The notes under the pieces are model-generated. The model searched no databases. It had not been told where the DNA came from and was given only the letters and a program-made list of their open reading frames with translations. Below are positions 1 through 64,000 of a stretch of 64,000 bases of DNA, piece after piece (the first letter of the stretch is position 1; each line of letters begins with the position of its first letter). The position numbers and the translations under genes were made by a program. Source of the stretch: Candidatus Poribacteria bacterium (lineage in GTDB: Bacteria; Poribacteria; WGA-4E; PCPOR2b); the NCBI GenBank assembly GCA_022822785.1, contig JAJEAL010000026.1, positions 62,001-126,000 of the forward strand, in the 5' to 3' direction.

Positions 1-1763
1 TTTATAGACAACGCTTTGTCGATGGGGATCGCGACTTAGGCGTGGCATCGGGGACACTGCTGTCGGAAGATATAGACGAACTGGCTGCGTTTGTTGGGTG
101 GACATCGTGGTTCAGTATCACTACACGTCCAAACAGCGATGGTTCCTATACGAATAACTTTCCGCCCATCCCTGACCTTGGCCTGACAGCAACACCACAC
201 ACATACGCATGGACAGCATGGACTGTTGGACTGGTTTTACTCATTGCACTTCTGATTGTGATTGGCTACAGTTTTGTAGAAGTCGAACCCATCCCCGAAC
301 TTCCCCCTCTTGAGGAACGTGCTCACACCCCATTGGTATTCCTTCAGAAAGTAGCGTTGCTGCTTTTAGCCGGATGTACACTGGTCTTCTTAATCCAAAC
401 TTTGGCGGGCGGCTATCTGGCGAACGCCTACGCCAGCCGCGGAGATTTCTACGGACTATTTAATCGATTGGGATTGGAACGGATGAAAATTTTCCCATTC
501 CAAGGTATTCGATCGGTGCATACGGCGACTGCCGTTATCTGGGTAGTTGGGATGTGGATGTCCGGGGCACTTTACGCGGCGATTTTGCTTGGTGGACGTG
601 AAAAGCGATGGCATCACCCTGTGACCTATTTTGCGTTGATTATCCTCACAATTTCTGTTGTTGGTACGTTGGTTGGCGTATACGCTAGTATTAGGGGGTG
701 GCTTGGTGATTCATGGTGGCTCGTCGGCAGTGAAGGTACAGAATACCTAGAAATGGGGAGGTTATGGCGGGTTGGTATTGGAGTGGGCTTCGTAGGCTGG
801 ACGATTGTGCTCACCTCTGTTCTAAGAAGTGCTCAAACCCGATGGCAACCCCTGCTGAATTTATTGATACTGAACAGCGTCGGTATTACTGCAGCGTTCT
901 TTGCCAGTTTCTTGTACCGACCCGACAGTCATTGGGTCATTATTGATTTCTGGCGCTGGTGGGTTGTTCACCACTGGGTTGAAGGAATCTTCACATTCTT
1001 CCAGATACTCGTAATGGGGTGGTTCTTTGCGGGGCTTCGTCTCGTCACCAATGAGGAAGTCACCAAGAGTCTCTATTTGGAGGGTGCTATCGTTTTACTG
1101 GCAGGTTTTTTAGCCATTGGACATCACTACTGGTGGGTTGGTGAACCCACATTCTGGATAGGGATTGGCAGTGTCTTTAGCACGCTGGAGGTGTTACCCC
1201 TTTTCCTCTTGCTTTCTAGTGCCTTGAACACATTTAAATCAGACGCGACCCACAAAACTCAACATAAGTTACCACTTTACTTTTTCATCGCCTCTGCCTT
1301 TTGGCAGTTCATCGGATCGGGAATTTTAGGACTACTGATTAACTTGCCGATTGTCAATTACTACGAACACGGAACCTTCCTCACGGTTGCACATGGCCAC
1401 GCTTCGTTTTTTGGAGCATTCGGTTTCTTAGCGCTGGGAATGCTACTTTATGCAACACGTCACGCTCAGTTTGATGGATGGAACGAAAGATGGATCAAGA
1501 TAAGTTTCTGGCTGTTTAACATCGGTCTAGCTATTATGCTCGTGTTTTCAGTTGTTCCCATCGGCGTGCTGCAACTGTTGGAAGCGATACGTGTGGATTA
1601 CGCCGCCGCTCGAACACTGTCCTTTTACGAAGGGACATGGGTTCATCTGTTCAATAAATTGCGGATGCCTGGAGACACGCTCATTATTATTGGTGCTGCG
1701 CTGTTAGCGTGGGAAGTGCTGCCGAAGACAGTACGAATCGTATTGAATTCAAAGGATATTTAG
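1..1763 (+). CDS. norZ: Nitric oxide reductase, quinol type (NorZ/qNOR-like), 5' end outside window
   Basis: Reduces nitric oxide to nitrous oxide in the inner membrane. The reading frame is open to the window edge, so the GTG at 42 is probably internal; about 590 of the usual roughly 750 residues are visible. Counting from position 42, His160 fits a heme ligand, His310/His311 with Glu314 and the pair His361/His362 fit the non-heme iron site, and His451-x-His453 fits the two heme axial ligands. The segment before the first visible helix ([11 protein letters not shown]) resembles the periplasmic domain that marks quinol-dependent, single-subunit enzymes. About a dozen hydrophobic segments follow. 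It is followed after 6 bases by a DUF481 barrel gene. The NO reductase family call is firm; the quinol subtype is inferred from the N-terminal segment and the lack of a visible NorC. Confidence 0.9.
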
Positions 1764-1769
1764 GGAAAT

Positions 1770-2567
1770 ATGAAGATTGCCCACATGTACCCAATAAAAT
1801 ATACTGCAGCTTTGACCTGTCTGCTTGCCCTGTGCACGAGTGTTAAAGCACAGGTCAATATTGAAACTAAGCGGCGGATAGACTCAAAATCAGGTTGGTA
1901 TAATGATATTGGTTTAAGTTTAAAATACCAATCCGGCAATACAGACCTACTCAAACTTGAGACGAGTTTGCGATCAGATTATTTAGTTGGCAGGTATCAC
2001 ACGTTCGGTATTCTCACCTTTCAACAAGAAAAGCAAGGCGGAAAAGTGTATACCGATAAAGGGTTTATTCACTTGCGGGGTGCCCGTTCTGTCATTGAGC
2101 ATCTGGGCGTAGAGATATTTACTCAGAAACAGTATAATGAATCAATTCTGTTACAAGACCGGAATTTGGCTGGCGGGGGCGTGCGTCTCTCAAACCTCAA
2201 GCAACACACGAACCCGAAAAATACAGGACTGAACCTGTACCTTGGTATTGGAGCAATGTGGGAGAACGAGACCATAAATGATAAACAGCACGGCAAGGTA
2301 GAGACGAATATTATCCGCTCTACCAATTACATCTCTGCAATATGGCGCATTCATAAACGATGGACCGCGATCATAACTGGCTACTACCAGCCCTATATCC
2401 AACGTTTTTCTGATTTTCGCGTTCTTTCCGAGAGTCGTTTTGAGTTTCATTTGACGGAAAAGGTGTCAATCACCACCCGATTGAACTTGCGCTACGACAG
2501 TGAGCCCCCTGCCGGGATTGAGGCACACGACCTAGAAATTGTCAATGGGTTGAGCTATAAATTTTGA
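1770..2567 (+). CDS. DUF481 family outer-membrane beta-barrel protein
   Basis: 265 residues. An N-terminal signal peptide ends near residue 28 (SVKAQ). The rest alternates polar and aromatic or hydrophobic residues in strand-length blocks (GLSLKYQSGNTD, RYHTFGILTFQQEK) and ends in a C-terminal aromatic residue (LSYKF), as expected of an outer-membrane barrel. The spacing and the N-terminal strand pattern match the DUF481/YdiY family. The gene starts 6 bases after the nitric oxide reductase and ends 9 bases before the Na/Pi transporter, so co-transcription is likely. The physiological role of the family is not well defined, and the link to NO reduction is only positional. Confidence 0.7.
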   Translation: MKIAHMYPIKYTAALTCLLALCTSVKAQVNIETKRRIDSKSGWYNDIGLSLKYQSGNTDLLKLETSLRSDYLVGRYHTFGILTFQQEKQGGKVYTDKGFIHLRGARSVIEHLGVEIFTQKQYNESILLQDRNLAGGGVRLSNLKQHTNPKNTGLNLYLGIGAMWENETINDKQHGKVETNIIRSTNYISAIWRIHKRWTAIITGYYQPYIQRFSDFRVLSESRFEFHLTEKVSITTRLNLRYDSEPPAGIEAHDLEIVNGLSYKF

Positions 2568-2576
2568 GAGAAAGAC

Positions 2577-4358
2577 ATGAATAACTCATGGTTAAACCTT
2601 CCACAAATTAGAATTGTGTTTCTTTGCATGGTCCTCTGCTGGGGTATAGCAACCCTATCTTTTGCCGCAGAAGACACTGTTCCAGCCAGCGCAAGCAGTT
2701 TACACCTGTTTACCATGGTTATGGGGCTATTCGGTGGATTGGCACTCTTTCTATACGGCATGGAGAAGATGGCTGCTGCATTGAAAGTTGCCACCGGCGA
2801 GCAGTTGAAAATTATTCTCGCTAAGCTCACAACCAACCGCGTCACCGGCGCGTTGACAGGTGCCGCCGTCACTGCAATCATTCAGTCATCATCGGTTACG
2901 ACAGTGCTAGTGGTCGGATTTATTACAGCCGGAGTGATGTCATTTTCCCAAGCTGTGGGGGTCATCCTTGGTATCAATGTTGGTACAACAATCACCGCAC
3001 AGATTATTGCGTTCCAGATTACTGAGTATTCCCTTCTATTGGTAGCAGTGGGTTTCGCTATGGTATTTATTGGAGCTCAAGATAGAGTAAAACAATATGG
3101 GGCAATGGTGATGGGTTTAGGATTGTTATTCTTCGGCATGGGTGTGATGAGTGATGTAATGAAACCGCTGCGAAGCTATCAACCATTTTTGGACCTGATG
3201 GCGCACATGAAGAATCCAATCTTGGGGATTCTAATTGCCGCTGCCTTCACAGGGCTTGTCCAATCTTCATCGGCAACCACCGGCATTGTCATTGTCATGG
3301 CAAGTCAAGGATTTATCACACTGCCTGCCGGTATTACTTTAATTTTCGGTGCCAATATCGGCACCTGTGTTACGGCTTTGCTCGCTTCCATTGGCAAACC
3401 GAAAGAAGCTATTCGAGCGGCTGTCGTGCATATCGTGTTCAATATCATTGGCGTAGTCATCTGGATCGGATTCATTGGTCAGTTAGCTCAGATTGTGATT
3501 TGGTTGTCGCCGGCGGCTCAAGGCGTGTCTGGAGTCGAGAAACTCGCAGCTGAAACACCGCGACAGATCGCCAATGCACATACCATTTTTAACATTGCCA
3601 ACACCATTATTTTCTTACCCTTTGCTGGATTCATTACACGGTTGACCGAGCGGCTTGTGTCTGATAAGCCAGCAGTTGAAGTAGAACCGGAAGCAACGCC
3701 TACATTAACAACCCAACTGAACCCAGAACTCCTGGCTGTGCCGAGTTTAGCGATTGAACAGGCACAACGCCAGATTGTGTTAATGGCTGAAGTGGTTCGG
3801 GGGATGCTAGCGGACATCATGCCCGCTTTTATGGCAAATGACATGCGGATTATAGAGCGCATCACACGACGCGAGGACCACGTGGATCACCTAGACCGGC
3901 AAACGACGAGCTATCTCACGCAGATTGCCCATAGCGATCTCAGTTTACAGCAATCCGAACGTATCGTAAAATTGCTGCATGTCACCACTGACTTAGAGCA
4001 TACCAGTGATGTTATTGCAGAAAGCTTAGTTGCCCTCCTCGTCAAAAAAGCGGAAGGAAATATCGAGCTGTCTGAGGAAGGTCAGGAAGAATTGATTGGG
4101 TATCATCAACTCGTTTTGGAAAGTTATGAGCGGGCGATTGAGGCGTTTGAAAATGACAATACAGCGCTCGCTCAAACGGTGAGAGCCTCCAAGCCCGAAC
4201 TGGATCAATTAGAACGCACCTACCGGCAGACACATTACAATCGACTCAACCGTGAAGTGCAAGCGTCCGTAGATAGCAGCCACATTCACCTAGACCTCGT
4301 TGATTATTTGCGCCGTATCAATGCTTACGCAGAATCAATTGCAAGAGTGACATCATAA
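2577..4358 (+). CDS. Na+/phosphate cotransporter family protein with C-terminal PhoU domain
   Basis: 593 residues. After an N-terminal hydrophobic stretch, two inverted-repeat transport halves each carry the family QSSS signature: QSSSVTT near residue 103 and QSSSATTG near residue 230. Around residues 395-590 a helical PhoU-like domain follows, as in NptA/YjbB proteins. The family imports or exports phosphate coupled to sodium across the inner membrane. The gene is packed between the DUF481 barrel (9 bases) and the repeat protein (11 bases), with a GAGAGAAAG sequence before the ATG. No pho-box is evident, so regulation is unknown. Confidence 0.92.
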   Translation: MNNSWLNLPQIRIVFLCMVLCWGIATLSFAAEDTVPASASSLHLFTMVMGLFGGLALFLYGMEKMAAALKVATGEQLKIILAKLTTNRVTGALTGAAVTAIIQSSSVTTVLVVGFITAGVMSFSQAVGVILGINVGTTITAQIIAFQITEYSLLLVAVGFAMVFIGAQDRVKQYGAMVMGLGLLFFGMGVMSDVMKPLRSYQPFLDLMAHMKNPILGILIAAAFTGLVQSSSATTGIVIVMASQGFITLPAGITLIFGANIGTCVTALLASIGKPKEAIRAAVVHIVFNIIGVVIWIGFIGQLAQIVIWLSPAAQGVSGVEKLAAETPRQIANAHTIFNIANTIIFLPFAGFITRLTERLVSDKPAVEVEPEATPTLTTQLNPELLAVPSLAIEQAQRQIVLMAEVVRGMLADIMPAFMANDMRIIERITRREDHVDHLDRQTTSYLTQIAHSDLSLQQSERIVKLLHVTTDLEHTSDVIAESLVALLVKKAEGNIELSEEGQEELIGYHQLVLESYERAIEAFENDNTALAQTVRASKPELDQLERTYRQTHYNRLNREVQASVDSSHIHLDLVDYLRRINAYAESIARVTS

Positions 4359-4369
4359 GGAAAGCCAAA

Positions 4370-5659
4370 ATGGATAAAATTAAATTACCTTGTTATCTAG
4401 TGGCTAGTTGTTATATTTTCTTGATATACAGCTTCCTACTGACCTCCTCAAATACGGAGGTTATCGCAGCGGATTCGTCAACTCCAAATAAAGAAAAAGA
4501 ATATGTTTATCTCCCCCTTGCTCTTTCGATTGTGCCACAAATAAGTGCCGTTGAGTATGAACCGAACGAGGTGCCCCATCTGTCCTTTAATCTCTTAGCT
4601 GGCTACTACGCCAAACTGGATGGGTTTGAATTAGGCGGACTTGCTAATTTGCAGACAGAGGAGGTATACGGTGTGCAGATTGCCGGCTTGACAAATGTTG
4701 TTGGTGGGAATGTCAAAGGATTTCAAGCCGCAGCTGGACTTAATCTCACCCGTACTGATCTCAAGGGATTACAGGTCGCCCTCGGTGCGAACATTGTCCC
4801 CGGAAATGTTGAGGGATTCCAAGCCGCCTACGGACTCAATTTGGCAGGCAGCAACCTTGATGGAATTCAGCTCTCAGGCGCTGCAAATATCGTTGATGGA
4901 TACGTTGAAGGAGCTCAGGGGTCCTATGGGTTTAACATCGCCCGTGGTGACCTCAAGGGATTACAGGTCGCGAGAGGTGCGAATATTGCCGGTGGGAGTG
5001 TCCGAGGATTCCAAGGTGCTTTTGGGCTTAATCTTGGGAATGATATCTACGGTCTGCAGGTCAGTGCACTCAATATCGGGCGCGGGCGTGTCGGTGGAAC
5101 GCAGATTGGCGTTATCAATATAGCTCGAAGCATGACAGGGTTCCAGCTGGGTGTTGTTAATATATCAGCAAGTAATACCGGTACTTCTGTTGGGTTATTT
5201 AGTTTTGCTAAGAGTAAACCCTTGCATCTTCGGCTGTGGACCAGCGATACGGAAAATGCAAATGTGGGATTGCGGTTCGGCAGTAGTCGCAGCTATAATT
5301 TATTGCTAGCGGGTGCCCAACAAAATTCGGATCCGATGCGGTGGTCTTACGGGATTGGTATGGGCGGCCATACTCCACTTAGCGAGCATTTCTTTATGAA
5401 CATTGATGGCGTTGTTCGACATGTTCACTACGGTGTGTGGGATAAAGATAATCAAGACAACTTCCTGACCAAACTTCGCATTGCTATCGGTTGGGAACAG
5501 TATCAGCGCCTGAGTGTCTTCGGCGGCATTGCGCTAAATGTCTTTCTATCGGGTGAAAGTGAAGCCTCCGATTTCGCCTATGGTCTAGACTATTTGACAG
5601 AATGGGGTGGCGTGAAAATCCGTCTTTGGCCCGGTGTATTTGCTGGCGTTCAGTTTTAG
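4370..5659 (+). CDS. Surface protein with 16-residue GxQ repeats (LA_2272-type)
   Basis: 429 residues. The N-terminal hydrophobic segment (residues about 5-30) looks like a signal sequence or anchor. Residues about 90-280 are a tandem array with a period near 16 residues and pattern xGxQxxxGxNIxxGxV, e.g. KGLQVALGANIVPGNV then EGFQAAYGLNLAGSNL. The array matches the LA_2272 surface-repeat type first named in Leptospira. Residues about 285-429 look like a short beta-rich barrel domain ending in an aromatic residue (GVQF). At DNA level one 64-residue double unit is recently duplicated: CTCAAGGGATTACAGGTCGC occurs near 4761 and again near 4952. Fourth gene of the likely norZ operon. Function unknown; a cell-surface or outer-membrane location is inferred. 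Confidence 0.75.
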   Translation: MDKIKLPCYLVASCYIFLIYSFLLTSSNTEVIAADSSTPNKEKEYVYLPLALSIVPQISAVEYEPNEVPHLSFNLLAGYYAKLDGFELGGLANLQTEEVYGVQIAGLTNVVGGNVKGFQAAAGLNLTRTDLKGLQVALGANIVPGNVEGFQAAYGLNLAGSNLDGIQLSGAANIVDGYVEGAQGSYGFNIARGDLKGLQVARGANIAGGSVRGFQGAFGLNLGNDIYGLQVSALNIGRGRVGGTQIGVINIARSMTGFQLGVVNISASNTGTSVGLFSFAKSKPLHLRLWTSDTENANVGLRFGSSRSYNLLLAGAQQNSDPMRWSYGIGMGGHTPLSEHFFMNIDGVVRHVHYGVWDKDNQDNFLTKLRIAIGWEQYQRLSVFGGIALNVFLSGESEASDFAYGLDYLTEWGGVKIRLWPGVFAGVQF

Positions 5660-5890
5660 GCATAGATCCAGTTAAAGTGTACGTCATATGGCTCTCCCGC
5701 TCTAGGGTCCCAAGTTGCTTAGTGCAGCGACGACAGTTCATTGGGGAGACAAATCTACGTTCCGTTTCTGGTTACGTATTATACATGGTGGATAAAGTTC
5801 ATATCTCGCGACCCAATTGCCATAGCATACGGTAATAACCACGCTTAAAGAAATCAGTTTAAGATGTAACACAGCTCAAATGAATCTGTC

Positions 5891-7843
5891 ATGCTTATCA
5901 ACCGCCTAAAAAATAGATTAAAATTTCAGATTGAGCAGCTCTTGTTACGCGGCGCGCATTCTCGACTACTGTTTATTACATTACTAGTTGGCATAGTTGC
6001 TATCGGGGGAGGATTGCTAGTGCAGGCAACAGACTCTCCCTTTGATGGTAACAAGACCGCGATTTGGTGGGCGTTTTTGCGGCTTACGGATCCGGGATAT
6101 TTGGGCGACGATGAAGGCGTAACACGTCGCGTGATTTCAACGGTGTTGACAGTGCTTGGATACGTTCTTTTCATGGGTTCTTTAGTCGCGATTATGACAC
6201 AGTGGCTCAATCAGAAGATTCGTAATTTTGAGAGCGGGCTCACCCCGATTGTGCGGCGCAACCATATTCTGATTTTGGGATGGACCAACCGCACGCCCGC
6301 TATTGTCGAAGAACTGATGTATTCTGAAGAGCGTGTGCGTCGGTTTTTAGACCGACTTGGCGTTCGTGGGTTACATGTGGTCATCCTATCCGAAGATGTG
6401 AGCTTAGAACGCACCATGGAATTACGCAGCGCGCTTGGGGCGCTGTGGGATGCGAGAAAGATTACCTTTCGATCGGGGATTCCGCTGCGAATAGAGCATC
6501 TGGAACGGGTCGATTTCCGAAATGCCAGCGTCATTATTCTGCCGGGCGCTGATTTTGCCTATGGCAGCGCGGATGAATCTGATACATTCGTTGTTAAAAC
6601 AGTACTATCAATAGCAAATCAGCAAGGCACTAGGAGAAATCAACCCTTGCCTCTGTTAGTAACAGAGCTCTTCGATTCGAGTAAAATTTTCATGGTACAA
6701 AAGGCGTATCAGGGGGTCCTCGAAATCTTAGCAACAGACGTTTTTATTTCACGATGCATGGCGCAGAACATCCGCCATCCGGGACTGTCGCATCTGTTCC
6801 ACGAAATCTTGTCCCACAGACAAGGAAATTCCATCTATATCCACACGTCTGAATCATTTGCGGGTGTTCGTTTCTGGGATCTGGCGAGGGCATGTCCCAA
6901 AGCAATTTTGATCGGTGTAGTGCGTCCTCACCGCGAGAGGTTTCTCCCTATACTCAATCCATCGAAAGATCTGATTTTAGAATCAGGGGACCGCTTGGTC
7001 TTTTTGTCTGAGACATATCAAGATTGTGAGATACCGAAAGATTTCTCATCGAAACAATCACCGCCTCAACCTGAGTCCACAGCGCCGCAGAGGGCTCAAA
7101 TTCAAATTGATCGCAAGCGACGTATCTTGATTCTGGGTTGGAGTCACAAAGTTGCGCCGCTGATCGACGAACTCGACGACTATCTGCTTGAACAGTTTGA
7201 AATCTCGACGCTATCTCGTAAGCCTATTGTTGATAGAGAAATTGGATTGGTGCAGCAAGGAATTGACCTAGACCGTGTGACGGTGAGTCATTACGACGGA
7301 GATCTCACCTCCCTTTCCGATTTGGAAACCGCACATCCGAGCAGCTACGATAATGTCGTAATGCTCGGGAATGATTGGTTAGAAACGCAAGAAAAATCGG
7401 ACGCCCGGACAATTACGGGACATCTAGTGGTAAAGAATATACTTGAAGGATATGTCCCGGGACCGAGGATTTTAGTAGATCTGATGGATGCCAACAATAT
7501 CGGGTTGTTCCAGGATGAAAATACGGAGGTACTGGTTACACCGGTGATGGCAAGCCATGTATTGGCACAAGTTGCGTTGCGACCGGAACTGAATGCGGTT
7601 TATACAGAACTATTTGGGGCCGGGGGCGCAGAGATATGCTTTCGATCTGTCAGGGATTATAACATAGCAGATCAAAGGATAAGGTTCGGAACACTCAAGG
7701 AAATAGCGGCAGATCGCGGTGAAATCACGCTGGGCGTTCGCTTAAGAAATAGTTCGATTGAACTGAATCCAGCGCAAGACAAAACCTATGTATTACAGGA
7801 GCAGGATGATTTGATTGTATTGGTTCAGGAGGATGCAGCATGA
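5891..7843 (+). CDS. CASTOR/POLLUX-like ion channel with tandem RCK-type domains
   Basis: 650 residues. Two clear membrane segments (about 25-45 and 80-102) flank a pore loop containing TDPG near residue 70, the position of the A/T-D-x-G filter in CASTOR/POLLUX channels. Two nucleotide-binding-like folds follow, starting at HILILGW (about 125) and RILILGW (about 415), each beginning with a Rossmann beta strand. In plants these channels control nuclear calcium spiking; bacterial homologues are poorly characterised cation channels. The stop overlaps the start of the mscS-type gene by four bases (ATGA), so the two are translationally coupled. No good ribosome-binding site precedes the ATG at 5891. 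Confidence 0.85.
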   Translation: MLINRLKNRLKFQIEQLLLRGAHSRLLFITLLVGIVAIGGGLLVQATDSPFDGNKTAIWWAFLRLTDPGYLGDDEGVTRRVISTVLTVLGYVLFMGSLVAIMTQWLNQKIRNFESGLTPIVRRNHILILGWTNRTPAIVEELMYSEERVRRFLDRLGVRGLHVVILSEDVSLERTMELRSALGALWDARKITFRSGIPLRIEHLERVDFRNASVIILPGADFAYGSADESDTFVVKTVLSIANQQGTRRNQPLPLLVTELFDSSKIFMVQKAYQGVLEILATDVFISRCMAQNIRHPGLSHLFHEILSHRQGNSIYIHTSESFAGVRFWDLARACPKAILIGVVRPHRERFLPILNPSKDLILESGDRLVFLSETYQDCEIPKDFSSKQSPPQPESTAPQRAQIQIDRKRRILILGWSHKVAPLIDELDDYLLEQFEISTLSRKPIVDREIGLVQQGIDLDRVTVSHYDGDLTSLSDLETAHPSSYDNVVMLGNDWLETQEKSDARTITGHLVVKNILEGYVPGPRILVDLMDANNIGLFQDENTEVLVTPVMASHVLAQVALRPELNAVYTELFGAGGAEICFRSVRDYNIADQRIRFGTLKEIAADRGEITLGVRLRNSSIELNPAQDKTYVLQEQDDLIVLVQEDAA

Positions 7844-8721
7844 ATAACTGGCAGGAGCTTCTTGACGTCTTAAAGAGAAAGCTTATTTCGTTGGGAGATG
7901 TAACAGTAACTCCCGCAGTTTTGCTAACGATTGTATTGATTATGCTAGCGGCATTGTGGATCTCGCAGCTGTTGCAGCGCATGTTACGGCGCAATCTGTT
8001 TAGACGAATGCACCTAAACGAAGGCACACAGGCAACTATTTGTCGTATATTGCACTATATCATAATGTTAGTAGGTCTTTTTATGGCCATAAATCAGATT
8101 GGAATCAGTTTGACAACCTTGGCCGCGATAAGTGCGGTATTGATGGTAGGGATTGGTTTAGGATTGCAAAATATTACCAGTAATTTTATCAGTACCCTCA
8201 TTATACTATTTGAGCGGCCTGTCCAAGTGGGAGATTTTGTGGAGGTAAGCGGTGTCCAAGGTCGTATTCGTAGGATTAAAACACGCAGCTCAGTCGTTGA
8301 AACGTTAGACAATGTATCAATTATTGTGCCCAATTCAAATTTCATATCTGAGAATGTAACGAATTGGAGCTATCGGGATTCTAAGGTGCGTATCCATATA
8401 CTTGTTGGCGTATCTTACGGCTCGGATGTGGATTTAGTCGAAAAAACTTTGCTCCAAGCGGGGCGCACCCATCAGGAGGTGTTGTTAAATCCTGAACCGA
8501 CGGTACAGTTTTTGGAATTTGGCGATAGTTCACTCAATTTTGATTTACTAGTTTGGATCAATGACGCCTCCCGCCAGTATATTATAAGGAGCGACCTGAA
8601 TTTTGCGGTCGTAAAAGCGTTTCGAGAGCAAGGTATTACGATTCCGTTCCCGCAGCGGGATCTGCATATTCAAAGTGCGATACCACTTAAGTTTAGCCAA
8701 AGGCAGATGAACGACCAATGA
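7840..8721 (+). CDS. Mechanosensitive channel, MscS family
   Basis: 293 residues. It has three N-terminal hydrophobic helices (about 25-48, 68-90 and 92-115), the pore-lining helix with the small-residue run ISAVLMVGIGLGLQNI, then the beta domain beginning FERPVQVGDFVEV, which is the hallmark of MscS. The channel opens under membrane tension to release osmolytes. Length matches small MscS proteins (about 285 residues). The start overlaps the end of the CASTOR/POLLUX-like gene (ATGA), and GGAGG at about 7828 lies upstream. The coupling suggests both channels act in one ionic or osmotic response. Confidence 0.93.
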   Translation: MNNWQELLDVLKRKLISLGDVTVTPAVLLTIVLIMLAALWISQLLQRMLRRNLFRRMHLNEGTQATICRILHYIIMLVGLFMAINQIGISLTTLAAISAVLMVGIGLGLQNITSNFISTLIILFERPVQVGDFVEVSGVQGRIRRIKTRSSVVETLDNVSIIVPNSNFISENVTNWSYRDSKVRIHILVGVSYGSDVDLVEKTLLQAGRTHQEVLLNPEPTVQFLEFGDSSLNFDLLVWINDASRQYIIRSDLNFAVVKAFREQGITIPFPQRDLHIQSAIPLKFSQRQMNDQ

Positions 8722-8740
8722 AAGGCAGCATTATTCCACT

Positions 8741-9898
8741 ATGACGGAAGTTGGTTTAAGTATCCTATTCCAAGAGCAGTTGGAGCTTGTTGAAGACAAA
8801 TCTGTCGGATTAATCACCAATCAGACCGGAATTAACCCCCAATTCCAGAGTAATCTAACGCTGCTTGCTGAACCCCCCAAAATTCAACTTAGAGCGCTTT
8901 TTAGCCCGGAACATGGTATGTCAGGAAGCGCGCAAGCTGGAGTTCACATCGCTTCCGCCACCGGCGGAGGGGAACAGATCCCGATCTACAGTCTATATGG
9001 GAGGACGCGGCAGCCGACACCGGAAATGCTTGAGGGTATTGATGTGCTGGTATATGATATCCAAGATGTCGGTTCCCGCTTTTACACCTATATCTCGACG
9101 ATGCTTCGGTCAATGAGCGCAGCGGCAGCCGCCAATGTGGATTTTGTGGTTCTCGACCGTCCAAACCCGATTCGCGGCGATCGGGTTGAGGGCAATCGGC
9201 TTAGACGGGCGTTTCAATCTTTTGTTGGGGAAACTGCGATTCCAATCCGTCACGGTATGACTGTCGCTGAACTAGCGCAATTTTGTAAGACCGAGCTGGA
9301 TTTCGTGCCTTCACTGCGATTGTATGTTGTTTCAATGCGCGGTTGGCAGCGGGCGATGTGGTATGATCAGACCGGACTGCCTTGGGTGCCACCCTCTCCG
9401 AATATGCCGACCCTCGAAACAGCAACACTGTATCCCGGCATCTGCCTCCTTGAAGGTACTAACCTTTCGGAAGGACGCGGAACGACCAAACCGTTTGAGT
9501 GGGTTGGGGCACCGTGGATAGATTCAGAGAGATGGGCAGACAAGCTCAATAATATAAAACTGGCTGGCACCCACTTCCGTCCGATTCAGTTTACATCTAC
9601 CTTTTCCAAGTACGCAGAGGAACCGTGTCACGGTGTGCAGGTACACATCACAGACCGTGACCAATTCAAGCCTGTTGACGTTGGTTTACATCTCATCGCA
9701 ACGGCTTGCCGCGACTACCGGGACCACTTTGAGTTTCGGGAGAATAGAGGACGGTATTTCTTTGACCTCTTGGCTGGAACCGATGAACTGCGGCTAAGAC
9801 TAATGGAGGGCGAATCACCCACCGAAATCCTTCAGGCGTGGGAAAACGAAACCAAAGAGTTTATTGACGAACGCCGTCCGTATCTGCTTTACGCTTAA
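8741..9898 (+). CDS. namZ: Exo-beta-N-acetylmuramidase NamZ (DUF1343)
   Basis: 385 residues. Family landmarks are visible: GLITNQTG near residue 27, the FSPEHGM segment near 52, YDIQDVGSRFYTY, DRPNPI near 134 and EGRGTTKPFEW near 245. NamZ removes MurNAc from the non-reducing end of peptidoglycan fragments. No signal peptide is visible at this start (MTEVGLSILFQEQ), whereas the characterised Bacillus enzyme is exported, so this copy may act in the cytoplasm. The next gene, anmK, begins 3 bases after the stop, tying it to amino-sugar recycling. The ATG at 8741 follows the MscS gene by 19 bases; a weak AAGG lies upstream. Confidence 0.9.
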   Translation: MTEVGLSILFQEQLELVEDKSVGLITNQTGINPQFQSNLTLLAEPPKIQLRALFSPEHGMSGSAQAGVHIASATGGGEQIPIYSLYGRTRQPTPEMLEGIDVLVYDIQDVGSRFYTYISTMLRSMSAAAAANVDFVVLDRPNPIRGDRVEGNRLRRAFQSFVGETAIPIRHGMTVAELAQFCKTELDFVPSLRLYVVSMRGWQRAMWYDQTGLPWVPPSPNMPTLETATLYPGICLLEGTNLSEGRGTTKPFEWVGAPWIDSERWADKLNNIKLAGTHFRPIQFTSTFSKYAEEPCHGVQVHITDRDQFKPVDVGLHLIATACRDYRDHFEFRENRGRYFFDLLAGTDELRLRLMEGESPTEILQAWENETKEFIDERRPYLLYA

Positions 9899-9901
9899 AC
9901 C

Positions 9902-11107
9902 ATGAAAGGGGTTACGACCGTGAAATCCGTCCATCGGCTCGCTCAAAAAGAGGTAAAAAAGGTTATCGGATTAATGTCCGGCACCTCCGTCGATGGTGTT
10001 GATGCTGCCCTCGTGGAGATAAGGGGACACGGTTTAGAAACCCAGGCCGAACTGCTCGCGTTCCATTCCCACCCTTTCGAGGAAGCGGTCAGAGATCGCA
10101 TCTTTAATCTGTTTCAACCAGAGACTAGTCAGGTTGATGAGCTCTGTCAGATGAATTTTCTCATCGGGACGATTTTTGCGGACGCAGTGCTATCGGTCAT
10201 CCATGATGCCCAGTTGGAGAGGGAAGAGATAGATTTGATCGGTTCGCACGGGCAGACAGTCTATCACCTGCCCCCTCAGATGGAGGCGCATTACATCCCA
10301 TCTACATTGCAGATTGGAGAACCAGCAGTCATCGCATACCGCACAGGCATCCCGACAATAGCAAACTTTAGGGTGGCGGATCTCGCCGCCGGAGGGCAAG
10401 GGGCACCCCTAGTGCCGTATGTCGATTTTCTACTATATCGACAGGTAAATCGGACGGTTGCGTTGCAGAATATCGGTGGTATTTCCAACGTAACGCTTAT
10501 ACCCGCCGGGGCGCAGGGCTCGGATGTGCACGCCTCCGACACCGGGCCCGGGAACATGGTTATAGATTCGGTTATGGAAATTCTTACGGACGGCAGAAAA
10601 AAGTACGATAACGCAGGTGAGTTCGCCGCGCAGGGAAACATCTGTGAGCCATTGCTGGGAGAGTGGTCGCGACATCCCTTTATCAGTGCCGCTCCACCCA
10701 AGACGACGGGGCGTGAAGCGTTTGGTAGGCAGTTTGCACATCAGGCGATTAAGCAGGCACAAATCCAGAACTTAGGCGCAGCTGACTTGGTTGCCACCTT
10801 AACAGCCTTCACAGCGCACACAATCTCTGATTACTATCATCGGTTTCTATTCCCGAATTACTCCGTTGATGAAATCTACATCAGTGGAGGAGGAAGCCAC
10901 AATCTGACTTTGATGCAGCACTTGAAACAGTTGTTTGAACCAATTCCGCTCTTACCTATCGATGCTATCGGCATCTCAGGCGATGCGAAGGAGGCAGTCG
11001 CGTTTGCTATCCTCGCCAACGAAGCGGTGCACGGACATCCAACGAACCTACCACAAGTCACAGGGGCATCGGAACCGATGGTACTTGGGACCTTCTCTCC
11101 CGCCTGA
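9902..11107 (+). CDS. anmK: Anhydro-N-acetylmuramic acid kinase AnmK
   Basis: Phosphorylates and opens 1,6-anhydro-MurNAc to MurNAc-6-phosphate in the cytoplasm. Motifs include GLMSGTSVDGVDAAL near the N terminus (ATP-binding), IGSHGQT, the NIGGISNVT segment near 195 and DTGPGN. The 401-residue frame starts at ATG 9902, but the GTG at 9920 has AAAGGGG at a good distance (9905-9911) and gives a 395-residue protein closer to the family norm of about 370; it may be the true start. The gene follows namZ by 3 bases and is followed by a strong hairpin terminator. No murQ etherase is present in the window. Confidence 0.93.
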   Translation: MKGVTTVKSVHRLAQKEVKKVIGLMSGTSVDGVDAALVEIRGHGLETQAELLAFHSHPFEEAVRDRIFNLFQPETSQVDELCQMNFLIGTIFADAVLSVIHDAQLEREEIDLIGSHGQTVYHLPPQMEAHYIPSTLQIGEPAVIAYRTGIPTIANFRVADLAAGGQGAPLVPYVDFLLYRQVNRTVALQNIGGISNVTLIPAGAQGSDVHASDTGPGNMVIDSVMEILTDGRKKYDNAGEFAAQGNICEPLLGEWSRHPFISAAPPKTTGREAFGRQFAHQAIKQAQIQNLGAADLVATLTAFTAHTISDYYHRFLFPNYSVDEIYISGGGSHNLTLMQHLKQLFEPIPLLPIDAIGISGDAKEAVAFAILANEAVHGHPTNLPQVTGASEPMVLGTFSPA

Positions 11108-11127
11108 AGTCGTCGTCCCGGCAGCAA

Positions 11128-11161
11128 AGAAACCGAGTTTTTCCGAAAAAGCTCGGTTTCT
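11128..11161 (+). terminator. Hairpin terminator after anmK, possibly bidirectional
   Basis: AGAAACCGAG at 11128-11137 pairs with CTCGGTTTCT at 11152-11161, and inside it TTTTT pairs with AAAAA around a CCG loop. T-rich sequence follows on + and A-rich sequence on the other side. It lies between convergent genes (anmK on +, dehydrogenase on -). The same arm sequence recurs in a hairpin at 48580-48612. Confidence 0.8.
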
Positions 11162-11214
11162 CTTTGCGCCTTGTGCTTTCTTTTTTATGAGCCGAGATCG
11201 CTAAAGGCTGCTGT

Positions 11215-12108
11215 TCAACCTCGACCGGGGAAGGTGAGTTCAGCAACGCCAGATTTATCCAACTCCCCTTTGCCGAGTTCAATCATCCTATCATACTGAT
11301 CTTTGGTCGCTTCAGCGAGCGGGAGGTTCAAGCCAGCATCTTTGGCGAGTTCAAGCGCGATCCCGGAATCCTTCGAGGCATGGGCCGCGGAAAAGTAACA
11401 TTCATGATCCCGAGCCTCCATGTCTTCGCCATCGGTCTCTAAAACGCGGGAGTTTGCCCCAGTTTGGGCGAACACCTCTTGCAGCATCCCCAGATCCAAC
11501 CCAAGCGCGGCACCAAGTCCAAGCCCTTCTGCCAAACCTGCGGTGTTGATGTTCATCACCATATTCACAAGTGCCTTGACCTGAGCAGCCCGTCCCGCTT
11601 CACCGATGTACCGGAGAGAAACGCTCATTGAATCGAGGATCGGTTTGGCGTCGTTAAAAATTGCCTCTTTTCCACCACACATCAGATACAGCGTGCCTTC
11701 CCGCGCTTGCGTGATACTGCTCGCCATACACCCCTCAAGGCTTGATGCGCCGTGCTTCTCCGCCAGCGCTTCGACATCTACATGCACCTGTGGTGAGATT
11801 GTCGCGCAATTGATAAATGTCGTTCCATGTGCCCCTGTGAGCAGGCTGTCTTCGGCATCTTCCGAGAAGATTTCTCGCATCGCGTTATCGTCCGTAACGA
11901 CGGTGATGATATAGTCCGCAAGTTCGGTCACGCGTGCCAGCTGATTCGTCGCCTCCGCGCCAATCTCCTCACTGAGCCCCGTCGCCCGGTCCGCGTCCAC
12001 ATCATAAACAGCAACCACCGAAAACCCCTCATCATTTAAGTGACGGGCGATGTTTGCGCCCATCCTACCCACACCGACAACACCAATTTTGTAGTCTGAA
12101 TTTGCCAT
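11215..12108 (-). CDS. NAD(P)-dependent 3-hydroxyisobutyrate dehydrogenase-family oxidoreductase
   Basis: 297 residues. The N-terminal Rossmann motif GVGRMGANIA is followed by YDVDADRA, and residues about 165-290 form the helical C-terminal domain. The conserved catalytic lysine is in QVKALVNM near residue 172. Members oxidise beta-hydroxyacids such as 3-hydroxyisobutyrate, tartronate semialdehyde or glyoxylate-type substrates; the substrate here cannot be told. AGGAGG lies seven bases before the ATG at 12108. The gene stands 92 bases downstream of proA on the same strand; a shared transcript is possible. Confidence 0.88.
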   Translation of the reverse strand: MANSDYKIGVVGVGRMGANIARHLNDEGFSVVAVYDVDADRATGLSEEIGAEATNQLARVTELADYIITVVTDDNAMREIFSEDAEDSLLTGAHGTTFINCATISPQVHVDVEALAEKHGASSLEGCMASSITQAREGTLYLMCGGKEAIFNDAKPILDSMSVSLRYIGEAGRAAQVKALVNMVMNINTAGLAEGLGLGAALGLDLGMLQEVFAQTGANSRVLETDGEDMEARDHECYFSAAHASKDSGIALELAKDAGLNLPLAEATKDQYDRMIELGKGELDKSGVAELTFPGRG

Positions 12109-12200
12109 ATTTTCCTCCTAGAATCGTTTGGTTATACTTGATGGACAGAAAGAGTTCAAAATAGTTCTAAAAGAAATGATAGCGAAAAAGAGAGATACAA

Positions 12201-13463
12201 CTATATCCGCACCTGTCCATTGCCATAGATAATGTACTTATAGCTCGTCAGTCCGTCAAGCCCCATCGGACCTCGGCAGTGTAGCTTCTGTGTGCTGATG
12301 CCGACCTCTGCACCGAGCCCAAATTCGTAGCCGTCGGTGAAGCAGGTGCTTGCATTCACATAGACTGCGGCAGAATCAACCTCTTTGAGAAAGCGTTGTG
12401 CAGTGGTATAGTTCTCCGTCACAATCGTATCCGAATGGTGTGAGCCATAAGTTTCGATATGGTCTACCGCTGCCTCAAAGTCCGCCACAATCCGAATTGA
12501 TAGGATGTAATCGAGATATTCCGTGCTCCAATCTTCCTCGGTGGCTGGGAGAACGTCTGGACATATCGATCGCGTTTCTTGGCAGCCGCGGAGTTCAATC
12601 CCTTCAGTGGTAAATTTTGCACACATTGACGGAAGGAACGTCGGGGCAATTTTCTCGTGTACCAACAGCGTCTCCATCGCATTGCAGACAGCGACCTTGT
12701 AACCGCTCTTTGCGTTAATACAGATTTCCTCCGCCATCTCAGTATCGGCTGCCTGATCAATGTAAACGTGGCAGATTCCGTCCGCATGTCCGAGCACCGG
12801 CACCTCCGACTGTTTCATAAGATAGCGAACTAACTCGTAACTCCCACGCGGCACAATGAGGTCAATCAGGTCAGGCAATGCAATCATTTCGTGGACAGCC
12901 TGCCGATCGGTTATATCGACAAACTGGATGGCCCCCGGTATCCCCTCTCTTTCGGCAGTCTCGCTCAAGATGTTGGCGAGCGCGGTATTGGAGCGAATAG
13001 CTTCCGACCCTCCGCGTAGGATGACGCCGTTGCCAGACTTGACACACAAAGCAGAAACTTCGACGGTAACATCTGGACGCGATTCATAGATGACACCAAC
13101 TACACCGATTGGGACGCTGACACGCCCAATTTGCAGACCGTTGGGTCTCTCCCGAATGTGTGACACTTCCCCGATCGGATCCGGCAAAGCAGCCACCTGT
13201 CTCAAGTTATCCGCCATTCGCGCGATTTTTTTATCGTCCAACGCTAGCCGCTGCATGAGCGGCTCAGCGAGTCCTGTTTTTTGTCCGGCCTCTAGATCGA
13301 TTCGGTTAGCTTCTTGAATCTTGTTCTTAAATGTCAGGATGCTATCCGCCATCGCCAAAAGTGCGCTGTTACGCACATCGACGGAAGTTTTAGATAGTGA
13401 TCGCTTAGCGGTTTTAGCAACTTCGGCTTTTGAGCGGATCATCTCCTGAATTGCTTGGTTCAT
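12201..13463 (-). CDS. proA: Gamma-glutamyl phosphate reductase ProA
   Basis: 420 residues, normal length. Catalyses the NADPH-dependent reduction of gamma-glutamyl phosphate to glutamate semialdehyde in proline synthesis. Aldehyde-dehydrogenase-fold motifs are visible: GVIYESRPDVTVEV near 125, GNGVILRGGSEA near 143, and the catalytic cysteine in VCNAMETLLVH near 258. The C-terminal GPMGLDGLTSYKYI is typical of ProA. GAGGAG precedes the ATG. The partner kinase proB is not in the window, so the pathway is split across the genome. Confidence 0.96.
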   Translation of the reverse strand: MNQAIQEMIRSKAEVAKTAKRSLSKTSVDVRNSALLAMADSILTFKNKIQEANRIDLEAGQKTGLAEPLMQRLALDDKKIARMADNLRQVAALPDPIGEVSHIRERPNGLQIGRVSVPIGVVGVIYESRPDVTVEVSALCVKSGNGVILRGGSEAIRSNTALANILSETAEREGIPGAIQFVDITDRQAVHEMIALPDLIDLIVPRGSYELVRYLMKQSEVPVLGHADGICHVYIDQAADTEMAEEICINAKSGYKVAVCNAMETLLVHEKIAPTFLPSMCAKFTTEGIELRGCQETRSICPDVLPATEEDWSTEYLDYILSIRIVADFEAAVDHIETYGSHHSDTIVTENYTTAQRFLKEVDSAAVYVNASTCFTDGYEFGLGAEVGISTQKLHCRGPMGLDGLTSYKYIIYGNGQVRI

Positions 13464-13526
13464 AATATGGTTCTCCTCATTTTGCGGATAGATTATAATC
13501 TAGGACATATCTTAGACGGTTGCAGA

Positions 13527-14036
13527 TTAGCTAGCAAACAGAAAGCCTAGATAGACACCCACACCGATTAAGGCAGCTGCTACGCCGATAACAGCTAGCA
13601 CAAGTTTCCACGTCAACGCGGCCGGTCCTCCTTCCTGTTCCAATGTTTCCCAAAATACCCTTTCACCTGTCCCCGTTTCCTCGCTAGCGTTTTCTGAACC
13701 AGGCGCAGCGTCAGTCTGTGCCGTAAAGACTTCTGCCCCCACCGGTGATTGGGGAGTTTGTTCTGCATGGGCGATATCTTGTGTAGCACTAGACGCAGGT
13801 GCACCTCCTTCGGAAGCTGATTCTGACTCCGTTGATGCGGATTGCGGTGCTACCGTCGACGCAGAATCAGATTGTGAGTCTGATGACGTGGTATCGGTTG
13901 AGTCTGTTGTATTATCTTCCTCCACTATTTCTTCTTCAGAGCTATGGGACTCTGACTGCTTTCCTGACCACATCGCCTGCCGTTGCGCTCTATATTTTTC
14001 CTGCAACGCTTGTTTGTCTTTTTCGCTCAGCTGCAC
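13527..14036 (-). CDS. Hypothetical tail-anchored protein with Ser/Thr/Glu-rich low-complexity middle
   Basis: 169 residues; no family recognised. Residues 1-25 are a charged helix-like start (MQLSEKDKQALQEKY). Residues about 28-120 are dominated by Ser, Thr, Glu, Asp, Ala and Gln, as expected of a disordered linker. A single hydrophobic helix near residues 145-167 (LVLAVIGVAAALIGVGVYLGFLF) ends the protein, leaving almost nothing after it. This layout suggests a C-terminally anchored cytoplasmic protein. The start is GTG at 14036, supported by AGGAGGT eight bases upstream. It sits 37 bases before the cyclophilin-like gene's downstream end, on the same strand. Confidence 0.65.
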   Translation of the reverse strand: MQLSEKDKQALQEKYRAQRQAMWSGKQSESHSSEEEIVEEDNTTDSTDTTSSDSQSDSASTVAPQSASTESESASEGGAPASSATQDIAHAEQTPQSPVGAEVFTAQTDAAPGSENASEETGTGERVFWETLEQEGGPAALTWKLVLAVIGVAAALIGVGVYLGFLFAS

Positions 14037-14073
14037 AACAGTTACCTCCTAAAAAAACTCATTCTACATCCCG

Positions 14074-14457
14074 CTATTCATGGGTGATTTGCTCAATTTT
14101 AACAACGGTTCCATTTTTGACCTGCTTGAACGCTTTTGAATCGCCTATCAATTTACCGACAACGTTAACCGGACTCGCCGGACGAATCTCTGCGCCGCGA
14201 CTCATCGGGGTGGGTCCAAAGAAAATGCAGAATGCTGTACCGGGGGGCCAATACGCAAGATCTCCCAAGTCTACCACCTCCTGGGCGTCATCCGCGTCCG
14301 CTGCCACCGGAATAGAGAAGTAGATTTCATCACCCCACGTATTTCCACGTGCCTCGATTGGCAGTGCAGCCCAGATTCGCTCCGCCGTTTGCGATTGATT
14401 CAGCTCCGCTTCCATAACAACAGGTGTAGCGGTAATTCTTATCCGCTTTTGTGACAT
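14074..14457 (-). CDS. Cyclophilin-like fold protein (TM1367 type)
   Basis: 127 residues from the ATG at 14457. The family core is plain: ERIWAALPIEARGNTWGDEIYF, then DLGDLAYWPPGTAFCIFFG, then GAEIRPASPVNVVGK. These define the small cyclophilin-like domain of which Thermotoga TM1367 is the structural example. No peptidyl-prolyl isomerase activity can be assumed. A longer frame begins at 14493, but GGAGGG (14463-14468, read on minus) lies at the right distance only from 14457, so I use that start. Function unknown. Confidence 0.8.
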   Translation of the reverse strand: MSQKRIRITATPVVMEAELNQSQTAERIWAALPIEARGNTWGDEIYFSIPVAADADDAQEVVDLGDLAYWPPGTAFCIFFGPTPMSRGAEIRPASPVNVVGKLIGDSKAFKQVKNGTVVKIEQITHE

Positions 14458-14608
14458 GCTAACCCTCCATGATGGAGTGGGGTCAAATCCCATTTAGGTT
14501 GACTAACGGGATGCTTTTTGCGATAATAAGTGTTTATCAAGATTTAATTCTATCATAAGCCTTTAGAGATTCTCAACACAAAATACAGTTGATACGGGAG
14601 GAAGGGCA

Positions 14609-15343
14609 ATGAGACTGAAGGACCGTGTTGCAATTATAACGGGCGGTGGACAAGGAATTGGTCGGGCAACCTGCCTGACGTTTGCTAAAGAAGGCGCGAA
14701 TATCGTCATTGCGGAGTATAATCCAACAACAGCTGAAACTGTCGGGAAAGAGATAAAGGCGCTCGGTGTGGAGTGTCTCGTGATCCAAACCGACGTCTCA
14801 AACGGTGATTCTGTTCGCTCAATGGTAAAGCAGGCGCTCGACAGTTTTGGACGAATCGATATTCTGGTGAATAATGCCGGAATCTTTAGCTACACACAGA
14901 TAGAGGATTGCACCGAGGAGGAGTGGGACCGCATGATGGCAGTCAATCTCAAGGGACCGTTTCTCTGTTCCCAAGCCGTCATTGATACAATGAAAACGCA
15001 GAAGTCTGGCAGAATAATCAGTCTCGGCTCCTTAGCAGGTCAGGTTGGAGGACTCGTTGCATCCGCACCGTATTCCGCATCTAAAGCAGGCGTCATGTGC
15101 CTAACAAAGTCGCTAGCGCGGGCCCTCGGACCTCACAACATCACCGTCAACGCAATCGCTCCCGGTGTCGCTGCGACGGATATGACGACAAACCATCCCG
15201 ACCTGACATCACAGATGGTTCTCGGCCGTGTTGCTCAGCCGGTCGAGGTTGCAAACACCATCCTATTTTTAGCATCCGATGAAGGTTCCTATGTGACAGG
15301 CTTTACACTTAATGTCAACGGCGGAATGTTCATGTCATCCTGA
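14609..15343 (+). CDS. Short-chain dehydrogenase/reductase (FabG-like)
   Basis: 244 residues, classical SDR. NAD(P)-binding TGGGQGIGRA lies at residues 11-20, NNAG at 88-91, and the catalytic Ser141, Tyr155 and Lys159 in YSASK. The C terminus (GSYVTGFTLNVNGGMF) is typical of FabG-type enzymes. The substrate could be a 3-oxoacyl chain, a sugar or a hydroxy acid; no acp or fab genes are adjacent, so a role in core fatty acid synthesis is not supported by context. GGGAGGAAGGG precedes the ATG. Divergent from the cyclophilin-like gene. Confidence 0.9.
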   Translation: MRLKDRVAIITGGGQGIGRATCLTFAKEGANIVIAEYNPTTAETVGKEIKALGVECLVIQTDVSNGDSVRSMVKQALDSFGRIDILVNNAGIFSYTQIEDCTEEEWDRMMAVNLKGPFLCSQAVIDTMKTQKSGRIISLGSLAGQVGGLVASAPYSASKAGVMCLTKSLARALGPHNITVNAIAPGVAATDMTTNHPDLTSQMVLGRVAQPVEVANTILFLASDEGSYVTGFTLNVNGGMFMSS

Positions 15344-15349
15344 AACCCC

Positions 15350-15378
15350 TTGAAAATCAACGATGTTTCTGATACAAT
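15350..15378 (+). promoter_or_regulatory. Predicted sigma-70 promoter for the dapL-like gene
   Basis: TTGAAA at 15350-15355 and TACAAT at 15373-15378 are separated by 17 bases, about 50 bases upstream of the aminotransferase ATG. Assigned by consensus match only. Confidence 0.5.
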
Positions 15379-15427
15379 GCCGACGATTTAAGCAATAATA
15401 CTCGAACCTTAGAAACTAGGAGAAAAG

Positions 15428-16597
15428 ATGCAGATTGCAAATCGACTCAATAGGATTCCACCCTATCTATTTATCGAATTACGGAACAAAATTAATCAAG
15501 CAATCGCCGATGGTATTGATGTTATCAGCTTGGGAATCGGCGACCCCGTTGAACCGACCCCTCAACCGGTGATCGACGAGCTCTGTCGCACCGCGGCTGA
15601 CCCGGCAAACCACCGTTACCCGACGGACGAAGAGAAAGGGATGTTTGCATTTCGCAAAGAGGTTGCGGATTGGTACGCAAATCGCTATAACGTCGAATTG
15701 GATCCGGAGGAGGAAGTACTTGGCTTAATCGGGTCCAAGGAGGGATGTCACCATTTCATCCTCGCAGTCGTGAACCCTGGAGAGACGGTATTGATGACCG
15801 ATCCGGGCTATCCCGCCTACCGCGCAAGTATCTTCATGGCTGACGGCGAACCGCATAACGTGCCAATCACGGGAGATCACGGCTTTCTACCTCAGCTGGC
15901 TGAGATTCCGTCGGAGGTTGCCAAACGGGCAACAGCGATGTTCCTGAATTACCCCAACAATCCGACAGGCGCGACAGCAACACCTGAGTTCTTTGCAGAG
16001 GTAGTTGAATTTGCCAAAGCCTATGACATCGCTGTCTGCCACGATAATCCTTATAGCGAAATTGTTTTTGAGGGCGAAACACCGTTGAGCTTTCTTTCCA
16101 CACCGGGAGCGAAAGAGGTGGGCGTTGAGCTTAATTCATTGTCCAAGCCGTTCAACATGACAGGCTGGCGTATCGGGATGGCGATGGGTAATCCAGAACT
16201 TATTGCAGGGATGGCAAAGGTTAAAGGGAATACCGATTCGGGAATCTTCAATGCGATTCAATATGCGGGGATTGCGGCTTTAACAAAATGCCAGAATAAC
16301 ATTGAAAAAATGTTACCAATCTACACCCACCGCCGTGAAAGAGTACTCAACACCTTCAAGGAACTTGGCTGGGATCACTACGATGCTCCTAAGGGAACGT
16401 TTTATCTGTGGCTGCCAACGCCTGATGGAATGAGTTCTGTCGATTTCGCCACGTTAATGTTTGAAAAAGCCGCGGTTGTGATCGCGCCCGGGGCATCTTA
16501 CGGCGAGTATGGTGAAGGGTATTTTCGGATGGTCTTGACCGTTCCGGATAAGCAGTTGGACGAGGCGTTAAATCGGATAAAAAAGGCGTTAAGTTGA
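15428..16597 (+). CDS. dapL: LL-diaminopimelate aminotransferase-like class I/II aminotransferase
   Basis: 389 residues. The N terminus (NRLNRIPPYLFIEL, then DVISLGIGDP) and the segments DPANHRYP, IGSKEG, FLNYPNNPTGA match the DapL group. The PLP lysine is Lys240 in NSLSKPFNMTGWRIG. DapL converts L-tetrahydrodipicolinate directly to LL-diaminopimelate, bypassing succinyl or acetyl intermediates, for lysine and peptidoglycan. Closely related aminotransferases have other substrates, so the activity is probable rather than certain. It is alone between the SDR gene and the regulator; no other dap gene is nearby. Confidence 0.85.
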   Translation: MQIANRLNRIPPYLFIELRNKINQAIADGIDVISLGIGDPVEPTPQPVIDELCRTAADPANHRYPTDEEKGMFAFRKEVADWYANRYNVELDPEEEVLGLIGSKEGCHHFILAVVNPGETVLMTDPGYPAYRASIFMADGEPHNVPITGDHGFLPQLAEIPSEVAKRATAMFLNYPNNPTGATATPEFFAEVVEFAKAYDIAVCHDNPYSEIVFEGETPLSFLSTPGAKEVGVELNSLSKPFNMTGWRIGMAMGNPELIAGMAKVKGNTDSGIFNAIQYAGIAALTKCQNNIEKMLPIYTHRRERVLNTFKELGWDHYDAPKGTFYLWLPTPDGMSSVDFATLMFEKAAVVIAPGASYGEYGEGYFRMVLTVPDKQLDEALNRIKKALS

Positions 16598-16694
16598 CAG
16601 AACCGCAGCAGAGCACTACGCTTCTAACATCTTGAGAGGTATTTGGGAACGACTAGCGGTTGGGTAATGGCAGCCATAGGTATGATGACCTACC

Positions 16695-17345
16695 CTATTT
16701 CCTCACCCCGTGGGAGGTATCCATTTTCAGTACTTTATAGCTACAAATCGAATCACCGGTAGGCATATGACATTCGCGCTCAACCGGGACCTCCAGTATC
16801 CGTTTCAGAAGCGACAATTCGAGCTGGCAGAGCTGCGGATACTGCTGGGCAATAGATTCAAGAGCACAATTGTGTTCTTTAAGGATGTATGCGTTGGGCG
16901 TTTCCGATATCTCCACCTGATAACCTTCTTCATCCAAAAATGCGGCAAGTACTTCAATTTTTTTAGCTAAACTCTTACCCTCAGTATTGTCAAGACACTT
17001 CGCAATCTTTGCCTCCATCTGGTACTCAAGAAGTTGGTTCACCTTTTCTGCACCATCAATAACCACCAGGGCATCCAAAGTACCAAGTGCAAATCGCGGA
17101 TAATTGTTTGGAAACAGACTTTCCTTCGCCTCGCGGGTGAGTTTATACACGTAGACGGGTCTGCCTCGACTAATCTTCTCGCGATAGTGGTGAATATACC
17201 CCTCCCGTTCCAAGATAGACAAATGCTGGCGTACGGTCATCGAATGGAGGTCTAACTCGCCTGCGATTTCACTAGCTGTCATCCTTTTATGTTTTTTCAA
17301 TAATTCGACAATTGCGCCGCGTGTATCTTTTGGTACTGATTTCAT
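16695..17345 (-). CDS. SufR-like iron-sulfur-sensing transcriptional regulator
   Basis: 216 residues from the ATG at 17345, which has GGGAAGG upstream; a longer frame reaches 17402 without a site. Residues 5-65 form a winged helix-turn-helix (MTASEIAGELDLHSMTVRQHLSILEREGY). The C-terminal half ends with Cys160 in EHNC, Cys173 in QLC, Cys192 and Cys201 in SIC, with PVER between, which is the cluster-ligand arrangement of SufR repressors. SufR represses Fe-S assembly genes when its cluster is present. Here it is divergent from a sigma factor and an nfuA gene, a fitting target. The cluster binding is inferred from the cysteine pattern. Confidence 0.8.
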   Translation of the reverse strand: MKSVPKDTRGAIVELLKKHKRMTASEIAGELDLHSMTVRQHLSILEREGYIHHYREKISRGRPVYVYKLTREAKESLFPNNYPRFALGTLDALVVIDGAEKVNQLLEYQMEAKIAKCLDNTEGKSLAKKIEVLAAFLDEEGYQVEISETPNAYILKEHNCALESIAQQYPQLCQLELSLLKRILEVPVERECHMPTGDSICSYKVLKMDTSHGVRK

Positions 17346-17472
17346 TGTCTTACCTTCCCGACTTTGGTGGCAGACACCCGTTAACGTCGCTATTCTCGCC
17401 AAGTGCTTTGATCCGGCAAGGATGTTCCTTTATATTTCCGGTATAGTTACATCAATTATATCAAAAAAACAC

Positions 17473-17496
17473 AACATTTACAAGCAAAAATATGTT
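17473..17496. promoter_or_regulatory. Candidate operator in the divergent SufR-like/sigma intergenic region
   Basis: AACAT (17473-17477) and ATGTT (17492-17496) form an inverted repeat with a 14-base spacer, in a very AT-rich stretch just upstream of the -35 box of the sigma gene. Position between a divergent regulator and its likely target suggests an operator. Binding is not shown by the sequence alone. Confidence 0.3.
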
Positions 17497-17511
17497 TTTT
17501 AAGTTATTTAC

Positions 17512-17541
17512 TTGACAAAACATAAAATATCGTGTTACTAT
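17512..17541 (+). promoter_or_regulatory. Predicted sigma-70 promoter of the sigma factor gene
   Basis: A perfect TTGACA (17512-17517) and TACTAT (17536-17541) are 18 bases apart, about 70 bases upstream of the ATG at 17610. This is one of the best consensus matches in the window. Confidence 0.65.
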
Positions 17542-17609
17542 TTCGCCAATTCAACCCAAAATCTTGCTACTATACGGTGTTCTAACAGCCTTTGAGGAGA
17601 ATGAGGTAA

Positions 17610-18596
17610 ATGGCAACAAGGGCAAATGAAATGGTCGGCGAAATATTCAACCAAGGCATTGTTGAAGTCCCTATCGAAGATACTGAGAAATATGAAGGCA
17701 ACCACGAGTGGGCAACTTCGTCACCGGAGGAGGCGTCAACACCGCACATTGATGCCTTAAGTACCTGGCTTCAAACGGTGTCACAGCATGGACTCTTGTC
17801 TAGAGAGCAGGAGATAGAGCTGGCAAAGCGAATTGAACAGAACGATGAGAGTGCGCGCGATGAATTAGTCCAAGCGAACCTGCGCCTAGTCGTTTCCGTC
17901 GCAATGAAGTATCAGGGACATAATGTCCCGCTTGAAGATCTCATCCAAGAAGGAAATATCGGTTTAATGCGAGCAGCAAGTAAATTCGATTATCGGAGAG
18001 GGTTCAAGTTTAGCACTTACGCTATTTGGTGGATTCGGCAAGCGATAATGAGGACGCTTGATAACTGTTCACGTTCAGTCCGCCTACCCTCTTATGTCGT
18101 TGCGAAAGCGACCAAATTCGATTCCGTTCATGCACATCTCAGTCAAACACTCCGTCGCGAGCCAACGATTGAAGAACTATCCGCGGAACTTGAGTTGACT
18201 GAGAAACAGATTGAAGATCTGTTGCTGCTCAATTCCGGTACGGTATCGCTTGATCTACCACTTAACGATGAAAAAAACGCAACAACTTTAAAAGATCTGA
18301 TTGAAGACCCCCATGTAAACCCAGAGGCTGGTCCAATTGCGGACCTAGTCGAAACGGACTTAGTAAATACGCTACTCAGTAAATTGAAAGCAAGGGAGCG
18401 CGAAGTAATAAAAATGCGCTACGGGCTTGAAGATGGAGACGAGAAGACCTTGCGCGAAATTGGGGAAAAAATGGAGGTTACAAGGGAACGGATCCGACAA
18501 TTGGAAATTGAAGCCATTGCTCGGATAAAACGTCTGTACGACGAAACGGGTGAACTTCGGATGCCAAAGGACACGCCAACCTGTCCGGCTGCATAG
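17610..18596 (+). CDS. RNA polymerase sigma-70 factor (RpoD/SigA family, group 1/2 type)
   Basis: 328 residues. Region 1.2 is seen at about 46-80 (DALSTWLQTVSQHGLLSREQEIELAKRIE). Region 2 contains LVVSVAMKYQ, DLIQEGNIGLMRAASKFDYRRGFKFSTYAIWWIRQAI, which covers core binding and -10 recognition. Region 3 follows, and region 4 ends with TLREIGEKMEVTRERIRQLEIEAI for -35 recognition. The protein lacks the long acidic region 1.1 of large housekeeping RpoD, so it may be a non-essential group 2 factor or the principal factor of a lineage with short SigA. GAGGAG precedes the start. It is 25 bases upstream of nfuA. Confidence 0.93.
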   Translation: MATRANEMVGEIFNQGIVEVPIEDTEKYEGNHEWATSSPEEASTPHIDALSTWLQTVSQHGLLSREQEIELAKRIEQNDESARDELVQANLRLVVSVAMKYQGHNVPLEDLIQEGNIGLMRAASKFDYRRGFKFSTYAIWWIRQAIMRTLDNCSRSVRLPSYVVAKATKFDSVHAHLSQTLRREPTIEELSAELELTEKQIEDLLLLNSGTVSLDLPLNDEKNATTLKDLIEDPHVNPEAGPIADLVETDLVNTLLSKLKAREREVIKMRYGLEDGDEKTLREIGEKMEVTRERIRQLEIEAIARIKRLYDETGELRMPKDTPTCPAA

Positions 18597-18621
18597 CGTC
18601 TACCCACCACGAGGAGAACTA

Positions 18622-19254
18622 ATGAAGAACTTACTAAATAAACTGAAACCTAAACAACCCGATACTGCAGGGACATCTGCATCACTCACTGTCACTGAGG
18701 CCGCCAAGCAGAAAATCCAATCGGTGATTGAGGACCAAGGACTGGAAGTTCAGGGACTACGCGTTAGTATCAATGGCCGCTCCGCCTCAGCATTTGAGTA
18801 TGGATTGGGCCTCGAAGTTGAACCTGATCCAGATGATATCGTCGTGGACTGCGGTGAGTTTCAGGTTTTTATCGATCCGGAAAGTGCTAAAAACCTACAA
18901 GGGGCAACCATCGATTATGTGGAGGACCTCAATTCAAGCGGTTTTAAGATTGATAATCCCAACGCACCTACTTGGGATAACCCCAAAGCACAAGCTATTC
19001 AGCAACTCATCGATGAACGGATTAATCCTGCGGTCGCAGCGCACGGCGGACATATCGATCTGCTAGATGTTACAGAGGATTCTATCTACATTCACATGGG
19101 GGGAGGGTGTCAAGGGTGCGGCATGGCGAATGTCACCTTGAAACACGGAATCGAAGGAATGATCCAAGAACATTTTCCGGAAATTAAGAATATTATCGAT
19201 TCCACCGACCACGCCGCCGGCGAAAATCCCTACTACGAGGCGAGCAAAGGATAG
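18622..19254 (+). CDS. nfuA: Fe-S cluster carrier NfuA (degenerate A-type domain plus NifU C-terminal domain)
   Basis: 210 residues from ATG 18622, with GAGGAG seven bases upstream; the frame opens further but without a site. Residues about 20-110 form an A-type carrier-like domain (TVTEAAKQKIQSVI) that lacks the cluster cysteines of IscA (RSASAFEYGL stands where one is expected). Residues about 122-195 are the NifU C-terminal domain with the cluster-binding pair Cys163-x-x-Cys166 in GGGCQGCGMAN. NfuA delivers 4Fe-4S clusters to client proteins, one of which could be the radical SAM enzyme downstream. Gene order with the sigma factor and SufR-like regulator supports an Fe-S stress response. 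Confidence 0.9.
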   Translation: MKNLLNKLKPKQPDTAGTSASLTVTEAAKQKIQSVIEDQGLEVQGLRVSINGRSASAFEYGLGLEVEPDPDDIVVDCGEFQVFIDPESAKNLQGATIDYVEDLNSSGFKIDNPNAPTWDNPKAQAIQQLIDERINPAVAAHGGHIDLLDVTEDSIYIHMGGGCQGCGMANVTLKHGIEGMIQEHFPEIKNIIDSTDHAAGENPYYEASKG

Positions 19255-19421
19255 AATCAGGAAACAACTGTCCATTAACGGGTAACCCCTCCAATATAGA
19301 AAGCAATAACCTCGTGCAACAGAAACGGTAGGCAACAACGAACGTTTTTTGTTCCGTCCACATACCCGGCTCCTTCTTGCGTTTTCTCTTGCCATGAGTA
19401 ATCAGCGTTAAGGAGGGCCTC

Positions 19422-19505
19422 ATGTCCAAGTATCGTTTTATCAAAATCTTCCGTTCTGTATCCCCGTCTTTTAAGGCGGGGATACAGAACGGCAAACCCC
19501 GTTAG
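19422..19505 (+). CDS. Possible 27-residue leader ORF
   Basis: ATG at 19422 is preceded by AAGGAGGG, one of the strongest ribosome-binding sites in the window. The frame reads MSKYRFIKIFRSVS... and stops at TAG 19503-19505. The second half of the frame is formed by the long hairpin at 19451-19492, so translation could affect its folding. No homologue recognised; it may be chance or part of a decayed mobile element. Confidence 0.25.
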   Translation: MSKYRFIKIFRSVSPSFKAGIQNGKPR

Positions 19506-19589
19506 TTAATCAAAAAGAGTTGAAATTGAGGGACTACGCCACCGCTCGGTGGTGCTTCCCACACCCGTTAGTCCCGGTATGAGAGCCGG
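19451..19589 (+). ncRNA. Candidate structured RNA, possibly IS200/IS605-derived right end
   Basis: Three or four helices occur in order. CCGTTCTGTATCCCCG (19451-19466) pairs perfectly with 19477-19492, 16 base pairs, extended inside the loop. GGGACTA (19530-19536) pairs with TAGTCCC (19569-19575) and encloses CCACC-GCTC-GGTGG (19539-19552). CCGG at 19574-19577 can pair with CCGG at 19586-19589. The composition differs from the flanking genes. Such clustered stems resemble the right end and guide-RNA scaffold of IS200/IS605 elements, but no TnpA or TnpB gene is present. It lies 200-335 bases after nfuA and 70 bases before the radical SAM gene. It could instead act as a terminator or leader. 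Confidence 0.4.
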
Positions 19590-19659
19590 AAAGTTCCGAT
19601 GCTATCCGAATTGAAACAGCGATCTTACACCAATAAAAGCAAGCAAAGAAGTCAAATTG

Positions 19660-21171
19660 ATGATGAAACGTCCAGGGGCAATATTGCTCATCTCCTGTTA
19701 CGAACTTGGACATCAGCCTATCGGCCTTGCTTCTCCGTTGGGTTTCCTTGAGCGCGCCGGATATACACCGGCCGTGATGGACATCGCTGTTGAAACTCTA
19801 GACGCAGGAAAAGCCGCCCGCGCAGAATTCGTCGGAATCTGCGTGCCAATGCACACCGCACTCCGTTTAGGGGTCCATGTCGCGACGCACATTCGCAAAA
19901 TCAATCCGAGCTGCCATATCTGTTTTTACGGTCTTTACGCCTCACTCAACGCAGAATATCTGCTCACACATCATGCCGATTCAATCATCGGAGGGGAATA
20001 TGAGACGCCGCTAGTCAAACTGGTTGACTCGCTTGCAGCTGGAACAGATGTTGAAATAGCGGGTGCTCTCCTGCACAAGGATATTGAATCACTTCAAAAA
20101 CAGCTTCAATCCGAATCTGTCTTGAAACCCTTACACACAAGGACAAATGTGTATAAGCCGCGTAACGACCTATCCAGCGAATCGTTGGCCGTACCGAGCC
20201 GGAAACAATTGCCACCACTCGATCAGTATGCACACCTCGAAAAAGATGGGGCCGCTTACCTCGCCGGTTATGTAGAGGCAAGCCGTGGGTGCAAACACCT
20301 CTGCCTCCACTGTCCTATCCCTCCGGTCTATGAGGGCAAATTCTCTGTCGTACCAAAGGAAGTCGTGCTCGAAGACATTCGGGCACAAGTTGACGCCGGC
20401 GCAGCTCACATCACGTTCGGCGATCCCGATTTCCTGAATGGACCCAAACACGTGCTTCGTGTGGTTCAAGCCATGCACGAAGCGTTTCCAAGGCTTACCT
20501 TCGACTGCACGACTAAAATTGAGCATCTCCTGAAGCACCACCGCCTCCTGCCGGAGCTCCGCGATTGCGGTTGTATCTTTATCGTTTCTGCCGTTGAATC
20601 GCTCAATGACACAGTGCTTAAAAATCTGCAGAAAGGGCATACCTGTGACGATGTTTTCGCTGTCATCAGCCTTTTGAAGGGAATTGGGATTGCGCTGCGC
20701 CCATCGCTTGTTCCATTCACACCCTGGGAGACGCTTGAAAGCTACTTATATATCCTTGATGCTGTCGAACATAAAGAATTAATAGATCACATCGATCCCG
20801 TGCAGTATACAATTCGACTGCTCGTTCCGCCGGGATCCTCCCTACTTGCTCAACCCGCCACTCAGCCCCACCTTGGAGACCTAGATCAAGAATCGTTTAC
20901 CTATCGTTGGACACACCCTGATGCACGAATGGATGAACTCCAGAAAGCGGTCAGCGTCGCTGTGGAAAGCGCAGCGCAAATTGGCGAGGATGCCTGTGTC
21001 ACCTTCCATCGGGTGCGTAACCTTGCATATTCCGCAATCGGTAGAGAGGGGTCCTCCACAGCATTTCCACTATATTTTGAACAGAACCGAAGGCGACCGC
21101 CGCGCTTGACCGAAGATTGGTTCTGCTGAGCGGAGCCAACGCAGGATCAGTTGGATCCGCTCAACCCGTAA
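19660..21171 (+). CDS. CUAEP-tail radical SAM selenoprotein (UGA at 21127-21129 read as selenocysteine)
   Basis: Conventional reading stops at TGA 21127 after 489 residues ending EDWFC. Continuing in frame gives Cys-Sec-Ala-Glu-Pro followed by TQDQLDPLNP and a TAA at 21169-21171. This is the tail that names the CUAEP/CCAEP-tail radical SAM (seleno)protein family. Just after the TGA lies a bacterial SECIS-like hairpin. The N-terminal third is a B12-binding-like Rossmann region (YELGHQPIGLASPLGFLERAGY, then FYGLYASLNAEYLL). The radical SAM cluster motif is Cys211-x3-Cys215-x2-Cys218 in SRGCKHLCLHCP. Start: ATGATG at 19660 after a TTG; ribosome-binding site weak. Substrate unknown. An upstream nfuA could supply its cluster. 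Machinery for Sec insertion (selA, selB, selC, selD) is not in the window. Confidence 0.88.
21127..21162 (+). promoter_or_regulatory. Bacterial SECIS-like hairpin at the UGA codon
   Basis: GAGCGGA (21128-21134) pairs with TCCGCTC (21156-21162), a G-A mismatch follows, and CCAAC (21136-21140) pairs with GTTGG (21150-21154). The nine-base apical loop GCAGGATCA (21141-21149) contains the GG expected for SelB recognition. The loop begins 11 bases after the UGA, close to the spacing in the E. coli fdhF element. Confidence 0.82.
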
Positions 21172-21174
21172 GAC

Positions 21175-22464
21175 TCATCCTATTAGCCTCTCAATTTCAT
21201 CAATAGTTTTCGGCACAGCTGCAGTCAGGACTTCGCATCCGGACTCAGTGACCAGAATGTTGTCCTCAATCCGCACCCCGATGCCCAAATATTCTGGTGG
21301 GACATTTTCGCTGTCAGAGGCGATATAAAGCCCCGGCTCAACAGTCATCACCATTCCCGGTTGGAAGGTTTTGTACTCTTCTCCTTCCCGCGTCTTGGTC
21401 ACATCGTGGACTTCTGCTCCTAGCATGTGCCCGACACTGTGCATATAAAACTTGCGATGTTCCTGTTCCTCAATCAGCTTCTCTTTGTCTCCAGCCAACA
21501 ACCCCAATTTCAACATAGCTTCAGTCAACATTTCTACTGCCTTCTGATTGGGATCCCCAATCGAAACGCCGGGACGAATGCTTTCGATAATCTCACACTG
21601 AACGTCTAGCACGGATTGGTAGACTGCGCGCTGCGCGTCCGTAAACTTGCCATTGGCGGGGAATGTCCGGGTTATATCACCACAATAGTACTGGTATTCG
21701 CAACCTGCATCAATGAGTACCAGATCGCCATCACGGATCTGGCAATCGTTTGTAGTATAGTGCAGCGTCGTTGCATTTGGGCCACTGGCTACAATCGTCA
21801 GGAATGCGGGACCTATGCCACCATTCTGCCTATAGATTGAGTCGATCAAGCTTTCCAATTCATATTCATACATGCCGGGGCGAACCGCTCTCATCACTGC
21901 CATGTGCGCCTCAACACTGATGTCAACCGCTTGCCGAATACATCCTAGTTCTTCCTCTTCCTTAACGAGACGCATCTCTGCCAGGATTTCGGTGGGATCA
22001 ATCACGGTGGTGAGTCCCGTTCCCTCGCGCAAACGTTGGTTTCGATACCGCTTAAGGAGTTCAACAATCTTCCGATTAAAGGTTTCGTCTGCACCGAACC
22101 CGTAGTAGAGTCGGTCCGCTTTTCCGATATACTGCGATATTTTTTCGTCAAACTCCTCGATGGGATACGCTTCATCTGCGCCGAAATGCTCTTTCGCACC
22201 TTCAACACCAGCTCGCTTGCCGGTCCACACCTCCTGTTCAGGAACGCGGGGTCGGACGAACAAAATATACTGATGGTCAGGATGATCCGGAGCAATTACA
22301 CAAACCGCTTCGGGCTCATCAAAGCCGGTTAAATAGTAGAAATTGGCATCTTGGCGGTATCTATATTCGGTAGAGTGGGTACGCATCGCTGGTAAGGCAC
22401 TTGGAAAGATCGCAACACCCCCCGCTATTTTTTCCATAAATGTTTTGCGTCTGTTTTCGTACAT
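21175..22464 (-). CDS. pepP: Xaa-Pro aminopeptidase PepP (M24B)
   Basis: 429 residues from ATG 22464 (GGGAGA upstream); an earlier in-frame start at 22530 lacks a site. Residues about 1-150 form the N-terminal domain (YRYRQDANFYYLTGFDEPEAV). The dinuclear metal site is visible: the two aspartates in DAGCEYQYYCGDITRTF, the histidine in HSVGHMLGAEVHD, and glutamates in TVEPGLYI and GVRIEDNILVT. It cleaves N-terminal residues before proline in the cytoplasm. Its stop is only 3 bases from the extended end of the convergent selenoprotein gene, which leaves no room for a separate terminator. Confidence 0.94.
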   Translation of the reverse strand: MYENRRKTFMEKIAGGVAIFPSALPAMRTHSTEYRYRQDANFYYLTGFDEPEAVCVIAPDHPDHQYILFVRPRVPEQEVWTGKRAGVEGAKEHFGADEAYPIEEFDEKISQYIGKADRLYYGFGADETFNRKIVELLKRYRNQRLREGTGLTTVIDPTEILAEMRLVKEEEELGCIRQAVDISVEAHMAVMRAVRPGMYEYELESLIDSIYRQNGGIGPAFLTIVASGPNATTLHYTTNDCQIRDGDLVLIDAGCEYQYYCGDITRTFPANGKFTDAQRAVYQSVLDVQCEIIESIRPGVSIGDPNQKAVEMLTEAMLKLGLLAGDKEKLIEEQEHRKFYMHSVGHMLGAEVHDVTKTREGEEYKTFQPGMVMTVEPGLYIASDSENVPPEYLGIGVRIEDNILVTESGCEVLTAAVPKTIDEIERLIG

Positions 22465-22626
22465 AGCTGTTTTCTCCCTCTGCTGATAACCGTAATCGCA
22501 ATTGATCGACATTATAGCATAATCGCCCAAGCAGCCGAATCAAAAAGGAAACACCACAGTAAAAGCCGGAAAACGAGAGAACGCAGGTTACGGCACACGC
22601 CTACTTCTTTCGGACACATCTTTGCA

Positions 22627-22655
22627 TTGCAGGTTTTTATCAGATTTGCTATAAT
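22627..22655 (+). promoter_or_regulatory. Predicted promoter of the cobalamin adenosyltransferase gene
   Basis: TTGCAG (22627-22632) and TATAAT (22650-22655) are 17 bases apart, with TG one base before the -10 box (extended -10). The start codon at 22682 follows by 26 bases, leaving no space for a cobalamin riboswitch. Confidence 0.6.
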
Positions 22656-22681
22656 TACCGAAAAAGGATGGCAGCTACAAC

Positions 22682-23245
22682 ATGAAAATTTATACCAAAA
22701 CTGGAGATACCGGCGAAACAGGGCTCTACGGTGGAACACGGGTGGCTAAAGACGCGATGCGGGTTGAGGCGTGCGGAACCGTTGACGAACTCAACGCCTG
22801 TATCGGATTCGCAAGGTCCCAAATTCAGGATTCGGAAGTTAGCACAATTCTCCATCGTATACAGAACGAACTCTTTGATATCGGCGCAGACCTCGCAACA
22901 CTCGAGGTACACTCGCAAGCAGCACGTCTGAGAATTCCGTCAAGCTTAGCACTCGAACTCGAAAAAGAGATTGACCAGTTTCACGACCAACTCCCGCCGC
23001 TCAAAAATTTCATTCTGCCGGGCGGTGCCGCCGGTGGCGCAGCGACTCACCTTGCCCGAACCGTTGCTCGACGTTCCGAGCGATGTGTTGTCTGCCTCGC
23101 CAAAGAGGAGCCAGTGAACCCAGAGGTGCTTATTTACCTGAACCGGCTCTCCGATCTGCTATTCGTGCTTGCCCGCGTGGTTAATCACCGGTCAGGTGAA
23201 TCGGAACCACTCTGGGCACCCCAAACAGAGCGGACAAACGCTTAA
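22682..23245 (+). CDS. Cob(I)alamin adenosyltransferase, PduO/MMAB type
   Basis: 187 residues. The ATP-binding N terminus YTKTGDTGETGLYGG, VEACGTVDELNACIG, the RSER segment near residue 137 and LNRLSDLLFVLAR near 157 are diagnostic of the PduO-type trimeric enzyme. It transfers the adenosyl group of ATP to cob(I)alamin to make coenzyme B12. Normal length. It stands alone under its own promoter, divergent from pepP. Neither B12 synthesis nor a B12-dependent mutase is adjacent, although the radical SAM selenoprotein nearby has a B12-binding-like domain. Confidence 0.93.
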   Translation: MKIYTKTGDTGETGLYGGTRVAKDAMRVEACGTVDELNACIGFARSQIQDSEVSTILHRIQNELFDIGADLATLEVHSQAARLRIPSSLALELEKEIDQFHDQLPPLKNFILPGGAAGGAATHLARTVARRSERCVVCLAKEEPVNPEVLIYLNRLSDLLFVLARVVNHRSGESEPLWAPQTERTNA

Positions 23246-23406
23246 CAACCTTATTCAGAAACTCATAAGTTGAGAACTTCATTGAGGAACCCAACAATCA
23301 ATTAACAAATGAACCAATTTATCCACATTTTGAAACCCGTCTGGATATTCTAGGTTGATTTACCCTAGAGGACAAACCGGGCCCACATCCTAACGAAGGA
23401 GCAAAG

Positions 23407-24543
23407 ATGAACAACGTAAAAATAGATCGTATTGAATGTGTATCACTGATTGGCACACGCCCACGGGAAGCAGGATGCAACTCACGCCTACAGGTCCACG
23501 GGCTACATGTCAGACCCTCTATCACGCGCCTTACCACCAATGATGGAGCAACCGGCTTTGGACGAGCACGCATCTCTGAGGAGGACGCGGCGGGGTTCGT
23601 CGGCACCTCCTTAGCCGAGGCGTTCGATCCTGAAAACGGGGTCAGTGAGCGCTTCCGTGAGCTGGAATACCCGCTCTGGGATCTCGCTGGAAAACTGGCT
23701 GGCAAGCCTGTGTATGAGATGCTTGGCGGAGAACCCGACGAGGATGGCGTTTTTCGGGCCCGCTGTTACGATACGTCTTTGTACATCGACGACCTGCATC
23801 TCGCAGACGATAACGAAGCCGCTGCGCTGATTGCCTCTGAAGCACTAGAGGGCAAAGCTCGAGGGCACAAAGCATACAAGATTAAGGTCGGGCGAGGCGC
23901 GATGCACATGCCGCTCGAACAGGGCACGCGTCGTGACATCCTGGTAATCCGCGCTGTCCGAGACGCTGTCGGTCCCGACGCCACGATTCTAATCGATGCC
24001 AACAACGGCTACAATCTGAACCTGACAAAACAGGTGTTGGGTGAGACGGCTGATGCCAAAGTGTACTGGATGGAAGAAGCGTTCCACGAGGATGGCAGCT
24101 TCTACGCTAATCTCAGAGAGTGGCTCAATGCAGAGGGGATAGAAACCAAGATTGCCGATGGAGAGGGGGGCGCGTCATTAAATCTACTCCAGTGGGCCCA
24201 GGACGGGTTAGTTGATATTATCCAGTACGATATCTTCCACCCCGGCTTTTCCCGTTGGTTGGAGCTTGGACCTCAATTGGACGAATGGAATGTCGGTTCA
24301 GCACCGCACCATTACGGCGGTCACTACGGCAACTATGTGTCATGCCACCTTTCTGCGGCAATCGAAGGCTTTGAGTTTGCCGAATGGGACGAAGCTGACA
24401 CCCCCGGCTTAGACGACTCTGGATATTCGATTTCTGATGGTTTGGTCTGTGTCCCCAATTCACCCGGTTTTGGTCTCAATCTGGACGCGGAAATCTATGC
24501 TCGTGCCGTTAAAAAGGAGGGGTTTGATGTTCACGCGACGTGA
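23407..24543 (+). CDS. Enolase-superfamily protein (mandelate racemase/muconate lactonising type)
   Basis: 378 residues. The N-terminal capping domain covers about 1-110. The barrel has the catalytic KIK at Lys158-x-Lys160, metal ligands Asp197 (LIDANNGY) and Glu223/Glu224 (WMEEAF), and Asp in KIADGEGG near 257. A histidine-rich HHYGGHYG stretch near residue 300 may supply the second general base. Such enzymes dehydrate or racemise sugar acids and related hydroxy acids; the substrate cannot be read from the sequence. GAAGGAG lies before the ATG. No sugar-acid transporter or aldolase is adjacent. Confidence 0.87.
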   Translation: MNNVKIDRIECVSLIGTRPREAGCNSRLQVHGLHVRPSITRLTTNDGATGFGRARISEEDAAGFVGTSLAEAFDPENGVSERFRELEYPLWDLAGKLAGKPVYEMLGGEPDEDGVFRARCYDTSLYIDDLHLADDNEAAALIASEALEGKARGHKAYKIKVGRGAMHMPLEQGTRRDILVIRAVRDAVGPDATILIDANNGYNLNLTKQVLGETADAKVYWMEEAFHEDGSFYANLREWLNAEGIETKIADGEGGASLNLLQWAQDGLVDIIQYDIFHPGFSRWLELGPQLDEWNVGSAPHHYGGHYGNYVSCHLSAAIEGFEFAEWDEADTPGLDDSGYSISDGLVCVPNSPGFGLNLDAEIYARAVKKEGFDVHAT

Positions 24544-24561
24544 TGCGTCAGATAAAAAAAC

Positions 24562-24590
24562 TTGCAACGAAAAATCGGATCGTGTATAAT
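24562..24590 (+). promoter_or_regulatory. Predicted promoter for the 24.8-27.4 kb envelope genes
   Basis: TTGCAA (24562-24567) and a perfect TATAAT (24585-24590) are 17 bases apart, leaving a leader of about 175 bases before the first likely start at 24771. Consensus match only. Confidence 0.55.
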
Positions 24591-24770
24591 CAATCTCTAG
24601 CGGCACAGGCAGTGCAAAATTTAATAGTTCCTTGATAAGACTCACTTCTGCATTCCTTAAAATAGTGGTTATTGCCCCTATCATACATGGTGCTGATTTT
24701 TCACCTCTCCTCCTTGTCCAAACCGCCCGTACCTGAGTTAGATTGGGATGCTATCGACAAGGTGTACCAT

Positions 24771-25214
24771 ATGTATCCATACCAAAACAACAAACTTGAA
24801 TTGCGAATCGTGATTTGCTGTATCGCAATCGCCATGGCAACCGTTTCTCCCGCACAAGCCGTTGATCGATCACGAGTCCTGACACTTGGCCTGTTCACCA
24901 CCGGGGTTGCGCTAAAATGCACCAGTATCTTCGTTGCTAGCTCAGCGCAGGATACCTACGACCAATACCTATCTGCCGGAATCCAGAACGATATTACAAC
25001 GCTTCGGGACGAGTATAAGACCCAGCGCGACCTGAGTATCAGGCTGTCTCGAACAGGAATCGGATTTGTTGGACTTGCCGTGCTCATCTCCGTCTTTGAC
25101 CAATTGGAGGTTATCTCCGAATCATCCAATTATCGTTCAGCTCAGTTAAGTCTAAAGTCAAGTTACAATCCACGAACACGTGAAGCTTCCCTGGCCCTTC
25201 AACGGAAATTCTGA
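24771..25214 (+). CDS. Hypothetical secreted or membrane protein
   Basis: 147 residues from ATG 24771 (AAGGTG upstream); the frame opens to 24672 but the earlier part has no signal. The N terminus has a signal peptide ending near SPAQA (residue 29). Two further hydrophobic stretches follow (TLGLFTTGVALKCTSIFVASSA and GIGFVGLAVLISVF), enclosing a charged helix with DEYKTQRDL. The C terminus (QLSLKSSYNPRTREASLALQRKF) alternates like a terminal beta strand. No family recognised. It overlaps the region just before the FN3 lipoprotein start and is likely co-transcribed with it. Confidence 0.6.
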   Translation: MYPYQNNKLELRIVICCIAIAMATVSPAQAVDRSRVLTLGLFTTGVALKCTSIFVASSAQDTYDQYLSAGIQNDITTLRDEYKTQRDLSIRLSRTGIGFVGLAVLISVFDQLEVISESSNYRSAQLSLKSSYNPRTREASLALQRKF

Positions 25215-25218
25215 TGCC

Positions 25219-26349
25219 ATGCTGCTATCAACCTCGTTTCGATTATCTGCTATCTGTATACTTCTCGTTGCAGCGGGATTCGCCGCCGGTTGTACAGGCA
25301 GCGAGGATTTCTCCAACCCGCTAGATCCCCAGAATCTACGGACAGCTGGCGCACCGGTCGGTTTAGCGCTTCTTCCAGGTGATGAGCAAATGACGGTTAC
25401 GTGGGAAGACAGCGGCCACGACGGGATTGCCGGCTATCGAATCTATCGACGATTTACCGGCGATCCAGACTCTACCTTTACGTTTGTTGGAGAGGTACTT
25501 GGGGAGAACGGGGCTCGTCCAGCGACAGAATTTATCGATACAGAAAGCCTGAAAAATGACCAATTTGATGAAGTGAACGGAACACCACACCGCTACATCT
25601 ACCGCATCTCCTATATTGATGCGAATGGGATTGAAGTTCCAGATCCGAATGCGCCGCCCGATGCAAACGAAGAACCGCACCAGAGGTGGCAAACAGCGAG
25701 TGCAACACCGAGTGTTGCCCCACCCACACCCAATGTGATTGTTGGGGACGAAGTAGAAGATTTAACCGTTAAACTTTTCTGGCAGGATTATGAGTTTCCT
25801 AACGACTTTCAAATCTTTCGTGTGATTGTGTCCCAGCGCAGTTTGAACGGTGAGTTTCTACCATTTCGCCTGCGTGCCGAGCTCTCGAAAGATCAGCCGT
25901 ACTTTTTCGATCGAGAATTTGATCGGGATAACGCCGCTAAAATTTATCGTGTTGTTGCTGTTGACCGGTTCGGTGTTGAAGCGGTAAAAGTGGTCCAAGT
26001 CGCTTCTCCCAACCTGCCCCCATCACCACCACAAAATGTTCGAATAGGCTTCTTTGCTCGAGGTCCACGGTATGACGTGCGAATTTTTTGGTCAAAGAAC
26101 AGAGAACCCGACCTTGGCGGCTACCTTATCTACGCCACAAAAGAGGCGGGCGGTGAGCTCGTTGTCGGCAGAGATTTGATCATCCGACGGAGAATGGACG
26201 CGAAAGATACAAGCGCAACCTTCACCGGCGAAGAGTTTATTCTAGACGGGCAAAACCAAGTTCCTCGGCGATACTTTATCACAGCGTTTGATAACACGCC
26301 TGACCGCACCGGCAGCCGCGACGAGAGTGGGATGGTTGAGGCGCGTTAA
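25219..26349 (+). CDS. Lipoprotein with fibronectin type III-like domains
   Basis: 376 residues from ATG 25219. A lipobox lies at FAAGC (cysteine near residue 25), so the mature protein is a lipid-anchored periplasmic or outer-membrane lipoprotein. SNPLDPQNL follows the cysteine. At least three FN3-like beta modules are suggested by recurring strand motifs: MTVTWEDSGHDGIAGYRIYRR, VKLFWQDYEFPNDFQIFRV and DVRIFWSKNREPDLGGYLIYA. A GTG at 25180 opens the frame earlier but would overlap the upstream gene. It forms a unit with the secreted protein before it and the barrel after it. Confidence 0.8.
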   Translation: MLLSTSFRLSAICILLVAAGFAAGCTGSEDFSNPLDPQNLRTAGAPVGLALLPGDEQMTVTWEDSGHDGIAGYRIYRRFTGDPDSTFTFVGEVLGENGARPATEFIDTESLKNDQFDEVNGTPHRYIYRISYIDANGIEVPDPNAPPDANEEPHQRWQTASATPSVAPPTPNVIVGDEVEDLTVKLFWQDYEFPNDFQIFRVIVSQRSLNGEFLPFRLRAELSKDQPYFFDREFDRDNAAKIYRVVAVDRFGVEAVKVVQVASPNLPPSPPQNVRIGFFARGPRYDVRIFWSKNREPDLGGYLIYATKEAGGELVVGRDLIIRRRMDAKDTSATFTGEEFILDGQNQVPRRYFITAFDNTPDRTGSRDESGMVEAR

Positions 26350-26417
26350 GAGATACTAGTTGACCGTCCACAATCTAACCCCGTAAATCTATATACTGCA
26401 AAAAGCTAAGGATAAAT

Positions 26418-27413
26418 ATGTACGGTTTTCAGATTAAGCAGCCATCAATTCTACTGACTCTTTCCGTTCTTTTAGTAATAATTGGAATACCGCTCTACGC
26501 ACAAAGTCCGCCCGTAACGCAACTCGGCGTGATGCAAACCGCCGACACATTGGGCAAAGGTGGCTATACGACCTTTTTTGGGATGTTTCAAGTCGATAGA
26601 AAAATGTTGGATACAGATCTCAAACAACCGCAGCGTGTGGTTATCGGTAATTTTGAGGGATTACATAATGTTGAGTTTGAGGTCAACACCTTCTTAGTGC
26701 CTACCCGATTGACGTACGGAATCGGCAAGCGATTGGATCTCGTCCTCGGCGCGACCTTTTCGACTAGCAGCGCCCAGAAAATCGTCCCCGACTTTTATCG
26801 AATCGGTGATACCTACGATACAGAACAATCAATAGACACAGCGCAGGATCGGAGGGTATACGAACAATCCATCTTTGATGTTACTACCGGACTGAAATAT
26901 AACATCAAACCGGACGTACAGGACGGTTTGCCCGGCATATCAATTGGAGGCGATGTGCAAATTGGGTTTACCGCCGATGATCGGCTCAACTCTGACAAGG
27001 AGTTCCTCGATCCCTCGCCTGCGGATAGTTTTCCATTTATGGGTGTCAACACCTATCTGGTCGGAACACAGCGATTTGGTCAATTCATGAGGTTACATGT
27101 AGGGGTCGGTAGTTATCTTTCTTCCAAATCCCTTAAAACGTCGGATTCATTTCTGTTGCTTTGGCAGCTTGGGACTGAATTTGCCTTTTCCGATAACTTT
27201 TGGCTTGTGGGCGACTTCACACGACGACATGCCCTCAGCGGAATTACAATTAACGACCTAATTGGTATCGGTTTTCGATACAAGCTGTCTGACACGGCGT
27301 CTTTTAATATCGGCTATGTGACCGAGCCAGGATTTCAATTCTATCTGACGGTTGGTGGTGGCGCGAAAGGCGGCATCGTACCAGCAGCCGGGGGTAATGA
27401 CCTGTTGTTTTAG
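26418..27413 (+). CDS. Predicted outer-membrane beta-barrel protein
   Basis: 331 residues. A signal peptide ends near PLYAQ (residue 29). The rest is strand-rich with alternating aromatic residues (YTTFFGMFQVDRKM, LDLVLGATFSTSS, ISIGGDVQIGFTADD, LRLHVGVGSYLSSK, IGIGFRYKLSDTASFNIGYV) and ends in a C-terminal Phe (NDLLF), the usual signal for outer-membrane insertion. No named family recognised. It lies 68 bases after the FN3 lipoprotein, and the pair may form an envelope complex. AAGGA-type spacing upstream of the ATG is weak. Confidence 0.7.
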   Translation: MYGFQIKQPSILLTLSVLLVIIGIPLYAQSPPVTQLGVMQTADTLGKGGYTTFFGMFQVDRKMLDTDLKQPQRVVIGNFEGLHNVEFEVNTFLVPTRLTYGIGKRLDLVLGATFSTSSAQKIVPDFYRIGDTYDTEQSIDTAQDRRVYEQSIFDVTTGLKYNIKPDVQDGLPGISIGGDVQIGFTADDRLNSDKEFLDPSPADSFPFMGVNTYLVGTQRFGQFMRLHVGVGSYLSSKSLKTSDSFLLLWQLGTEFAFSDNFWLVGDFTRRHALSGITINDLIGIGFRYKLSDTASFNIGYVTEPGFQFYLTVGGGAKGGIVPAAGGNDLLF

Positions 27414-27579
27414 GTAAGATGCAGCAAGTATAGAGGCAACCTAGCTCGCGTCACTTGAAGCTCCTGAGGCAAGGGATTTTTCTACTGCAATGCTCAACTT
27501 TTGAAGGAGCGCAGACGCTGAAAAAATGAACCGCTACGCTAGTAGATAGATTTCCTTGAACGCTTCAAAGGAGAGGGAA

Positions 27580-28686
27580 ATGCCAATGTTATTCAAATTC
27601 TGGTTTCGCCGGTTTCGCCGGGTGAGTCGTAACCGTCATATTCAGCGTATCACGGTGGCAGGACTTATCGTTCTCGGCGCTATCACTCTCAATGCTGCAT
27701 GTTTCTACTTTTTTGAAAAGTCAGTGAAGGCAGAATTGACGCTTTGGGATTCTGTTTGGCTCAGTTTTACGACCATCACCACCGTTGGTTACGGAGACCT
27801 CGCCGCATCAACGATCGGGGGAAGGGTCGCAACAATGGTCTTGCTATACGGAGTTGGATTGGCTACATTCCCCTATGTGATTACTCAGATTGTGGACACC
27901 ACTGTCGAAAGAAATAATGATCGCCGTCGCGGGTTGATTGATTGCCGCGACCTTGTAGAAAATCATATCATCATTGTCAACTACCCCTCCGAATTGAGGG
28001 TAGCTTCAATAATAGAGCAGCTTTCATCGGATGTAGTAACAGCACACCGCCCCATTGTTGTCTTGGCGAATGGTGTGGACGAATTGAGTTTCAACCGTTC
28101 CGATGTTTACTTTGTCCGAGGTGCACCGTTAGAAGAAGAATCGTGGAAGCGGGCGAACATTGAGATGGCGTACGCAGTCCTCATCCTCGCGCCCGAAACC
28201 GAGGAACACGTGGCAGATGCAATTACGGCATCGACGATTTCACTCATCGAAACACTCCATCCAAACATCCGGACGATTGCGGAATGCACTAGTATTCAAC
28301 ACTTGGCAATTTTCCGATCTTTTCGATGTGATGCCGTCATTCCCACGAATAATATTGCCGCGAAGGTGTTGGCACAAGAGGTGCGCGATCGTGGACTTGC
28401 GCTCGCGGTCCGGGAACTGTTGACCGAAGCAGAAGGGAGCGAGTTGTATAGCGAAGCGATTGAGATTGATGGGATAAATTTTGGTCAACTACAATCCTTA
28501 CTCTTGGAGTTGAAAGCCGAGGTCATTTTGGTAGGTATCCTCAGAGATAACCAGCACATGATTAATCCCTCGTTAGACCTTCAGATTCAGCGCACAGATC
28601 GGCTCATCCTTATCGGCAATCGTCGTAGCGATTGGGAACAAATCCACGAAAAGATATTAAGCGTCAGGGGAGGCAATATCAGTTGA
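27580..28686 (+). CDS. Two-transmembrane potassium channel with RCK (TrkA-N/TrkA-C) domain
   Basis: 368 residues from ATG 27580, chosen for AAAGGAGAGGG just upstream. Two helices (about 25-46 and 80-105) flank the K+ selectivity filter TTVGYGD (residues 67-73). A regulatory RCK-like domain follows (HIIIVNYP near 126), with a TrkA-C-like end (DRLILIGNRR). The Rossmann glycine motif is weak: NYPSELR stands where GxGxxG is expected, so nucleotide binding may be lost or altered. The resemblance is to MthK-type channels. It ends 50 bases from the convergent membrane paralogues. Confidence 0.9.
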   Translation: MPMLFKFWFRRFRRVSRNRHIQRITVAGLIVLGAITLNAACFYFFEKSVKAELTLWDSVWLSFTTITTVGYGDLAASTIGGRVATMVLLYGVGLATFPYVITQIVDTTVERNNDRRRGLIDCRDLVENHIIIVNYPSELRVASIIEQLSSDVVTAHRPIVVLANGVDELSFNRSDVYFVRGAPLEEESWKRANIEMAYAVLILAPETEEHVADAITASTISLIETLHPNIRTIAECTSIQHLAIFRSFRCDAVIPTNNIAAKVLAQEVRDRGLALAVRELLTEAEGSELYSEAIEIDGINFGQLQSLLLELKAEVILVGILRDNQHMINPSLDLQIQRTDRLILIGNRRSDWEQIHEKILSVRGGNIS

Positions 28687-28735
28687 AGAATTTTTAGACG
28701 CCCTTTCTTGTGTTCTCCATCCTGAATGAGAGCTT

Positions 28736-29212
28736 CTAGGTACCAGGGCGAAAGAGTGTTACCAGACAACCACCAACCGCCGCTAGCACAATACCGAGTA
28801 CAAACTGCCAACGCAGCGCCCCCCAGCCTCCAGCTGGCGGATGTATCGCTGTTGCGACCACCGCATTGACAATCGGCGCGCCTGCGAAAACAATAGACAT
28901 CACCACAGGCGGGGTGCCTTTTGCTCCAAACGCCAAGAGGACACCGAACGCCCCCACCGCACCCACCAAGCCCGCAAGCGTTGACCAGACCAATCCCTTC
29001 GTCGGAAAAGTCCATTGCGCCCCGTTGACTGCCAACATGATTGCTGAACCGATAACCGCTGTCAACAGATACGCAATCCCAACAAACAGAAACGCTTTGT
29101 ACCGCCCATGCACCGGATCACTCATAGATACCTGTCCTGTATGCAAAAGGACACCGTAGAGTCCCCACGATGCAACAGTCATAAGTGCAAATATTAACCA
29201 AGTCATACGCAT
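28736..29212 (-). CDS. Small membrane protein, tandem paralogue 3 of 3 (DMT/EamA-like half)
   Basis: 158 residues from ATG 29212, which has AGGAGG at the right distance. Four to five hydrophobic helices. Begins MTWLIFALMTVASWGLYGVL after two extra residues and ends FRPGT. Conserved blocks shared with the two upstream genes are RYKAFLFVGIAYLL, NGAQWTFPTKG, LLAFGAKGTPPVV and ALRWQFVLGI. The fold resembles half of an EamA/drug-metabolite transporter, so assembly of two or more copies would be needed. Substrate unknown. Confidence 0.7.
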   Translation of the reverse strand: MRMTWLIFALMTVASWGLYGVLLHTGQVSMSDPVHGRYKAFLFVGIAYLLTAVIGSAIMLAVNGAQWTFPTKGLVWSTLAGLVGAVGAFGVLLAFGAKGTPPVVMSIVFAGAPIVNAVVATAIHPPAGGWGALRWQFVLGIVLAAVGGCLVTLFRPGT

Positions 29213-29266
29213 CAAATTCCTCCTATATCCCCACCTCAACACGTGGTTGAGGTGGGGGAAGTCGTG

Positions 29267-29758
29267 CTACATCGGCCGATAAATTGTCACCATACAGATG
29301 TCCAATATTACTAACTGGAAGCCGACGAGAAACTGCCACCGTAAGCCTCCCGCTTGTGGTGTGTCTATTGCCAAAGCAAGAACCGCATTGATAAGCTGTG
29401 CACCGGTGAAGAGAATAGTCATGACCACCGCCGGCGTGCCCTGTGCCTCAAAGGCTAAGAGGATGCCCAACGCAGTCGTTGCGCTGGCCGCCCCTGCTAA
29501 AGTCGCCAAGATTATCCCTCTTATTGGAAAATGCCATTGGATACCTCTGAACTTCAATATCAGTGCTGATCCGACGATCGCCACCAATGAAAAGCCAATC
29601 CCAGCAAAAAAGAGTGTCTTGTATCGTGCTTGAGTCGGATCTGTCATCGCTAGCCGGCTCGCATGGAGTAGGATACCGTAGATGCCTAGGGCACCAACCT
29701 TCATCAATGAAAACAGTAACCAAGGCCTACGAAATATTAACAAACGCCTACGACGCAT
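29267..29758 (-). CDS. Small membrane protein, tandem paralogue 2 of 3
   Basis: 163 residues. Basic N terminus (MRRRRLLIFRRPW) differs from its neighbours, but the core blocks are the same: ARYKTLFFAGIGFSL, RGIQWHFPIRG, LLAFEAQGTPAVV and GLRWQFLVG, ending YRPM. It is the most diverged of the three; charged residues in the N terminus may have arisen by extension upstream of the ancestral MTWL-type start. GAGGGA lies before the ATG. Function unknown. Confidence 0.68.
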   Translation of the reverse strand: MRRRRLLIFRRPWLLFSLMKVGALGIYGILLHASRLAMTDPTQARYKTLFFAGIGFSLVAIVGSALILKFRGIQWHFPIRGIILATLAGAASATTALGILLAFEAQGTPAVVMTILFTGAQLINAVLALAIDTPQAGGLRWQFLVGFQLVILDICMVTIYRPM

Positions 29759-29769
29759 CTATAATCCCT

Positions 29770-30234
29770 CTATGTTCCGGGCCTATAAACTGTTACCATA
29801 TAACCGCCAATCGCTGCTGCCGTGATACCGAAGATAAACTCCCACCGTAAACTTCCCGGAGCCGGCGGATACAGTGTTATAGCAATAGCCGCATTGAGCA
29901 CGGGTGCGCCTGCGGCACCGATGGATATAACAACAACCGGGGAGCCCTGCGCTGCAAATGCCAAGAGGTTACAGAAAATCACCCCAACAACGGCTATCCC
30001 CGCCAAGACTCCTAGGCTCAACCCCTTCACTGGGAAACTCCATTGTGCGCCATTGACTGCCAACATCACCCCTGATCCAACAACTGCTATCAATGAATAA
30101 CCGATACCCGCAAAAAGAAGTGCTTTGTATTGGCCATTAGCTGAATCGCCCATCGCTTTCTGTCCTGCATGGGTAAGAACGCCGAAAATTCCGGACGATA
30201 TCGTCGCTATAAGCGTAAATACCAACCAAGTCAT
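29770..30234 (-). CDS. Small membrane protein, tandem paralogue 1 of 3
   Basis: 154 residues, first in transcription order. It begins MTWLVFTLIATISSGIFGVL and carries QYKALLFAGIGYSL, NGAQWSFPVKG, LLAFAAQGSPVVV and SLRWEFIFGI, ending YRPGT like paralogue 3. The three lie head to tail with gaps of 11 and 54 bases and begin 17 bases after the glycosyltransferase, so they probably share its transcript. A DMT/EamA-like half transporter is the best description. Confidence 0.7.
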   Translation of the reverse strand: MTWLVFTLIATISSGIFGVLTHAGQKAMGDSANGQYKALLFAGIGYSLIAVVGSGVMLAVNGAQWSFPVKGLSLGVLAGIAVVGVIFCNLLAFAAQGSPVVVISIGAAGAPVLNAAIAITLYPPAPGSLRWEFIFGITAAAIGGYMVTVYRPGT

Positions 30235-30251
30235 GTATACCTAAAATCCTC

Positions 30252-31544
30252 CTATCTACTGATATACTTTTGATAAACTGCCAAAGTTGCTTCTGCCATT
30301 ATATCATCGCTAAAGTCACGGTGTACTGTTGCCTTACCCCGCTGTCCCAGTTGTTCCCTGTGAGACTGATTACCCATGAGTTGAGATATTCCGTCTGCAA
30401 GCGCGTCGGGCGATTCTGCATCCACCAATATACCCCCGCCGGTCGCTGCTATTAATTCGGGAAAGGTGCCATGTCGTGGTTGCACAACGGGAACACCATT
30501 GGCAAGCGCTTCTAAAATGAAAAGCCCCTTTGACTCCTTGTATGTGGTCGGCACGGATAAGACGTGGAGACCATTGAGGAAGTCAATTTTTTGGTGCCGA
30601 TCGACTTCGCCCCAATAGTCAAAGGCTTCTGATAGGCCCCACGCCTCGATCTGCTTAATCAATTGCTCAAGATACGGCTCATCTTTTTTGCCCAGATAAC
30701 CGGCGACCTTGAGTTGGACCTTGCCCAATCCAAGCCTATTTGTCAGCCTGTAGAACGCTTCAACCAACAGATGGAGCCCCTTTTCCGGACAGATACGAGC
30801 TAAATACCCAATCACGAAGGGGGTTTCAGGGAGCTCCTGTTCTCGTAACCCGTGCTCATTCAGATTCAAACCGAGAGGCACAACATCAATTGTTTTCAGT
30901 GGAATATCCAGATAGTCTGCCATAAAGTCCGCATAGTATTGGCAAGGGGCGATGTATCCATCCACCTCTGAAGCGCGCGCTTGCAGCAGATCCAACGCTT
31001 GCGATTTATACGGCTCGATGAGGTCTTCGAGAAAAATATCTTCTCCTTGAAGCGCACAGAGGATCGGAACGCCTAACGCTTTTTTTATTTCTTTTGCAAA
31101 GCCCACAAACATGGAGTTGGTCAGTTGAACCAGATCGGGTTGATACGAATCTTTCAGCCACTTAACCAGTTTTGCCAGTTCTTTTTTCTGCTTCCCTTCC
31201 TCCCCCTGAAGCACTGAAACGGTCAATGCGCCAAGATCTTTCGCACTAGTAGACGCGCTCAAACGGGATAGCCTATTTAACAGAGAATTACTATCGAATA
31301 ACCGATCAAGCAGCCAAGGGGTATGACGAAATAACGCCGACCGCTGTTGGAGATATACGTTGATTCCGCCGTAAAACACGCGCTCGATGCTGACATCCGT
31401 TTCATCGGTACGGATAGGCGTATAGGTCGGAATTAAGGCAACGTCGTGTCCCTTCCTTTGCAACGCTGCGGCAAGTGTATTATCATGGATACAAGTGCCG
31501 CAATACATGCCCGCGGCACCCGCGGCGATATATGCTATTTTCAT
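30252..31544 (-). CDS. Glycosyltransferase family 4 protein
   Basis: 430 residues from ATG 31544 (MKIAYIAAG), the usual start for the family; an in-frame codon at 31577 gives 11 more residues without homology. GT-B fold: the N-terminal domain begins with AAGMYCGTCIHDN, and the C-terminal domain has GYLARICPEKGLHLLVEAF near 235 and the donor-binding acidic motif in ESKGLFILEALANGVPVVQP near 345. Transfers a sugar from a nucleotide donor to an unknown acceptor. It lies 37 bases downstream of the SSS symporter gene on the same strand. Confidence 0.9.
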   Translation of the reverse strand: MKIAYIAAGAAGMYCGTCIHDNTLAAALQRKGHDVALIPTYTPIRTDETDVSIERVFYGGINVYLQQRSALFRHTPWLLDRLFDSNSLLNRLSRLSASTSAKDLGALTVSVLQGEEGKQKKELAKLVKWLKDSYQPDLVQLTNSMFVGFAKEIKKALGVPILCALQGEDIFLEDLIEPYKSQALDLLQARASEVDGYIAPCQYYADFMADYLDIPLKTIDVVPLGLNLNEHGLREQELPETPFVIGYLARICPEKGLHLLVEAFYRLTNRLGLGKVQLKVAGYLGKKDEPYLEQLIKQIEAWGLSEAFDYWGEVDRHQKIDFLNGLHVLSVPTTYKESKGLFILEALANGVPVVQPRHGTFPELIAATGGGILVDAESPDALADGISQLMGNQSHREQLGQRGKATVHRDFSDDIMAEATLAVYQKYISR

Positions 31545-31581
31545 AATGGGTCCAACGTGAAACGCGAATAATCTCAAGTAT

Positions 31582-33072
31582 TTATATATCTGTCTTCTCT
31601 ACTTCCGATGGGAAAAATTTCTGGATTATAGTTGGATGTGGCGGTTTACTAATTAGGGAACCGATAACCATTGCTAGAGCAGAAACCGCAAGAATAACGG
31701 CAACAGGCATGATTCCGGTGCTACTTACCGTGTAACCGGGCACCCGCCAACCTTGAATAAAAAAATAGATCCATAATATCACGACGCTGATAATAGAAGC
31801 GAAGGCACCATGTTTTGTACTACGCTTCCAAAAGAGGGCAGCGATGACAATCGGGAATAGCGACGCGAATCCCGTAAAAGACCAGACAGCAAGTTTGAAG
31901 ATACTACGGTTGAGAACCAGCGAAAGTAGGTAGGTCAGACAAAGTATCCCGAAAACAAAAAATCGCCCAACCAAGATTTGTCTTTTTTCGCTCAGCCCCT
32001 CCTGCATAGCGTGAGAACGAAATCCGTAATGTCGAACAATATCATGTGTAAACATACTTCCAATGGAAAGCGATTGGGAGTCCAGGGAAGACATAATCGC
32101 TGCGAAAACACCCGCCCCCAGAAGTCCCGCAAGCACTCCGGGCGCATGACGCTCAATCATCTGCACCAAAACTGAATTGGCTTCTGCTCCCTTGAGACCT
32201 GGTACATCCACACTGCCGAAAATTCCGAGTAGGACACTCGGTACCCATACGGCCGCCACACAGAGGGGATACCACACAACGGGATAGCGAAATGTCCGTG
32301 CACTTTCTGCCGTGAGCCAGTGCATGAAAATATGGGGGAACATCCCTACCGAGAGCGGGATGCAGGTATAGGTCAATAGTTCCATCGGCTTGATGTGGGT
32401 GCCAAGAATCAATAGATCCGGTGACACCCGCTCCAACGTTGCGGAAAACCCACCCATTTTATGCACGATGGTAAAAAACGTCACCCCGCCGAGGGTCATA
32501 AAAACGAGTGTTTGAAACGTGTTTGCCCAAGCGGTACCACGCACCCCACCGTAGCAGACATAGGTGAAAACTACCACGCAAACTAGCAAGCCTCCCAACC
32601 ATTGTGGAATCTGTCCGCCCGTAATCTGATTTAAGGTAATACCACCACCCATTACACCAATCAACAAGTATGGCACAATGAGCGCAACAATGACGACGAA
32701 AAGCAGTAACCCTAACCCTTCGCTGTTCCACCGCTCTCTAAAGTATTGCACCTGTGTCAAATAGCTGTGTCGCTTCCCAATTGCCCAGAGTCGGGTGCCA
32801 ACGAAAAAGAAGATACACGGAGCGACCAAAGCGGTCGAGGAAGCCATCAGAGCGAAGACGCCGATTCCTCTATGGTAGGCCTCACCGGAAGCACCGAGGA
32901 TGGAGAACGCTGTCATATTCGTACCGAAAAGGGACATCAATAGCACAAAGGGTCCAATAGTTCGGCTAGCAACGAAATAATCTTCACCAGTACCCCGAAA
33001 AAATCTATGGCTCATAGTACCGACGATGAGCACAATTATCAGATATGCAAAAATAACAAGGGTAACCATCAT
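31582..33072 (-). CDS. Sodium:solute symporter family transporter
   Basis: 496 residues with about 13 hydrophobic helices. The N-terminal YFVASRTIGPFVLLMSLFGTNMTAFSILG and the later CYGGVRGTAWANTFQT and AAIMSSLDSQSLSIGSMFTHDI are SSS family signatures covering the Na+ site. Substrates in the family include sugars, proline, pantothenate and carboxylates; this one is undetermined. Its ATG overlaps the stop of the DUF3311 gene (ATGA), the usual two-gene arrangement for this transporter subgroup. Confidence 0.93.
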   Translation of the reverse strand: MMVTLVIFAYLIIVLIVGTMSHRFFRGTGEDYFVASRTIGPFVLLMSLFGTNMTAFSILGASGEAYHRGIGVFALMASSTALVAPCIFFFVGTRLWAIGKRHSYLTQVQYFRERWNSEGLGLLLFVVIVALIVPYLLIGVMGGGITLNQITGGQIPQWLGGLLVCVVVFTYVCYGGVRGTAWANTFQTLVFMTLGGVTFFTIVHKMGGFSATLERVSPDLLILGTHIKPMELLTYTCIPLSVGMFPHIFMHWLTAESARTFRYPVVWYPLCVAAVWVPSVLLGIFGSVDVPGLKGAEANSVLVQMIERHAPGVLAGLLGAGVFAAIMSSLDSQSLSIGSMFTHDIVRHYGFRSHAMQEGLSEKRQILVGRFFVFGILCLTYLLSLVLNRSIFKLAVWSFTGFASLFPIVIAALFWKRSTKHGAFASIISVVILWIYFFIQGWRVPGYTVSSTGIMPVAVILAVSALAMVIGSLISKPPHPTIIQKFFPSEVEKTDI

Positions 33073-33302
33073 TTGATGCTTTTTGCGTTTCGCTCTTCAT
33101 CTTGAAGGTAGTGGGGCCAGGCATACTTAACCACTAACGCCATTAGTATGGTCGCTGCGACACAGAATCCAATGTGATAGGCCAGTCCGATGGGTAATCC
33201 CAAAACCTGTTTTGAGTTGTCCCAGAACCAAAAATCGTTGTGAAGCAAAAACAATACAACAAGCCCAATATAAAGCATCCATCGAAAAAAAAGCGTTTTC
33301 AT
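33069..33302 (-). CDS. DUF3311 family small membrane protein
   Basis: 77 residues with two hydrophobic helices (about 8-24 and 42-62). LLHNDFWFWDN followed by LGLPIGLAYHIGFC is the DUF3311 signature. These proteins are nearly always encoded directly upstream of an SSS symporter, as here, with a four-base overlap, and are thought to be accessory subunits. The role is inferred from gene association only. Confidence 0.85.
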   Translation of the reverse strand: MKTLFFRWMLYIGLVVLFLLHNDFWFWDNSKQVLGLPIGLAYHIGFCVAATILMALVVKYAWPHYLQDEERNAKSIK

Positions 33303-33320
33303 CTGTTTATCCCCTAAGCT

Positions 33321-34133
33321 TCATGGGAAAGCAGTTTTGATAATATCCAAGAGCTCGGATTTCTCATCATTACTGATTCCTTCAGATAAACGAGCCGCAG
33401 CAACGGGGAGTTCCCAGCGCGCAATCATTTTGCGCGAAATTGACTGCATTCGCGTGTAGTGCTCTATATAAGCTTCATAGAACCGGTGACGGATCTCGGC
33501 AACTTTTTGGCGGCGTCGCTCGTTCATACTAGGCGGTAATTCGCCGACTCGAAGAAGTAAGGTTGTGCGAGCGATATCCACCAACGGAGATCCTTGAGCG
33601 GCGTCTACCCAATCAAGGATAACAGGGCCTTCAGTCGTTAGCAAGATATTCTCTGGATGAAAGTCACCGTGGCAGATGGCATTGTCCTCCGGAAGTTGAT
33701 CTAAATCGGTCAAGATGGCCGCCTTAGTCTCAAGCACTAATTCAGATACGCTTTCGATTTTGCGCTGCAATCGGTGACGTTGTGAAGGCAGCTTAGATGT
33801 GGTGCGGGTGTGCATATCAACTTGTAGTGCCGCGAGGAGATGGGCGTATGAGATAAGTTGCTGAGGCTGAGCGATTATGGCTTCTAGCATAGTCACACCG
33901 TGCACCCTTTCAAAGATGATACCTTGACGGTTGTCAATAGTAACCGTATCAATAACGGCGGGCGTGTTCAGCCCTGAATCATACGCGATAGAAGCGTGGA
34001 CAGCTTCTTGTTCGGATTCCCCCGGTGAGGCGCTTTCATGGTACAGTTTGAGAATCTTATCCTCATCCCATGCGAAAATTTCGCCGGTTCGTCCTTCGGC
34101 AAGGTAGGGATACTTAATTGTAGGTAACTCCAT
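33321..34133 (-). CDS. Aminoglycoside phosphotransferase-fold kinase
   Basis: 270 residues from ATG 34133 (MELPTIKYPYLAEGRTGEIF); an earlier in-frame ATG at 34175 adds 14 unconserved residues. The protein-kinase-like site is clear: GRTGEIFAWDEDKILKLY with the ATP-binding lysine, catalytic loop CHGDFHPENIL near 175, and metal-binding ILDWVDA near 197. It probably phosphorylates a small molecule such as a sugar, choline or antibiotic; homology alone does not imply resistance. It is 18 bases upstream of the DUF3311-SSS pair, which suggests the kinase acts on the imported solute. Confidence 0.82.
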   Translation of the reverse strand: MELPTIKYPYLAEGRTGEIFAWDEDKILKLYHESASPGESEQEAVHASIAYDSGLNTPAVIDTVTIDNRQGIIFERVHGVTMLEAIIAQPQQLISYAHLLAALQVDMHTRTTSKLPSQRHRLQRKIESVSELVLETKAAILTDLDQLPEDNAICHGDFHPENILLTTEGPVILDWVDAAQGSPLVDIARTTLLLRVGELPPSMNERRRQKVAEIRHRFYEAYIEHYTRMQSISRKMIARWELPVAAARLSEGISNDEKSELLDIIKTAFP

Positions 34134-34223
34134 CTTTTCGTTACAACCTGTATAATGATTCCCAGAAACTCGCATCGACTGTATAGGGTATATCCCAACC
34201 TCTGTACTGGTTTTCTAGAGCTA

Positions 34224-36239
34224 CTAATCTTCCAATAAAGAATTTCGTGAACGCCAGTTAAAAAAAACGATAGCTGTGAGAAGAATAAAGGCAACCAAAT
34301 GTCCCCAGCCGGAATGGGTGAGTAAAAAAAGAACAGCCGCCCCAAGTAAGCCTGACCGCTGCCAAAAATCAAGCGACGTGAACCAGTAACCGACAACGCT
34401 TACAGCTAGAGCAACAACTCCAAAGGTAGCAATTAGGACGCTTATCACCACCCCGAAAAAGGTAGCACCTCCGCCATCCGATGATAGAAGTAAGAGCTCC
34501 GGTTTCAGGGTGAACGCGTAGGGCAGCGCGAATCCTACTAACGCGAAGCGAAACGCAGCGACCCCTGTTTGCATGATACCGGTGCCCGCAATTGCCGCGG
34601 CTGTATATGCTGCCAAAGCGACGGGCGGCGTGACCATCGCCATCATACCAAAATAAAAAATAAAAAGGTGAACAGCAAGGGGAACTAACCCCAACTCGGT
34701 CAAGACGGGGCCCACCAATGTTGCCATGAGCAGGTAACACACCGATGACGGCAAGCCCATCCCAAGGATGATCGTCGAAACCATCAGAAGGGCAAGCGCT
34801 AGGATGCGACTGTTCTCTGCAAGGGGTAGCAAGGCTCCCGGTAGTTTTGCGCCAATCCCTGTCAAAGTAACCACACCGAGGATAAGCCCGACGCAAGCAG
34901 CAGCCGCAATCAACGAAACACCTCCATCTGCCGCTTTTTCCATCGCTTCTACTATTCGACGAACCCCAACCCAGATTTGTCTAGCAAGAAGCACACATGT
35001 ATTGCTAATTAACGCCACAGTTGATGGCGAGTCGCCGCGGCCTCCCTGCTGGATAACCTCCCAAACTCCACGAATACCTATCAGGATTAGGATGAAAAGC
35101 AAGCTGAGACTGACCGATCGAAATGGCGTGTAACCCAGTATCAAGAATAGGATAAGCGTGATAAACGCCACTAAAAAGACGAATCCCTCTATTCCGGTCG
35201 TCGCCTGAGACGTTTCGATCTCGCTTTCTCTCAGAACTTCGGCTGCTGCCCCTACCCGTTTAGCATAGAAATGGACAATCAAGAGGAGCGCAGTGTAGTA
35301 AAGAATTGCGGGAATCAGGGCAGCTTTAATAATCTCTAGGTAGGTCACCGCCGGCTCAACAATTTCCAGCATCATGTAAGCACCGGCACCCATAATCGGT
35401 GGGACGAGTGCGCCCCCTGAGCTCGCTGCAGCTTCTATCCCTCCAGCAACCGTCGGTCTGAATCCTGAAGATCGCATCATCGGGATGGTGAAGGTGCCAG
35501 TGGTCGCGGTGTTGGCAACGGCACTGCCAGAAAGTGACCCCATCGCCCCACTACTAACAACAGCAACTTTGGCAGGGCCACCGACGCTTGATCGAAATAG
35601 GCGTCTCGCAAAACTGATAATATAGCCGGTAGCGCCCGTTTTCTCTAGGAGTGCTCCAAATAGAACAAAGAGGAACACGTACGTGAACATCACCTTTAAG
35701 GCAATACCAAATACCCCTTGGCTATGTAGAAAGGTCTGACTAACAATGCGTTCCCACGAATAACCCCTGTGCGGAAACAGCCAATCGGGCATGGATTGCC
35801 CGAAGGCCGCATACGCTAGGAAAGCGACAGAGAGGATACAAAGGGTCAACCCGATAGCGCGGCGGGTGCCTTCTAGCACAAGGAGCAGCCCTAATAGCCC
35901 AATCACGTAATCTGTAGTAGTGCCCATCCCTGCACGATCCCCAAGCCGTTGACCATCAATCCAAAAACGTTTGAACACTGGCTCCGTTTGAATGAGGATA
36001 TAACCGAAACAGATTATCACGGCGAGGGCAAAAACAAAGTCAAGGACTTGAAAAAAGATATATTCTTGAAACCGACGATGAATGGGATATTTTAGGAAAA
36101 CAAGGACCAGACCCAACATCGCGAAAATCGCTAGTTGGGCTTGGGGCGAAAGTTGCGGGTAATTGACCTCTGCTAAAATAAATACTGCGAGAATAGCCGC
36201 GCATGTCCGAAAAAGGATACGCCGAAAATGTTGGAGCAT
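34224..36239 (-). CDS. TRAP transporter, fused small and large permease (DctQM type)
   Basis: 671 residues, mostly hydrophobic. Residues about 1-150 form the four-helix DctQ-like part and the remainder the DctM-like channel, with GSLSGSAVANTATTGTFTIPMM near 235, GALVPPIMGAGAYMMLE near 275 and GMGLPSSVCYLL near 495. Fused permeases of this kind usually pair with a TAXI-type periplasmic binding protein. None is encoded next to it. It imports an organic acid or similar solute using a Na+ gradient. It lies 33 bases downstream of the sugar hydrolase gene. The start has no clear ribosome-binding site. Confidence 0.92.
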   Translation of the reverse strand: MLQHFRRILFRTCAAILAVFILAEVNYPQLSPQAQLAIFAMLGLVLVFLKYPIHRRFQEYIFFQVLDFVFALAVIICFGYILIQTEPVFKRFWIDGQRLGDRAGMGTTTDYVIGLLGLLLVLEGTRRAIGLTLCILSVAFLAYAAFGQSMPDWLFPHRGYSWERIVSQTFLHSQGVFGIALKVMFTYVFLFVLFGALLEKTGATGYIISFARRLFRSSVGGPAKVAVVSSGAMGSLSGSAVANTATTGTFTIPMMRSSGFRPTVAGGIEAAASSGGALVPPIMGAGAYMMLEIVEPAVTYLEIIKAALIPAILYYTALLLIVHFYAKRVGAAAEVLRESEIETSQATTGIEGFVFLVAFITLILFLILGYTPFRSVSLSLLFILILIGIRGVWEVIQQGGRGDSPSTVALISNTCVLLARQIWVGVRRIVEAMEKAADGGVSLIAAAACVGLILGVVTLTGIGAKLPGALLPLAENSRILALALLMVSTIILGMGLPSSVCYLLMATLVGPVLTELGLVPLAVHLFIFYFGMMAMVTPPVALAAYTAAAIAGTGIMQTGVAAFRFALVGFALPYAFTLKPELLLLSSDGGGATFFGVVISVLIATFGVVALAVSVVGYWFTSLDFWQRSGLLGAAVLFLLTHSGWGHLVAFILLTAIVFFNWRSRNSLLED

Positions 36240-36272
36240 AATGATGGAACGTAGAGCAGGTGATATAATTTA

Positions 36273-37019
36273 TTATAAAGTCCGCATCCAAATGTTACGG
36301 TAGCGGACAGGATCGCCGTGATCTTGGAGCACCAACGGCCCCCGAGCAGGATGTGGTTCGTCATAAGCAGGAGCTCGTCTGTGACCTGTGGGCCCCATCA
36401 CAGCCCGGTGATTGTGCACTAGCACACCATTGTGAACCACAGTAATATAGGCCGGACTGATTAATTTCTCTCCACCAAACCGCGGTGCTGTAAAAAAGAT
36501 GTCGAATGTCTGCCATTCACCCGGCTTACGACAGGCGTTGACCAGCGGTGGATACTGTCCATAGATTGCCGAAGTAATTCCATCCGCATAGGTCGGATTG
36601 TCATAACCGTCAAGTACCTGAATCTCGTATTTGCCCATCAGGAATACGCCGCTATTACCACGTCCTTGGCTATCGCCTTTTACATCTACCGGGGCAGCCC
36701 ATTCCAAGTGTAGTTGACAATCACCAAAATGTGCTTTAGTCTCGATGTTGCCAGTGCGAGTGACTTCCATGTAACCATCTTCAACCCTCCACTCGGCAGC
36801 CCCATCACGCCCTATCCAGTGTGAGAGATCACTGCCATCAAAGAGGAGAATTGCATCTGATGGGGGTTGCCCCGGTGTGTCCTGCAAACTGTCCGTGCCA
36901 GGCGTGATAATTCGCGGTTGAGGACGGGTTCCATCGTGCACCCGCCACTCTGAACCGTGTATCAGGGGTGTATCGTCGTAGCCAACTGGGGCTCTGTTGG
37001 AAGATGATTGTTGTGCCAT
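36273..37019 (-). CDS. 3-keto-disaccharide hydrolase domain protein (DUF1080)
   Basis: 248 residues without a signal peptide. The concanavalin-like domain has LLFDGSDLSHWIGRDG near 60, WRVEDGYMEV near 78, QLHLEWAAP, GNSGVFLMGKYEIQVLDGYDN and EWQTFDIFFTAPRF, and ends with RYRNIWMRTL. These are the DUF1080 landmarks. Members cleave 3-keto glucosides after sugar oxidation. AAGGAG precedes the ATG. Its lack of an export signal is unusual for the group, many of whose members are secreted, so it may act on imported sugars, perhaps brought in by the TRAP or SSS systems downstream. Confidence 0.88.
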   Translation of the reverse strand: MAQQSSSNRAPVGYDDTPLIHGSEWRVHDGTRPQPRIITPGTDSLQDTPGQPPSDAILLFDGSDLSHWIGRDGAAEWRVEDGYMEVTRTGNIETKAHFGDCQLHLEWAAPVDVKGDSQGRGNSGVFLMGKYEIQVLDGYDNPTYADGITSAIYGQYPPLVNACRKPGEWQTFDIFFTAPRFGGEKLISPAYITVVHNGVLVHNHRAVMGPTGHRRAPAYDEPHPARGPLVLQDHGDPVRYRNIWMRTL

Positions 37020-37087
37020 AATTCAATCTCCTTATACAGTAATAGTGCTACCATCAATCGTCAGGAGTACAGACCCAAGGAATCTGT

Positions 37088-37236
37088 TATGGTGAACAAT
37101 ATAAATATGTAGACACTTTCGATCCACATGTTTGGTAGGCGCTGTTTCCAACTGTGCTGTCCAGTCTCCCATTTGGTAGGCGCTGTTTCCAACTGCGCCG
37201 GTATAGAGTGTCCAAGTAATTCTAAAATTCACCATA
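37088..37236. mobile_element. MITE-like element, copy 1 (149 bp)
   Basis: It begins TATGGTGAAC and ends TTCACCATA, with further arm similarity inward (TAGACACTTT against GAGTGTCC). The core holds two direct copies of TTTGGTAGGCGCTGTTTCCAACTG-type sequence at about 37131 and 37172. The ends match copies at 45390 and 53059. It encodes nothing and lies between the divergent DUF1080 and HEAT/TPR genes. Confidence 0.7.
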
Positions 37237-37546
37237 ATTCCATTTTTCTGTGCCTGATTTGAGAGAATAGGGTGGAAATGCCTACAGTGTGTTGATGGAT
37301 CCGGGAAAGCATACCGCCGCGCTGCCGGTGGGCAAGCTCAAAGAACTTCAGTCAAATCCCTCGTCTCAATTCATACTTTTCCGCTTTAATTTAATCTCTC
37401 AGCTGGTATGGTGCCTAGCACCGGATTCTTGATCGAACATATAATTCATTATATACGAAGTCACTATATTTCGCAAGTATTCCATAGATAGAAACCCCAA
37501 GGCACGGGAATTCGCACTGAGAATCTGCGTCCCATCAACTTTTACC
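37237..37546. other. Non-coding stretch with no recognised feature
   Basis: Between MITE copy 1 and the promoter of the HEAT/TPR gene. AT-rich around 37430-37490. I see no gene, strong hairpin or repeat here. Confidence 0.5.
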
Positions 37547-37575
37547 TTGTCACGGCAGCTCTCGTGTGATAAGAT
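37547..37575 (+). promoter_or_regulatory. Predicted promoter of the HEAT/TPR-glmM cluster
   Basis: TTGTCA (37547-37552) and TAAGAT (37570-37575) are 17 bases apart, about 50 bases before the ATG at 37624. Consensus match only. Confidence 0.5.
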
Positions 37576-37623
37576 GAGGAAAATCGTATATACCCAAAAA
37601 TCCAGTCAATCGAGGGGGCGGTC

Positions 37624-38298
37624 ATGGCAAAACGCAATGGATTTTCGCAGCTGGCAGAGCTGCTGATTCGTTATCCTGCCCAAGGACAAAGGCAAAAGTT
37701 AAAGCAGTTATTACACCAGAACTATACACAAGAGGACCTCATCAAATACTTGAGACATGAAGGCAGTCCAACGCGACAGGCGGCAGCCTATGCACTCGGT
37801 ATTATCGGTAACACCGACGCCGTATCACCGCTAGTGAAGGCGCTTCAGCAAAGTGATCCGGACATGTGTTCCAACGCGGAGCAGGCGTTGTGGGCGATTT
37901 GGTTCCGCTCCGGCGATAAATCCGTCAACGAGCTGCTCCAAAAAGGCACCGGATATATAAAGAAAGAACGGTACGCAGAAGCCGTTGACGTCTTAACGGA
38001 AGTTACACAGATTGCACCCGAATTCGCCGAAGGATATAATCAAAGGGCAATTGCATATTTTATGCTGGAAGAGTGGGAACAGTCAATTGATGATTGCAAA
38101 AAGGTAGTTGCGCTTAACCCAGTGCATTTCGGCGCATTTGCGGGAATGGGCCAATGCCATCTACGGCTCGGAAATCTGCGGGAAGCACTCAAGGCCTTCC
38201 ACAGAGCATTGGAGATTAACCCCGGCCTCTATAGCATCGCCCACACGATGCTGCAGATTCAAGATGCATTGCAAGAGCAAGTCAGGCAAAGGCGTTAG
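37624..38298 (+). CDS. HEAT-repeat and TPR protein
   Basis: 224 residues, no signal peptide. Residues about 30-105 carry HEAT/PBS-lyase-like helices (SPTRQAAAYALGIIGNTDAVSPLVKALQ). Residues about 115-215 hold three TPR units (ERYAEAVDVLTEVTQIAPEF, EEWEQSIDDCKKVVALNPVHF, GNLREALKAFHRALEINPGL). It is a protein-protein scaffold without catalytic residues. GAGGGGGCGG precedes the ATG. The membrane protein gene starts 8 bases later and glmM follows, so it may be an assembly partner in envelope precursor synthesis, by position only. Confidence 0.82.
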   Translation: MAKRNGFSQLAELLIRYPAQGQRQKLKQLLHQNYTQEDLIKYLRHEGSPTRQAAAYALGIIGNTDAVSPLVKALQQSDPDMCSNAEQALWAIWFRSGDKSVNELLQKGTGYIKKERYAEAVDVLTEVTQIAPEFAEGYNQRAIAYFMLEEWEQSIDDCKKVVALNPVHFGAFAGMGQCHLRLGNLREALKAFHRALEINPGLYSIAHTMLQIQDALQEQVRQRR

Positions 38299-38306
38299 GA
38301 AATGAA

Positions 38307-39101
38307 ATGCGCCCTCTACTCGACTTTGAAAATCCAATTCTCAATCGATTAATTCGCGAACAGTGGAAATTCAGCAAGGTCTCTTTCGCAATCATAGCAC
38401 AGGGTGTTCTAGTGCTCGTTATCAGCCAGCTCCTGTTTCGGGCAAAGCTGGGGCGGCACACAGATCTTATTTTCATATCAGAAGCCTTACTTATCCTAAT
38501 CGCTGCACCATACCTAGCATGTAGCAGACTCAGCCAATATTATACACCTCGCCGGTCAAGGGAGGTTTTGCAATTGAGTCGAATTCACCCTCGATGGATT
38601 TGGGTAAGTATCATTTTGGGAAGTCAGATCTACACCTTCTGCTTCCTTGGCCTCATAACCGTGGTTTTTATAGTTCTCACACCATCAATCAGCGATATTA
38701 CCCATCTTGACGTAGTGCAGTTGCATTTAGTGTTTGGAATTTATGTCATTGTGGCTGCCTCAGTTGGCGGATTGTGGTGGCGTGTGTTGCAGCATGAGGT
38801 CTTCGCAACAGAGGCAACATATCTCGGATGGTGCCTCCTAATCGGCGGGGTATTCCTCCTAACGCCTTTAGACCGTTATGTGGACAATCTGCAGCCGCTC
38901 ATTCCACCGTTCCTGCACCTAAACCCACTGATTGCTGTGTGTCATCTACTCGAACTGGATGTGTTTAGAACACCTCACTTATACGAACTAACCCCGATCC
39001 CGTCATATATAGTTGTTTATCCCCCATGGTACATCATCTGTAGCTGGCAGATACTGATTGGATCTTGCTGTGCTGCGCTGGCATGGCGGAATCGCGTCTG
39101 A
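38307..39101 (+). CDS. Hypothetical integral membrane protein, about six helices
   Basis: 264 residues. Hydrophobic segments occur near 27-45, 52-70, 98-124, 138-156, 168-186 and 232-258, with a long loop containing HLNPLIAVCHLLELD. The layout recalls an ABC-2-type permease, but no family motif is certain and no ATPase gene is adjacent. AGGA lies upstream of the ATG at 38307. Its stop is 28 bases before the likely TTG start of glmM. Confidence 0.6.
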   Translation: MRPLLDFENPILNRLIREQWKFSKVSFAIIAQGVLVLVISQLLFRAKLGRHTDLIFISEALLILIAAPYLACSRLSQYYTPRRSREVLQLSRIHPRWIWVSIILGSQIYTFCFLGLITVVFIVLTPSISDITHLDVVQLHLVFGIYVIVAASVGGLWWRVLQHEVFATEATYLGWCLLIGGVFLLTPLDRYVDNLQPLIPPFLHLNPLIAVCHLLELDVFRTPHLYELTPIPSYIVVYPPWYIICSWQILIGSCCAALAWRNRV

Positions 39102-39129
39102 ATGTGTGGATCCGAGAGGAGCTTATATC

Positions 39130-40521
39130 TTGAACGCACTGAACACCCATGACGATTTGATTATCAGTGTCTCCGGCGTTAGAGGAGTGGTAGGTAGCGC
39201 ATTAAATCCTAGCCTATTGACACACTTTGCTGCTGCATTTGGGACACTAGTTGAAGGACAGACCGTGGTAATTGGCAGAGATACACGGACATCAGGACCG
39301 ATGGCACACCATGCTATCCTCGCTGGACTTGTTGCAACCGGCTGCAAAGTCATTGACGTTGGTATCTGTCCAACCCCAACAGTTCTACTGATGTCAAAAA
39401 TATTAACCGCCGACGGAAGCCTCGTGATTACCGCGAGCCATAATCCGATTGATTGGAATGGCATCGAATTTGCATCTCAATCCGGCAAGCTCTTGAATGA
39501 GGAAGAACGGACACGCCTGATGAGCATCTACGAGTCAGGCAATTTTACGCTAGCTGCTTGGGATGAGCAAGGAAGTGTTGAAACAATTGACACTGCTATC
39601 GATCAACATATCTCCAGCGTACTCGGTTGTGATTGGCTTATACCAGAGTGCATACATGCTCGCAAACTGAAAGTTGTCATTGATTGCGGCAACGGTGCGG
39701 GAAGTGTGATTAGCCCTCGCTTGCTGAGAGCGTTGGGCTGCGACGTGATTGAACTAAATTGCGTTCCTGATGGCTATTTTCCTCGACCCGCAGAACCAAC
39801 GTCGGAGGCGTTAGATCAGCTCTGCACAGCTGTTAAGTCAGAAGATGCGGACCTCGGTTTGGCTCATGATGGTGATGCTGACCGGCTAGTGCTTGTCTCC
39901 GAGGAAGGTACACCGTTGAGCAGTGAATACACCTTCGCCCTTGCAGCAGAATTTTTGTTGAATAAGCGGAAAGGCGATATTGTTGCTACTGTATCAACTA
40001 GTCGCATGTTGGATGACGTAGCGAATCGACACAGCGTAAAACTGCACCGGACACCGGTAGGGGTTGGATTCGTCGTCGAGAAGATGCGAGAGACAGGCGC
40101 GGTCATCGGCGGTGAAGGAACAGGGGGGGTGATTTATCCAGAATTGGGGTATACAACGGATGGGATTGCGTCGATAGCTGCAATTGTTCAACTTCTTGCT
40201 GAGTCAACAGCGACGATATCAGAAGTCATCACTTCTTTCCCCAATTATGCGATATGCAAGGAGAAATTGGAAGTCCCCTCTCAAGAAATTGCCCATGTGC
40301 TGCTTGAAGAGGTCGTTGAAACCTACGCCCATGAAAACCTAGATCTGACTGATGGTGTGAAACGGATTTGGGGAGACCGATGGGTTAATATTCGGAAATC
40401 TGGCACAGAACCGGTCCTCCGCGTTTTTAGCGAAGCACGGACCACTGAAGAAGCAAAAACGCTTTGTGACTCAACACTGGAAACACTGAAATCTTTGATG
40501 ACACAGATTGTGGGCTATTAG
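39130..40521 (+). CDS. glmM: Phosphoglucosamine mutase GlmM
   Basis: 463 residues from TTG 39130, chosen because AGAGGAG lies nine bases upstream and the homology begins just after it (SVSGVRGVVG). Catalytic Ser103 lies in TASHNP. The Mg-binding DGDADR is near 254, the sugar-binding GGEGTGG near 328, and the phosphate-binding RKSGTEPVLR near 425. It converts glucosamine-6-phosphate to glucosamine-1-phosphate in UDP-GlcNAc synthesis. The GEGTGG loop is closer to the phosphomannomutase/GlmM forms of archaea and some bacteria than to the GEQSGH of E. coli GlmM, but the glmS neighbour supports GlmM. Confidence 0.87.
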   Translation: MNALNTHDDLIISVSGVRGVVGSALNPSLLTHFAAAFGTLVEGQTVVIGRDTRTSGPMAHHAILAGLVATGCKVIDVGICPTPTVLLMSKILTADGSLVITASHNPIDWNGIEFASQSGKLLNEEERTRLMSIYESGNFTLAAWDEQGSVETIDTAIDQHISSVLGCDWLIPECIHARKLKVVIDCGNGAGSVISPRLLRALGCDVIELNCVPDGYFPRPAEPTSEALDQLCTAVKSEDADLGLAHDGDADRLVLVSEEGTPLSSEYTFALAAEFLLNKRKGDIVATVSTSRMLDDVANRHSVKLHRTPVGVGFVVEKMRETGAVIGGEGTGGVIYPELGYTTDGIASIAAIVQLLAESTATISEVITSFPNYAICKEKLEVPSQEIAHVLLEEVVETYAHENLDLTDGVKRIWGDRWVNIRKSGTEPVLRVFSEARTTEEAKTLCDSTLETLKSLMTQIVGY

Positions 40522-40633
40522 TTCAACACTCTTCCTGCATGTTAGGTGTTAGACGTACCACAATTTTTGTTGAAACGCAAATGGACTCCCAGCGTCAGCT
40601 CTAATAAGCACTTGTATTGATGGAGGTCTTGTT

Positions 40634-41884
40634 ATGGTAGATGCACTGAAACTAGTTTGTATAGGTGGAGGCACCGGCTTATCTACCCTATTGAGTGGAA
40701 TAAAACAGTATACGAGTAATAGACGTACTGGTTCAGAAGTTATAAATATGGATAACCTAGCGGCAATCGTTTCTGTGTCCGATGACGGCGGTAGTTCCGG
40801 ACGATTGGTTGAAGAGTTCGATGTGATCCCCCCGGGCGATATTCGTAAGCTACTAGTCGCCCTATCCCATGATGACGAATTACTAGCAAAACTCTTTGAA
40901 TATCGCTTTTCAAGTAACGGAGATCTCGGCGGACACACGGTTGGGAATCTCCTTCTCATCGCACTCACTGAATTGAATGACGGCAGTTTTCCAAAAGCCA
41001 TCCAAGAAGCGTCCAAACTGCTCTCTACGCGAGGTCAGATTATACCGGTCAGCCTAGATGGCACGATATTATGTGCTGAGCTGATCGGCGGCGACATTGT
41101 GTGTGGCGAATCCAATATACCGGAACGATCGAATCGAGAACCAATTAAGCGTGTCTTTCTGAAACCGCGTGAGAATGGCAAACAGCATCAGGACAAACCG
41201 TATGAATGCGTTGCACATACGGAAGCTGTAGGGGTCATCGACAATGCCGATGCAATCATTATTGGGCCCGGAAGCCTATACACCAGTATTATGCCTAATC
41301 TTGTGATTAAAGAAATCGCAGAAACCATCCAAGCGTCAGATGCAATGAAAATCTATATCTGTAACGTGATGTCGCAGCCCGGCGAAACGGATGGATACTC
41401 TGTAACGGATCATGTCGAAGCGCTGCTGAGTCACGCCCCGGGCATATCGTTAGATTGTATTATCGTTAATAATCAACCGGCACCGGAAAAAATCATCGAA
41501 AGGTACAGACAGAAAGAACTTTCGGGCAAATTTTCACAAATGAAAACCCTCATGGAGGAGGTGCTCTCCATGCTTGAAACAAAACAGGTCGAAGATTTCG
41601 CTGAAGGAAAAACCATGGATTCCGTATTATACCTCACGGAGAATATTTCTCAGCTTACCAATGAGACAAAGCAGATGGCAGGCCCCTCCAATGTGCAAAT
41701 CTTCTATCACCCAGCAAGAGATAATCTCGGTGATATACAGATTGTAGAAGCGGAACTGATTACTACCGCTGCCATTGATAGTGACGGTCTGCAAACCGTG
41801 ATTCGCCACCACCCTGAAAAACTTGCACAAACGCTGGTTAAGGTATTGGCTGACCACCCAAAGTTACATGAACCAAGTGCGTAA
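40634..41884 (+). CDS. glmR: YvcK/GlmR-type CofD-like protein
   Basis: 416 residues. The CofD-fold nucleotide site is visible in LVCIGGGTGLSTLLSGIK, VSDDGGSSGRL near 55 and PPGDIRKLL near 72, with DLGGHTVGNLLL near 98 and IGPGSLYTSIMPNL near 214. In Bacillus subtilis YvcK (GlmR) binds UDP-GlcNAc and stimulates GlmS, and it is needed on gluconeogenic carbon. At 416 residues it is about 90 longer than that protein; extra sequence lies around 290-360 (a helical, charged region). GGAGG precedes the ATG. It sits between glmM and glmS, which agrees with the regulatory role. Confidence 0.9.
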   Translation: MVDALKLVCIGGGTGLSTLLSGIKQYTSNRRTGSEVINMDNLAAIVSVSDDGGSSGRLVEEFDVIPPGDIRKLLVALSHDDELLAKLFEYRFSSNGDLGGHTVGNLLLIALTELNDGSFPKAIQEASKLLSTRGQIIPVSLDGTILCAELIGGDIVCGESNIPERSNREPIKRVFLKPRENGKQHQDKPYECVAHTEAVGVIDNADAIIIGPGSLYTSIMPNLVIKEIAETIQASDAMKIYICNVMSQPGETDGYSVTDHVEALLSHAPGISLDCIIVNNQPAPEKIIERYRQKELSGKFSQMKTLMEEVLSMLETKQVEDFAEGKTMDSVLYLTENISQLTNETKQMAGPSNVQIFYHPARDNLGDIQIVEAELITTAAIDSDGLQTVIRHHPEKLAQTLVKVLADHPKLHEPSA

Positions 41885-41949
41885 TGGACGGATAACCTAT
41901 TTTCGCCCGTCCACATATCCGTAACACAGGAATTGGGAAAGGACATGCC

Positions 41950-43773
41950 ATGTGTGGAATTGTTGGATACATCGGAGATAAATATGCTGACTCTGTTTTG
42001 TGGACCGGATTGGAACGGCTTCAGTACCGGGGATATGATTCAGCGGGTATGGCAGTCATCAGCGACGGCGAGTTGGATCTGCGGAAACGGGCAGGTAAAC
42101 TACGTGAATTAGACGAAAGCCTTCGTCAGCATCCGATGCGGGGGGCAATTGGTATCGGTCATACGCGATGGGCGACACATGGAGAACCGAATCAACGCAA
42201 TGCCCATCCACACACCGACGAGGATAGGACCTTAGCGGTGGTACACAACGGAATTATTGAAAACTATCTCCCACTCAAACGTGAGCTACAGGAACGAGGA
42301 CATCTTTTTGAATCAGAGACCGATACAGAGGTGTTCGCTCACCTAGTTGAGGAAGCGCTAGAGGACGATTTTCTCGATGCTGTCCGTAGGGCGATGCAGC
42401 AAGTAGAAGGAACATTTTCAGTCGCGTTTATTCATCAACAATTTCCGGACTGCATTGTGGTTGCACGACGTGGTAGCCCGCTTATTGTGGGACTTGGAGA
42501 AAGGGAGAACTTCGTTGCGTCAGATGTGCCGGCACTGTTGCCGCACACGCAACAGATTGTCTATCTTGAAGACGATCAGATTGCCGTACTTAGGCAGGAA
42601 CAGGTTGAAATCCAAACCATGGACAGGCGGTGGGTCACCCCCCAGATCCATAAGATTGGGTTGAGTCCGGATACCGCGGATAAAGACGGTTATCCACACT
42701 TCATGCTGAAGGAGATCCATGAACAGCCCAATATTCTACGGCGCTTATATAATATCTATGTCACCGATGAGATGGAAATTGATTTCGGGCAATTGGGCTT
42801 GGACGACGAATTCCTCGGCCGGGTAAGCCGAATTGTTATTCAAGCGTGCGGCACATCCTGGCACGCCGGACTCATCGGAAAGTACCTGTTGGAGCAGTAT
42901 GCCTACATACACACTGAAGTCGACATCTCCTCAGAGTTTCGCTACCGCAACCCCGTTTTGGAGGGAGATACCCTAGTTATCGCGATTTCCCAATCCGGCG
43001 AGACGGCCGATACGCTTGAGGGATTACGTAAGGCAAAGAGCAAGTTCATGCGCGTTTTAGCCCTGTGTAACGAGATTAACAGTAGTATTGCGCGCGAGGC
43101 GGATGCTGTCATCGAACTTCATGCCGGATTAGAGATTGGTGTCGCTTCGACCAAAGCCTACACCGCTGAGATTGGAGTGCTTGGTCTGCTCGCAATGCAC
43201 CTTGGTAAGCTAAGGGGGATACTAACTCCCAAAGATATACGGGGATTTCTGGGAACCCTTAAACAGGTGCCTTCCCTAATGGAGCGAACCATTCAGCAGG
43301 GGAAAATCTGTTCCTGTGCAAATAAATTTAGTGATGCCGGAGCATTCATGTTCATTGGACGCAGCTACAACTATCCCAATGCCTTGGAAGGTGCACTCAA
43401 ACTGAAGGAAATCGCATATATCCATGCGGCAGGACACCCAGCCGGCGAATTAAAACATGGTCCTATCGCTCTGATTAGCGAAGATGTACCGGTCGTGTGC
43501 ATTGCCACTAACAGCAACATCTACCCCAAAATTGTAAGTGCCATCCAAGAGATTCGCGCACGCGATGGAATTGTCATTGCCATTGCTACGGAAGGTAATA
43601 CGGAGATCCAGGAGTACGCACAAGAAGTGCTCTACATCCCAGATGTTGCGGAGGAGCTTTCACCACTGCTTGTTGTCATACCGCTCCAACTTCTCGCCTA
43701 CTATACTGCTGTGCATCGAGGCTGCGATGTAGACCAACCTCGAAATCTCGCGAAAAGCGTCACTGTAGAGTAA
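41950..43773 (+). CDS. glmS: Glutamine--fructose-6-phosphate aminotransferase GlmS
   Basis: 607 residues, normal length. The catalytic Cys is residue 2 (MCGIVGYIG). The glutaminase domain covers 1-240, with GHTRWATHGEP. Two SIS domains follow (ACGTSWHAG near 298, SQSGETADT near 344, RSYNYPNALEGALKLKEI). The C terminus LAKSVTVE is the conserved closing segment. It makes glucosamine-6-phosphate from fructose-6-phosphate and glutamine. The 65-base gap before it contains no glmS ribozyme-type structure that I can see. GGAAAGG lies upstream of the ATG. Confidence 0.97.
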   Translation: MCGIVGYIGDKYADSVLWTGLERLQYRGYDSAGMAVISDGELDLRKRAGKLRELDESLRQHPMRGAIGIGHTRWATHGEPNQRNAHPHTDEDRTLAVVHNGIIENYLPLKRELQERGHLFESETDTEVFAHLVEEALEDDFLDAVRRAMQQVEGTFSVAFIHQQFPDCIVVARRGSPLIVGLGERENFVASDVPALLPHTQQIVYLEDDQIAVLRQEQVEIQTMDRRWVTPQIHKIGLSPDTADKDGYPHFMLKEIHEQPNILRRLYNIYVTDEMEIDFGQLGLDDEFLGRVSRIVIQACGTSWHAGLIGKYLLEQYAYIHTEVDISSEFRYRNPVLEGDTLVIAISQSGETADTLEGLRKAKSKFMRVLALCNEINSSIAREADAVIELHAGLEIGVASTKAYTAEIGVLGLLAMHLGKLRGILTPKDIRGFLGTLKQVPSLMERTIQQGKICSCANKFSDAGAFMFIGRSYNYPNALEGALKLKEIAYIHAAGHPAGELKHGPIALISEDVPVVCIATNSNIYPKIVSAIQEIRARDGIVIAIATEGNTEIQEYAQEVLYIPDVAEELSPLLVVIPLQLLAYYTAVHRGCDVDQPRNLAKSVTVE

Positions 43774-43804
43774 ACAAGTCATCGATCCCGGAAAGATAAC
43801 CGTT

Positions 43805-44203
43805 TTAACGAAGGGAGTTCCACGGCGCTTCATCGGCGACATCAACTAACTGATAGCCCTCATCACTAACACACGGGCCCAAAATCGCAAGCAGCTTTGC
43901 AGGAGTGGAGGAGGTATTAAACGAGGCGTGCACTACATTAGCGGGAATGAATATCGAATCGCCTGAACTCAGCATCCGTTTTTCGTCACGCAGCCACTGT
44001 TCCACGCCACCTTCAATGACGTAAATAACCTCTTCTTGTTCCGGATGCTTGTGGAAGTTGTGTCCGCCTCCAGGAGATAAACTTACCTCAATAACCACCA
44101 AATCCTTCGCGCCTGTTGTATCGGGACGACTTAACCATGCCAACGCCCCCCAATCTAGTTGTTCACGATCTGCTTCCGCCGCAGGAATAAATTTTCCACT
44201 CAT
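43805..44203 (-). CDS. Cupin domain protein
   Basis: 132 residues. Cupin motif 1 is HNFHKHPEQEEVIYVIEG near 50 with metal-binding His and Glu, and motif 2 is GDSIFIPANVVHASFN near 82. A single small cupin may bind a metal and a small ligand or act as an isomerase or dioxygenase; nothing indicates which. AAGGAG lies before the ATG. It is divergent from the phytanoyl-CoA dioxygenase gene, and the two may share control. Confidence 0.87.
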   Translation of the reverse strand: MSGKFIPAAEADREQLDWGALAWLSRPDTTGAKDLVVIEVSLSPGGGHNFHKHPEQEEVIYVIEGGVEQWLRDEKRMLSSGDSIFIPANVVHASFNTSSTPAKLLAILGPCVSDEGYQLVDVADEAPWNSLR

Positions 44204-44342
44204 GTTTAATTTCTCCTTCAGAGTATGGTAAAATAATGTGCAGTAAGAAACGTCTTATTACGAATCAAATAGTATCTTACATTATAGCGTGTTTATCGTA
44301 TTCATGTCCACCGTTTAATCGCGAAAAGAAAGGAAGGTTCAC

Positions 44343-45146
44343 ATGACCGATAACGAGAAATTTTTGTTCGACCTGTGGGGTTATGTCGTCATTGAGGAGG
44401 TGCTTACGCCGGACGACGTCGCGCTAGCGAACGCAGCAGTTGATCGGCACGCCCATCTCATTGCTAACCGCAATCCAGGGCTATCCCACGGAGCCAAACA
44501 GTTGGAAGGGGCTACGGGGCGCGGCGAGTTGCATCAGAATCCGTTGACCTTTGATCGACCATGGTGCGAGCCATTTCGACGCATGTTGACGCACCCACGA
44601 GTCATAGATATCTTCAATGAGATATTGGGGCCCGGTTTTCGGCTTGACCATGGGCCCGGCCTGATTCAGATGGTCAAAGGAACTGAAGGGCATTGGCTCC
44701 ACGGTGGGATGACCTTTGATCCAAGCCAGTACCACCGATTTGAGCATGGACGGATGCAGTGTGGACTGTGCGTCGCTGCATGGCAATTGACGGAGGTCCG
44801 TGAAGGGGACGGTGGCTTTGCATGTGTACCGGGCAGCCACAAATCGAATTATCGTCCGCCTGAGACTGTGTTGTCCACAGAAGATGGGATGGATTGTATT
44901 CGGCAGATTGTTGCAGGACCAGGTTCTGTGGTTATCTTCAATGAAGCGTTGGTGCACGGCACGCTCCCTTGGCAGCCCACCGATCGTGAACGCCGCTCGA
45001 TTCTTTTTAAATGTTCGCCCGGATTCTTGTCGTGGGGTTCACCACACGCCAAGTGCCCCATCTCGGACCCAACGCCGGAGGAATTGGCGATCTACGAACC
45101 TCCGCATCGTACAGGACGCACCACGTTGGGGAAAGATAGTAATTGA
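44343..45146 (+). CDS. Phytanoyl-CoA dioxygenase (PhyH) family protein
   Basis: 267 residues. PhyH-type double-stranded beta-helix: the distal iron histidine is in EALVHGTLPW near 204, and the 2-oxoglutarate-binding arginine in RERRSILFKCSPG near 218. The proximal motif is HWLHGGMTFDP near 119 rather than the classical HxD, a variant also expected in the large PhyH expansions of uncultured lineages. GDGGFACVPGSHK is typical. It hydroxylates an unknown substrate. AAAGGAAGG lies upstream of the ATG. Confidence 0.85.
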   Translation: MTDNEKFLFDLWGYVVIEEVLTPDDVALANAAVDRHAHLIANRNPGLSHGAKQLEGATGRGELHQNPLTFDRPWCEPFRRMLTHPRVIDIFNEILGPGFRLDHGPGLIQMVKGTEGHWLHGGMTFDPSQYHRFEHGRMQCGLCVAAWQLTEVREGDGGFACVPGSHKSNYRPPETVLSTEDGMDCIRQIVAGPGSVVIFNEALVHGTLPWQPTDRERRSILFKCSPGFLSWGSPHAKCPISDPTPEELAIYEPPHRTGRTTLGKDSN

Positions 45147-45389
45147 GTGCATAAAGCGTGAAACGCAATATGTAGGATTTGTTAGTTCAAGATACATATC
45201 GTGAGTCCCATTGGTGCACCCACAACAGTTTGTGACTGTTGATAGAAAAGTGAAAATTCTCAGCCTTGCGTTGATAGGCTGGAAAGACATCCGCAGCGCG
45301 TCCTTAGCCCCGGAGTTGGTATCAGTATGCTGCACGCTCCCGGTGGGATGGTAGGTGTCTTGCATCTTCTTTTTACAAAAAATACATAC
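45147..45389. other. Non-coding stretch before MITE copy 2
   Basis: A small perfect hairpin CAACAGT-TTGTG-ACTGTTG lies near 45223-45241, about 80 bases after the PhyH stop, and lacks a T run. Otherwise no gene or repeat is evident. Confidence 0.4.
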
Positions 45390-45512
45390 TATGGTGAATT
45401 AGAGAAATAAGTAGATTGACCTTCGCGAGGTGTCCAAAGTCCCCCTGATAAGGGGGATTTAGGGGGTTGGCTCTGCACTGGGAATGTCTAAGTAATTTTA
45501 AAATCTACCATA
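45390..45512. mobile_element. MITE-like element, copy 2 (123 bp)
   Basis: Begins TATGGTGAATTAGAGAAATA and ends CTACCATA, with terminal arms like copies 1 and 3. The core carries CCCCCTGATAAGGGGG, a hairpin-forming sequence. Its right end lies 15 bases before the start codon of the lipoprotein gene at 45528, so it may shape that gene's leader. Confidence 0.68.
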
Positions 45513-45527
45513 AAAAGGAGGCTAAAG

Positions 45528-46112
45528 ATGGTTAGACAAATCGTTATTAGCCTGTTTGTGGGCTTTGTTGGGCTTTTTGCAATTATCGGAGCCCTCGGCT
45601 GCGGGGATCTTGACGTACTGCTTATTGACCTTACAGATCCTGAATCAATTGAACCTGAAGATAATGAGTGGACGGGCACATGGGTGCTTGAGACCTATCA
45701 TGGACTCAGTGCACTAGAAGCCCTTACCGAATATGATGATTACGACGATGAAGACTGGACTTTCCTCGACGCTGACGGTTCTGTTGTGAATGGAGAGCTT
45801 TTAGAGAAGGCTATCGCAGCGTTTTGGTCTGGCGACGGCGTTACCGGCTATGATGGGTCCATCTCTTACTCGTTTAACGACGATGGAACCATGGTAATTG
45901 AGGTTGTCATTCGGCTGCAGCTACAGGTTGAAGCTATTCAAGGGGTGCTCGTCGGCAAGGACCAAATACAGGGCAATTACGCGTTGTCTGGTTCCGCTTA
46001 TACAACAGAGATAGCTGATGAGGTCGAAACAGGCTCATGGCAGCGAACAGAAAATACGCTAACACTGAACCCCAATGGAGCGAATGTTTCTACAGTTTTG
46101 AAGAAGCTATAG
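45528..46112 (+). CDS. Hypothetical acidic lipoprotein
   Basis: 194 residues. The signal peptide ends in a lipobox IIGALGC (cysteine near 25). The mature part is very acidic (EYDDYDDEDWTFLD) and begins with WTGTWVLETY, the kind of opening found in lipocalin-like proteins that report total deviation from a reference (a beta-barrel with GxW). Later strands (GYDGSISYSFNDDGTMVIE, GSWQRTENTLTL) fit this. Family not certain. AAAGGAGG lies before the ATG, immediately after the right end of MITE copy 2. Confidence 0.7.
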   Translation: MVRQIVISLFVGFVGLFAIIGALGCGDLDVLLIDLTDPESIEPEDNEWTGTWVLETYHGLSALEALTEYDDYDDEDWTFLDADGSVVNGELLEKAIAAFWSGDGVTGYDGSISYSFNDDGTMVIEVVIRLQLQVEAIQGVLVGKDQIQGNYALSGSAYTTEIADEVETGSWQRTENTLTLNPNGANVSTVLKKL

Positions 46113-46189
46113 GGAGTCTGAGTTTCTTAACTGTTACGATTTACTCAATTCCGTTCCAACGCCCCCGGATGCTGCACAGTGCCGTTCAA

Positions 46190-46725
46190 CTAATCTTCTT
46201 CGGCGATAACAAGCAACTTGTTTGCCCCAACATCTGTGAGAGTTTGTTGCACACCGCTGGGCTAGGTGACTTTTACGACTTCCGCTTCTGTTTCTGTGCC
46301 TAACCCAAAAATGAAACGTAAGTCAGGTCCAGAGAGATAGCTCGATCCGGCTTGTACCTGCTGCATTTGGGAGTGGGAACGGGTTATAACCTCGACGCCC
46401 GCACCGATTCCGTCGCGGTTGCTTTCTGTCCCAACAATCTTTATCATCAACCAGTTGTGTTTGTTGCCCCCTTCATTACGAAGCAGCACCCCTTCCTGAT
46501 TCAGATTTACGACAAAGATGTCGGTGTCGCCATCGCTATCATAATCGCCACACGTAACCCCGAGACCTTGCCTTCGTCACTATAAACCCCTACTTGTCTT
46601 GTCACGGATGTATCAGCGGCGGCAGCAATTCTTCTCTCCATGGAGACACAGATTCCTACTACAAGTACAGTAAACATAACACAGCGGTTTATACGACTAG
46701 CTGCTAGTTTACCCGACATTTTCAA
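46190..46725 (-). pseudogene. Decayed FG-GAP/ASPIC-UnbV (CRTAC1-like) gene
   Basis: Read on minus from 46725, a signal-peptide-like start (CVMFTVLVVGICVS) is followed by one FG-GAP unit, GVTCGDYDSDGDTDIFVVNLNQ, which is reached only after a one-base shift near 46565. The ASPIC/UnbV domain then reads RNEGGNKHNWLMIKIVG, SNRDGIGAGVEV and GSSYLSGPDLRFIFGLG. An in-frame TAG (46262-46264) stands where the family has TGG (VTWPSG), and the sequence resumes PSGVQQTLTDVGANKLLVIAEED before a final TAG at 46190. At 178 codons it is far shorter than intact members (500 or more), so a large internal deletion preceded or joined these point lesions. Confidence 0.82.
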
Positions 46726-46836
46726 CGTGAAATTTCGCTTGATAATTCACATCGGTAATGCTAACCTAAAAATGGCAACTCTCGGTCTTCAATTCAGTTC
46801 GCTTTACGGAAGCACCTAATTATGGGAGATACTCAA

Positions 46837-47574
46837 ATGTCCAGATATCTAGAGGAGAATCGTCGTTTCGAAAGGCTTGTTAGTCAGCTGGATCCCAACG
46901 GCGCACCGCAAATTCGCTGGATTTATCGTGCCGCTCAACATATCAGGACAGGTGGTAAGAGGCTAGGCATATTTTCTGGGTCTTTCAATCCGATTACCGT
47001 TGCCCATACCAAAATGATTGACGCAGCACAGAAAGAGTACAATCTGGATGAGATTTTGCTAATCTTAGCGAGAGCAAATGTCGATAAGGACGTGTTCGGT
47101 CTCTCTCTCGCGGAACGCTTATTTACGCTCAAGCTATACGCGGAAAATCGTCAAGATTTTTCTGTAGCCGCTTGCAGTCATGGAAAATTCATTGAAAAAA
47201 TTGAGGCGTTAACACCTGCGTATCCCCACGGCACACACTTTTCGTTCATTGTCGGGTACGATACTTTCATTCGTCTGTTCGACCCGAAATATTATACCGA
47301 TTTGCACAGCGCATTGGAAGCACTTTTCAGCCAATGTCATTTCATCGTTGGAAATCGTCAAGACTATGATGCGAAAGCTGTGGCGCGGGTGATGGAAATG
47401 CCGGACTATCGTCGTTACGCCGGCTGCATCGATGTGATTCAGCTGCCCGATCTGTATGCGGACATATCTTCAACAGCCATCCGTGCACAGATTGAGGCGG
47501 GAAAGTCAGTGGATCACCTCGTGCCCTCCGATGTGGGTGAGTTCCTCAAAACAGTTCAGGCGTATCAGACTTGA
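46837..47574 (+). CDS. Nicotinamide/nicotinate-nucleotide adenylyltransferase-like protein
   Basis: 245 residues from ATG 46837 (GGGAGA upstream; the ATG at 46822 is five codons earlier). The nucleotidyltransferase core begins LGIFSGSFNPITVAHTKMI near 45. The usual bacterial NadD motif GGTFDPIHxGH is replaced by GSFNPIT...H, which is the form seen in eukaryotic NMNAT-type proteins. YDTFIRLFDPKYY and the C-terminal DISSTAIRAQI support the family. It may make NAD or act on another nucleotide; the altered HxGH-like motif leaves the substrate open. Confidence 0.72.
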   Translation: MSRYLEENRRFERLVSQLDPNGAPQIRWIYRAAQHIRTGGKRLGIFSGSFNPITVAHTKMIDAAQKEYNLDEILLILARANVDKDVFGLSLAERLFTLKLYAENRQDFSVAACSHGKFIEKIEALTPAYPHGTHFSFIVGYDTFIRLFDPKYYTDLHSALEALFSQCHFIVGNRQDYDAKAVARVMEMPDYRRYAGCIDVIQLPDLYADISSTAIRAQIEAGKSVDHLVPSDVGEFLKTVQAYQT

Positions 47575-47593
47575 ATACCGAATATACCAGTAG

Positions 47594-48196
47594 CTATAAT
47601 CGTTGCGAGGTGGGTAAGGGAATTGGTGTTATCCATTCATAATCCACGACGACCCGATTGGTTGGTGAACACATATAGACCTGTCGATCTAGACGTTTAC
47701 AATGCTGACACGTTCTGGCTCGGTCACCGAGCTGTACCGGCGAAAAGAGCTCGCATGTAGCGGCAATACGTTCCATCTGTTTTCGCGCTGCTTCAGTTAG
47801 GAGTCGCGCTTCAGAGGATCCTCCTGCGAGATTGATTACACGGTCTGTTCGACCTTCTCGGTCCCAGATAGTGTTAATAATGACCTCCAAAATGGCGCGA
47901 TAAGTTTGCTTCCCGCTCGGTTCAGGGGAGTGGAGGGTGACGTCGTGTTTCAAGCTATATTTCGTCAGTTTCTTTAGTCGGCTTTCTTCCCTGCGATATT
48001 CCGATCTCATCTCAGCGATAAATCGGTTGCGAAATTCATTCCAGCTAATCTCTTGGGACTCCCATTGAGTAAGTAGCTGTTTTGATGGTGCTAGCTCTGT
48101 GACATTTTGCATAGCGGGAACTGTTTCGTGACAGATTGCGTATTTTTTCCCCGTCTTGCTAGCCGCAGCATTTTCAACTGAATTCAAGTATAACAT
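47594..48196 (-). CDS. DUF488-like protein with C-terminal Cys pair
   Basis: 200 residues from ATG 48196 (AGAGG upstream); the frame opens further to a TTG at 48307. The middle resembles DUF488: LAPSKQLLTQWESQEISWNEFRNRFIAEM near 40 and KHDVTLHSPEPS near 92. After that an extra C-terminal region carries CQHC near 166 with a later Cys (YMCSP), a possible zinc-binding knuckle. Function of DUF488 is unknown. It lies next to the accessory intergenic region with phased repeats, and the extended C terminus has no counterpart I recognise. Confidence 0.5.
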   Translation of the reverse strand: MLYLNSVENAAASKTGKKYAICHETVPAMQNVTELAPSKQLLTQWESQEISWNEFRNRFIAEMRSEYRREESRLKKLTKYSLKHDVTLHSPEPSGKQTYRAILEVIINTIWDREGRTDRVINLAGGSSEARLLTEAARKQMERIAATCELFSPVQLGDRARTCQHCKRLDRQVYMCSPTNRVVVDYEWITPIPLPTSQRL

Positions 48197-48579
48197 GACG
48201 TTGCCTCTTTTTTCGTAAGGTTCATCTGATATTGTTACCGGAGATGCAGGTATTTCACCCCGGTATGATGACTGACCATTTTTCCGTACCTTCCTTAAGA
48301 ACGGCAAAATTGCAAATCATGATACAAAAACTGTAGGCTCATGTAAAAAGAGGGTGCAAAACACAAATAGAAACTAAAAACTTTGACCCCCAATCTCTGC
48401 ATTGAGGGGTTTGAGCCTTCAACCGCCCAAAACCTAACAGAATGATTGACGTTTTGTTTGCAATATATTATTCCGATATGTTAAAATAATAATCACATAT
48501 TGACCGAAGAGTTATTAGGACGTGTTAACATTTTGCTGTTGCTGTTGCCAAAAACGCTCAAGTCACTGAAAAAGCTGCC

Positions 48580-48612
48580 AGAAACCGAGTTTTTTTTCAA
48601 AACTCGGTTTCT
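48580..48612. repeat. Hairpin repeat shared with 11.1 kb
   Basis: AGAAACCGAGTTTT (48580-48593) pairs perfectly with AAAACTCGGTTTCT (48599-48612) around TTTTC, followed by a T run. The arms equal those of the anmK terminator. No coding gene ends immediately upstream, so here it looks like a dispersed repeat rather than an ordinary terminator. Confidence 0.75.
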
Positions 48613-48789
48613 TTTCTAGGGGATCTACCTTAGTGAACCGATTTGTGCCTTTCTATTATCTGATTACGATGAAATGCCAACAGAACCTAGCTATAATCCT
48701 GAGCCTCCTGACTCAGACAATATGCGCGCCTCTGCATAGACAGGCCACCTCACTAAAACGCACAAAAACGCACACCCAGATCAAAAATA

Positions 48790-48829
48790 TGTGAGGAAAT
48801 GTGATAATCCGTGAGAGTATGTGACATCT
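48790..48829 (+). repeat. Phased TGTGA direct repeats, set 1 (four 10-bp units)
   Basis: Units TGTGAGGAAA, TGTGATAATC, CGTGAGAGTA and TGTGACATCT lie end to end with an exact 10-base period. Set 2 begins 104 bases after the first unit. Confidence 0.7.
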
Positions 48830-48893
48830 GATTAAAATCAAAGCTAATGCCCATCAACGTTCTGCCACCAGGCTAACGAAAATATGCAAAATA

Positions 48894-48923
48894 TGTGACA
48901 TTTTGTGACATTTTGTGACATCT
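48894..48923 (+). repeat. Phased TGTGACATTT direct repeats, set 2 (three 10-bp units)
   Basis: TGTGACATTT occurs twice and is followed by TGTGACATCT, the same final unit as in set 1. The array ends 160 bases before the dehydrogenase start. Confidence 0.78.
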
Positions 48924-49083
48924 AACGCCAGGCGCCATTTTATAGTAAATGCTAAAAAACTGTATTAAAGGATTTTTGAAGATATTCATCTCAAATTCAA
49001 TCCCGCTAGTGAACACACTGTGAACGAGACATTGTAATCGGTGTGTTTTTTATATAGCTGGCATCATCTTTGCGAGGTATACA

Positions 49084-50067
49084 ATGACACGTACAGGTAC
49101 ACAAGTTGTTGTTCGACCAGATAATAGTGTTGGAACAAAAACAACTGAGATTCACTCACCGGGTAAGGGCGAGGTGCTTGTCAAGACGGTATCTACACTG
49201 ATTAGTGCAGGAACCGAACTCGGTACGCAAGAGCAGGGACGGACCGACGATTTTACCCCCGGTTACTCAAATGCCGGACGGATTATTGAGATTGGTGAAG
49301 GGGTGGAAGACTACGAAATCGGCGACCGTGTGTTGTCACTAGGACGCCACGCTAGTCATGTAACCGTCTCGGCTGCACCACAATCATTGGCAAAACTGCC
49401 GGATAGCGTGTCCTTCGATGAGGGCACTTTCGGCGTACTCGGTAGTGTCTCAATGCACGGCGTCCGAAAAGCACGAATTGAACTAGGAGAGTTCGCCTGC
49501 ATTACCGGGATGGGACTTGTCGGTCAATTGGCATTGCAACTCGCAGCCCAAACAGGAGCTGACTTGCTTATCGCAATAGATTTAAGTGATCCTCGGTTGC
49601 AGACGGCAAACGCTTCGGGCGCGACACATGTCCTGAATCCGAATCACTGTGATCTCCAATCTGAAGTTGAGCGTATTACTGAAGGACGTGGATTGGACGT
49701 GACCATTGAGGCTTCCGGCTATCCAGAGCTGCTGCCGATTGCCTTCGATATGGCGCGGATCGGAGGGCGAATTATGGCGTTGGGGTCGATCTGGCACCGA
49801 AAAGTGGAGGTGGATTTTATGGACTTCCATCTGAAAGAACTCACCCTCGTTGGATGTCACCAACCGAAGTGTCCTACGGTTGCTACACCGACCTTTCCTT
49901 GGACACAGCAATACAACCGACGCCAGATCTTGAAAATGATTGAGCGGGGGGAACTCGACGTGAGTCGTTTAATCACGCATCGACTGCCTTATACAGATGC
50001 GGGTGAAGCCTATCGTCTACTGCGCGATGACCGTGATAAGTCGCTCGGGGCTATACTCACTTGGTAG
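49084..50067 (+). CDS. Medium-chain alcohol dehydrogenase-family protein
   Basis: 327 residues. GroES-like N-terminal domain (GKGEVLVKTVSTLISAGTEL), Rossmann site CITGMGLVGQLALQLA near 140, and a C-terminal YTDAGEAYRLLRDDRDKSLGAILTW. The catalytic Cys-His-Glu zinc ligands and the four-cysteine structural site of classical alcohol dehydrogenases are not evident, so it may be a zinc-independent reductase or sugar dehydrogenase. Its stop lies inside the left arm of the inverted repeat at 50064. No clear ribosome-binding site except GCGAGG. Confidence 0.8.
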   Translation: MTRTGTQVVVRPDNSVGTKTTEIHSPGKGEVLVKTVSTLISAGTELGTQEQGRTDDFTPGYSNAGRIIEIGEGVEDYEIGDRVLSLGRHASHVTVSAAPQSLAKLPDSVSFDEGTFGVLGSVSMHGVRKARIELGEFACITGMGLVGQLALQLAAQTGADLLIAIDLSDPRLQTANASGATHVLNPNHCDLQSEVERITEGRGLDVTIEASGYPELLPIAFDMARIGGRIMALGSIWHRKVEVDFMDFHLKELTLVGCHQPKCPTVATPTFPWTQQYNRRQILKMIERGELDVSRLITHRLPYTDAGEAYRLLRDDRDKSLGAILTW

Positions 50068-50129
50068 TAATAGCAAACGAGTAATGCCCCCGATCTTTTT
50101 TTAACGCATTACCCATTACGTATTACTAC
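50064..50129. repeat. Imperfect inverted repeat after the dehydrogenase
   Basis: GTAGTAATA...GTAATGC (50064-50087) is complementary to GCATTAC...TATTACTAC (50106-50129). The loop is CCCCGATCTTTTTTTAAC. It begins in the stop codon region of the dehydrogenase and ends 45 bases before the DUF4173 start. It could act as a terminator or be a dispersed GTAATGGGTAATGC-type repeat. Confidence 0.5.
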
Positions 50130-50174
50130 AGGCTCTACGTCTGATCTAAACGTAATCACTTAGGGGGCAGCCCA

Positions 50175-51659
50175 ATGGAGGATACAAACATCACAACACG
50201 TGAAATCCGATTGCTTGCTATTCTCTCACTCAGTGCGGGGATTGTCTTTGACTATCTTTTTCATGGAAAAGCGATCGGAATCTCATATCCTCTATTCACG
50301 GTCGTGTTCTACTGCCTATTTTTAGTCGCTTCGTGGAGGCAGATTACGTTCCAAATCAACTTCGGCTGGTTTCTGTTTATACCTATCTTATTGCTCTCAG
50401 CTGCGTTCGCCATTTATTCAAATCCAGTGTTACTGGCTCTCAATTTTATCCTGATTCCACCGCTCCTCCTCCTTCAGACAGTGCTACTTGTCTATAGAGT
50501 TAGATGGTCCAGCGTTAGGTTCATCGCCCGTTTTCTAAGAGGATTACTCCATCACATTTTTGACAATGCACCAAAGGTATTTTTGGAAGTCATCCTGTCG
50601 GCGAAGATCACGGACAAAATTGCGCCTGAGAAATATAAACTTTTCAAGAATGTTCTCATCGGCTTAATAATCTCTGTGCCGCTTCTAATCATTGTTATTG
50701 CATTGCTTGTAGAAGCGGATACGGTCTTTCAAAATTTGATCGTGGATATGTTCAAGCCTTTGGAATCGATCGCTTCTATCCCTTTTGCCCAACATGCGGC
50801 AACTATTGGGATTGTCACAATATTACTGTTCAGTTATTTGGCAGTCGTATTAAAGGTAAAAGTGGAGGAGATGTCGGAAGTTAATAGGAGGGATAATCGG
50901 AACTGGGATGCAATCATCGTTGCTACTGTGCTAGTAATGATGAACGCTGTCTATCTCCTATTCTGCGTGATTCAATTTGCGTATCTTTTTGGTGGTGAGG
51001 AAACAATCCGTTCTATTCCTAACTATACCTATGCGGAATACGCGAGGCGAGGTTTCTCCGAGTTGATTCTTGTTACGGTAATCAATCTAAGCACATTGCT
51101 GATCGGTCTGCACTTTATCAAAAATGACGGGAAGCTATATCATGTAGTTCGTGTGCTAGGCTGCCTGCTTGTGTTCTGTACCGTAATTATGCTCTATTCC
51201 GCACATTTGAGATTGAAACTGTATGAAGAGGCGTACGGTTACACCTATGCACGGATCTTCGCCCACACCTTTATCGGCTTTCTTTTTATTTTGTTCATGC
51301 TCACCCTTTACAAACTTTGGCGAACAGAACTACCGCTGATCAAAGCCTTTGCTATTGCTGCGCTGCTCACCTATACGACCTTGAATTACGTCAATGTTGA
51401 TGCAATTATCGCACGGAAAAACATTGACAGATACTTCAACATCGGCAAAATCGATTTCGACTATTTACAGGAGCTGTCCTACGATGCAATACCGGAATTA
51501 AGGCGCTTAGACGAGGCCGGTGCTAAAGATGCGGTTGCACACAAAATGGCAGCGTTCCTTAACAAGAAAAGGGTAGAATTGCGTTCAGAAAGCCCTTGGC
51601 AATCCTACAATTTCTCCAGAGTTAGAGCCAAGCACGCCCTGTCTGAAACTCATCAATAA
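50175..51659 (+). CDS. DUF4173 family membrane protein
   Basis: 494 residues, about ten to twelve hydrophobic helices. Landmarks are TYAEYARRGFSELILVTVINL near 287 and TYARIFAHTFIGFLFILFM near 355, with LNYVNVDAIIARKNIDRY near 412 and the C-terminal WQSYNFSRVRA, all DUF4173 features. Function unknown. The last 75 bases are overlapped on the other strand by the decayed hydantoinase fragment. AGGGGGC precedes the ATG. Confidence 0.85.
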   Translation: MEDTNITTREIRLLAILSLSAGIVFDYLFHGKAIGISYPLFTVVFYCLFLVASWRQITFQINFGWFLFIPILLLSAAFAIYSNPVLLALNFILIPPLLLLQTVLLVYRVRWSSVRFIARFLRGLLHHIFDNAPKVFLEVILSAKITDKIAPEKYKLFKNVLIGLIISVPLLIIVIALLVEADTVFQNLIVDMFKPLESIASIPFAQHAATIGIVTILLFSYLAVVLKVKVEEMSEVNRRDNRNWDAIIVATVLVMMNAVYLLFCVIQFAYLFGGEETIRSIPNYTYAEYARRGFSELILVTVINLSTLLIGLHFIKNDGKLYHVVRVLGCLLVFCTVIMLYSAHLRLKLYEEAYGYTYARIFAHTFIGFLFILFMLTLYKLWRTELPLIKAFAIAALLTYTTLNYVNVDAIIARKNIDRYFNIGKIDFDYLQELSYDAIPELRRLDEAGAKDAVAHKMAAFLNKKRVELRSESPWQSYNFSRVRAKHALSETHQ

Positions 51660-52130
51660 TCTCTCATAGGCACATGTACGGTCATCCCCGCTCTTCCAAA
51701 TCTGCACAGCACCGCTCGCGCCTTCTTTGCCACCAAACAGTCCCCACGCACCTGTCTCATGTCTGTCCATAAAGCTCGGCACCGTGATTTCCGGTGCGAG
51801 TGCTTTGATAATCTGTTCGCTGCCGCATCCGCCGCGATAGAGATCGTTGTGCATCACCACGTCGCCGGGCTTGAGGTTCTCCACACCAATTTCGGCAATT
51901 GTCCACTGCATGGTGTATAGGATTGCTCCGATTTGGGCGGGACAGAACTCCGCATAAGCCACCATCTCTCCGTCACGATCGAAGGTGACGCAGGAGAAAT
52001 CGAGTCCTTCATTGAAGATGGAGGAGTATGAGGTCTTCATCAGCGCCAATCCCATCTCACAACAGGTATTGACAAGGTAGTTGTTGATGATGGTGAGTGT
52101 AACACTATCGATTGAATTTTCTGTTTTCAT
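51660..52130 (-). pseudogene. Hydantoinase B/oxoprolinase (HyuB) remnant with internal deletion
   Basis: From ATG 52130 the frame gives the HyuB N terminus: DSVTLTIINNYLVNTCCEMGLALMKTSYS, DFSCVTFDRDGEMVAYAE and LKPGDVVMHNDLYRGG. After about 110 residues the sequence jumps to the far C-terminal landmark MDRHETGAWGLFGGKEGASG. Intact HyuB proteins have roughly 500-550 residues, so some 300 residues are missing. The reading frame then runs unchecked across the end of the DUF4173 gene to 51585. No partner hyuA remains nearby. A weak GAGAAA lies before the ATG. Confidence 0.8.
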
Positions 52131-52283
52131 CGGTTTCTCGCAGGAAATAGGCACTGCGCTCCTCATTCTCCACTTGTCTTACGACATTCATGGCGATCGA
52201 CATAATACAAAATAGGGGCGGTAAGTCAACGCTTTTTTGTGGTTCGATGTTCTTGGAGAGGTAATTGTCGCTCAGGTTTTTGG

Positions 52284-52312
52284 TTTACAGAGACCACCTG
52301 TCATGCTATAAT
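52284..52312 (+). promoter_or_regulatory. Predicted promoter of the riboflavin operon
   Basis: TTTACA (52284-52289) and a perfect TATAAT (52307-52312) are 17 bases apart, with TG one base before the -10 box (extended -10). The ribE start is 87 bases further on. The leader shows no FMN riboswitch signature. Confidence 0.7.
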
Positions 52313-52398
52313 AACTCATCTAACCCACAATCAATATCCCCGATAAAAATATTGGGAGATACACCTTAACGACGAGATTGGAACCAAAGCAGATAGCT

Positions 52399-53043
52399 AT
52401 GTTCACAGGGATTGTTGCAGAGTTGGGAAGCGTCAAGGAAGTTCAGCGCAGCTCACAAGCGGGAACGCTCACTATCGCAGCCTCACAGGTGTTATCGGAT
52501 AGTAATATCGGGGATAGCATTGCAATAGATGGCGTCTGTCTGACGATCACCAACTTGACACACGACAGTTTCACAGCCGATGTTTCCGCCGAGACATTAC
52601 GGCGCACTACGTTGGGATCTCTCAAGCCGGGCGATCCGGTCAATCTGGAGAACCCATTGCGCTTAGCAGATCGATTGGGCGGGCATCTTGTTCTGGGGCA
52701 TGTCGACGAGGTTGGAACCATCAGCGGTTGGGAGGATGAAGCCACATCATCTCTAATGCGCGTTTCAATCTCTGAGGAAGCAATGCGATATGTGGTGTAT
52801 AAAGGCTCGGTCTGTGTTGACGGTGTCAGCCTGACAATCTCGAATCTATTTGACGACGGCTTTGAGGTCGCGCTCATTCCTCACACCATGCAGGTGACAA
52901 CGTTAGGACACAAACGGGTCGGCGCTCACGTGAATATTGAGGTAGATCTGTTAGGACGTTATATCGAACGATTGTTGACCTATCCCTCCGCCGAAGGGGC
53001 ATCAATCGATATCGACTTTTTAGCAAAACATGGGTATATTTGA
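52399..53043 (+). CDS. ribE: Riboflavin synthase alpha subunit
   Basis: 214 residues from ATG 52399, where the canonical MFTGIVAELG begins. Two similar lumazine-binding barrels (residues 1-95 and 96-195) carry DGVCLTIT and DGVSLTIS. It dismutates two lumazines into riboflavin and a pyrimidine. It is first of ribE-ribBA-ribH; ribD is absent from the window. The ATG has only a weak ribosome-binding site. A MITE copy separates it from ribBA. Confidence 0.95.
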   Translation: MFTGIVAELGSVKEVQRSSQAGTLTIAASQVLSDSNIGDSIAIDGVCLTITNLTHDSFTADVSAETLRRTTLGSLKPGDPVNLENPLRLADRLGGHLVLGHVDEVGTISGWEDEATSSLMRVSISEEAMRYVVYKGSVCVDGVSLTISNLFDDGFEVALIPHTMQVTTLGHKRVGAHVNIEVDLLGRYIERLLTYPSAEGASIDIDFLAKHGYI

Positions 53044-53058
53044 AATCAAAATTTCGAC

Positions 53059-53162
53059 TATGGTGAATTCTAAAAATAAATAGACACTTTTGCTCCCCGG
53101 TAGGTGCGGTTTCCTAACCGCACCGGGTTTGGAGTGTCCCATCAATTCTAAGATCCACTATA
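53059..53162. mobile_element. MITE-like element, copy 3 (104 bp), between ribE and ribBA
   Basis: Begins TATGGTGAATTCTAAAAATA and ends CCACTATA. The inner arms are TAGACACTTT and GAGTGTCC. The core GGTGCGGTTTCCTAACCGCACC is a perfect palindromic hairpin of 9 bp. It resembles the GGTAGGCGCTGTTTCC core of copy 1. It starts 15 bases after the ribE stop and ends 16 bases before the ribBA start. Confidence 0.72.
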
Positions 53163-53178
53163 AATGAAGGCATCACCT

Positions 53179-54438
53179 ATGAAGTTTAACACAATACCAG
53201 AAGCCATTGAAGCGATTAGAAATGGAGAAATGATTATCGTCTCTGATGATCCAGATCGGGAGAACGAAGGCGATCTAATCATGGCAGCAGAGAAAGCCAC
53301 GCCGGAGGCGATTAATTTCATGGCAAAATACGGGCGCGGTATGATCTGTCTACCGGCAACCGCAGAACGACTGTCGGAACTGAATCTCCCGTTGATGGTC
53401 TCTGAAAACACGGCGCAGCTGCATACGGCGTTTACCGTAACGATTGATGCCAAAGATGTAACCACCGGAATCTCCGCTTACGAACGGGCGCACACGGTTC
53501 AAAAGTTTGTCCATCCGGAGACGACAGCGGAGGATTTCGTCCGCCCGGGCCATATCTTCCCATTGCAGGCGGAGGAGGGCGGCGTCTTACGCCGTGCCGG
53601 CCATACGGAGGCGACGGTCGATTTGGCGCGCCTAGCGGGACTCTATCCGGCAGGGGTGCTCTGCGAAATCTTGAACGAAGATGGCACGATGGCACGGCTG
53701 CCGCAGCTCTTCGAGTTCGCTCAGAAATACGCGCTGAAGTTTATCACCATCGCGGACCTGATTGCCTATCGACGGCAAACAGAAACACTTATCAGGCGGG
53801 TTGCAGAAGCCGACCTTCAGACTAGGCACGGATATTTCAGACTCCATGCGTACCAAAGTGCCGACGACGAGAAAACCCACATAGCGTTGGTTCAAGGGGA
53901 TATCTCGGACGGTGAACCAGTGCTAGTGCGGATGCACTCCCAATGTTTCACCGGCGATGTATTCGGTTCCCTCCGATGTGATTGTGGCGAACAGTTGGAA
54001 AAAGCCATGCAACTTATCCAGAAAGAGGGACGGGGTGTCTTAGTCTATATGCGTCAGGAGGGACGGGGTATGGGACTCGGCAACAAAATTCGCGCCTACC
54101 GGCTACAGGACAACGAGGGCTTGGACACTGTGGAAGCAAACGAGAAGCTTGGTTTCCCTCCGGATTTGCGAGATTACGGTGTGGGTGCCCAGATTTTGAC
54201 AGACCTCGGTGTACAGAAAATGCGTCTATTGACAAACAATCCGCGTAAGGTCAGCGGTTTGGAAGGACATAACCTTGAAATTGTCGAGCGGATTCCGCTA
54301 CAGACCAAACCCCACGCATTTAATCGGCACTATCTGGAAACGAAGAAAACGAAACTAGGACATCTGTTGCTAGATACTATCAATGATGAGAGAGAGGAGA
54401 CAGTGCACGGTTATGACGGCCTAATGGTTCAAGGCTAA
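53179..54438 (+). CDS. ribBA: Bifunctional DHBP synthase/GTP cyclohydrolase II
   Basis: 419 residues from ATG 53179 (GAAGG upstream; an ATG at 53164 is in frame). Residues 1-200 are the dihydroxybutanone phosphate synthase, with [16 protein letters not shown] near 22-38 and [10 protein letters not shown]. Residues about 205-419 are GTP cyclohydrolase II, with the zinc ligands in [15 protein letters not shown] near 255 and [17 protein letters not shown]. Both halves keep their active-site motifs. It makes the two precursors of riboflavin. Confidence 0.96.
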
Positions 54439-54458
54439 ACAGCCGGCACTGAAGGATA

Positions 54459-54938
54459 ATGCCAAATATCTACGAAGGCAATCTTATCGGTACTGACCTG
54501 AAAATTGGAATCGTGATCAGCCGGTTTAACAGCTTTATTACAACCAAATTGTTAGACGGGGCACTTGATGCACTCAAACGCCACGGTGTAAACCAAGACG
54601 AGATAGACATCTGCTGGACGCCCGGTTCATTTGAGATTCCTACCACGGCAAAACGGCTCGCTGAAAAGGAGCGATACGACGCCGTTATCTGTATCGGCGC
54701 AGTTATTCGTGGTGCGACGCCGCACTTCGACTTTGTCGCCAACGAGAGCGCGAAAGGAATTGCCCAGGTCTCGTTGAATACAGGAATCCCTGTAATCTAT
54801 GGGGTTATCACCACCGATACGATTGAGCAAGCAATCGAACGCGCTGGCACTAAAGCGGGGAATAAAGGGGCGGAGGCGGCAGTCACGGCGATTGAGATGG
54901 CGAACTTGTATCGACAAATTGATGAACAGATAACTTGA
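54459..54938 (+). CDS. ribH: 6,7-dimethyl-8-ribityllumazine synthase
   Basis: 159 residues. Motifs [27 protein letters not shown] near 50, [16 protein letters not shown] near 80 and [26 protein letters not shown] cover the pentamer active site. AAGGA lies just before the ATG. It joins the ribBA products to the pyrimidine to give lumazine. Its 3' end lies 17 bases before the ATG of the first methyltransferase, so the operon may read into that gene. Confidence 0.97.
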
Positions 54939-54955
54939 TAGACCACTTTGAGCTT

Positions 54956-55804
54956 ATGGCAGCCTTAGAAGATATCAAAATTGGTAACGGGCGGATTATC
55001 AGAGGAGATTGTCTCTCGGTGATGGATAATTTTCCCGATAACCATTTTATGCTTGGGTTCACCTCGCCTCCCTACCTAAACGCAATCAATTATGAGGAAC
55101 ATATTGAAAAACTGCACGGGGCCAAAGCGCGGTGGGAGCGAGAAGATATATCCTACGAGGCATATCGAATTTTTCTGGAGAATCGGTTTAAGGCATTGTT
55201 GCGAATTACCAAGCCGGGAGGACACAATGTGGTAAATATCGCTCCGGTCTTGTGGAACGGTACTCGGACAGCACTCCCGTTTCATTTTGTCAGTTGGCTT
55301 GAAGAAATTGGGTGGCAATTCAAGGAAGATATTATCTGGGAAAAACCGGTTGCAAGAGATCGGAGATCGGGGGTATTATTGCAGCATCCCTATCCCGGAT
55401 ATTACTACCCTAGTTTGGTTGCCGAATATGTATTTGTTTTTCAGAAACCCGCTGATAAGAAAAGCCGGAACAACATTTATTGGAATAGAAGCGATGAAGA
55501 AAAAACAGAAAATGAAATTGACCTGAAAGACTATCAAGGTGAGAAGAGTAAAAACGTCTGGAAAATCCGTCCGTTAGCCCCACAAGAGAATCTGCATCCG
55601 TGTCCATTTCCGTTGGAACTTGCGGAACGGGTCATCCAGTTTTACTCCTATAAGGGAGATTCGATAATTGACATTTTTGCCGGAAGTGGGCAGACAAATT
55701 GTGCCGCAGAAAAATTGGGCAGAGCGCATGTGGGTATTGAGACACAAAAAAAATATATAGATTATGCGGTTAACCAACTAAATCAAACACCACACGGTCC
55801 ATAG
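54956..55804 (+). CDS. Beta-class DNA methyltransferase, TSPPY type
   Basis: 282 residues from ATG 54956; a TTG at 54935 overlapping the ribH stop opens the frame earlier. Catalytic motif IV TSPPY lies at residues 36-40 and the SAM-binding FAGSGQT near 246, so motif IV precedes motif I as in beta-class enzymes. The central region (about 110-215) is the target-recognition part. S/D-PPY enzymes methylate N4 of cytosine or N6 of adenine; TSPPY favours N4-cytosine, which is inference. No restriction endonuclease gene is adjacent. Confidence 0.85.
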   Translation: MAALEDIKIGNGRIIRGDCLSVMDNFPDNHFMLGFTSPPYLNAINYEEHIEKLHGAKARWEREDISYEAYRIFLENRFKALLRITKPGGHNVVNIAPVLWNGTRTALPFHFVSWLEEIGWQFKEDIIWEKPVARDRRSGVLLQHPYPGYYYPSLVAEYVFVFQKPADKKSRNNIYWNRSDEEKTENEIDLKDYQGEKSKNVWKIRPLAPQENLHPCPFPLELAERVIQFYSYKGDSIIDIFAGSGQTNCAAEKLGRAHVGIETQKKYIDYAVNQLNQTPHGP

Positions 55805-55865
55805 AGCAGGTGAATGAATTTCAGATTATAATCAATGATGAGTTTTTCACGTAATAGGATAGAGC

Positions 55866-56759
55866 ATGAAAGCAACTGTGCTGCAAGGAGATTGTGCCTC
55901 GCTGTTAGACCCACAAAGTGCTGCTTTAGGGCACGTTGATCTCACCTTTCTCGATCCGCCCTTCAATCAGGATAAGGGCTACAATGAGTGGGACGATAAT
56001 TTACCTGAAGCGCAATATTGGAAGTGGATGGGTGATGTGTGCAAAAAGATTTATCACTGGACCACTTCAGGCGGCGCAATCTATTTCATGCAACGCGAAA
56101 AGAAAACTGAATCTGTCCTACGGTGTCTGCGCGAGGCTGGATGGGGGTTTCAAAACCTAATTATTTGGAAAAAGAAAACGTCCGCTGTCCCCGGAATGAA
56201 CCGTTTTGGCAAACATTATCAGATCATTGCGTTTGCAACGAAAGGGGAGCGTCCACAGGTCTTTCACCGTCTGCGAATTAATCCACCACTCCCTGTGGAC
56301 TACAAATATGAGCGCGAGAATGGCCTGTTCGTCACCGATGTGTGGGACGATATTCGTGAGTTGACCTCCGGATATTTTGCCGGTGATGAAGCCTTGCGGG
56401 ATGCGAAGGGAAATCGCTTGCACAAACAACAGGCACCGATTCAACTGCTCCTTCGGATAATCCTTTCTTCGACAAATCCCGGTGATGTTGTGTTGGATCC
56501 GTTTGCAGGTTCAGGAACTACTTTGGTCGTTTCCGAGCAGCTAGGACGACAATCGATCGGGATTGAGCTCGATAAGATTAATGTCAAAATCATCCGAGAA
56601 AGGCTTTCTAAAAAAAGAGAAGCCGATGATATTTCAAGTCTATTCAAAGATTATGAATGCACACCGAACTTGGACGCCATTTGGGGACGAGCTAAATCGA
56701 GCAGTACAGGGACCTCCAAACAGATAGGACTTTTTGAGTCAAATCAAGGTCGCGTTTGA
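55866..56759 (+). CDS. Beta-class DNA methyltransferase, DPPF type
   Basis: 297 residues. Motif IV DPPF lies at residues 30-33 and FAGSGTT near 217; the order again marks the beta class, and DPPF favours N6-adenine (inference). HKQQAPIQLLLRIILSSTNPGD precedes motif I. The two enzymes share little sequence outside the motifs, so they are not a recent duplication. The second begins 61 bases after the first. The pair stands between ribH and hisH, and no endonuclease, specificity or transposition gene flanks them. Confidence 0.85.
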   Translation: MKATVLQGDCASLLDPQSAALGHVDLTFLDPPFNQDKGYNEWDDNLPEAQYWKWMGDVCKKIYHWTTSGGAIYFMQREKKTESVLRCLREAGWGFQNLIIWKKKTSAVPGMNRFGKHYQIIAFATKGERPQVFHRLRINPPLPVDYKYERENGLFVTDVWDDIRELTSGYFAGDEALRDAKGNRLHKQQAPIQLLLRIILSSTNPGDVVLDPFAGSGTTLVVSEQLGRQSIGIELDKINVKIIRERLSKKREADDISSLFKDYECTPNLDAIWGRAKSSSTGTSKQIGLFESNQGRV

Positions 56760-56872
56760 ACAGATGAACGTCTCAAACCTATTTTCATAGCTTGAAATTT
56801 TCACCCTGCAACACCATTTCAACGGCCCCTTCTTAATTTTTCAAACGAATCTTTTATGAATATGAGCCCCTA

Positions 56873-57481
56873 ATGATTGCAATCATCGACTACGGCGCGG
56901 GCAACCTGACAAGCGTTAAACGTGCTGTCAAATACTTGGGTTACGACGGAAAAATTACCGCCGACCCCCAGACCATTTTGGACGCAGAGAAGGTTATATT
57001 TCCCGGGGTGGGTGCGGCACGGGCAACAATGGATAACTTGAAGACGGCCGGCCTCGTAGATGTCATGTGGAAGGTGTACGAGTCGGGCAAGCCGATGCTG
57101 GGTATCTGCATCGGTATCCAAATTCTGTTCAATCACAGCGAAGAGGAGGACACCGATTGCCTCAGTATCCTGCCGGGCGTTGTCAAAAAGTACGAGCCAA
57201 CACCGACCTTAAAAGTACCGCAGATTGGCTGGAATGAAGTGTATCAGACCCAGGCGCATCCAATTTTTCAAGATGTTCCCAATCCGGCACATTTCTACTT
57301 TGTCAATTCGTACTACCCAATTCCACAGCACAATTCATACATCGTGGGGCAGACCACTTACGGCGTTGAGTTTTCGAGTGTCGTTGCATATCAGAACCTA
57401 ATCGCAATGCAGTTTCATTTGGAGAAAAGCGGGCGGATCGGGCTCAGAATGCTGGACAATTTCTTACGAGACAAGCAGTAA
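56873..57481 (+). CDS. hisH: Imidazole glycerol phosphate synthase glutamine amidotransferase subunit HisH
   Basis: 202 residues. The class I amidotransferase triad is Cys79 in LGICIGIQ, His182 and Glu184 in QFHLEKSG. The usual motifs are GICLGMQ and QFHPEKS, so the residue between His and Glu has changed from Pro to Leu; the triad itself is kept. YDYGAGNL-type start (IDYGAGNLTSVKRA). Supplies ammonia to HisF in histidine synthesis. HisF and the rest of the pathway are not in the window, so the gene is an outlier from a his operon. Confidence 0.93.
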   Translation: MIAIIDYGAGNLTSVKRAVKYLGYDGKITADPQTILDAEKVIFPGVGAARATMDNLKTAGLVDVMWKVYESGKPMLGICIGIQILFNHSEEEDTDCLSILPGVVKKYEPTPTLKVPQIGWNEVYQTQAHPIFQDVPNPAHFYFVNSYYPIPQHNSYIVGQTTYGVEFSSVVAYQNLIAMQFHLEKSGRIGLRMLDNFLRDKQ

Positions 57482-57542
57482 GATTCCTTGTAGGTCAAAT
57501 TTCTGAATCCTTGATACCCTATCGGAGGCAACACGTGCATCC

Positions 57543-59069
57543 ATGCTAACTTTCCTCCTCATATTCGTTGTCCTACTGATTAACCTGTTTGTTTACGGTT
57601 TGAATATTCCGGAGAACTATGGTGTCGCCTCACATCTGTACTATGGCATCATTATTCTCGCAGGGATATACGATAACCGTCGCGGACAGTATCTCTTGCT
57701 TGCGTGCACAATATTAGCCAACTGGATACACGCCGGGCTCTACTATGAGCAGATTCATTTTGGGGTGGTTGCGATCCTGTATCCTATCATTGCATATTTC
57801 ATCGTCCGCACGATTCAGCTTTTCAAAGCACAACGGGCTACCATGGAGGCACAGCTTCGGCAGATCGATTATGCGAACACAGACCTTGAAAAACGGGTGC
57901 GCGATCTATCTACCCTTTTTGATATTAGTGATAGCGCTAACACCGCCCTAGAGTTAGATGAATTATTTCAGAAAATCATTAAAACTCTTACTGACCGGAT
58001 GGGTGTATACCGAGGCACACTTAGGATCTGGGAGGAGGGTGAGCCAGTCAAAAAGGTCGAGGCGGTTTTCGGATTGACGGACGCGGAGCTCCGTCGTGGA
58101 ACGGACAGCCAAATCGATCTTATCCAACAGCAGGTGCTCCAGTCTGGGCAACCGATTGGTGTACCCCATAGTCGCACTCCGCTTCAACAGATGGAGTTTC
58201 TAGATGCGAAGTCGGTCGAGTCTAAAGATCCAATCGCTTTCTGGTGTATCCCAGTGGTGGTGGACGAACGCGTGATTGGCACACTAACGATTGATAAGGC
58301 ATCGGACGAGTTTTCTATTGATGATGATATCCGTGTTTTGACAATTATCGCAGCGATTGTGGCACAACGCGTCAAAATCCAGCAGATGATTGATTCGCTA
58401 GTACAATCTGAACGGCTCGCCGCCCTAGGCAAGCTTGCAACAACAGTGGCACATGAGGTGAGAAACCCACTTGGCGGAATTAAGGGGGCGGCGCAGCTGC
58501 TGCAACTAGAGGACGAATCGAATCCACAGATTCAAGAATACATTCAGGTGATTATCAAAGAAGTCGATCGCTTGAACAGGGTAGTTGAGCAGCTGCTTGT
58601 GTCCGGTAACCCACGCACCGCCGGTGTCAAACCAAGCGACATCGGCGACTTAATTGAGAATAGCCTCTCGATCTGTCAGTCGGAGTTGGATCGGGACAAT
58701 ATCTGTGTTGAAAAGTGCTTCGCTGCCGATTGTCCACCGGTTTCTATGAACGGCGACGGGATGACACAGGTGTTGCTGAATCTATTTCGTAACGCGATTG
58801 AGTCGATGGAAGATGGCGGCGTGCTGACAGTTCGGACAGTCTATAATGCCCCGAATCAGGCGGTTCAAATTTATATTATGGACACTGGACGTGGTATACC
58901 GCCGGAGGTCGCTTCCCGTCTGTTCGATCCCTTCTACACCACGAAACAGAAAGGGACAGGATTAGGCCTAGCGATTAGCCAACAGATCGTTGAAGAACAC
59001 GGGGGCACCATTGAAGTAGACGTAACAGAACCTCAAGGGGCAACGTTTATTGTTACGCTGCCGGTTTGA
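57543..59069 (+). CDS. Sensor histidine kinase with N-terminal membrane region and GAF domain (NtrB-like)
   Basis: 508 residues. Three or four membrane helices (about 1-95), a short coiled coil (95-125), then a GAF domain (about 128-285; FCIPVVV-like WCIPVVVDERVIGTLTIDK). The phospho-accepting His304 lies in TTVAHEVRNPLGG. HATPase motifs follow: NLFRNAIESM (N box), DTGRGIPPEVASRLFDPFYTTKQKGTGLGLAIS (G1-F-G2). The H-box and ATPase type match the NtrB/AtoS class, which partners with sigma-54 activators such as the regulator at 59470. Confidence 0.93.
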   Translation: MLTFLLIFVVLLINLFVYGLNIPENYGVASHLYYGIIILAGIYDNRRGQYLLLACTILANWIHAGLYYEQIHFGVVAILYPIIAYFIVRTIQLFKAQRATMEAQLRQIDYANTDLEKRVRDLSTLFDISDSANTALELDELFQKIIKTLTDRMGVYRGTLRIWEEGEPVKKVEAVFGLTDAELRRGTDSQIDLIQQQVLQSGQPIGVPHSRTPLQQMEFLDAKSVESKDPIAFWCIPVVVDERVIGTLTIDKASDEFSIDDDIRVLTIIAAIVAQRVKIQQMIDSLVQSERLAALGKLATTVAHEVRNPLGGIKGAAQLLQLEDESNPQIQEYIQVIIKEVDRLNRVVEQLLVSGNPRTAGVKPSDIGDLIENSLSICQSELDRDNICVEKCFAADCPPVSMNGDGMTQVLLNLFRNAIESMEDGGVLTVRTVYNAPNQAVQIYIMDTGRGIPPEVASRLFDPFYTTKQKGTGLGLAISQQIVEEHGGTIEVDVTEPQGATFIVTLPV

Positions 59070-59090
59070 GCAAATTCAGTGAATACAAAT

Positions 59091-59406
59091 ATGACAAATA
59101 AAAGAAACATGTCATTAACTGAAGAAGAAATTCGCCAATTAATCGCTAATGAATTTCCACGCTTAATAACCCAAAACCCCGAGATTCGTTATGAGTTGAT
59201 CAGTGATTGCAGTTGAAATTAAATCACCAGTCAGCCGCGGCGACCTTGTCCTTTTTCAAAGGAAAGTGGCATTCTTTGAACAGACCGAAAATGTAACGGT
59301 AAATCGAAGATTTTTCATATCTCCGTTTGTTGATCCTAATGCTGTCAAATTGGCGACAGGACTGGGTATCGAACTCTACACTCACAGCTTAGATATTATG
59401 ATTTAA
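59091..59406 (+). pseudogene. DUF3782-like remnant (frameshifted, centre deleted)
   Basis: From ATG 59091 or 59109 the frame gives LTEEEIRQLIANEFPRLITQ..., the helical start of DUF3782 proteins, and stops at TGA near 59216. A second frame from about 59203 continues with VIAVEIKSPVSRGDLVLFQRK and ISPFVDPNAVKLATGLGIELY, the C-terminal PD-(D/E)XK-like core in which E-I-K is the catalytic pair. The central coiled coil of intact proteins is missing. The remnant sits between the histidine kinase and its regulator. Confidence 0.75.
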
Positions 59407-59469
59407 CTTAGTATCGATGCTGCTTTTGCAGCTGCCGGTCTCGGTTCAGACAACTTTCATTAGATCTAT

Positions 59470-60924
59470 ATGGCACACACAATTCTCATCGCTGACGACG
59501 ACGATAGCATACGCTTTGTTTTAGAGAAAGCCCTTCAGAAGGAAGGGTATCGCACATTCTCCGCGCGGAACGGGAAAGAGACCGTCGATCTCCTCCAATC
59601 AGAAACGATTGATACCATTTTCCTCGATATCTTTATGCCTGATGTCAATGGGTTAGATCTGATTGAAGAGCTTCAGGAGATCAATAACACCGCATCAATT
59701 ATTATCATCACTGCCCACGGCACAACACAAATAGCCATTGAAGCCGCAAAGCGCCACGCCTATGACTATATGACCAAACCTTTTGATCTCAAACAAATCT
59801 CACCTTTGGTCGCCCGTGCGGTATATGCTGCGGATCAAGCGAAAGTCGCAATCGCCGAAGATTCGCCACCGGTGGATACCACCCCATCACAAAACGGGGA
59901 TGAGATAGGCACTCAGATTGTTGGGGAGAGCGATGCGATGCACATGATTTACCTGACCATTGGCAGGGCGGCGATCAGCGACGAGACGGTCCTGATTATG
60001 GGAGAGAGCGGCACTGGTAAAGAATCAATTGCCAAAGCGATTCACCAAAATAGTAAAAGGGCAAATGAGGAGTTTGTGGTGGTCGATTGCAGCGCGATTC
60101 CCTCCGATCTGATCGAAAGCGCACTCTTTGGACACGTTAAAGGGGCGTATACAGGGGCTGACACAGCACGTGAGGGGAAATTTGAGCAGGCAGACCGAGG
60201 TACGATTTTTCTTGACGAGGTCGGTGAATTACCAATAGAAGTGCAGATGAAACTGCTGCGGGTCCTCCAAGAACGGGAAGTTGAACCGATTGGATCAAAT
60301 GAGATTCGCAAGGTCGATGTGCGGGTGGTTGCCGCCACAAACCGACGCCTTGATTTAGCAATTCAAGAAGGCGCATTTCGGGAAGATCTGTTTTATCGGC
60401 TTAATGTAGTACCAATCTTTTTACCGCCGTTGCGTGAACGGAAAGAGGACATCCCCGATCTGGTCGATTTCTTCATGTCCCGTTTTGCTCAGGACTACGA
60501 GCAGCCCAAAGGAACGATTTCGCAGGAAGCCTTCAAGCTGCTGATGGCATATGATTGGCCCGGAAACGTCCGCGAACTTGAAAATGCTCTAAAGCGAGCA
60601 CTCGTAATGTGCGCCGGTCAGGTGCTTCTTCCAGAACACTTTCCAGAACTTTCGGGGAACCCGACCATCTCTCCGACAAAGGCTCCAGGAGGGTTCGAGA
60701 GCCGTCTTGCCGCATTAATGTCGGAGCGTGTTGAGGAATTTACCGAATCGGGAGCCGCCGCTGGGCAGCTTCATGCAGAGATACGCACTGCCGTTGAAAA
60801 ACCGCTCTTTGAATTGATTCTCCAGCGCACCGGATGGAATCGCAGGAAAGCCGCCGATATACTTGGAATTAACCGGAATACCCTCCACTCCAAAATGGAA
60901 GAGTATGGGATTCAAAAGCACTAA
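59470..60924 (+). CDS. Sigma-54-dependent response regulator, NtrC family
   Basis: 484 residues. The receiver domain covers 1-120, with phospho-accepting Asp53 in FLDIFMPD. The AAA+ domain (about 150-380) has Walker A GESGTGKES, the sigma-54 contact loop GAYTGA (a permitted variant of GAFTGA), and Walker B TIFLDEVGELP. The C-terminal Fis-type helix-turn-helix is RKAADILGINRNTLHSKMEEYGI. It activates sigma-54 promoters when phosphorylated, most likely by the kinase at 57543. Targets unknown; no clear -24/-12 site was found in the window. Confidence 0.96.
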   Translation: MAHTILIADDDDSIRFVLEKALQKEGYRTFSARNGKETVDLLQSETIDTIFLDIFMPDVNGLDLIEELQEINNTASIIIITAHGTTQIAIEAAKRHAYDYMTKPFDLKQISPLVARAVYAADQAKVAIAEDSPPVDTTPSQNGDEIGTQIVGESDAMHMIYLTIGRAAISDETVLIMGESGTGKESIAKAIHQNSKRANEEFVVVDCSAIPSDLIESALFGHVKGAYTGADTAREGKFEQADRGTIFLDEVGELPIEVQMKLLRVLQEREVEPIGSNEIRKVDVRVVAATNRRLDLAIQEGAFREDLFYRLNVVPIFLPPLRERKEDIPDLVDFFMSRFAQDYEQPKGTISQEAFKLLMAYDWPGNVRELENALKRALVMCAGQVLLPEHFPELSGNPTISPTKAPGGFESRLAALMSERVEEFTESGAAAGQLHAEIRTAVEKPLFELILQRTGWNRRKAADILGINRNTLHSKMEEYGIQKH

Positions 60925-61242
60925 GGATTATCCAAATTTCCGGCTATAAGTTGCGACTGAAAGCCCTAACGGCGCGATATGTGGGTTGCATTAAGACCCA
61001 TTGACAAATGGATCAGTGAAATCCAACATCATACCCGTAGGTCGGTCATCTTGCCCGACTCTCGCGCCGAACTTAGTTATCGCATGAATTAATGACCCAA
61101 CACAACGCCAGCAGAGTGGCATGTTTATAGACGGGCTGTGTGTTTTTTCTAGCAAGGAATTCCAATTCATTGTATCGTCTGGCGAATTACAGTAAGAAGT
61201 TCGACCAGTCTCAATACGTCGTAACGTACGGTTTAATGCCCT
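60925..61242. other. Non-coding stretch between the regulator and the vertex-protein pair
   Basis: About 320 bases with no gene, strong hairpin or repeat that I can support. The region just before 61243 presumably holds the leader of the microcompartment pair; no ribosome-binding site stands out before its ATG. Confidence 0.45.
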
Positions 61243-61527
61243 ATGGATATTGCAAAGGTCCTCGGAACCATCGTCGCAACGCGAAAAGATCCAAGCGTGG
61301 TTGGTTATCGTCTCCTTGTTGTACAACCCCTTGACGCAGAGGGAGGAATCGTCGGCGATCCAGTCACAGCCGTTGATATACAAGGCGCCGCCGGATATGG
61401 TGAACTGGTCTATATCGTCACTGGCGGAGATGCCGCATTCGTATCAGCGGAACGTGCGATGCCTGTTGATGTCGCTGTAGTGGGGATTGTTGATTCGATC
61501 ACTGTGACCGAGAGAGCGGAGGAGTGA
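61243..61527 (+). CDS. EutN/CcmL-type microcompartment vertex protein 1
   Basis: 94 residues. The small barrel begins DIAKVLGTIVATRKDPSVVGYRLLVVQPL, with AVDIQGAAGYGELVYIVTGGDA and VVGIVDSI, the signature of the pentameric BMC vertex family (about 85-100 residues). Pentamers cap the twelve corners of bacterial microcompartments. The stop TGA overlaps the second gene's ATG (TGATG), so the two are translationally coupled. No hexameric shell gene or enzyme core is in the window. Confidence 0.92.
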   Translation: MDIAKVLGTIVATRKDPSVVGYRLLVVQPLDAEGGIVGDPVTAVDIQGAAGYGELVYIVTGGDAAFVSAERAMPVDVAVVGIVDSITVTERAEE

Positions 61528-61805
61528 TGTACATCGCAAAGGTTATAGGTAAAGTGGTTTCCGTGATTAAGCACCCTGCCTATCAGAATCGCACACTCCT
61601 GCTCGTTCAACCGCTAAGTTTGAAATCGCAGCTGGTGCGAACACCGACGATTGCCGTAGATTATGTTGGGGCAGGAGAGAACGATATCGTCCTTGTCGGG
61701 GCAGGACCGGGCGTCGCCCAAGAGGTATTTGAAATCGAAACGGCTCCCATCAGGGAATTAGTTATGGGAATCATTGATCGATTTGATGTGTCGAGTGAAA
61801 CGTGA
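61527..61805 (+). CDS. EutN/CcmL-type microcompartment vertex protein 2
   Basis: 92 residues from ATG 61527, supported by GCGGAGGAG upstream. YIAKVIGKVVSVIKHPAYQNRTLLLVQPL, AVDYVGAGENDIVLVGAGPGVAQ and VMGIIDRFDV align with protein 1 along its length; they are diverged paralogues. Two different vertex proteins could form mixed pentamers or separate vertices. The C-terminal tails differ. Confidence 0.92.
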   Translation: MYIAKVIGKVVSVIKHPAYQNRTLLLVQPLSLKSQLVRTPTIAVDYVGAGENDIVLVGAGPGVAQEVFEIETAPIRELVMGIIDRFDVSSET

Positions 61806-61890
61806 AACGGAACGCATTGGATGTCGTATTTTATGTGTGACGTGAGCACCGACTTGCCTATCTGCTCATCTGTCGAAAGGATACGATACT

Positions 61891-62607
61891 TTGCTTATTC
61901 CGCTCCCAAGCACGCCCTCGGCACAGGAATCTTTCAAGCCGCGCGCAGTCCAATTCTTAATCGTTACAAATCTCGTGGTTTTTGTATATCAGCTCTACGC
62001 GCTCTATCAAGGGGTCTCGTTGGCGGAAGTATCTGGCGCAATCCCTACCCAGATTCTCCATCGCTATTCCTTCCTACCACCGCTTCCAAACCTTTTCGAG
62101 AAGACGCTCCTTACCTCCCTATTTTTACACGATGTCCACATTATACAGGGAGGATTTATCCACATTATTGGCAATATGCTCTATCTCTCAGCTTTTGGTC
62201 CGACCCTTGAAAGCATGATTGGGAGCCTGAAATTTCTCCTATTCTACCTATTGTGCGGTGTATTGGCAACCCTCTGTTACGTGATAATTTACTACGATTC
62301 AAATTTGCCCCTGATTGGTGCAAGCGGCGCAATCGCCGGCGTAATGGGAGCACACTTTGCCGCCTGTCCCAAGGCACGCGTTCGATGCCTTCTCCTTATC
62401 TATATTATCTCTGTACCCGCGATTGTTCTACTGTTACCGTGGATAGTCATCCAGTTAGTCAATGTCTATTTTTCGTTCCAAGGGGCGTCTATCGCTTGGG
62501 CAGCGCATGTCGGGGGGTTTGGTGTAGGAATGCTTCTTATCGGAAAATTCCAACGGACTTGGTTTCGCCCTAAACAAGAGACAGTTAAAATTCGTCCTTA
62601 TCTTTGA
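61891..62607 (+). CDS. Rhomboid-family intramembrane serine protease
   Basis: 238 residues from TTG 61891, with AAAGGA about ten bases upstream. Six or seven helices. The catalytic Ser145 lies in GASGAIAGVMG and the partner His206 in AWAAHVGGFG; HxxxN (His91, Asn95) in GGFIHIIGNMLYLSAFG stabilises the oxyanion. Cleaves transmembrane substrates inside the inner membrane. It starts 85 bases after the vertex pair, and a functional link to them is not shown. Confidence 0.93.
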   Translation: MLIPLPSTPSAQESFKPRAVQFLIVTNLVVFVYQLYALYQGVSLAEVSGAIPTQILHRYSFLPPLPNLFEKTLLTSLFLHDVHIIQGGFIHIIGNMLYLSAFGPTLESMIGSLKFLLFYLLCGVLATLCYVIIYYDSNLPLIGASGAIAGVMGAHFAACPKARVRCLLLIYIISVPAIVLLLPWIVIQLVNVYFSFQGASIAWAAHVGGFGVGMLLIGKFQRTWFRPKQETVKIRPYL

Positions 62608-62650
62608 TAATGATAGGTGCGATCTATGAAATATAATTGGGAGGAAAAGG

Positions 62651-63244
62651 ATGAATCTGCCAAAATACTGTGGAATTTCCCTGTTGTTCGCTGCTTGTAT
62701 CACCCTATCCGGATGTGTTTGGTCTTCCCTACTCTCTAACTCCTGGAGTGAGAATTTCGCGCTGGCAAGTTACGGGGCAAAAGCAAATCATCCAGCGCTC
62801 AACGATGGGAAACTAGACACCGTCGCAGCGATAGCGGCAACAAATGAACGGATCTTTACATTACGGTTTCCAGAAGTTAAGCCTGTTCGGAAGATTATCA
62901 TCCATAACGGGAATCTATTCTGGTTTCATGTGGACTACTGGGACCTAGACGATTTCGAGTGGAAAACCGTTCACTCGGTACGTCAGCTACGAGATATTGG
63001 CAAAAGCCGTGCACCATCAGAAATTGTCATTGATCGGTTGAATTGCCGGACAAACAGTATCCGTATCAACGTTTCCCGTACCGTGGACGACCACGTTGTC
63101 ACAAAGGTACTTTTGGATCCAGGAGACAAAGTGGTAGATCGACGGACCACCCTTGCAGGGGCATATTATCCACACTTCCGTGTTATCCAACCGGCATGGG
63201 CGCAAGTCCGCGAAATCGAAGTATATCATCTAGCATCAAAATAA
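62651..63244 (+). CDS. Lipoprotein with discoidin-like beta-sandwich
   Basis: 197 residues. The signal peptide ends in a lipobox ITLSGC (cysteine near 22). The mature part resembles a galactose-binding-like or F5/8 type C fold: LASYGAKANHPALNDGKLDT, then RKIIIHNGNLFWFHVDYWD, and the closing VREIEVYHL. Such domains bind sugars or cell-wall glycans; residues for a particular ligand cannot be identified. GGGAGGAAAAGG lies before the ATG. It follows the rhomboid gene by 43 bases. Confidence 0.77.
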   Translation: MNLPKYCGISLLFAACITLSGCVWSSLLSNSWSENFALASYGAKANHPALNDGKLDTVAAIAATNERIFTLRFPEVKPVRKIIIHNGNLFWFHVDYWDLDDFEWKTVHSVRQLRDIGKSRAPSEIVIDRLNCRTNSIRINVSRTVDDHVVTKVLLDPGDKVVDRRTTLAGAYYPHFRVIQPAWAQVREIEVYHLASK

Positions 63245-63518
63245 TACTGAACTCTGATTCGACACACTCCATGCCTGCTAGAAGGTTAGGTGCCCCCAAT
63301 AAATCGGGATGCGAGCACTTGTGGTTGCCCTGTTGTAGGTCAATTTTCCAAAATCGGCATTTGGGGACCGATAGATAAATCTCAACAGTTGAAATTTAAA
63401 CAGATTGAACCCTTCCGGTTCGCTGTAAGACGATCTGGAACGACCACGTCTGTTGTGATCAAAACGCCCGATAATTACGGTGCTTGCTCAATTGGCAACA
63501 GCAAAATGCCGACGCGCC

Positions 63519-64000
63519 CTAACGTTTCACCGCGACGGAGACTCCATCGCGAAGCGGAATGATTGTCGTGAATACGTCAGGAGAACTGTAAAGCAGCCGC
63601 GTCAATTCCTTGACCCCGACAGTGGTCTTGTGCCGCCATTCCTCCTCTTCATCAAGTCCCTGCACATCGCCATCCGTATCGTATGTAACGACACGTCCCT
63701 GCCACAGCATGTTGTCCGTGATAAACAGCCCGCCGCTCCTGAGCCGTGGAATTGCCTTGCCAAACGCTTCGGGATAGCCGTCCTTATCAATGTCGTTGTA
63801 GATGATGTCAAACTCACCGTCCGTGTCGTCAATGATTTTGAGTGCGTTCCCGACGCGATAGTCGATCCGATCCGCGACTCCACCTCTCGCAAGATAACCG
63901 GCTGCACGGTCCGCGTTTTCCTGTGAACCGTCGGTACAGATGATGCCTGCCTCCGGTTGCCGTAACGCCTTCGCCATCCAATATGCCGAATAGCCAAAAC
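63519..64000 (-). CDS. O-methyltransferase, caffeoyl-CoA type, 5' end outside window
   Basis: The frame is open to the window edge; upstream of the internal ATG at 63977 the codons give FGYSAYW, which belongs to the family's SAM-binding motif I region. Visible motifs include GIICTDGSQENADRAAGYLARGG, the metal- and SAM-binding FDIIYNDIDKDGYPEA, and GGLFITDNMLWQGRV. The C terminus (TTIIPLRDGVSVAVKR) is complete. It transfers a methyl group from SAM to a small-molecule hydroxyl, probably Mg-dependent. About 160 of an expected 210-220 residues are present. Confidence 0.9.
   Translation of the reverse strand, partial: FGYSAYWMAKALRQPEAGIICTDGSQENADRAAGYLARGGVADRIDYRVGNALKIIDDTDGEFDIIYNDIDKDGYPEAFGKAIPRLRSGGLFITDNMLWQGRVVTYDTDGDVQGLDEEEEWRHKTTVGVKELTRLLYSSPDVFTTIIPLRDGVSVAVKR

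What the first reader, a model, noticed from the sequence alone, without database searches (positions are those of the whole stretch)
19660..21171. Predicted selenoprotein: in-frame UGA in a Cys-Sec-Ala-Glu-Pro tail of a radical SAM enzyme
The apparent stop at 21127 follows Cys, and the next codons give Ala-Glu-Pro and ten more residues to a TAA at 21169. That is the tail that names the CUAEP/CCAEP radical SAM family, where some members have Sec and others Cys. A standard gene caller would cut the protein and lose its redox-active end. The substrate of the family is unknown, and the N-terminal B12-like domain adds interest.
Basis: partly seen in the sequence, partly recalled or inferred. Interest (0 to 1): 0.93.

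Follow-up and report, generated by a model that had tools for sequence, protein, structure and literature searches.

The report
Selenocysteine-tailed radical SAM enzyme, Poribacteria
A sponge-type bacterium (Poribacteria) carries a radical enzyme whose apparent stop codon really encodes the rare amino acid selenocysteine, and the enzyme travels through evolution with a peptide-bond-forming ligase, which points to an undescribed pathway related to the one that makes the arsenic antibiotic arsinothricin.

Summary
The finding holds. Window 19660-21171 (+) encodes a 503-residue radical SAM protein with in-frame UGA at 21127-21129 and tail WFC-Sec-AEPTQDQLDPLNP. It belongs to NCBIfam NF040546 "CUAEP/CCAEP-tail radical SAM (seleno)protein" (688.7 bits, cutoff 500). 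The UGA is no accident: every tail-bearing Poribacteria copy and many Chloroflexota copies have UGA there, while Nitrospirota and other Chloroflexota have Cys. A stem-loop just after the UGA exists only in the UGA genes, beyond what the protein sequence forces. selA, selB, tRNA-Sec (UCA) and selD are in the genome. So the family was already named, but I found no paper on it, and the 2026 selenoproteome review omits it. New here is the context. The nearest relative is ArsL (arsinothricin synthesis), which also ends in Cys-Cys. The gene co-occurs almost perfectly with an ATP-grasp amino-acid ligase: the same 17 of 246 Nitrospirota genomes; 49 both, 30 neither, 6 discordant in 85 Poribacteria, although unlinked there. 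DUF169, NfuA, YggX and formyltransferase genes recur nearby. Best mechanism (inferred): ArsL-like aminocarboxypropyl transfer from SAM to a thiophilic atom held by the Cys-Sec tail, then ligation of the product. Sec incorporation is near certain; the chemistry is a hypothesis.

The parts
19660..21171 (+). CUAEP-tail radical SAM selenoprotein gene, 503 aa plus TAA; UGA at codon 490
   Evidence: Translation with TGA=U; NCBIfam NF040546 688.7 bits, cutoff 500
19660..20034 (+). N-terminal B12-binding-like (Rossmann-type) domain, roughly residues 1-125; conserved SCYELGHQP motif
   Evidence: Pfam B12-binding 25.7 bits, below its cutoff of 32.1; AlphaFold2 model nearest to AprD4 and TsrM
20275..20697 (+). 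Radical SAM domain, residues 206-346
   Evidence: Pfam PF04055 47.9 bits
20290..20313 (+). CxxxCxxC [4Fe-4S] motif, C211-C215-C218 (CKHLCLHC)
   Evidence: Invariant in the family alignments
21124..21138 (+). C-terminal Cys489-Sec490-Ala-Glu-Pro motif
   Evidence: Cys489, position 490 as U or C, and A/S-E-P conserved in about 100 distinct homologues
21127..21129 (+). UGA codon read as selenocysteine
   Evidence: UGA or Cys codon at this position in homologues; 20 of 20 UGA-carrying Chloroflexota genomes tested have tRNA-Sec
21144..21158 (+). Apical stem-loop of the SECIS-like element: GGATC (21144-21148), loop AGTTG (21149-21153), GATCC (21154-21158)
   Evidence: 87% paired in 54 UGA sequences against 44% in 39 Cys sequences and 70% (maximum 76%) in synonymous-codon controls; compensatory changes at the pair 21147/21155
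18622..19254 (+). NfuA-like (HesB plus NifU domains) Fe-S carrier gene upstream on the same strand; neighbour retained in other phyla, possibly dedicated to the radical SAM enzyme
   Evidence: Pfam NifU 83.3 and Fe-S_biosyn 56.8 bits; TIGR03341 128.7 bits, below its cutoff of 269; the same family lies near the gene in 20 of 74 loci, several phyla

Best explanation
The gene encodes a real selenoprotein of the CUAEP family: a stem-loop directly after the UGA recruits SelB and Sec-tRNA, and Sec490 is inserted next to Cys489 in a flexible C-terminal tail. The enzyme is an ArsL-type radical SAM enzyme. It binds SAM at its C211/C215/C218 [4Fe-4S] cluster; the C-terminal Cys-Sec (Cys-Cys in other lineages) most likely holds a thiophilic atom or group; [quoted passage not shown] An ATP-grasp L-amino-acid ligase encoded elsewhere in the genome (C116:29695-30939) then joins that amino acid to another amino acid or amine. 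DUF169, NfuA-like, YggX and formyltransferase proteins are accessory (Fe-S upkeep or tailoring). Shown by sequence: Sec recoding, family, relation to ArsL, co-occurrence with the ligase. Inferred: ACP chemistry, the role of the tail, the ligation product.
For: Sec: NF040546 match; UGA in all tail-bearing Poribacteria copies; Cys homologues; stem-loop only in UGA genes, with the Gln codon over the loop CAG in 53 of 54 UGA genes (the other is CCG) against 20 CAG and 16 CAA in 39 Cys genes; selA-selB-tRNA-Sec(UCA) in tandem on C141 and selD on C25; 20 of 20 UGA Chloroflexota genomes have tRNA-Sec, 15 of 15 Cys Nitrospirota lack it. ArsL relation: second-best model is ArsL NF040542, 319.9 bits; 30-36% identity to RCCLKC-tail/ArsL proteins over residues 8-430; 46 of 88 near-invariant positions identical in four ArsL-type proteins, and both families end in adjacent Cys-Cys/Cys-Sec. 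ArsL transfers ACP to As(III) (PMC8552651; preprint cited in PMC11048331). Ligase: beside the gene in 31 of 74 loci counting either strand; the same 17 of 246 Nitrospirota genomes as the radical SAM gene, unlinked in several; 49 both / 1 / 5 / 30 in Poribacteria, p = 1e-16, and p = 1e-7 within two genera; ATP-grasp genes of the same class also sit in ArsL-type clusters.
Against: No protein-level evidence of Sec. ArsL identity is only about a third, the protein scores below the ArsL cutoff, and the tail is CUAEP, not RCCLKC; tail homology is positional, because about 50 residues intervene in CUAEP proteins. No arsenic genes surround CUAEP genes, apart from a few distant ACR/ArsM-like hits, so the substrate atom is unknown. 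The two ligase groups are only about 25% identical. The tail has low confidence in the model (block means 66, 64 and 49 for residues 481-503) and coordinates could not be inspected. In the window's own sequence the lowest-energy fold of the SECIS region is an alternative to the consensus stem.
Confidence: 0.5

Rival explanations
1. The UGA is a true stop and the protein ends at Cys489; the downstream frame is chance, or the gene is decaying.
For: TGA is a normal stop in this genome, and an annotated relative (T. roseum TRD_RS12835) is written as ending there.
Against: AEPT..Q continues in every tail-bearing homologue in several phyla, with Cys in place of UGA in Sec-less lineages; UGA-specific stem-loop; complete Sec machinery.
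Confidence: 0.02
2. The Cys-Sec pair is a redox element: a selenylsulfide that reduces the active site or supplies or removes an electron or hydrogen during turnover, rather than a substrate clamp.
For: Adjacent Cys-Sec/Cys-Cys pairs at flexible C-termini are classic redox shuttles (general knowledge, e.g. thioredoxin reductase); free Sec-Cys exchange with at least 7 switches on the tree; Fe-S and iron-handling neighbours NfuA and YggX.
Against: The nearest characterised relative ArsL has adjacent cysteines in the same terminal position and acts on As(III), a dithiol-binding atom; no dedicated reductase recurs beside the gene.
Confidence: 0.25
3. It makes an organoarsenical, that is, an arsinothricin-like amino acid or peptide, as ArsL does.
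For: ArsL is the closest named family, and ATP-grasp ligases occur with both.
Against: No conserved arsM, arsN, arsR or arsQ around CUAEP genes; the third Cys of RCCLKC is missing; the family is widespread and mostly clustered by lineage rather than sporadic on plasmids.
Confidence: 0.12
4. It is a cobalamin-dependent radical SAM enzyme using 5'-deoxyadenosyl radical or methylcobalamin chemistry on an organic substrate.
For: N-terminal B12-binding-like domain; nearest folds AprD4, TsrM and OxsB; a gene that reads as a PduO-type cobalamin adenosyltransferase lies 1.5 kb downstream in this genus.
Against: B12-binding Pfam match below cutoff; the same weak match is seen in an ArsL-type protein (29.3 bits); the nearest fold, AprD4, is to my knowledge not B12-dependent; the cobalamin gene is a neighbour only in close relatives.
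Confidence: 0.12

Closest known systems
NCBIfam NF040546, CUAEP/CCAEP-tail radical SAM (seleno)protein
   Same: Whole-length match over the cutoff; CxxxCxxC; CUAEP tail; Sec and Cys variants
   Different: Nothing defining differs. The family has a name but no function; SECIS test, Sec/Cys phylogeny and partner genes are added here
ArsL / RCCLKC-tail radical SAM protein (NF040542), arsinothricin biosynthesis
   Same: Homologous over residues 8-430, same B12-like plus radical SAM layout, adjacent Cys at the C-terminus, ATP-grasp gene in several clusters
   Different: Below the ArsL cutoff (319.9 against 450); CUAEP instead of RCCLKC, no third Cys; extra segment of about 50 residues before the tail; no arsenic gene cluster
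AprD4, radical SAM 1,2-diol dehydratase (PDB 6fd2)
   Same: Best solved fold for the model, TM 0.65/0.71, and best sequence hit in the PDB
   Different: 16-17% identity, different substrate (paromamine); Cys-Sec tail not expected there (not compared)
Dph1-Dph2 (diphthamide synthesis)
   Same: Radical transfer of the ACP group of SAM (PMC11048331), the chemistry proposed here
   Different: Fe-S ligands from a non-CxxxCxxC motif and a protein substrate; no homology tested or claimed

Membership tests
CUAEP/CCAEP-tail radical SAM (NF040546) | Score above curated cutoff (500 bits) | tested here: met
   688.7 bits, profile 1-467 of 468
CUAEP/CCAEP-tail radical SAM (NF040546) | C-terminal C-U/C-A-E-P tail | tested here: met
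   WFCUAEP at 21118-21138
CUAEP/CCAEP-tail radical SAM (NF040546) | Radical SAM CxxxCxxC motif | tested here: met
   C211, C215, C218 invariant
Bacterial selenoprotein | In-frame UGA aligned with Cys in homologues | tested here: met
Bacterial selenoprotein | SECIS stem-loop just 3' of the UGA, with GU in the apical loop | tested here: met
   Stem nt 18-22/28-32, loop AGUUN; specific to UGA genes. No Rfam model reached its cutoff in the window
Bacterial selenoprotein | selA, selB, selC, selD in the genome | tested here: met
   selA 589.6 bits, selB 367, selD 367.5, tRNA-Sec 74.6, anticodon UCA
Bacterial selenoprotein | Sec present in the mature protein | not testable with these tools
   Needs mass spectrometry or 75Se labelling
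ArsL (NF040542) | Score above curated cutoff (450 bits) | tested here: not met
   319.9 bits
ArsL (NF040542) | RCCLKC tail | tested here: not met
   Tail is CUAEP; only the adjacent Cys-Cys/Sec pair is shared
ArsL (NF040542) | ACP transfer from SAM to As(III) | not testable with these tools
   Biochemistry needed; in the literature for ArsL only
Cobalamin-dependent radical SAM enzyme | B12-binding domain above the Pfam cutoff | tested here: not met
   25.7 bits against 32.1

The most novel reading that the evidence does not exclude
CUAEP radical SAM plus ATP-grasp L-amino-acid ligase (often with DUF169, YggX or NfuA and a formyltransferase) is a previously undescribed pathway in Poribacteria, Nitrospirota and Chloroflexota. 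In it a selenocysteine-tailed enzyme transfers the aminocarboxypropyl group of SAM onto a thiophilic atom, and the resulting amino acid is built into a small peptide.
Probability: 0.35. Interest if true: 0.85.

Novelty: new member of a known kind. Interest (0 to 1): 0.57.

Why it matters
Gene callers cut this protein at the UGA, as in the annotated T. roseum plasmid gene, and so lose the Cys-Sec pair that is among the family's most conserved features and probably functional. The family is in NCBIfam but absent from the 2026 review of prokaryotic selenoproteins. Linking it to ArsL chemistry and to one partner ligase with near-perfect co-occurrence in two phyla turns 'substrate unknown' into a two-enzyme system that can be expressed and assayed. 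It also offers Sec and Cys versions of one enzyme for asking why Sec is used.

Tried and rejected
Rfam scan of the window: nothing at gathering score, so no standard SECIS model applies. Literature: no paper found with CUAEP, CCAEP (in this sense), RCCLKC or NF040546, none joining arsinothricin and ATP-grasp, none on DUF169 function among titles and abstracts. An arsenic cluster around CUAEP was looked for and not found. The ligase's own neighbourhood in Poribacteria showed no other module gene. A Znu-type ABC transporter lies beside a few Nitrospirae genes; a metallophore role was considered and left as too thin. The lowest-energy fold of the window's SECIS region pairs nt 1-8 with 30-37 and 10-14 with 24-28; across UGA genes those helices are less well kept (59% and 77%) than 18-22/28-32 (87%).

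Full report
What is in the sequence. The window is G000:C33:62001-126000, part of a 5.6 Mb Candidatus Poribacteria assembly (nearest relatives by name). At 19660-21171 on the + strand a reading frame of 489 codons is followed by TGA (21127-21129), then 13 sense codons and TAA. Read with TGA as Sec, the protein ends WFC-U-AEPTQDQLDPLNP. NCBIfam NF040546, 'CUAEP/CCAEP-tail radical SAM (seleno)protein', matches the whole length at 688.7 bits, cutoff 500. Pfam finds the radical SAM domain and a sub-threshold B12-binding domain.

Is the UGA selenocysteine? Five independent lines say yes. (1) Machinery: selA (589.6 bits), selB (367 bits) and tRNA-Sec with anticodon UCA lie in tandem on contig C141. 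selD is on C25 and is itself UGA-containing (...KTCGUAAKVSP...). (2) Homologues: all Poribacteria copies that reach the tail have UGA. Chloroflexota are mixed, and Nitrospirota have Cys. The sequence after the codon is conserved: typically PRLTE-x-WFC-[U/C]-AEPT-x-x-Q. (3) Genome correlation: of 49 genomes tested, 20 of 20 with UGA have tRNA-Sec, 15 of 15 Nitrospirota with Cys lack it, and 14 of 14 Chloroflexota with Cys have it. One exception in another set is L023, a UGA gene in a metagenome bin without tRNA-Sec over the cutoff, possibly misbinned or incomplete. (4) Stem-loop: counting U of UGA as 1, nt 18-22 pair with 28-32 around a loop AGUUN. Over 54 distinct UGA sequences 87% of these pairs are standard, against 44% in 39 Cys sequences. 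Redrawing synonymous codons from the UGA set gives 70% (sd 2, maximum 76 in 1000 draws), and sliding one arm gives 25-63%. Pair 21/29 occurs as G-C, T-A and C-G. G24 is 54/54 in UGA genes but 21/39 in Cys genes, although it is the third base of a Gln codon (CAG 53 of 54, against 20 CAG and 16 CAA). Many of the 24 UGA sequences that break the fixed register form a 4-nt or 3-nt loop version. (5) The code is otherwise normal: 19 of 43 long frames in the window end in TGA. On a tree without the tail, Sec and Cys exchange at least 7 times on well-supported branches (8 by parsimony).

What the enzyme resembles. The second-best model, and the only other strong one, is ArsL (NF040542, 319.9 bits, below its cutoff of 450). 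A plasmid search returned Thermomicrobium roseum CUAEP and RCCLKC-tail/ArsL proteins at 30-36% identity over residues 8-430. In an alignment of 139 CUAEP entries (some regions entered twice) and 4 ArsL-type proteins, 46 of 88 near-invariant CUAEP positions are identical in all four. ArsL-type proteins end KRCCLKC; CUAEP proteins have an additional segment and end ..WFC[U/C]AEPT... So adjacent Cys-Cys or Cys-Sec at the C-terminus is common to both, but the match is positional, not a proven homology. [quoted passage not shown] a preprint with that mechanism is cited in PMC11048331). That the RCCLKC tail itself binds As(III) is my recollection and was not verified. An AlphaFold2 model (mean pLDDT 81.5, pTM 0.84, 14 sequences) is closest among solved structures to AprD4 (TM 0.65/0.71) and TsrM; the tail is poorly predicted and coordinates could not be measured.

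Partners. Across 74 loci (mostly about 8 kb flanks, Poribacteria, Nitrospirota, Chloroflexota and others) the recurrent neighbours are an ATP-grasp protein (31 loci), Formyl_trans_N (27), YggX/Iron_traffic (26), DUF169 (21) and an NfuA-like HesB-NifU protein (20), in changing order and orientation. These counts take both strands and include some near-identical species. The ATP-grasp protein has ATPgrasp_N, ATP-grasp_4 and LAL_C2 domains, the architecture of L-amino-acid ligases. ATP-grasp proteins of the same class sit beside RCCLKC-tail genes in Alicyclobacillus, Priestia and Pantoea plasmids, but are only about 25% identical to these.

In Poribacteria the ligase is not linked to the radical SAM gene, yet a single ortholog, 50-53% identical to a Nitrospirota one, is present in each of five genomes tested. 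Over 85 genomes: both 49, radical SAM only 1, ligase only 5, neither 30 (Fisher p = 1e-16, not corrected for kinship). Within the two large genera alone: 38/1/5/12, p = 1e-7. At least one 'ligase only' genome (G028) has the usual downstream DUF169 gene starting 58 bases from a contig end, so its radical SAM gene is probably lost to assembly. In those two genera DUF169 tracks the radical SAM gene with that one exception (39 both, 16 neither). In Nitrospirota the ligase occurs in exactly the 17 of 246 genomes that have the radical SAM gene, in several of them on other contigs. This is the strongest functional clue.

How it most likely works. Shown: Sec recoding (by sequence), family membership, descent shared with ArsL, evolutionary coupling to the ligase. 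Inferred: reductive SAM cleavage to an ACP radical; capture by a thiophilic atom held on Cys489/Sec490; ligation of the product. My probabilities: Sec insertion 0.97; working pair with the ligase 0.85; ACP transfer 0.45; tail as substrate holder rather than redox element 0.55. Arsenic as the atom is unlikely to be general, because no ars genes recur.

Known or new. The family and its Sec/Cys variation are already in NCBIfam, so this gene is a new member of a known kind. I found no paper that describes the family, and the 2026 review of the prokaryotic selenoproteome does not list it. The ligase co-occurrence, the ArsL relationship and the quantified UGA-specific stem-loop are, as far as I can tell from this library, not reported.

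Noticed in passing
window 19451-19492: A near-perfect 19-bp inverted repeat (RNA fold -35.9 kcal/mol, z -10) lies between the NfuA-like gene and the radical SAM gene; its arm occurs nowhere else in the window. Terminator or a mobile repeat remnant.
   Followed up: partly
L063 (G000:C25:56139-57062): selD of this genome is itself a UGA-containing gene (KTCGUAAKVSP), so a second predicted selenoprotein.
   Followed up: partly
L163 6953-8422 (Thermomicrobium roseum plasmid NC_011961.1): The annotated CUAEP gene TRD_RS12835 stops at the UGA; the frame continues AEPLEDPSGPV..., so the cultured species' record is truncated.
   Followed up: yes
G093 (Dehalococcoidia bin of L030): Two CUAEP-family genes in one small genome bin (C2 and C52), both without UGA in the matched part.
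   Followed up: no
L023 (DLRK01000100.1, labelled Akkermansiaceae): UGA-type gene in a bin without tRNA-Sec over the cutoff, placed beside Poribacteria in the tree; perhaps a misbinned contig.
   Followed up: partly
L077/L153 and L081/L157 (Nitrospirota): Tail variant CCSEP instead of CCAEP.
   Followed up: no
L175 (G000:C116), gene downstream of the ATP-grasp ligase: A 391-aa protein that I read as FIST-like (from memory, not scanned) follows the ligase on the same strand in this species; not conserved in relatives.
   Followed up: no
L164, L165, L167 (Alicyclobacillus, Priestia, Pantoea plasmids): RCCLKC-tail clusters carry an ATP-grasp ligase, GTP-binding protein, aquaporin or MFS transporter and sometimes no arsM; possible peptide or other versions of arsinothricin pathways.
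   Followed up: partly
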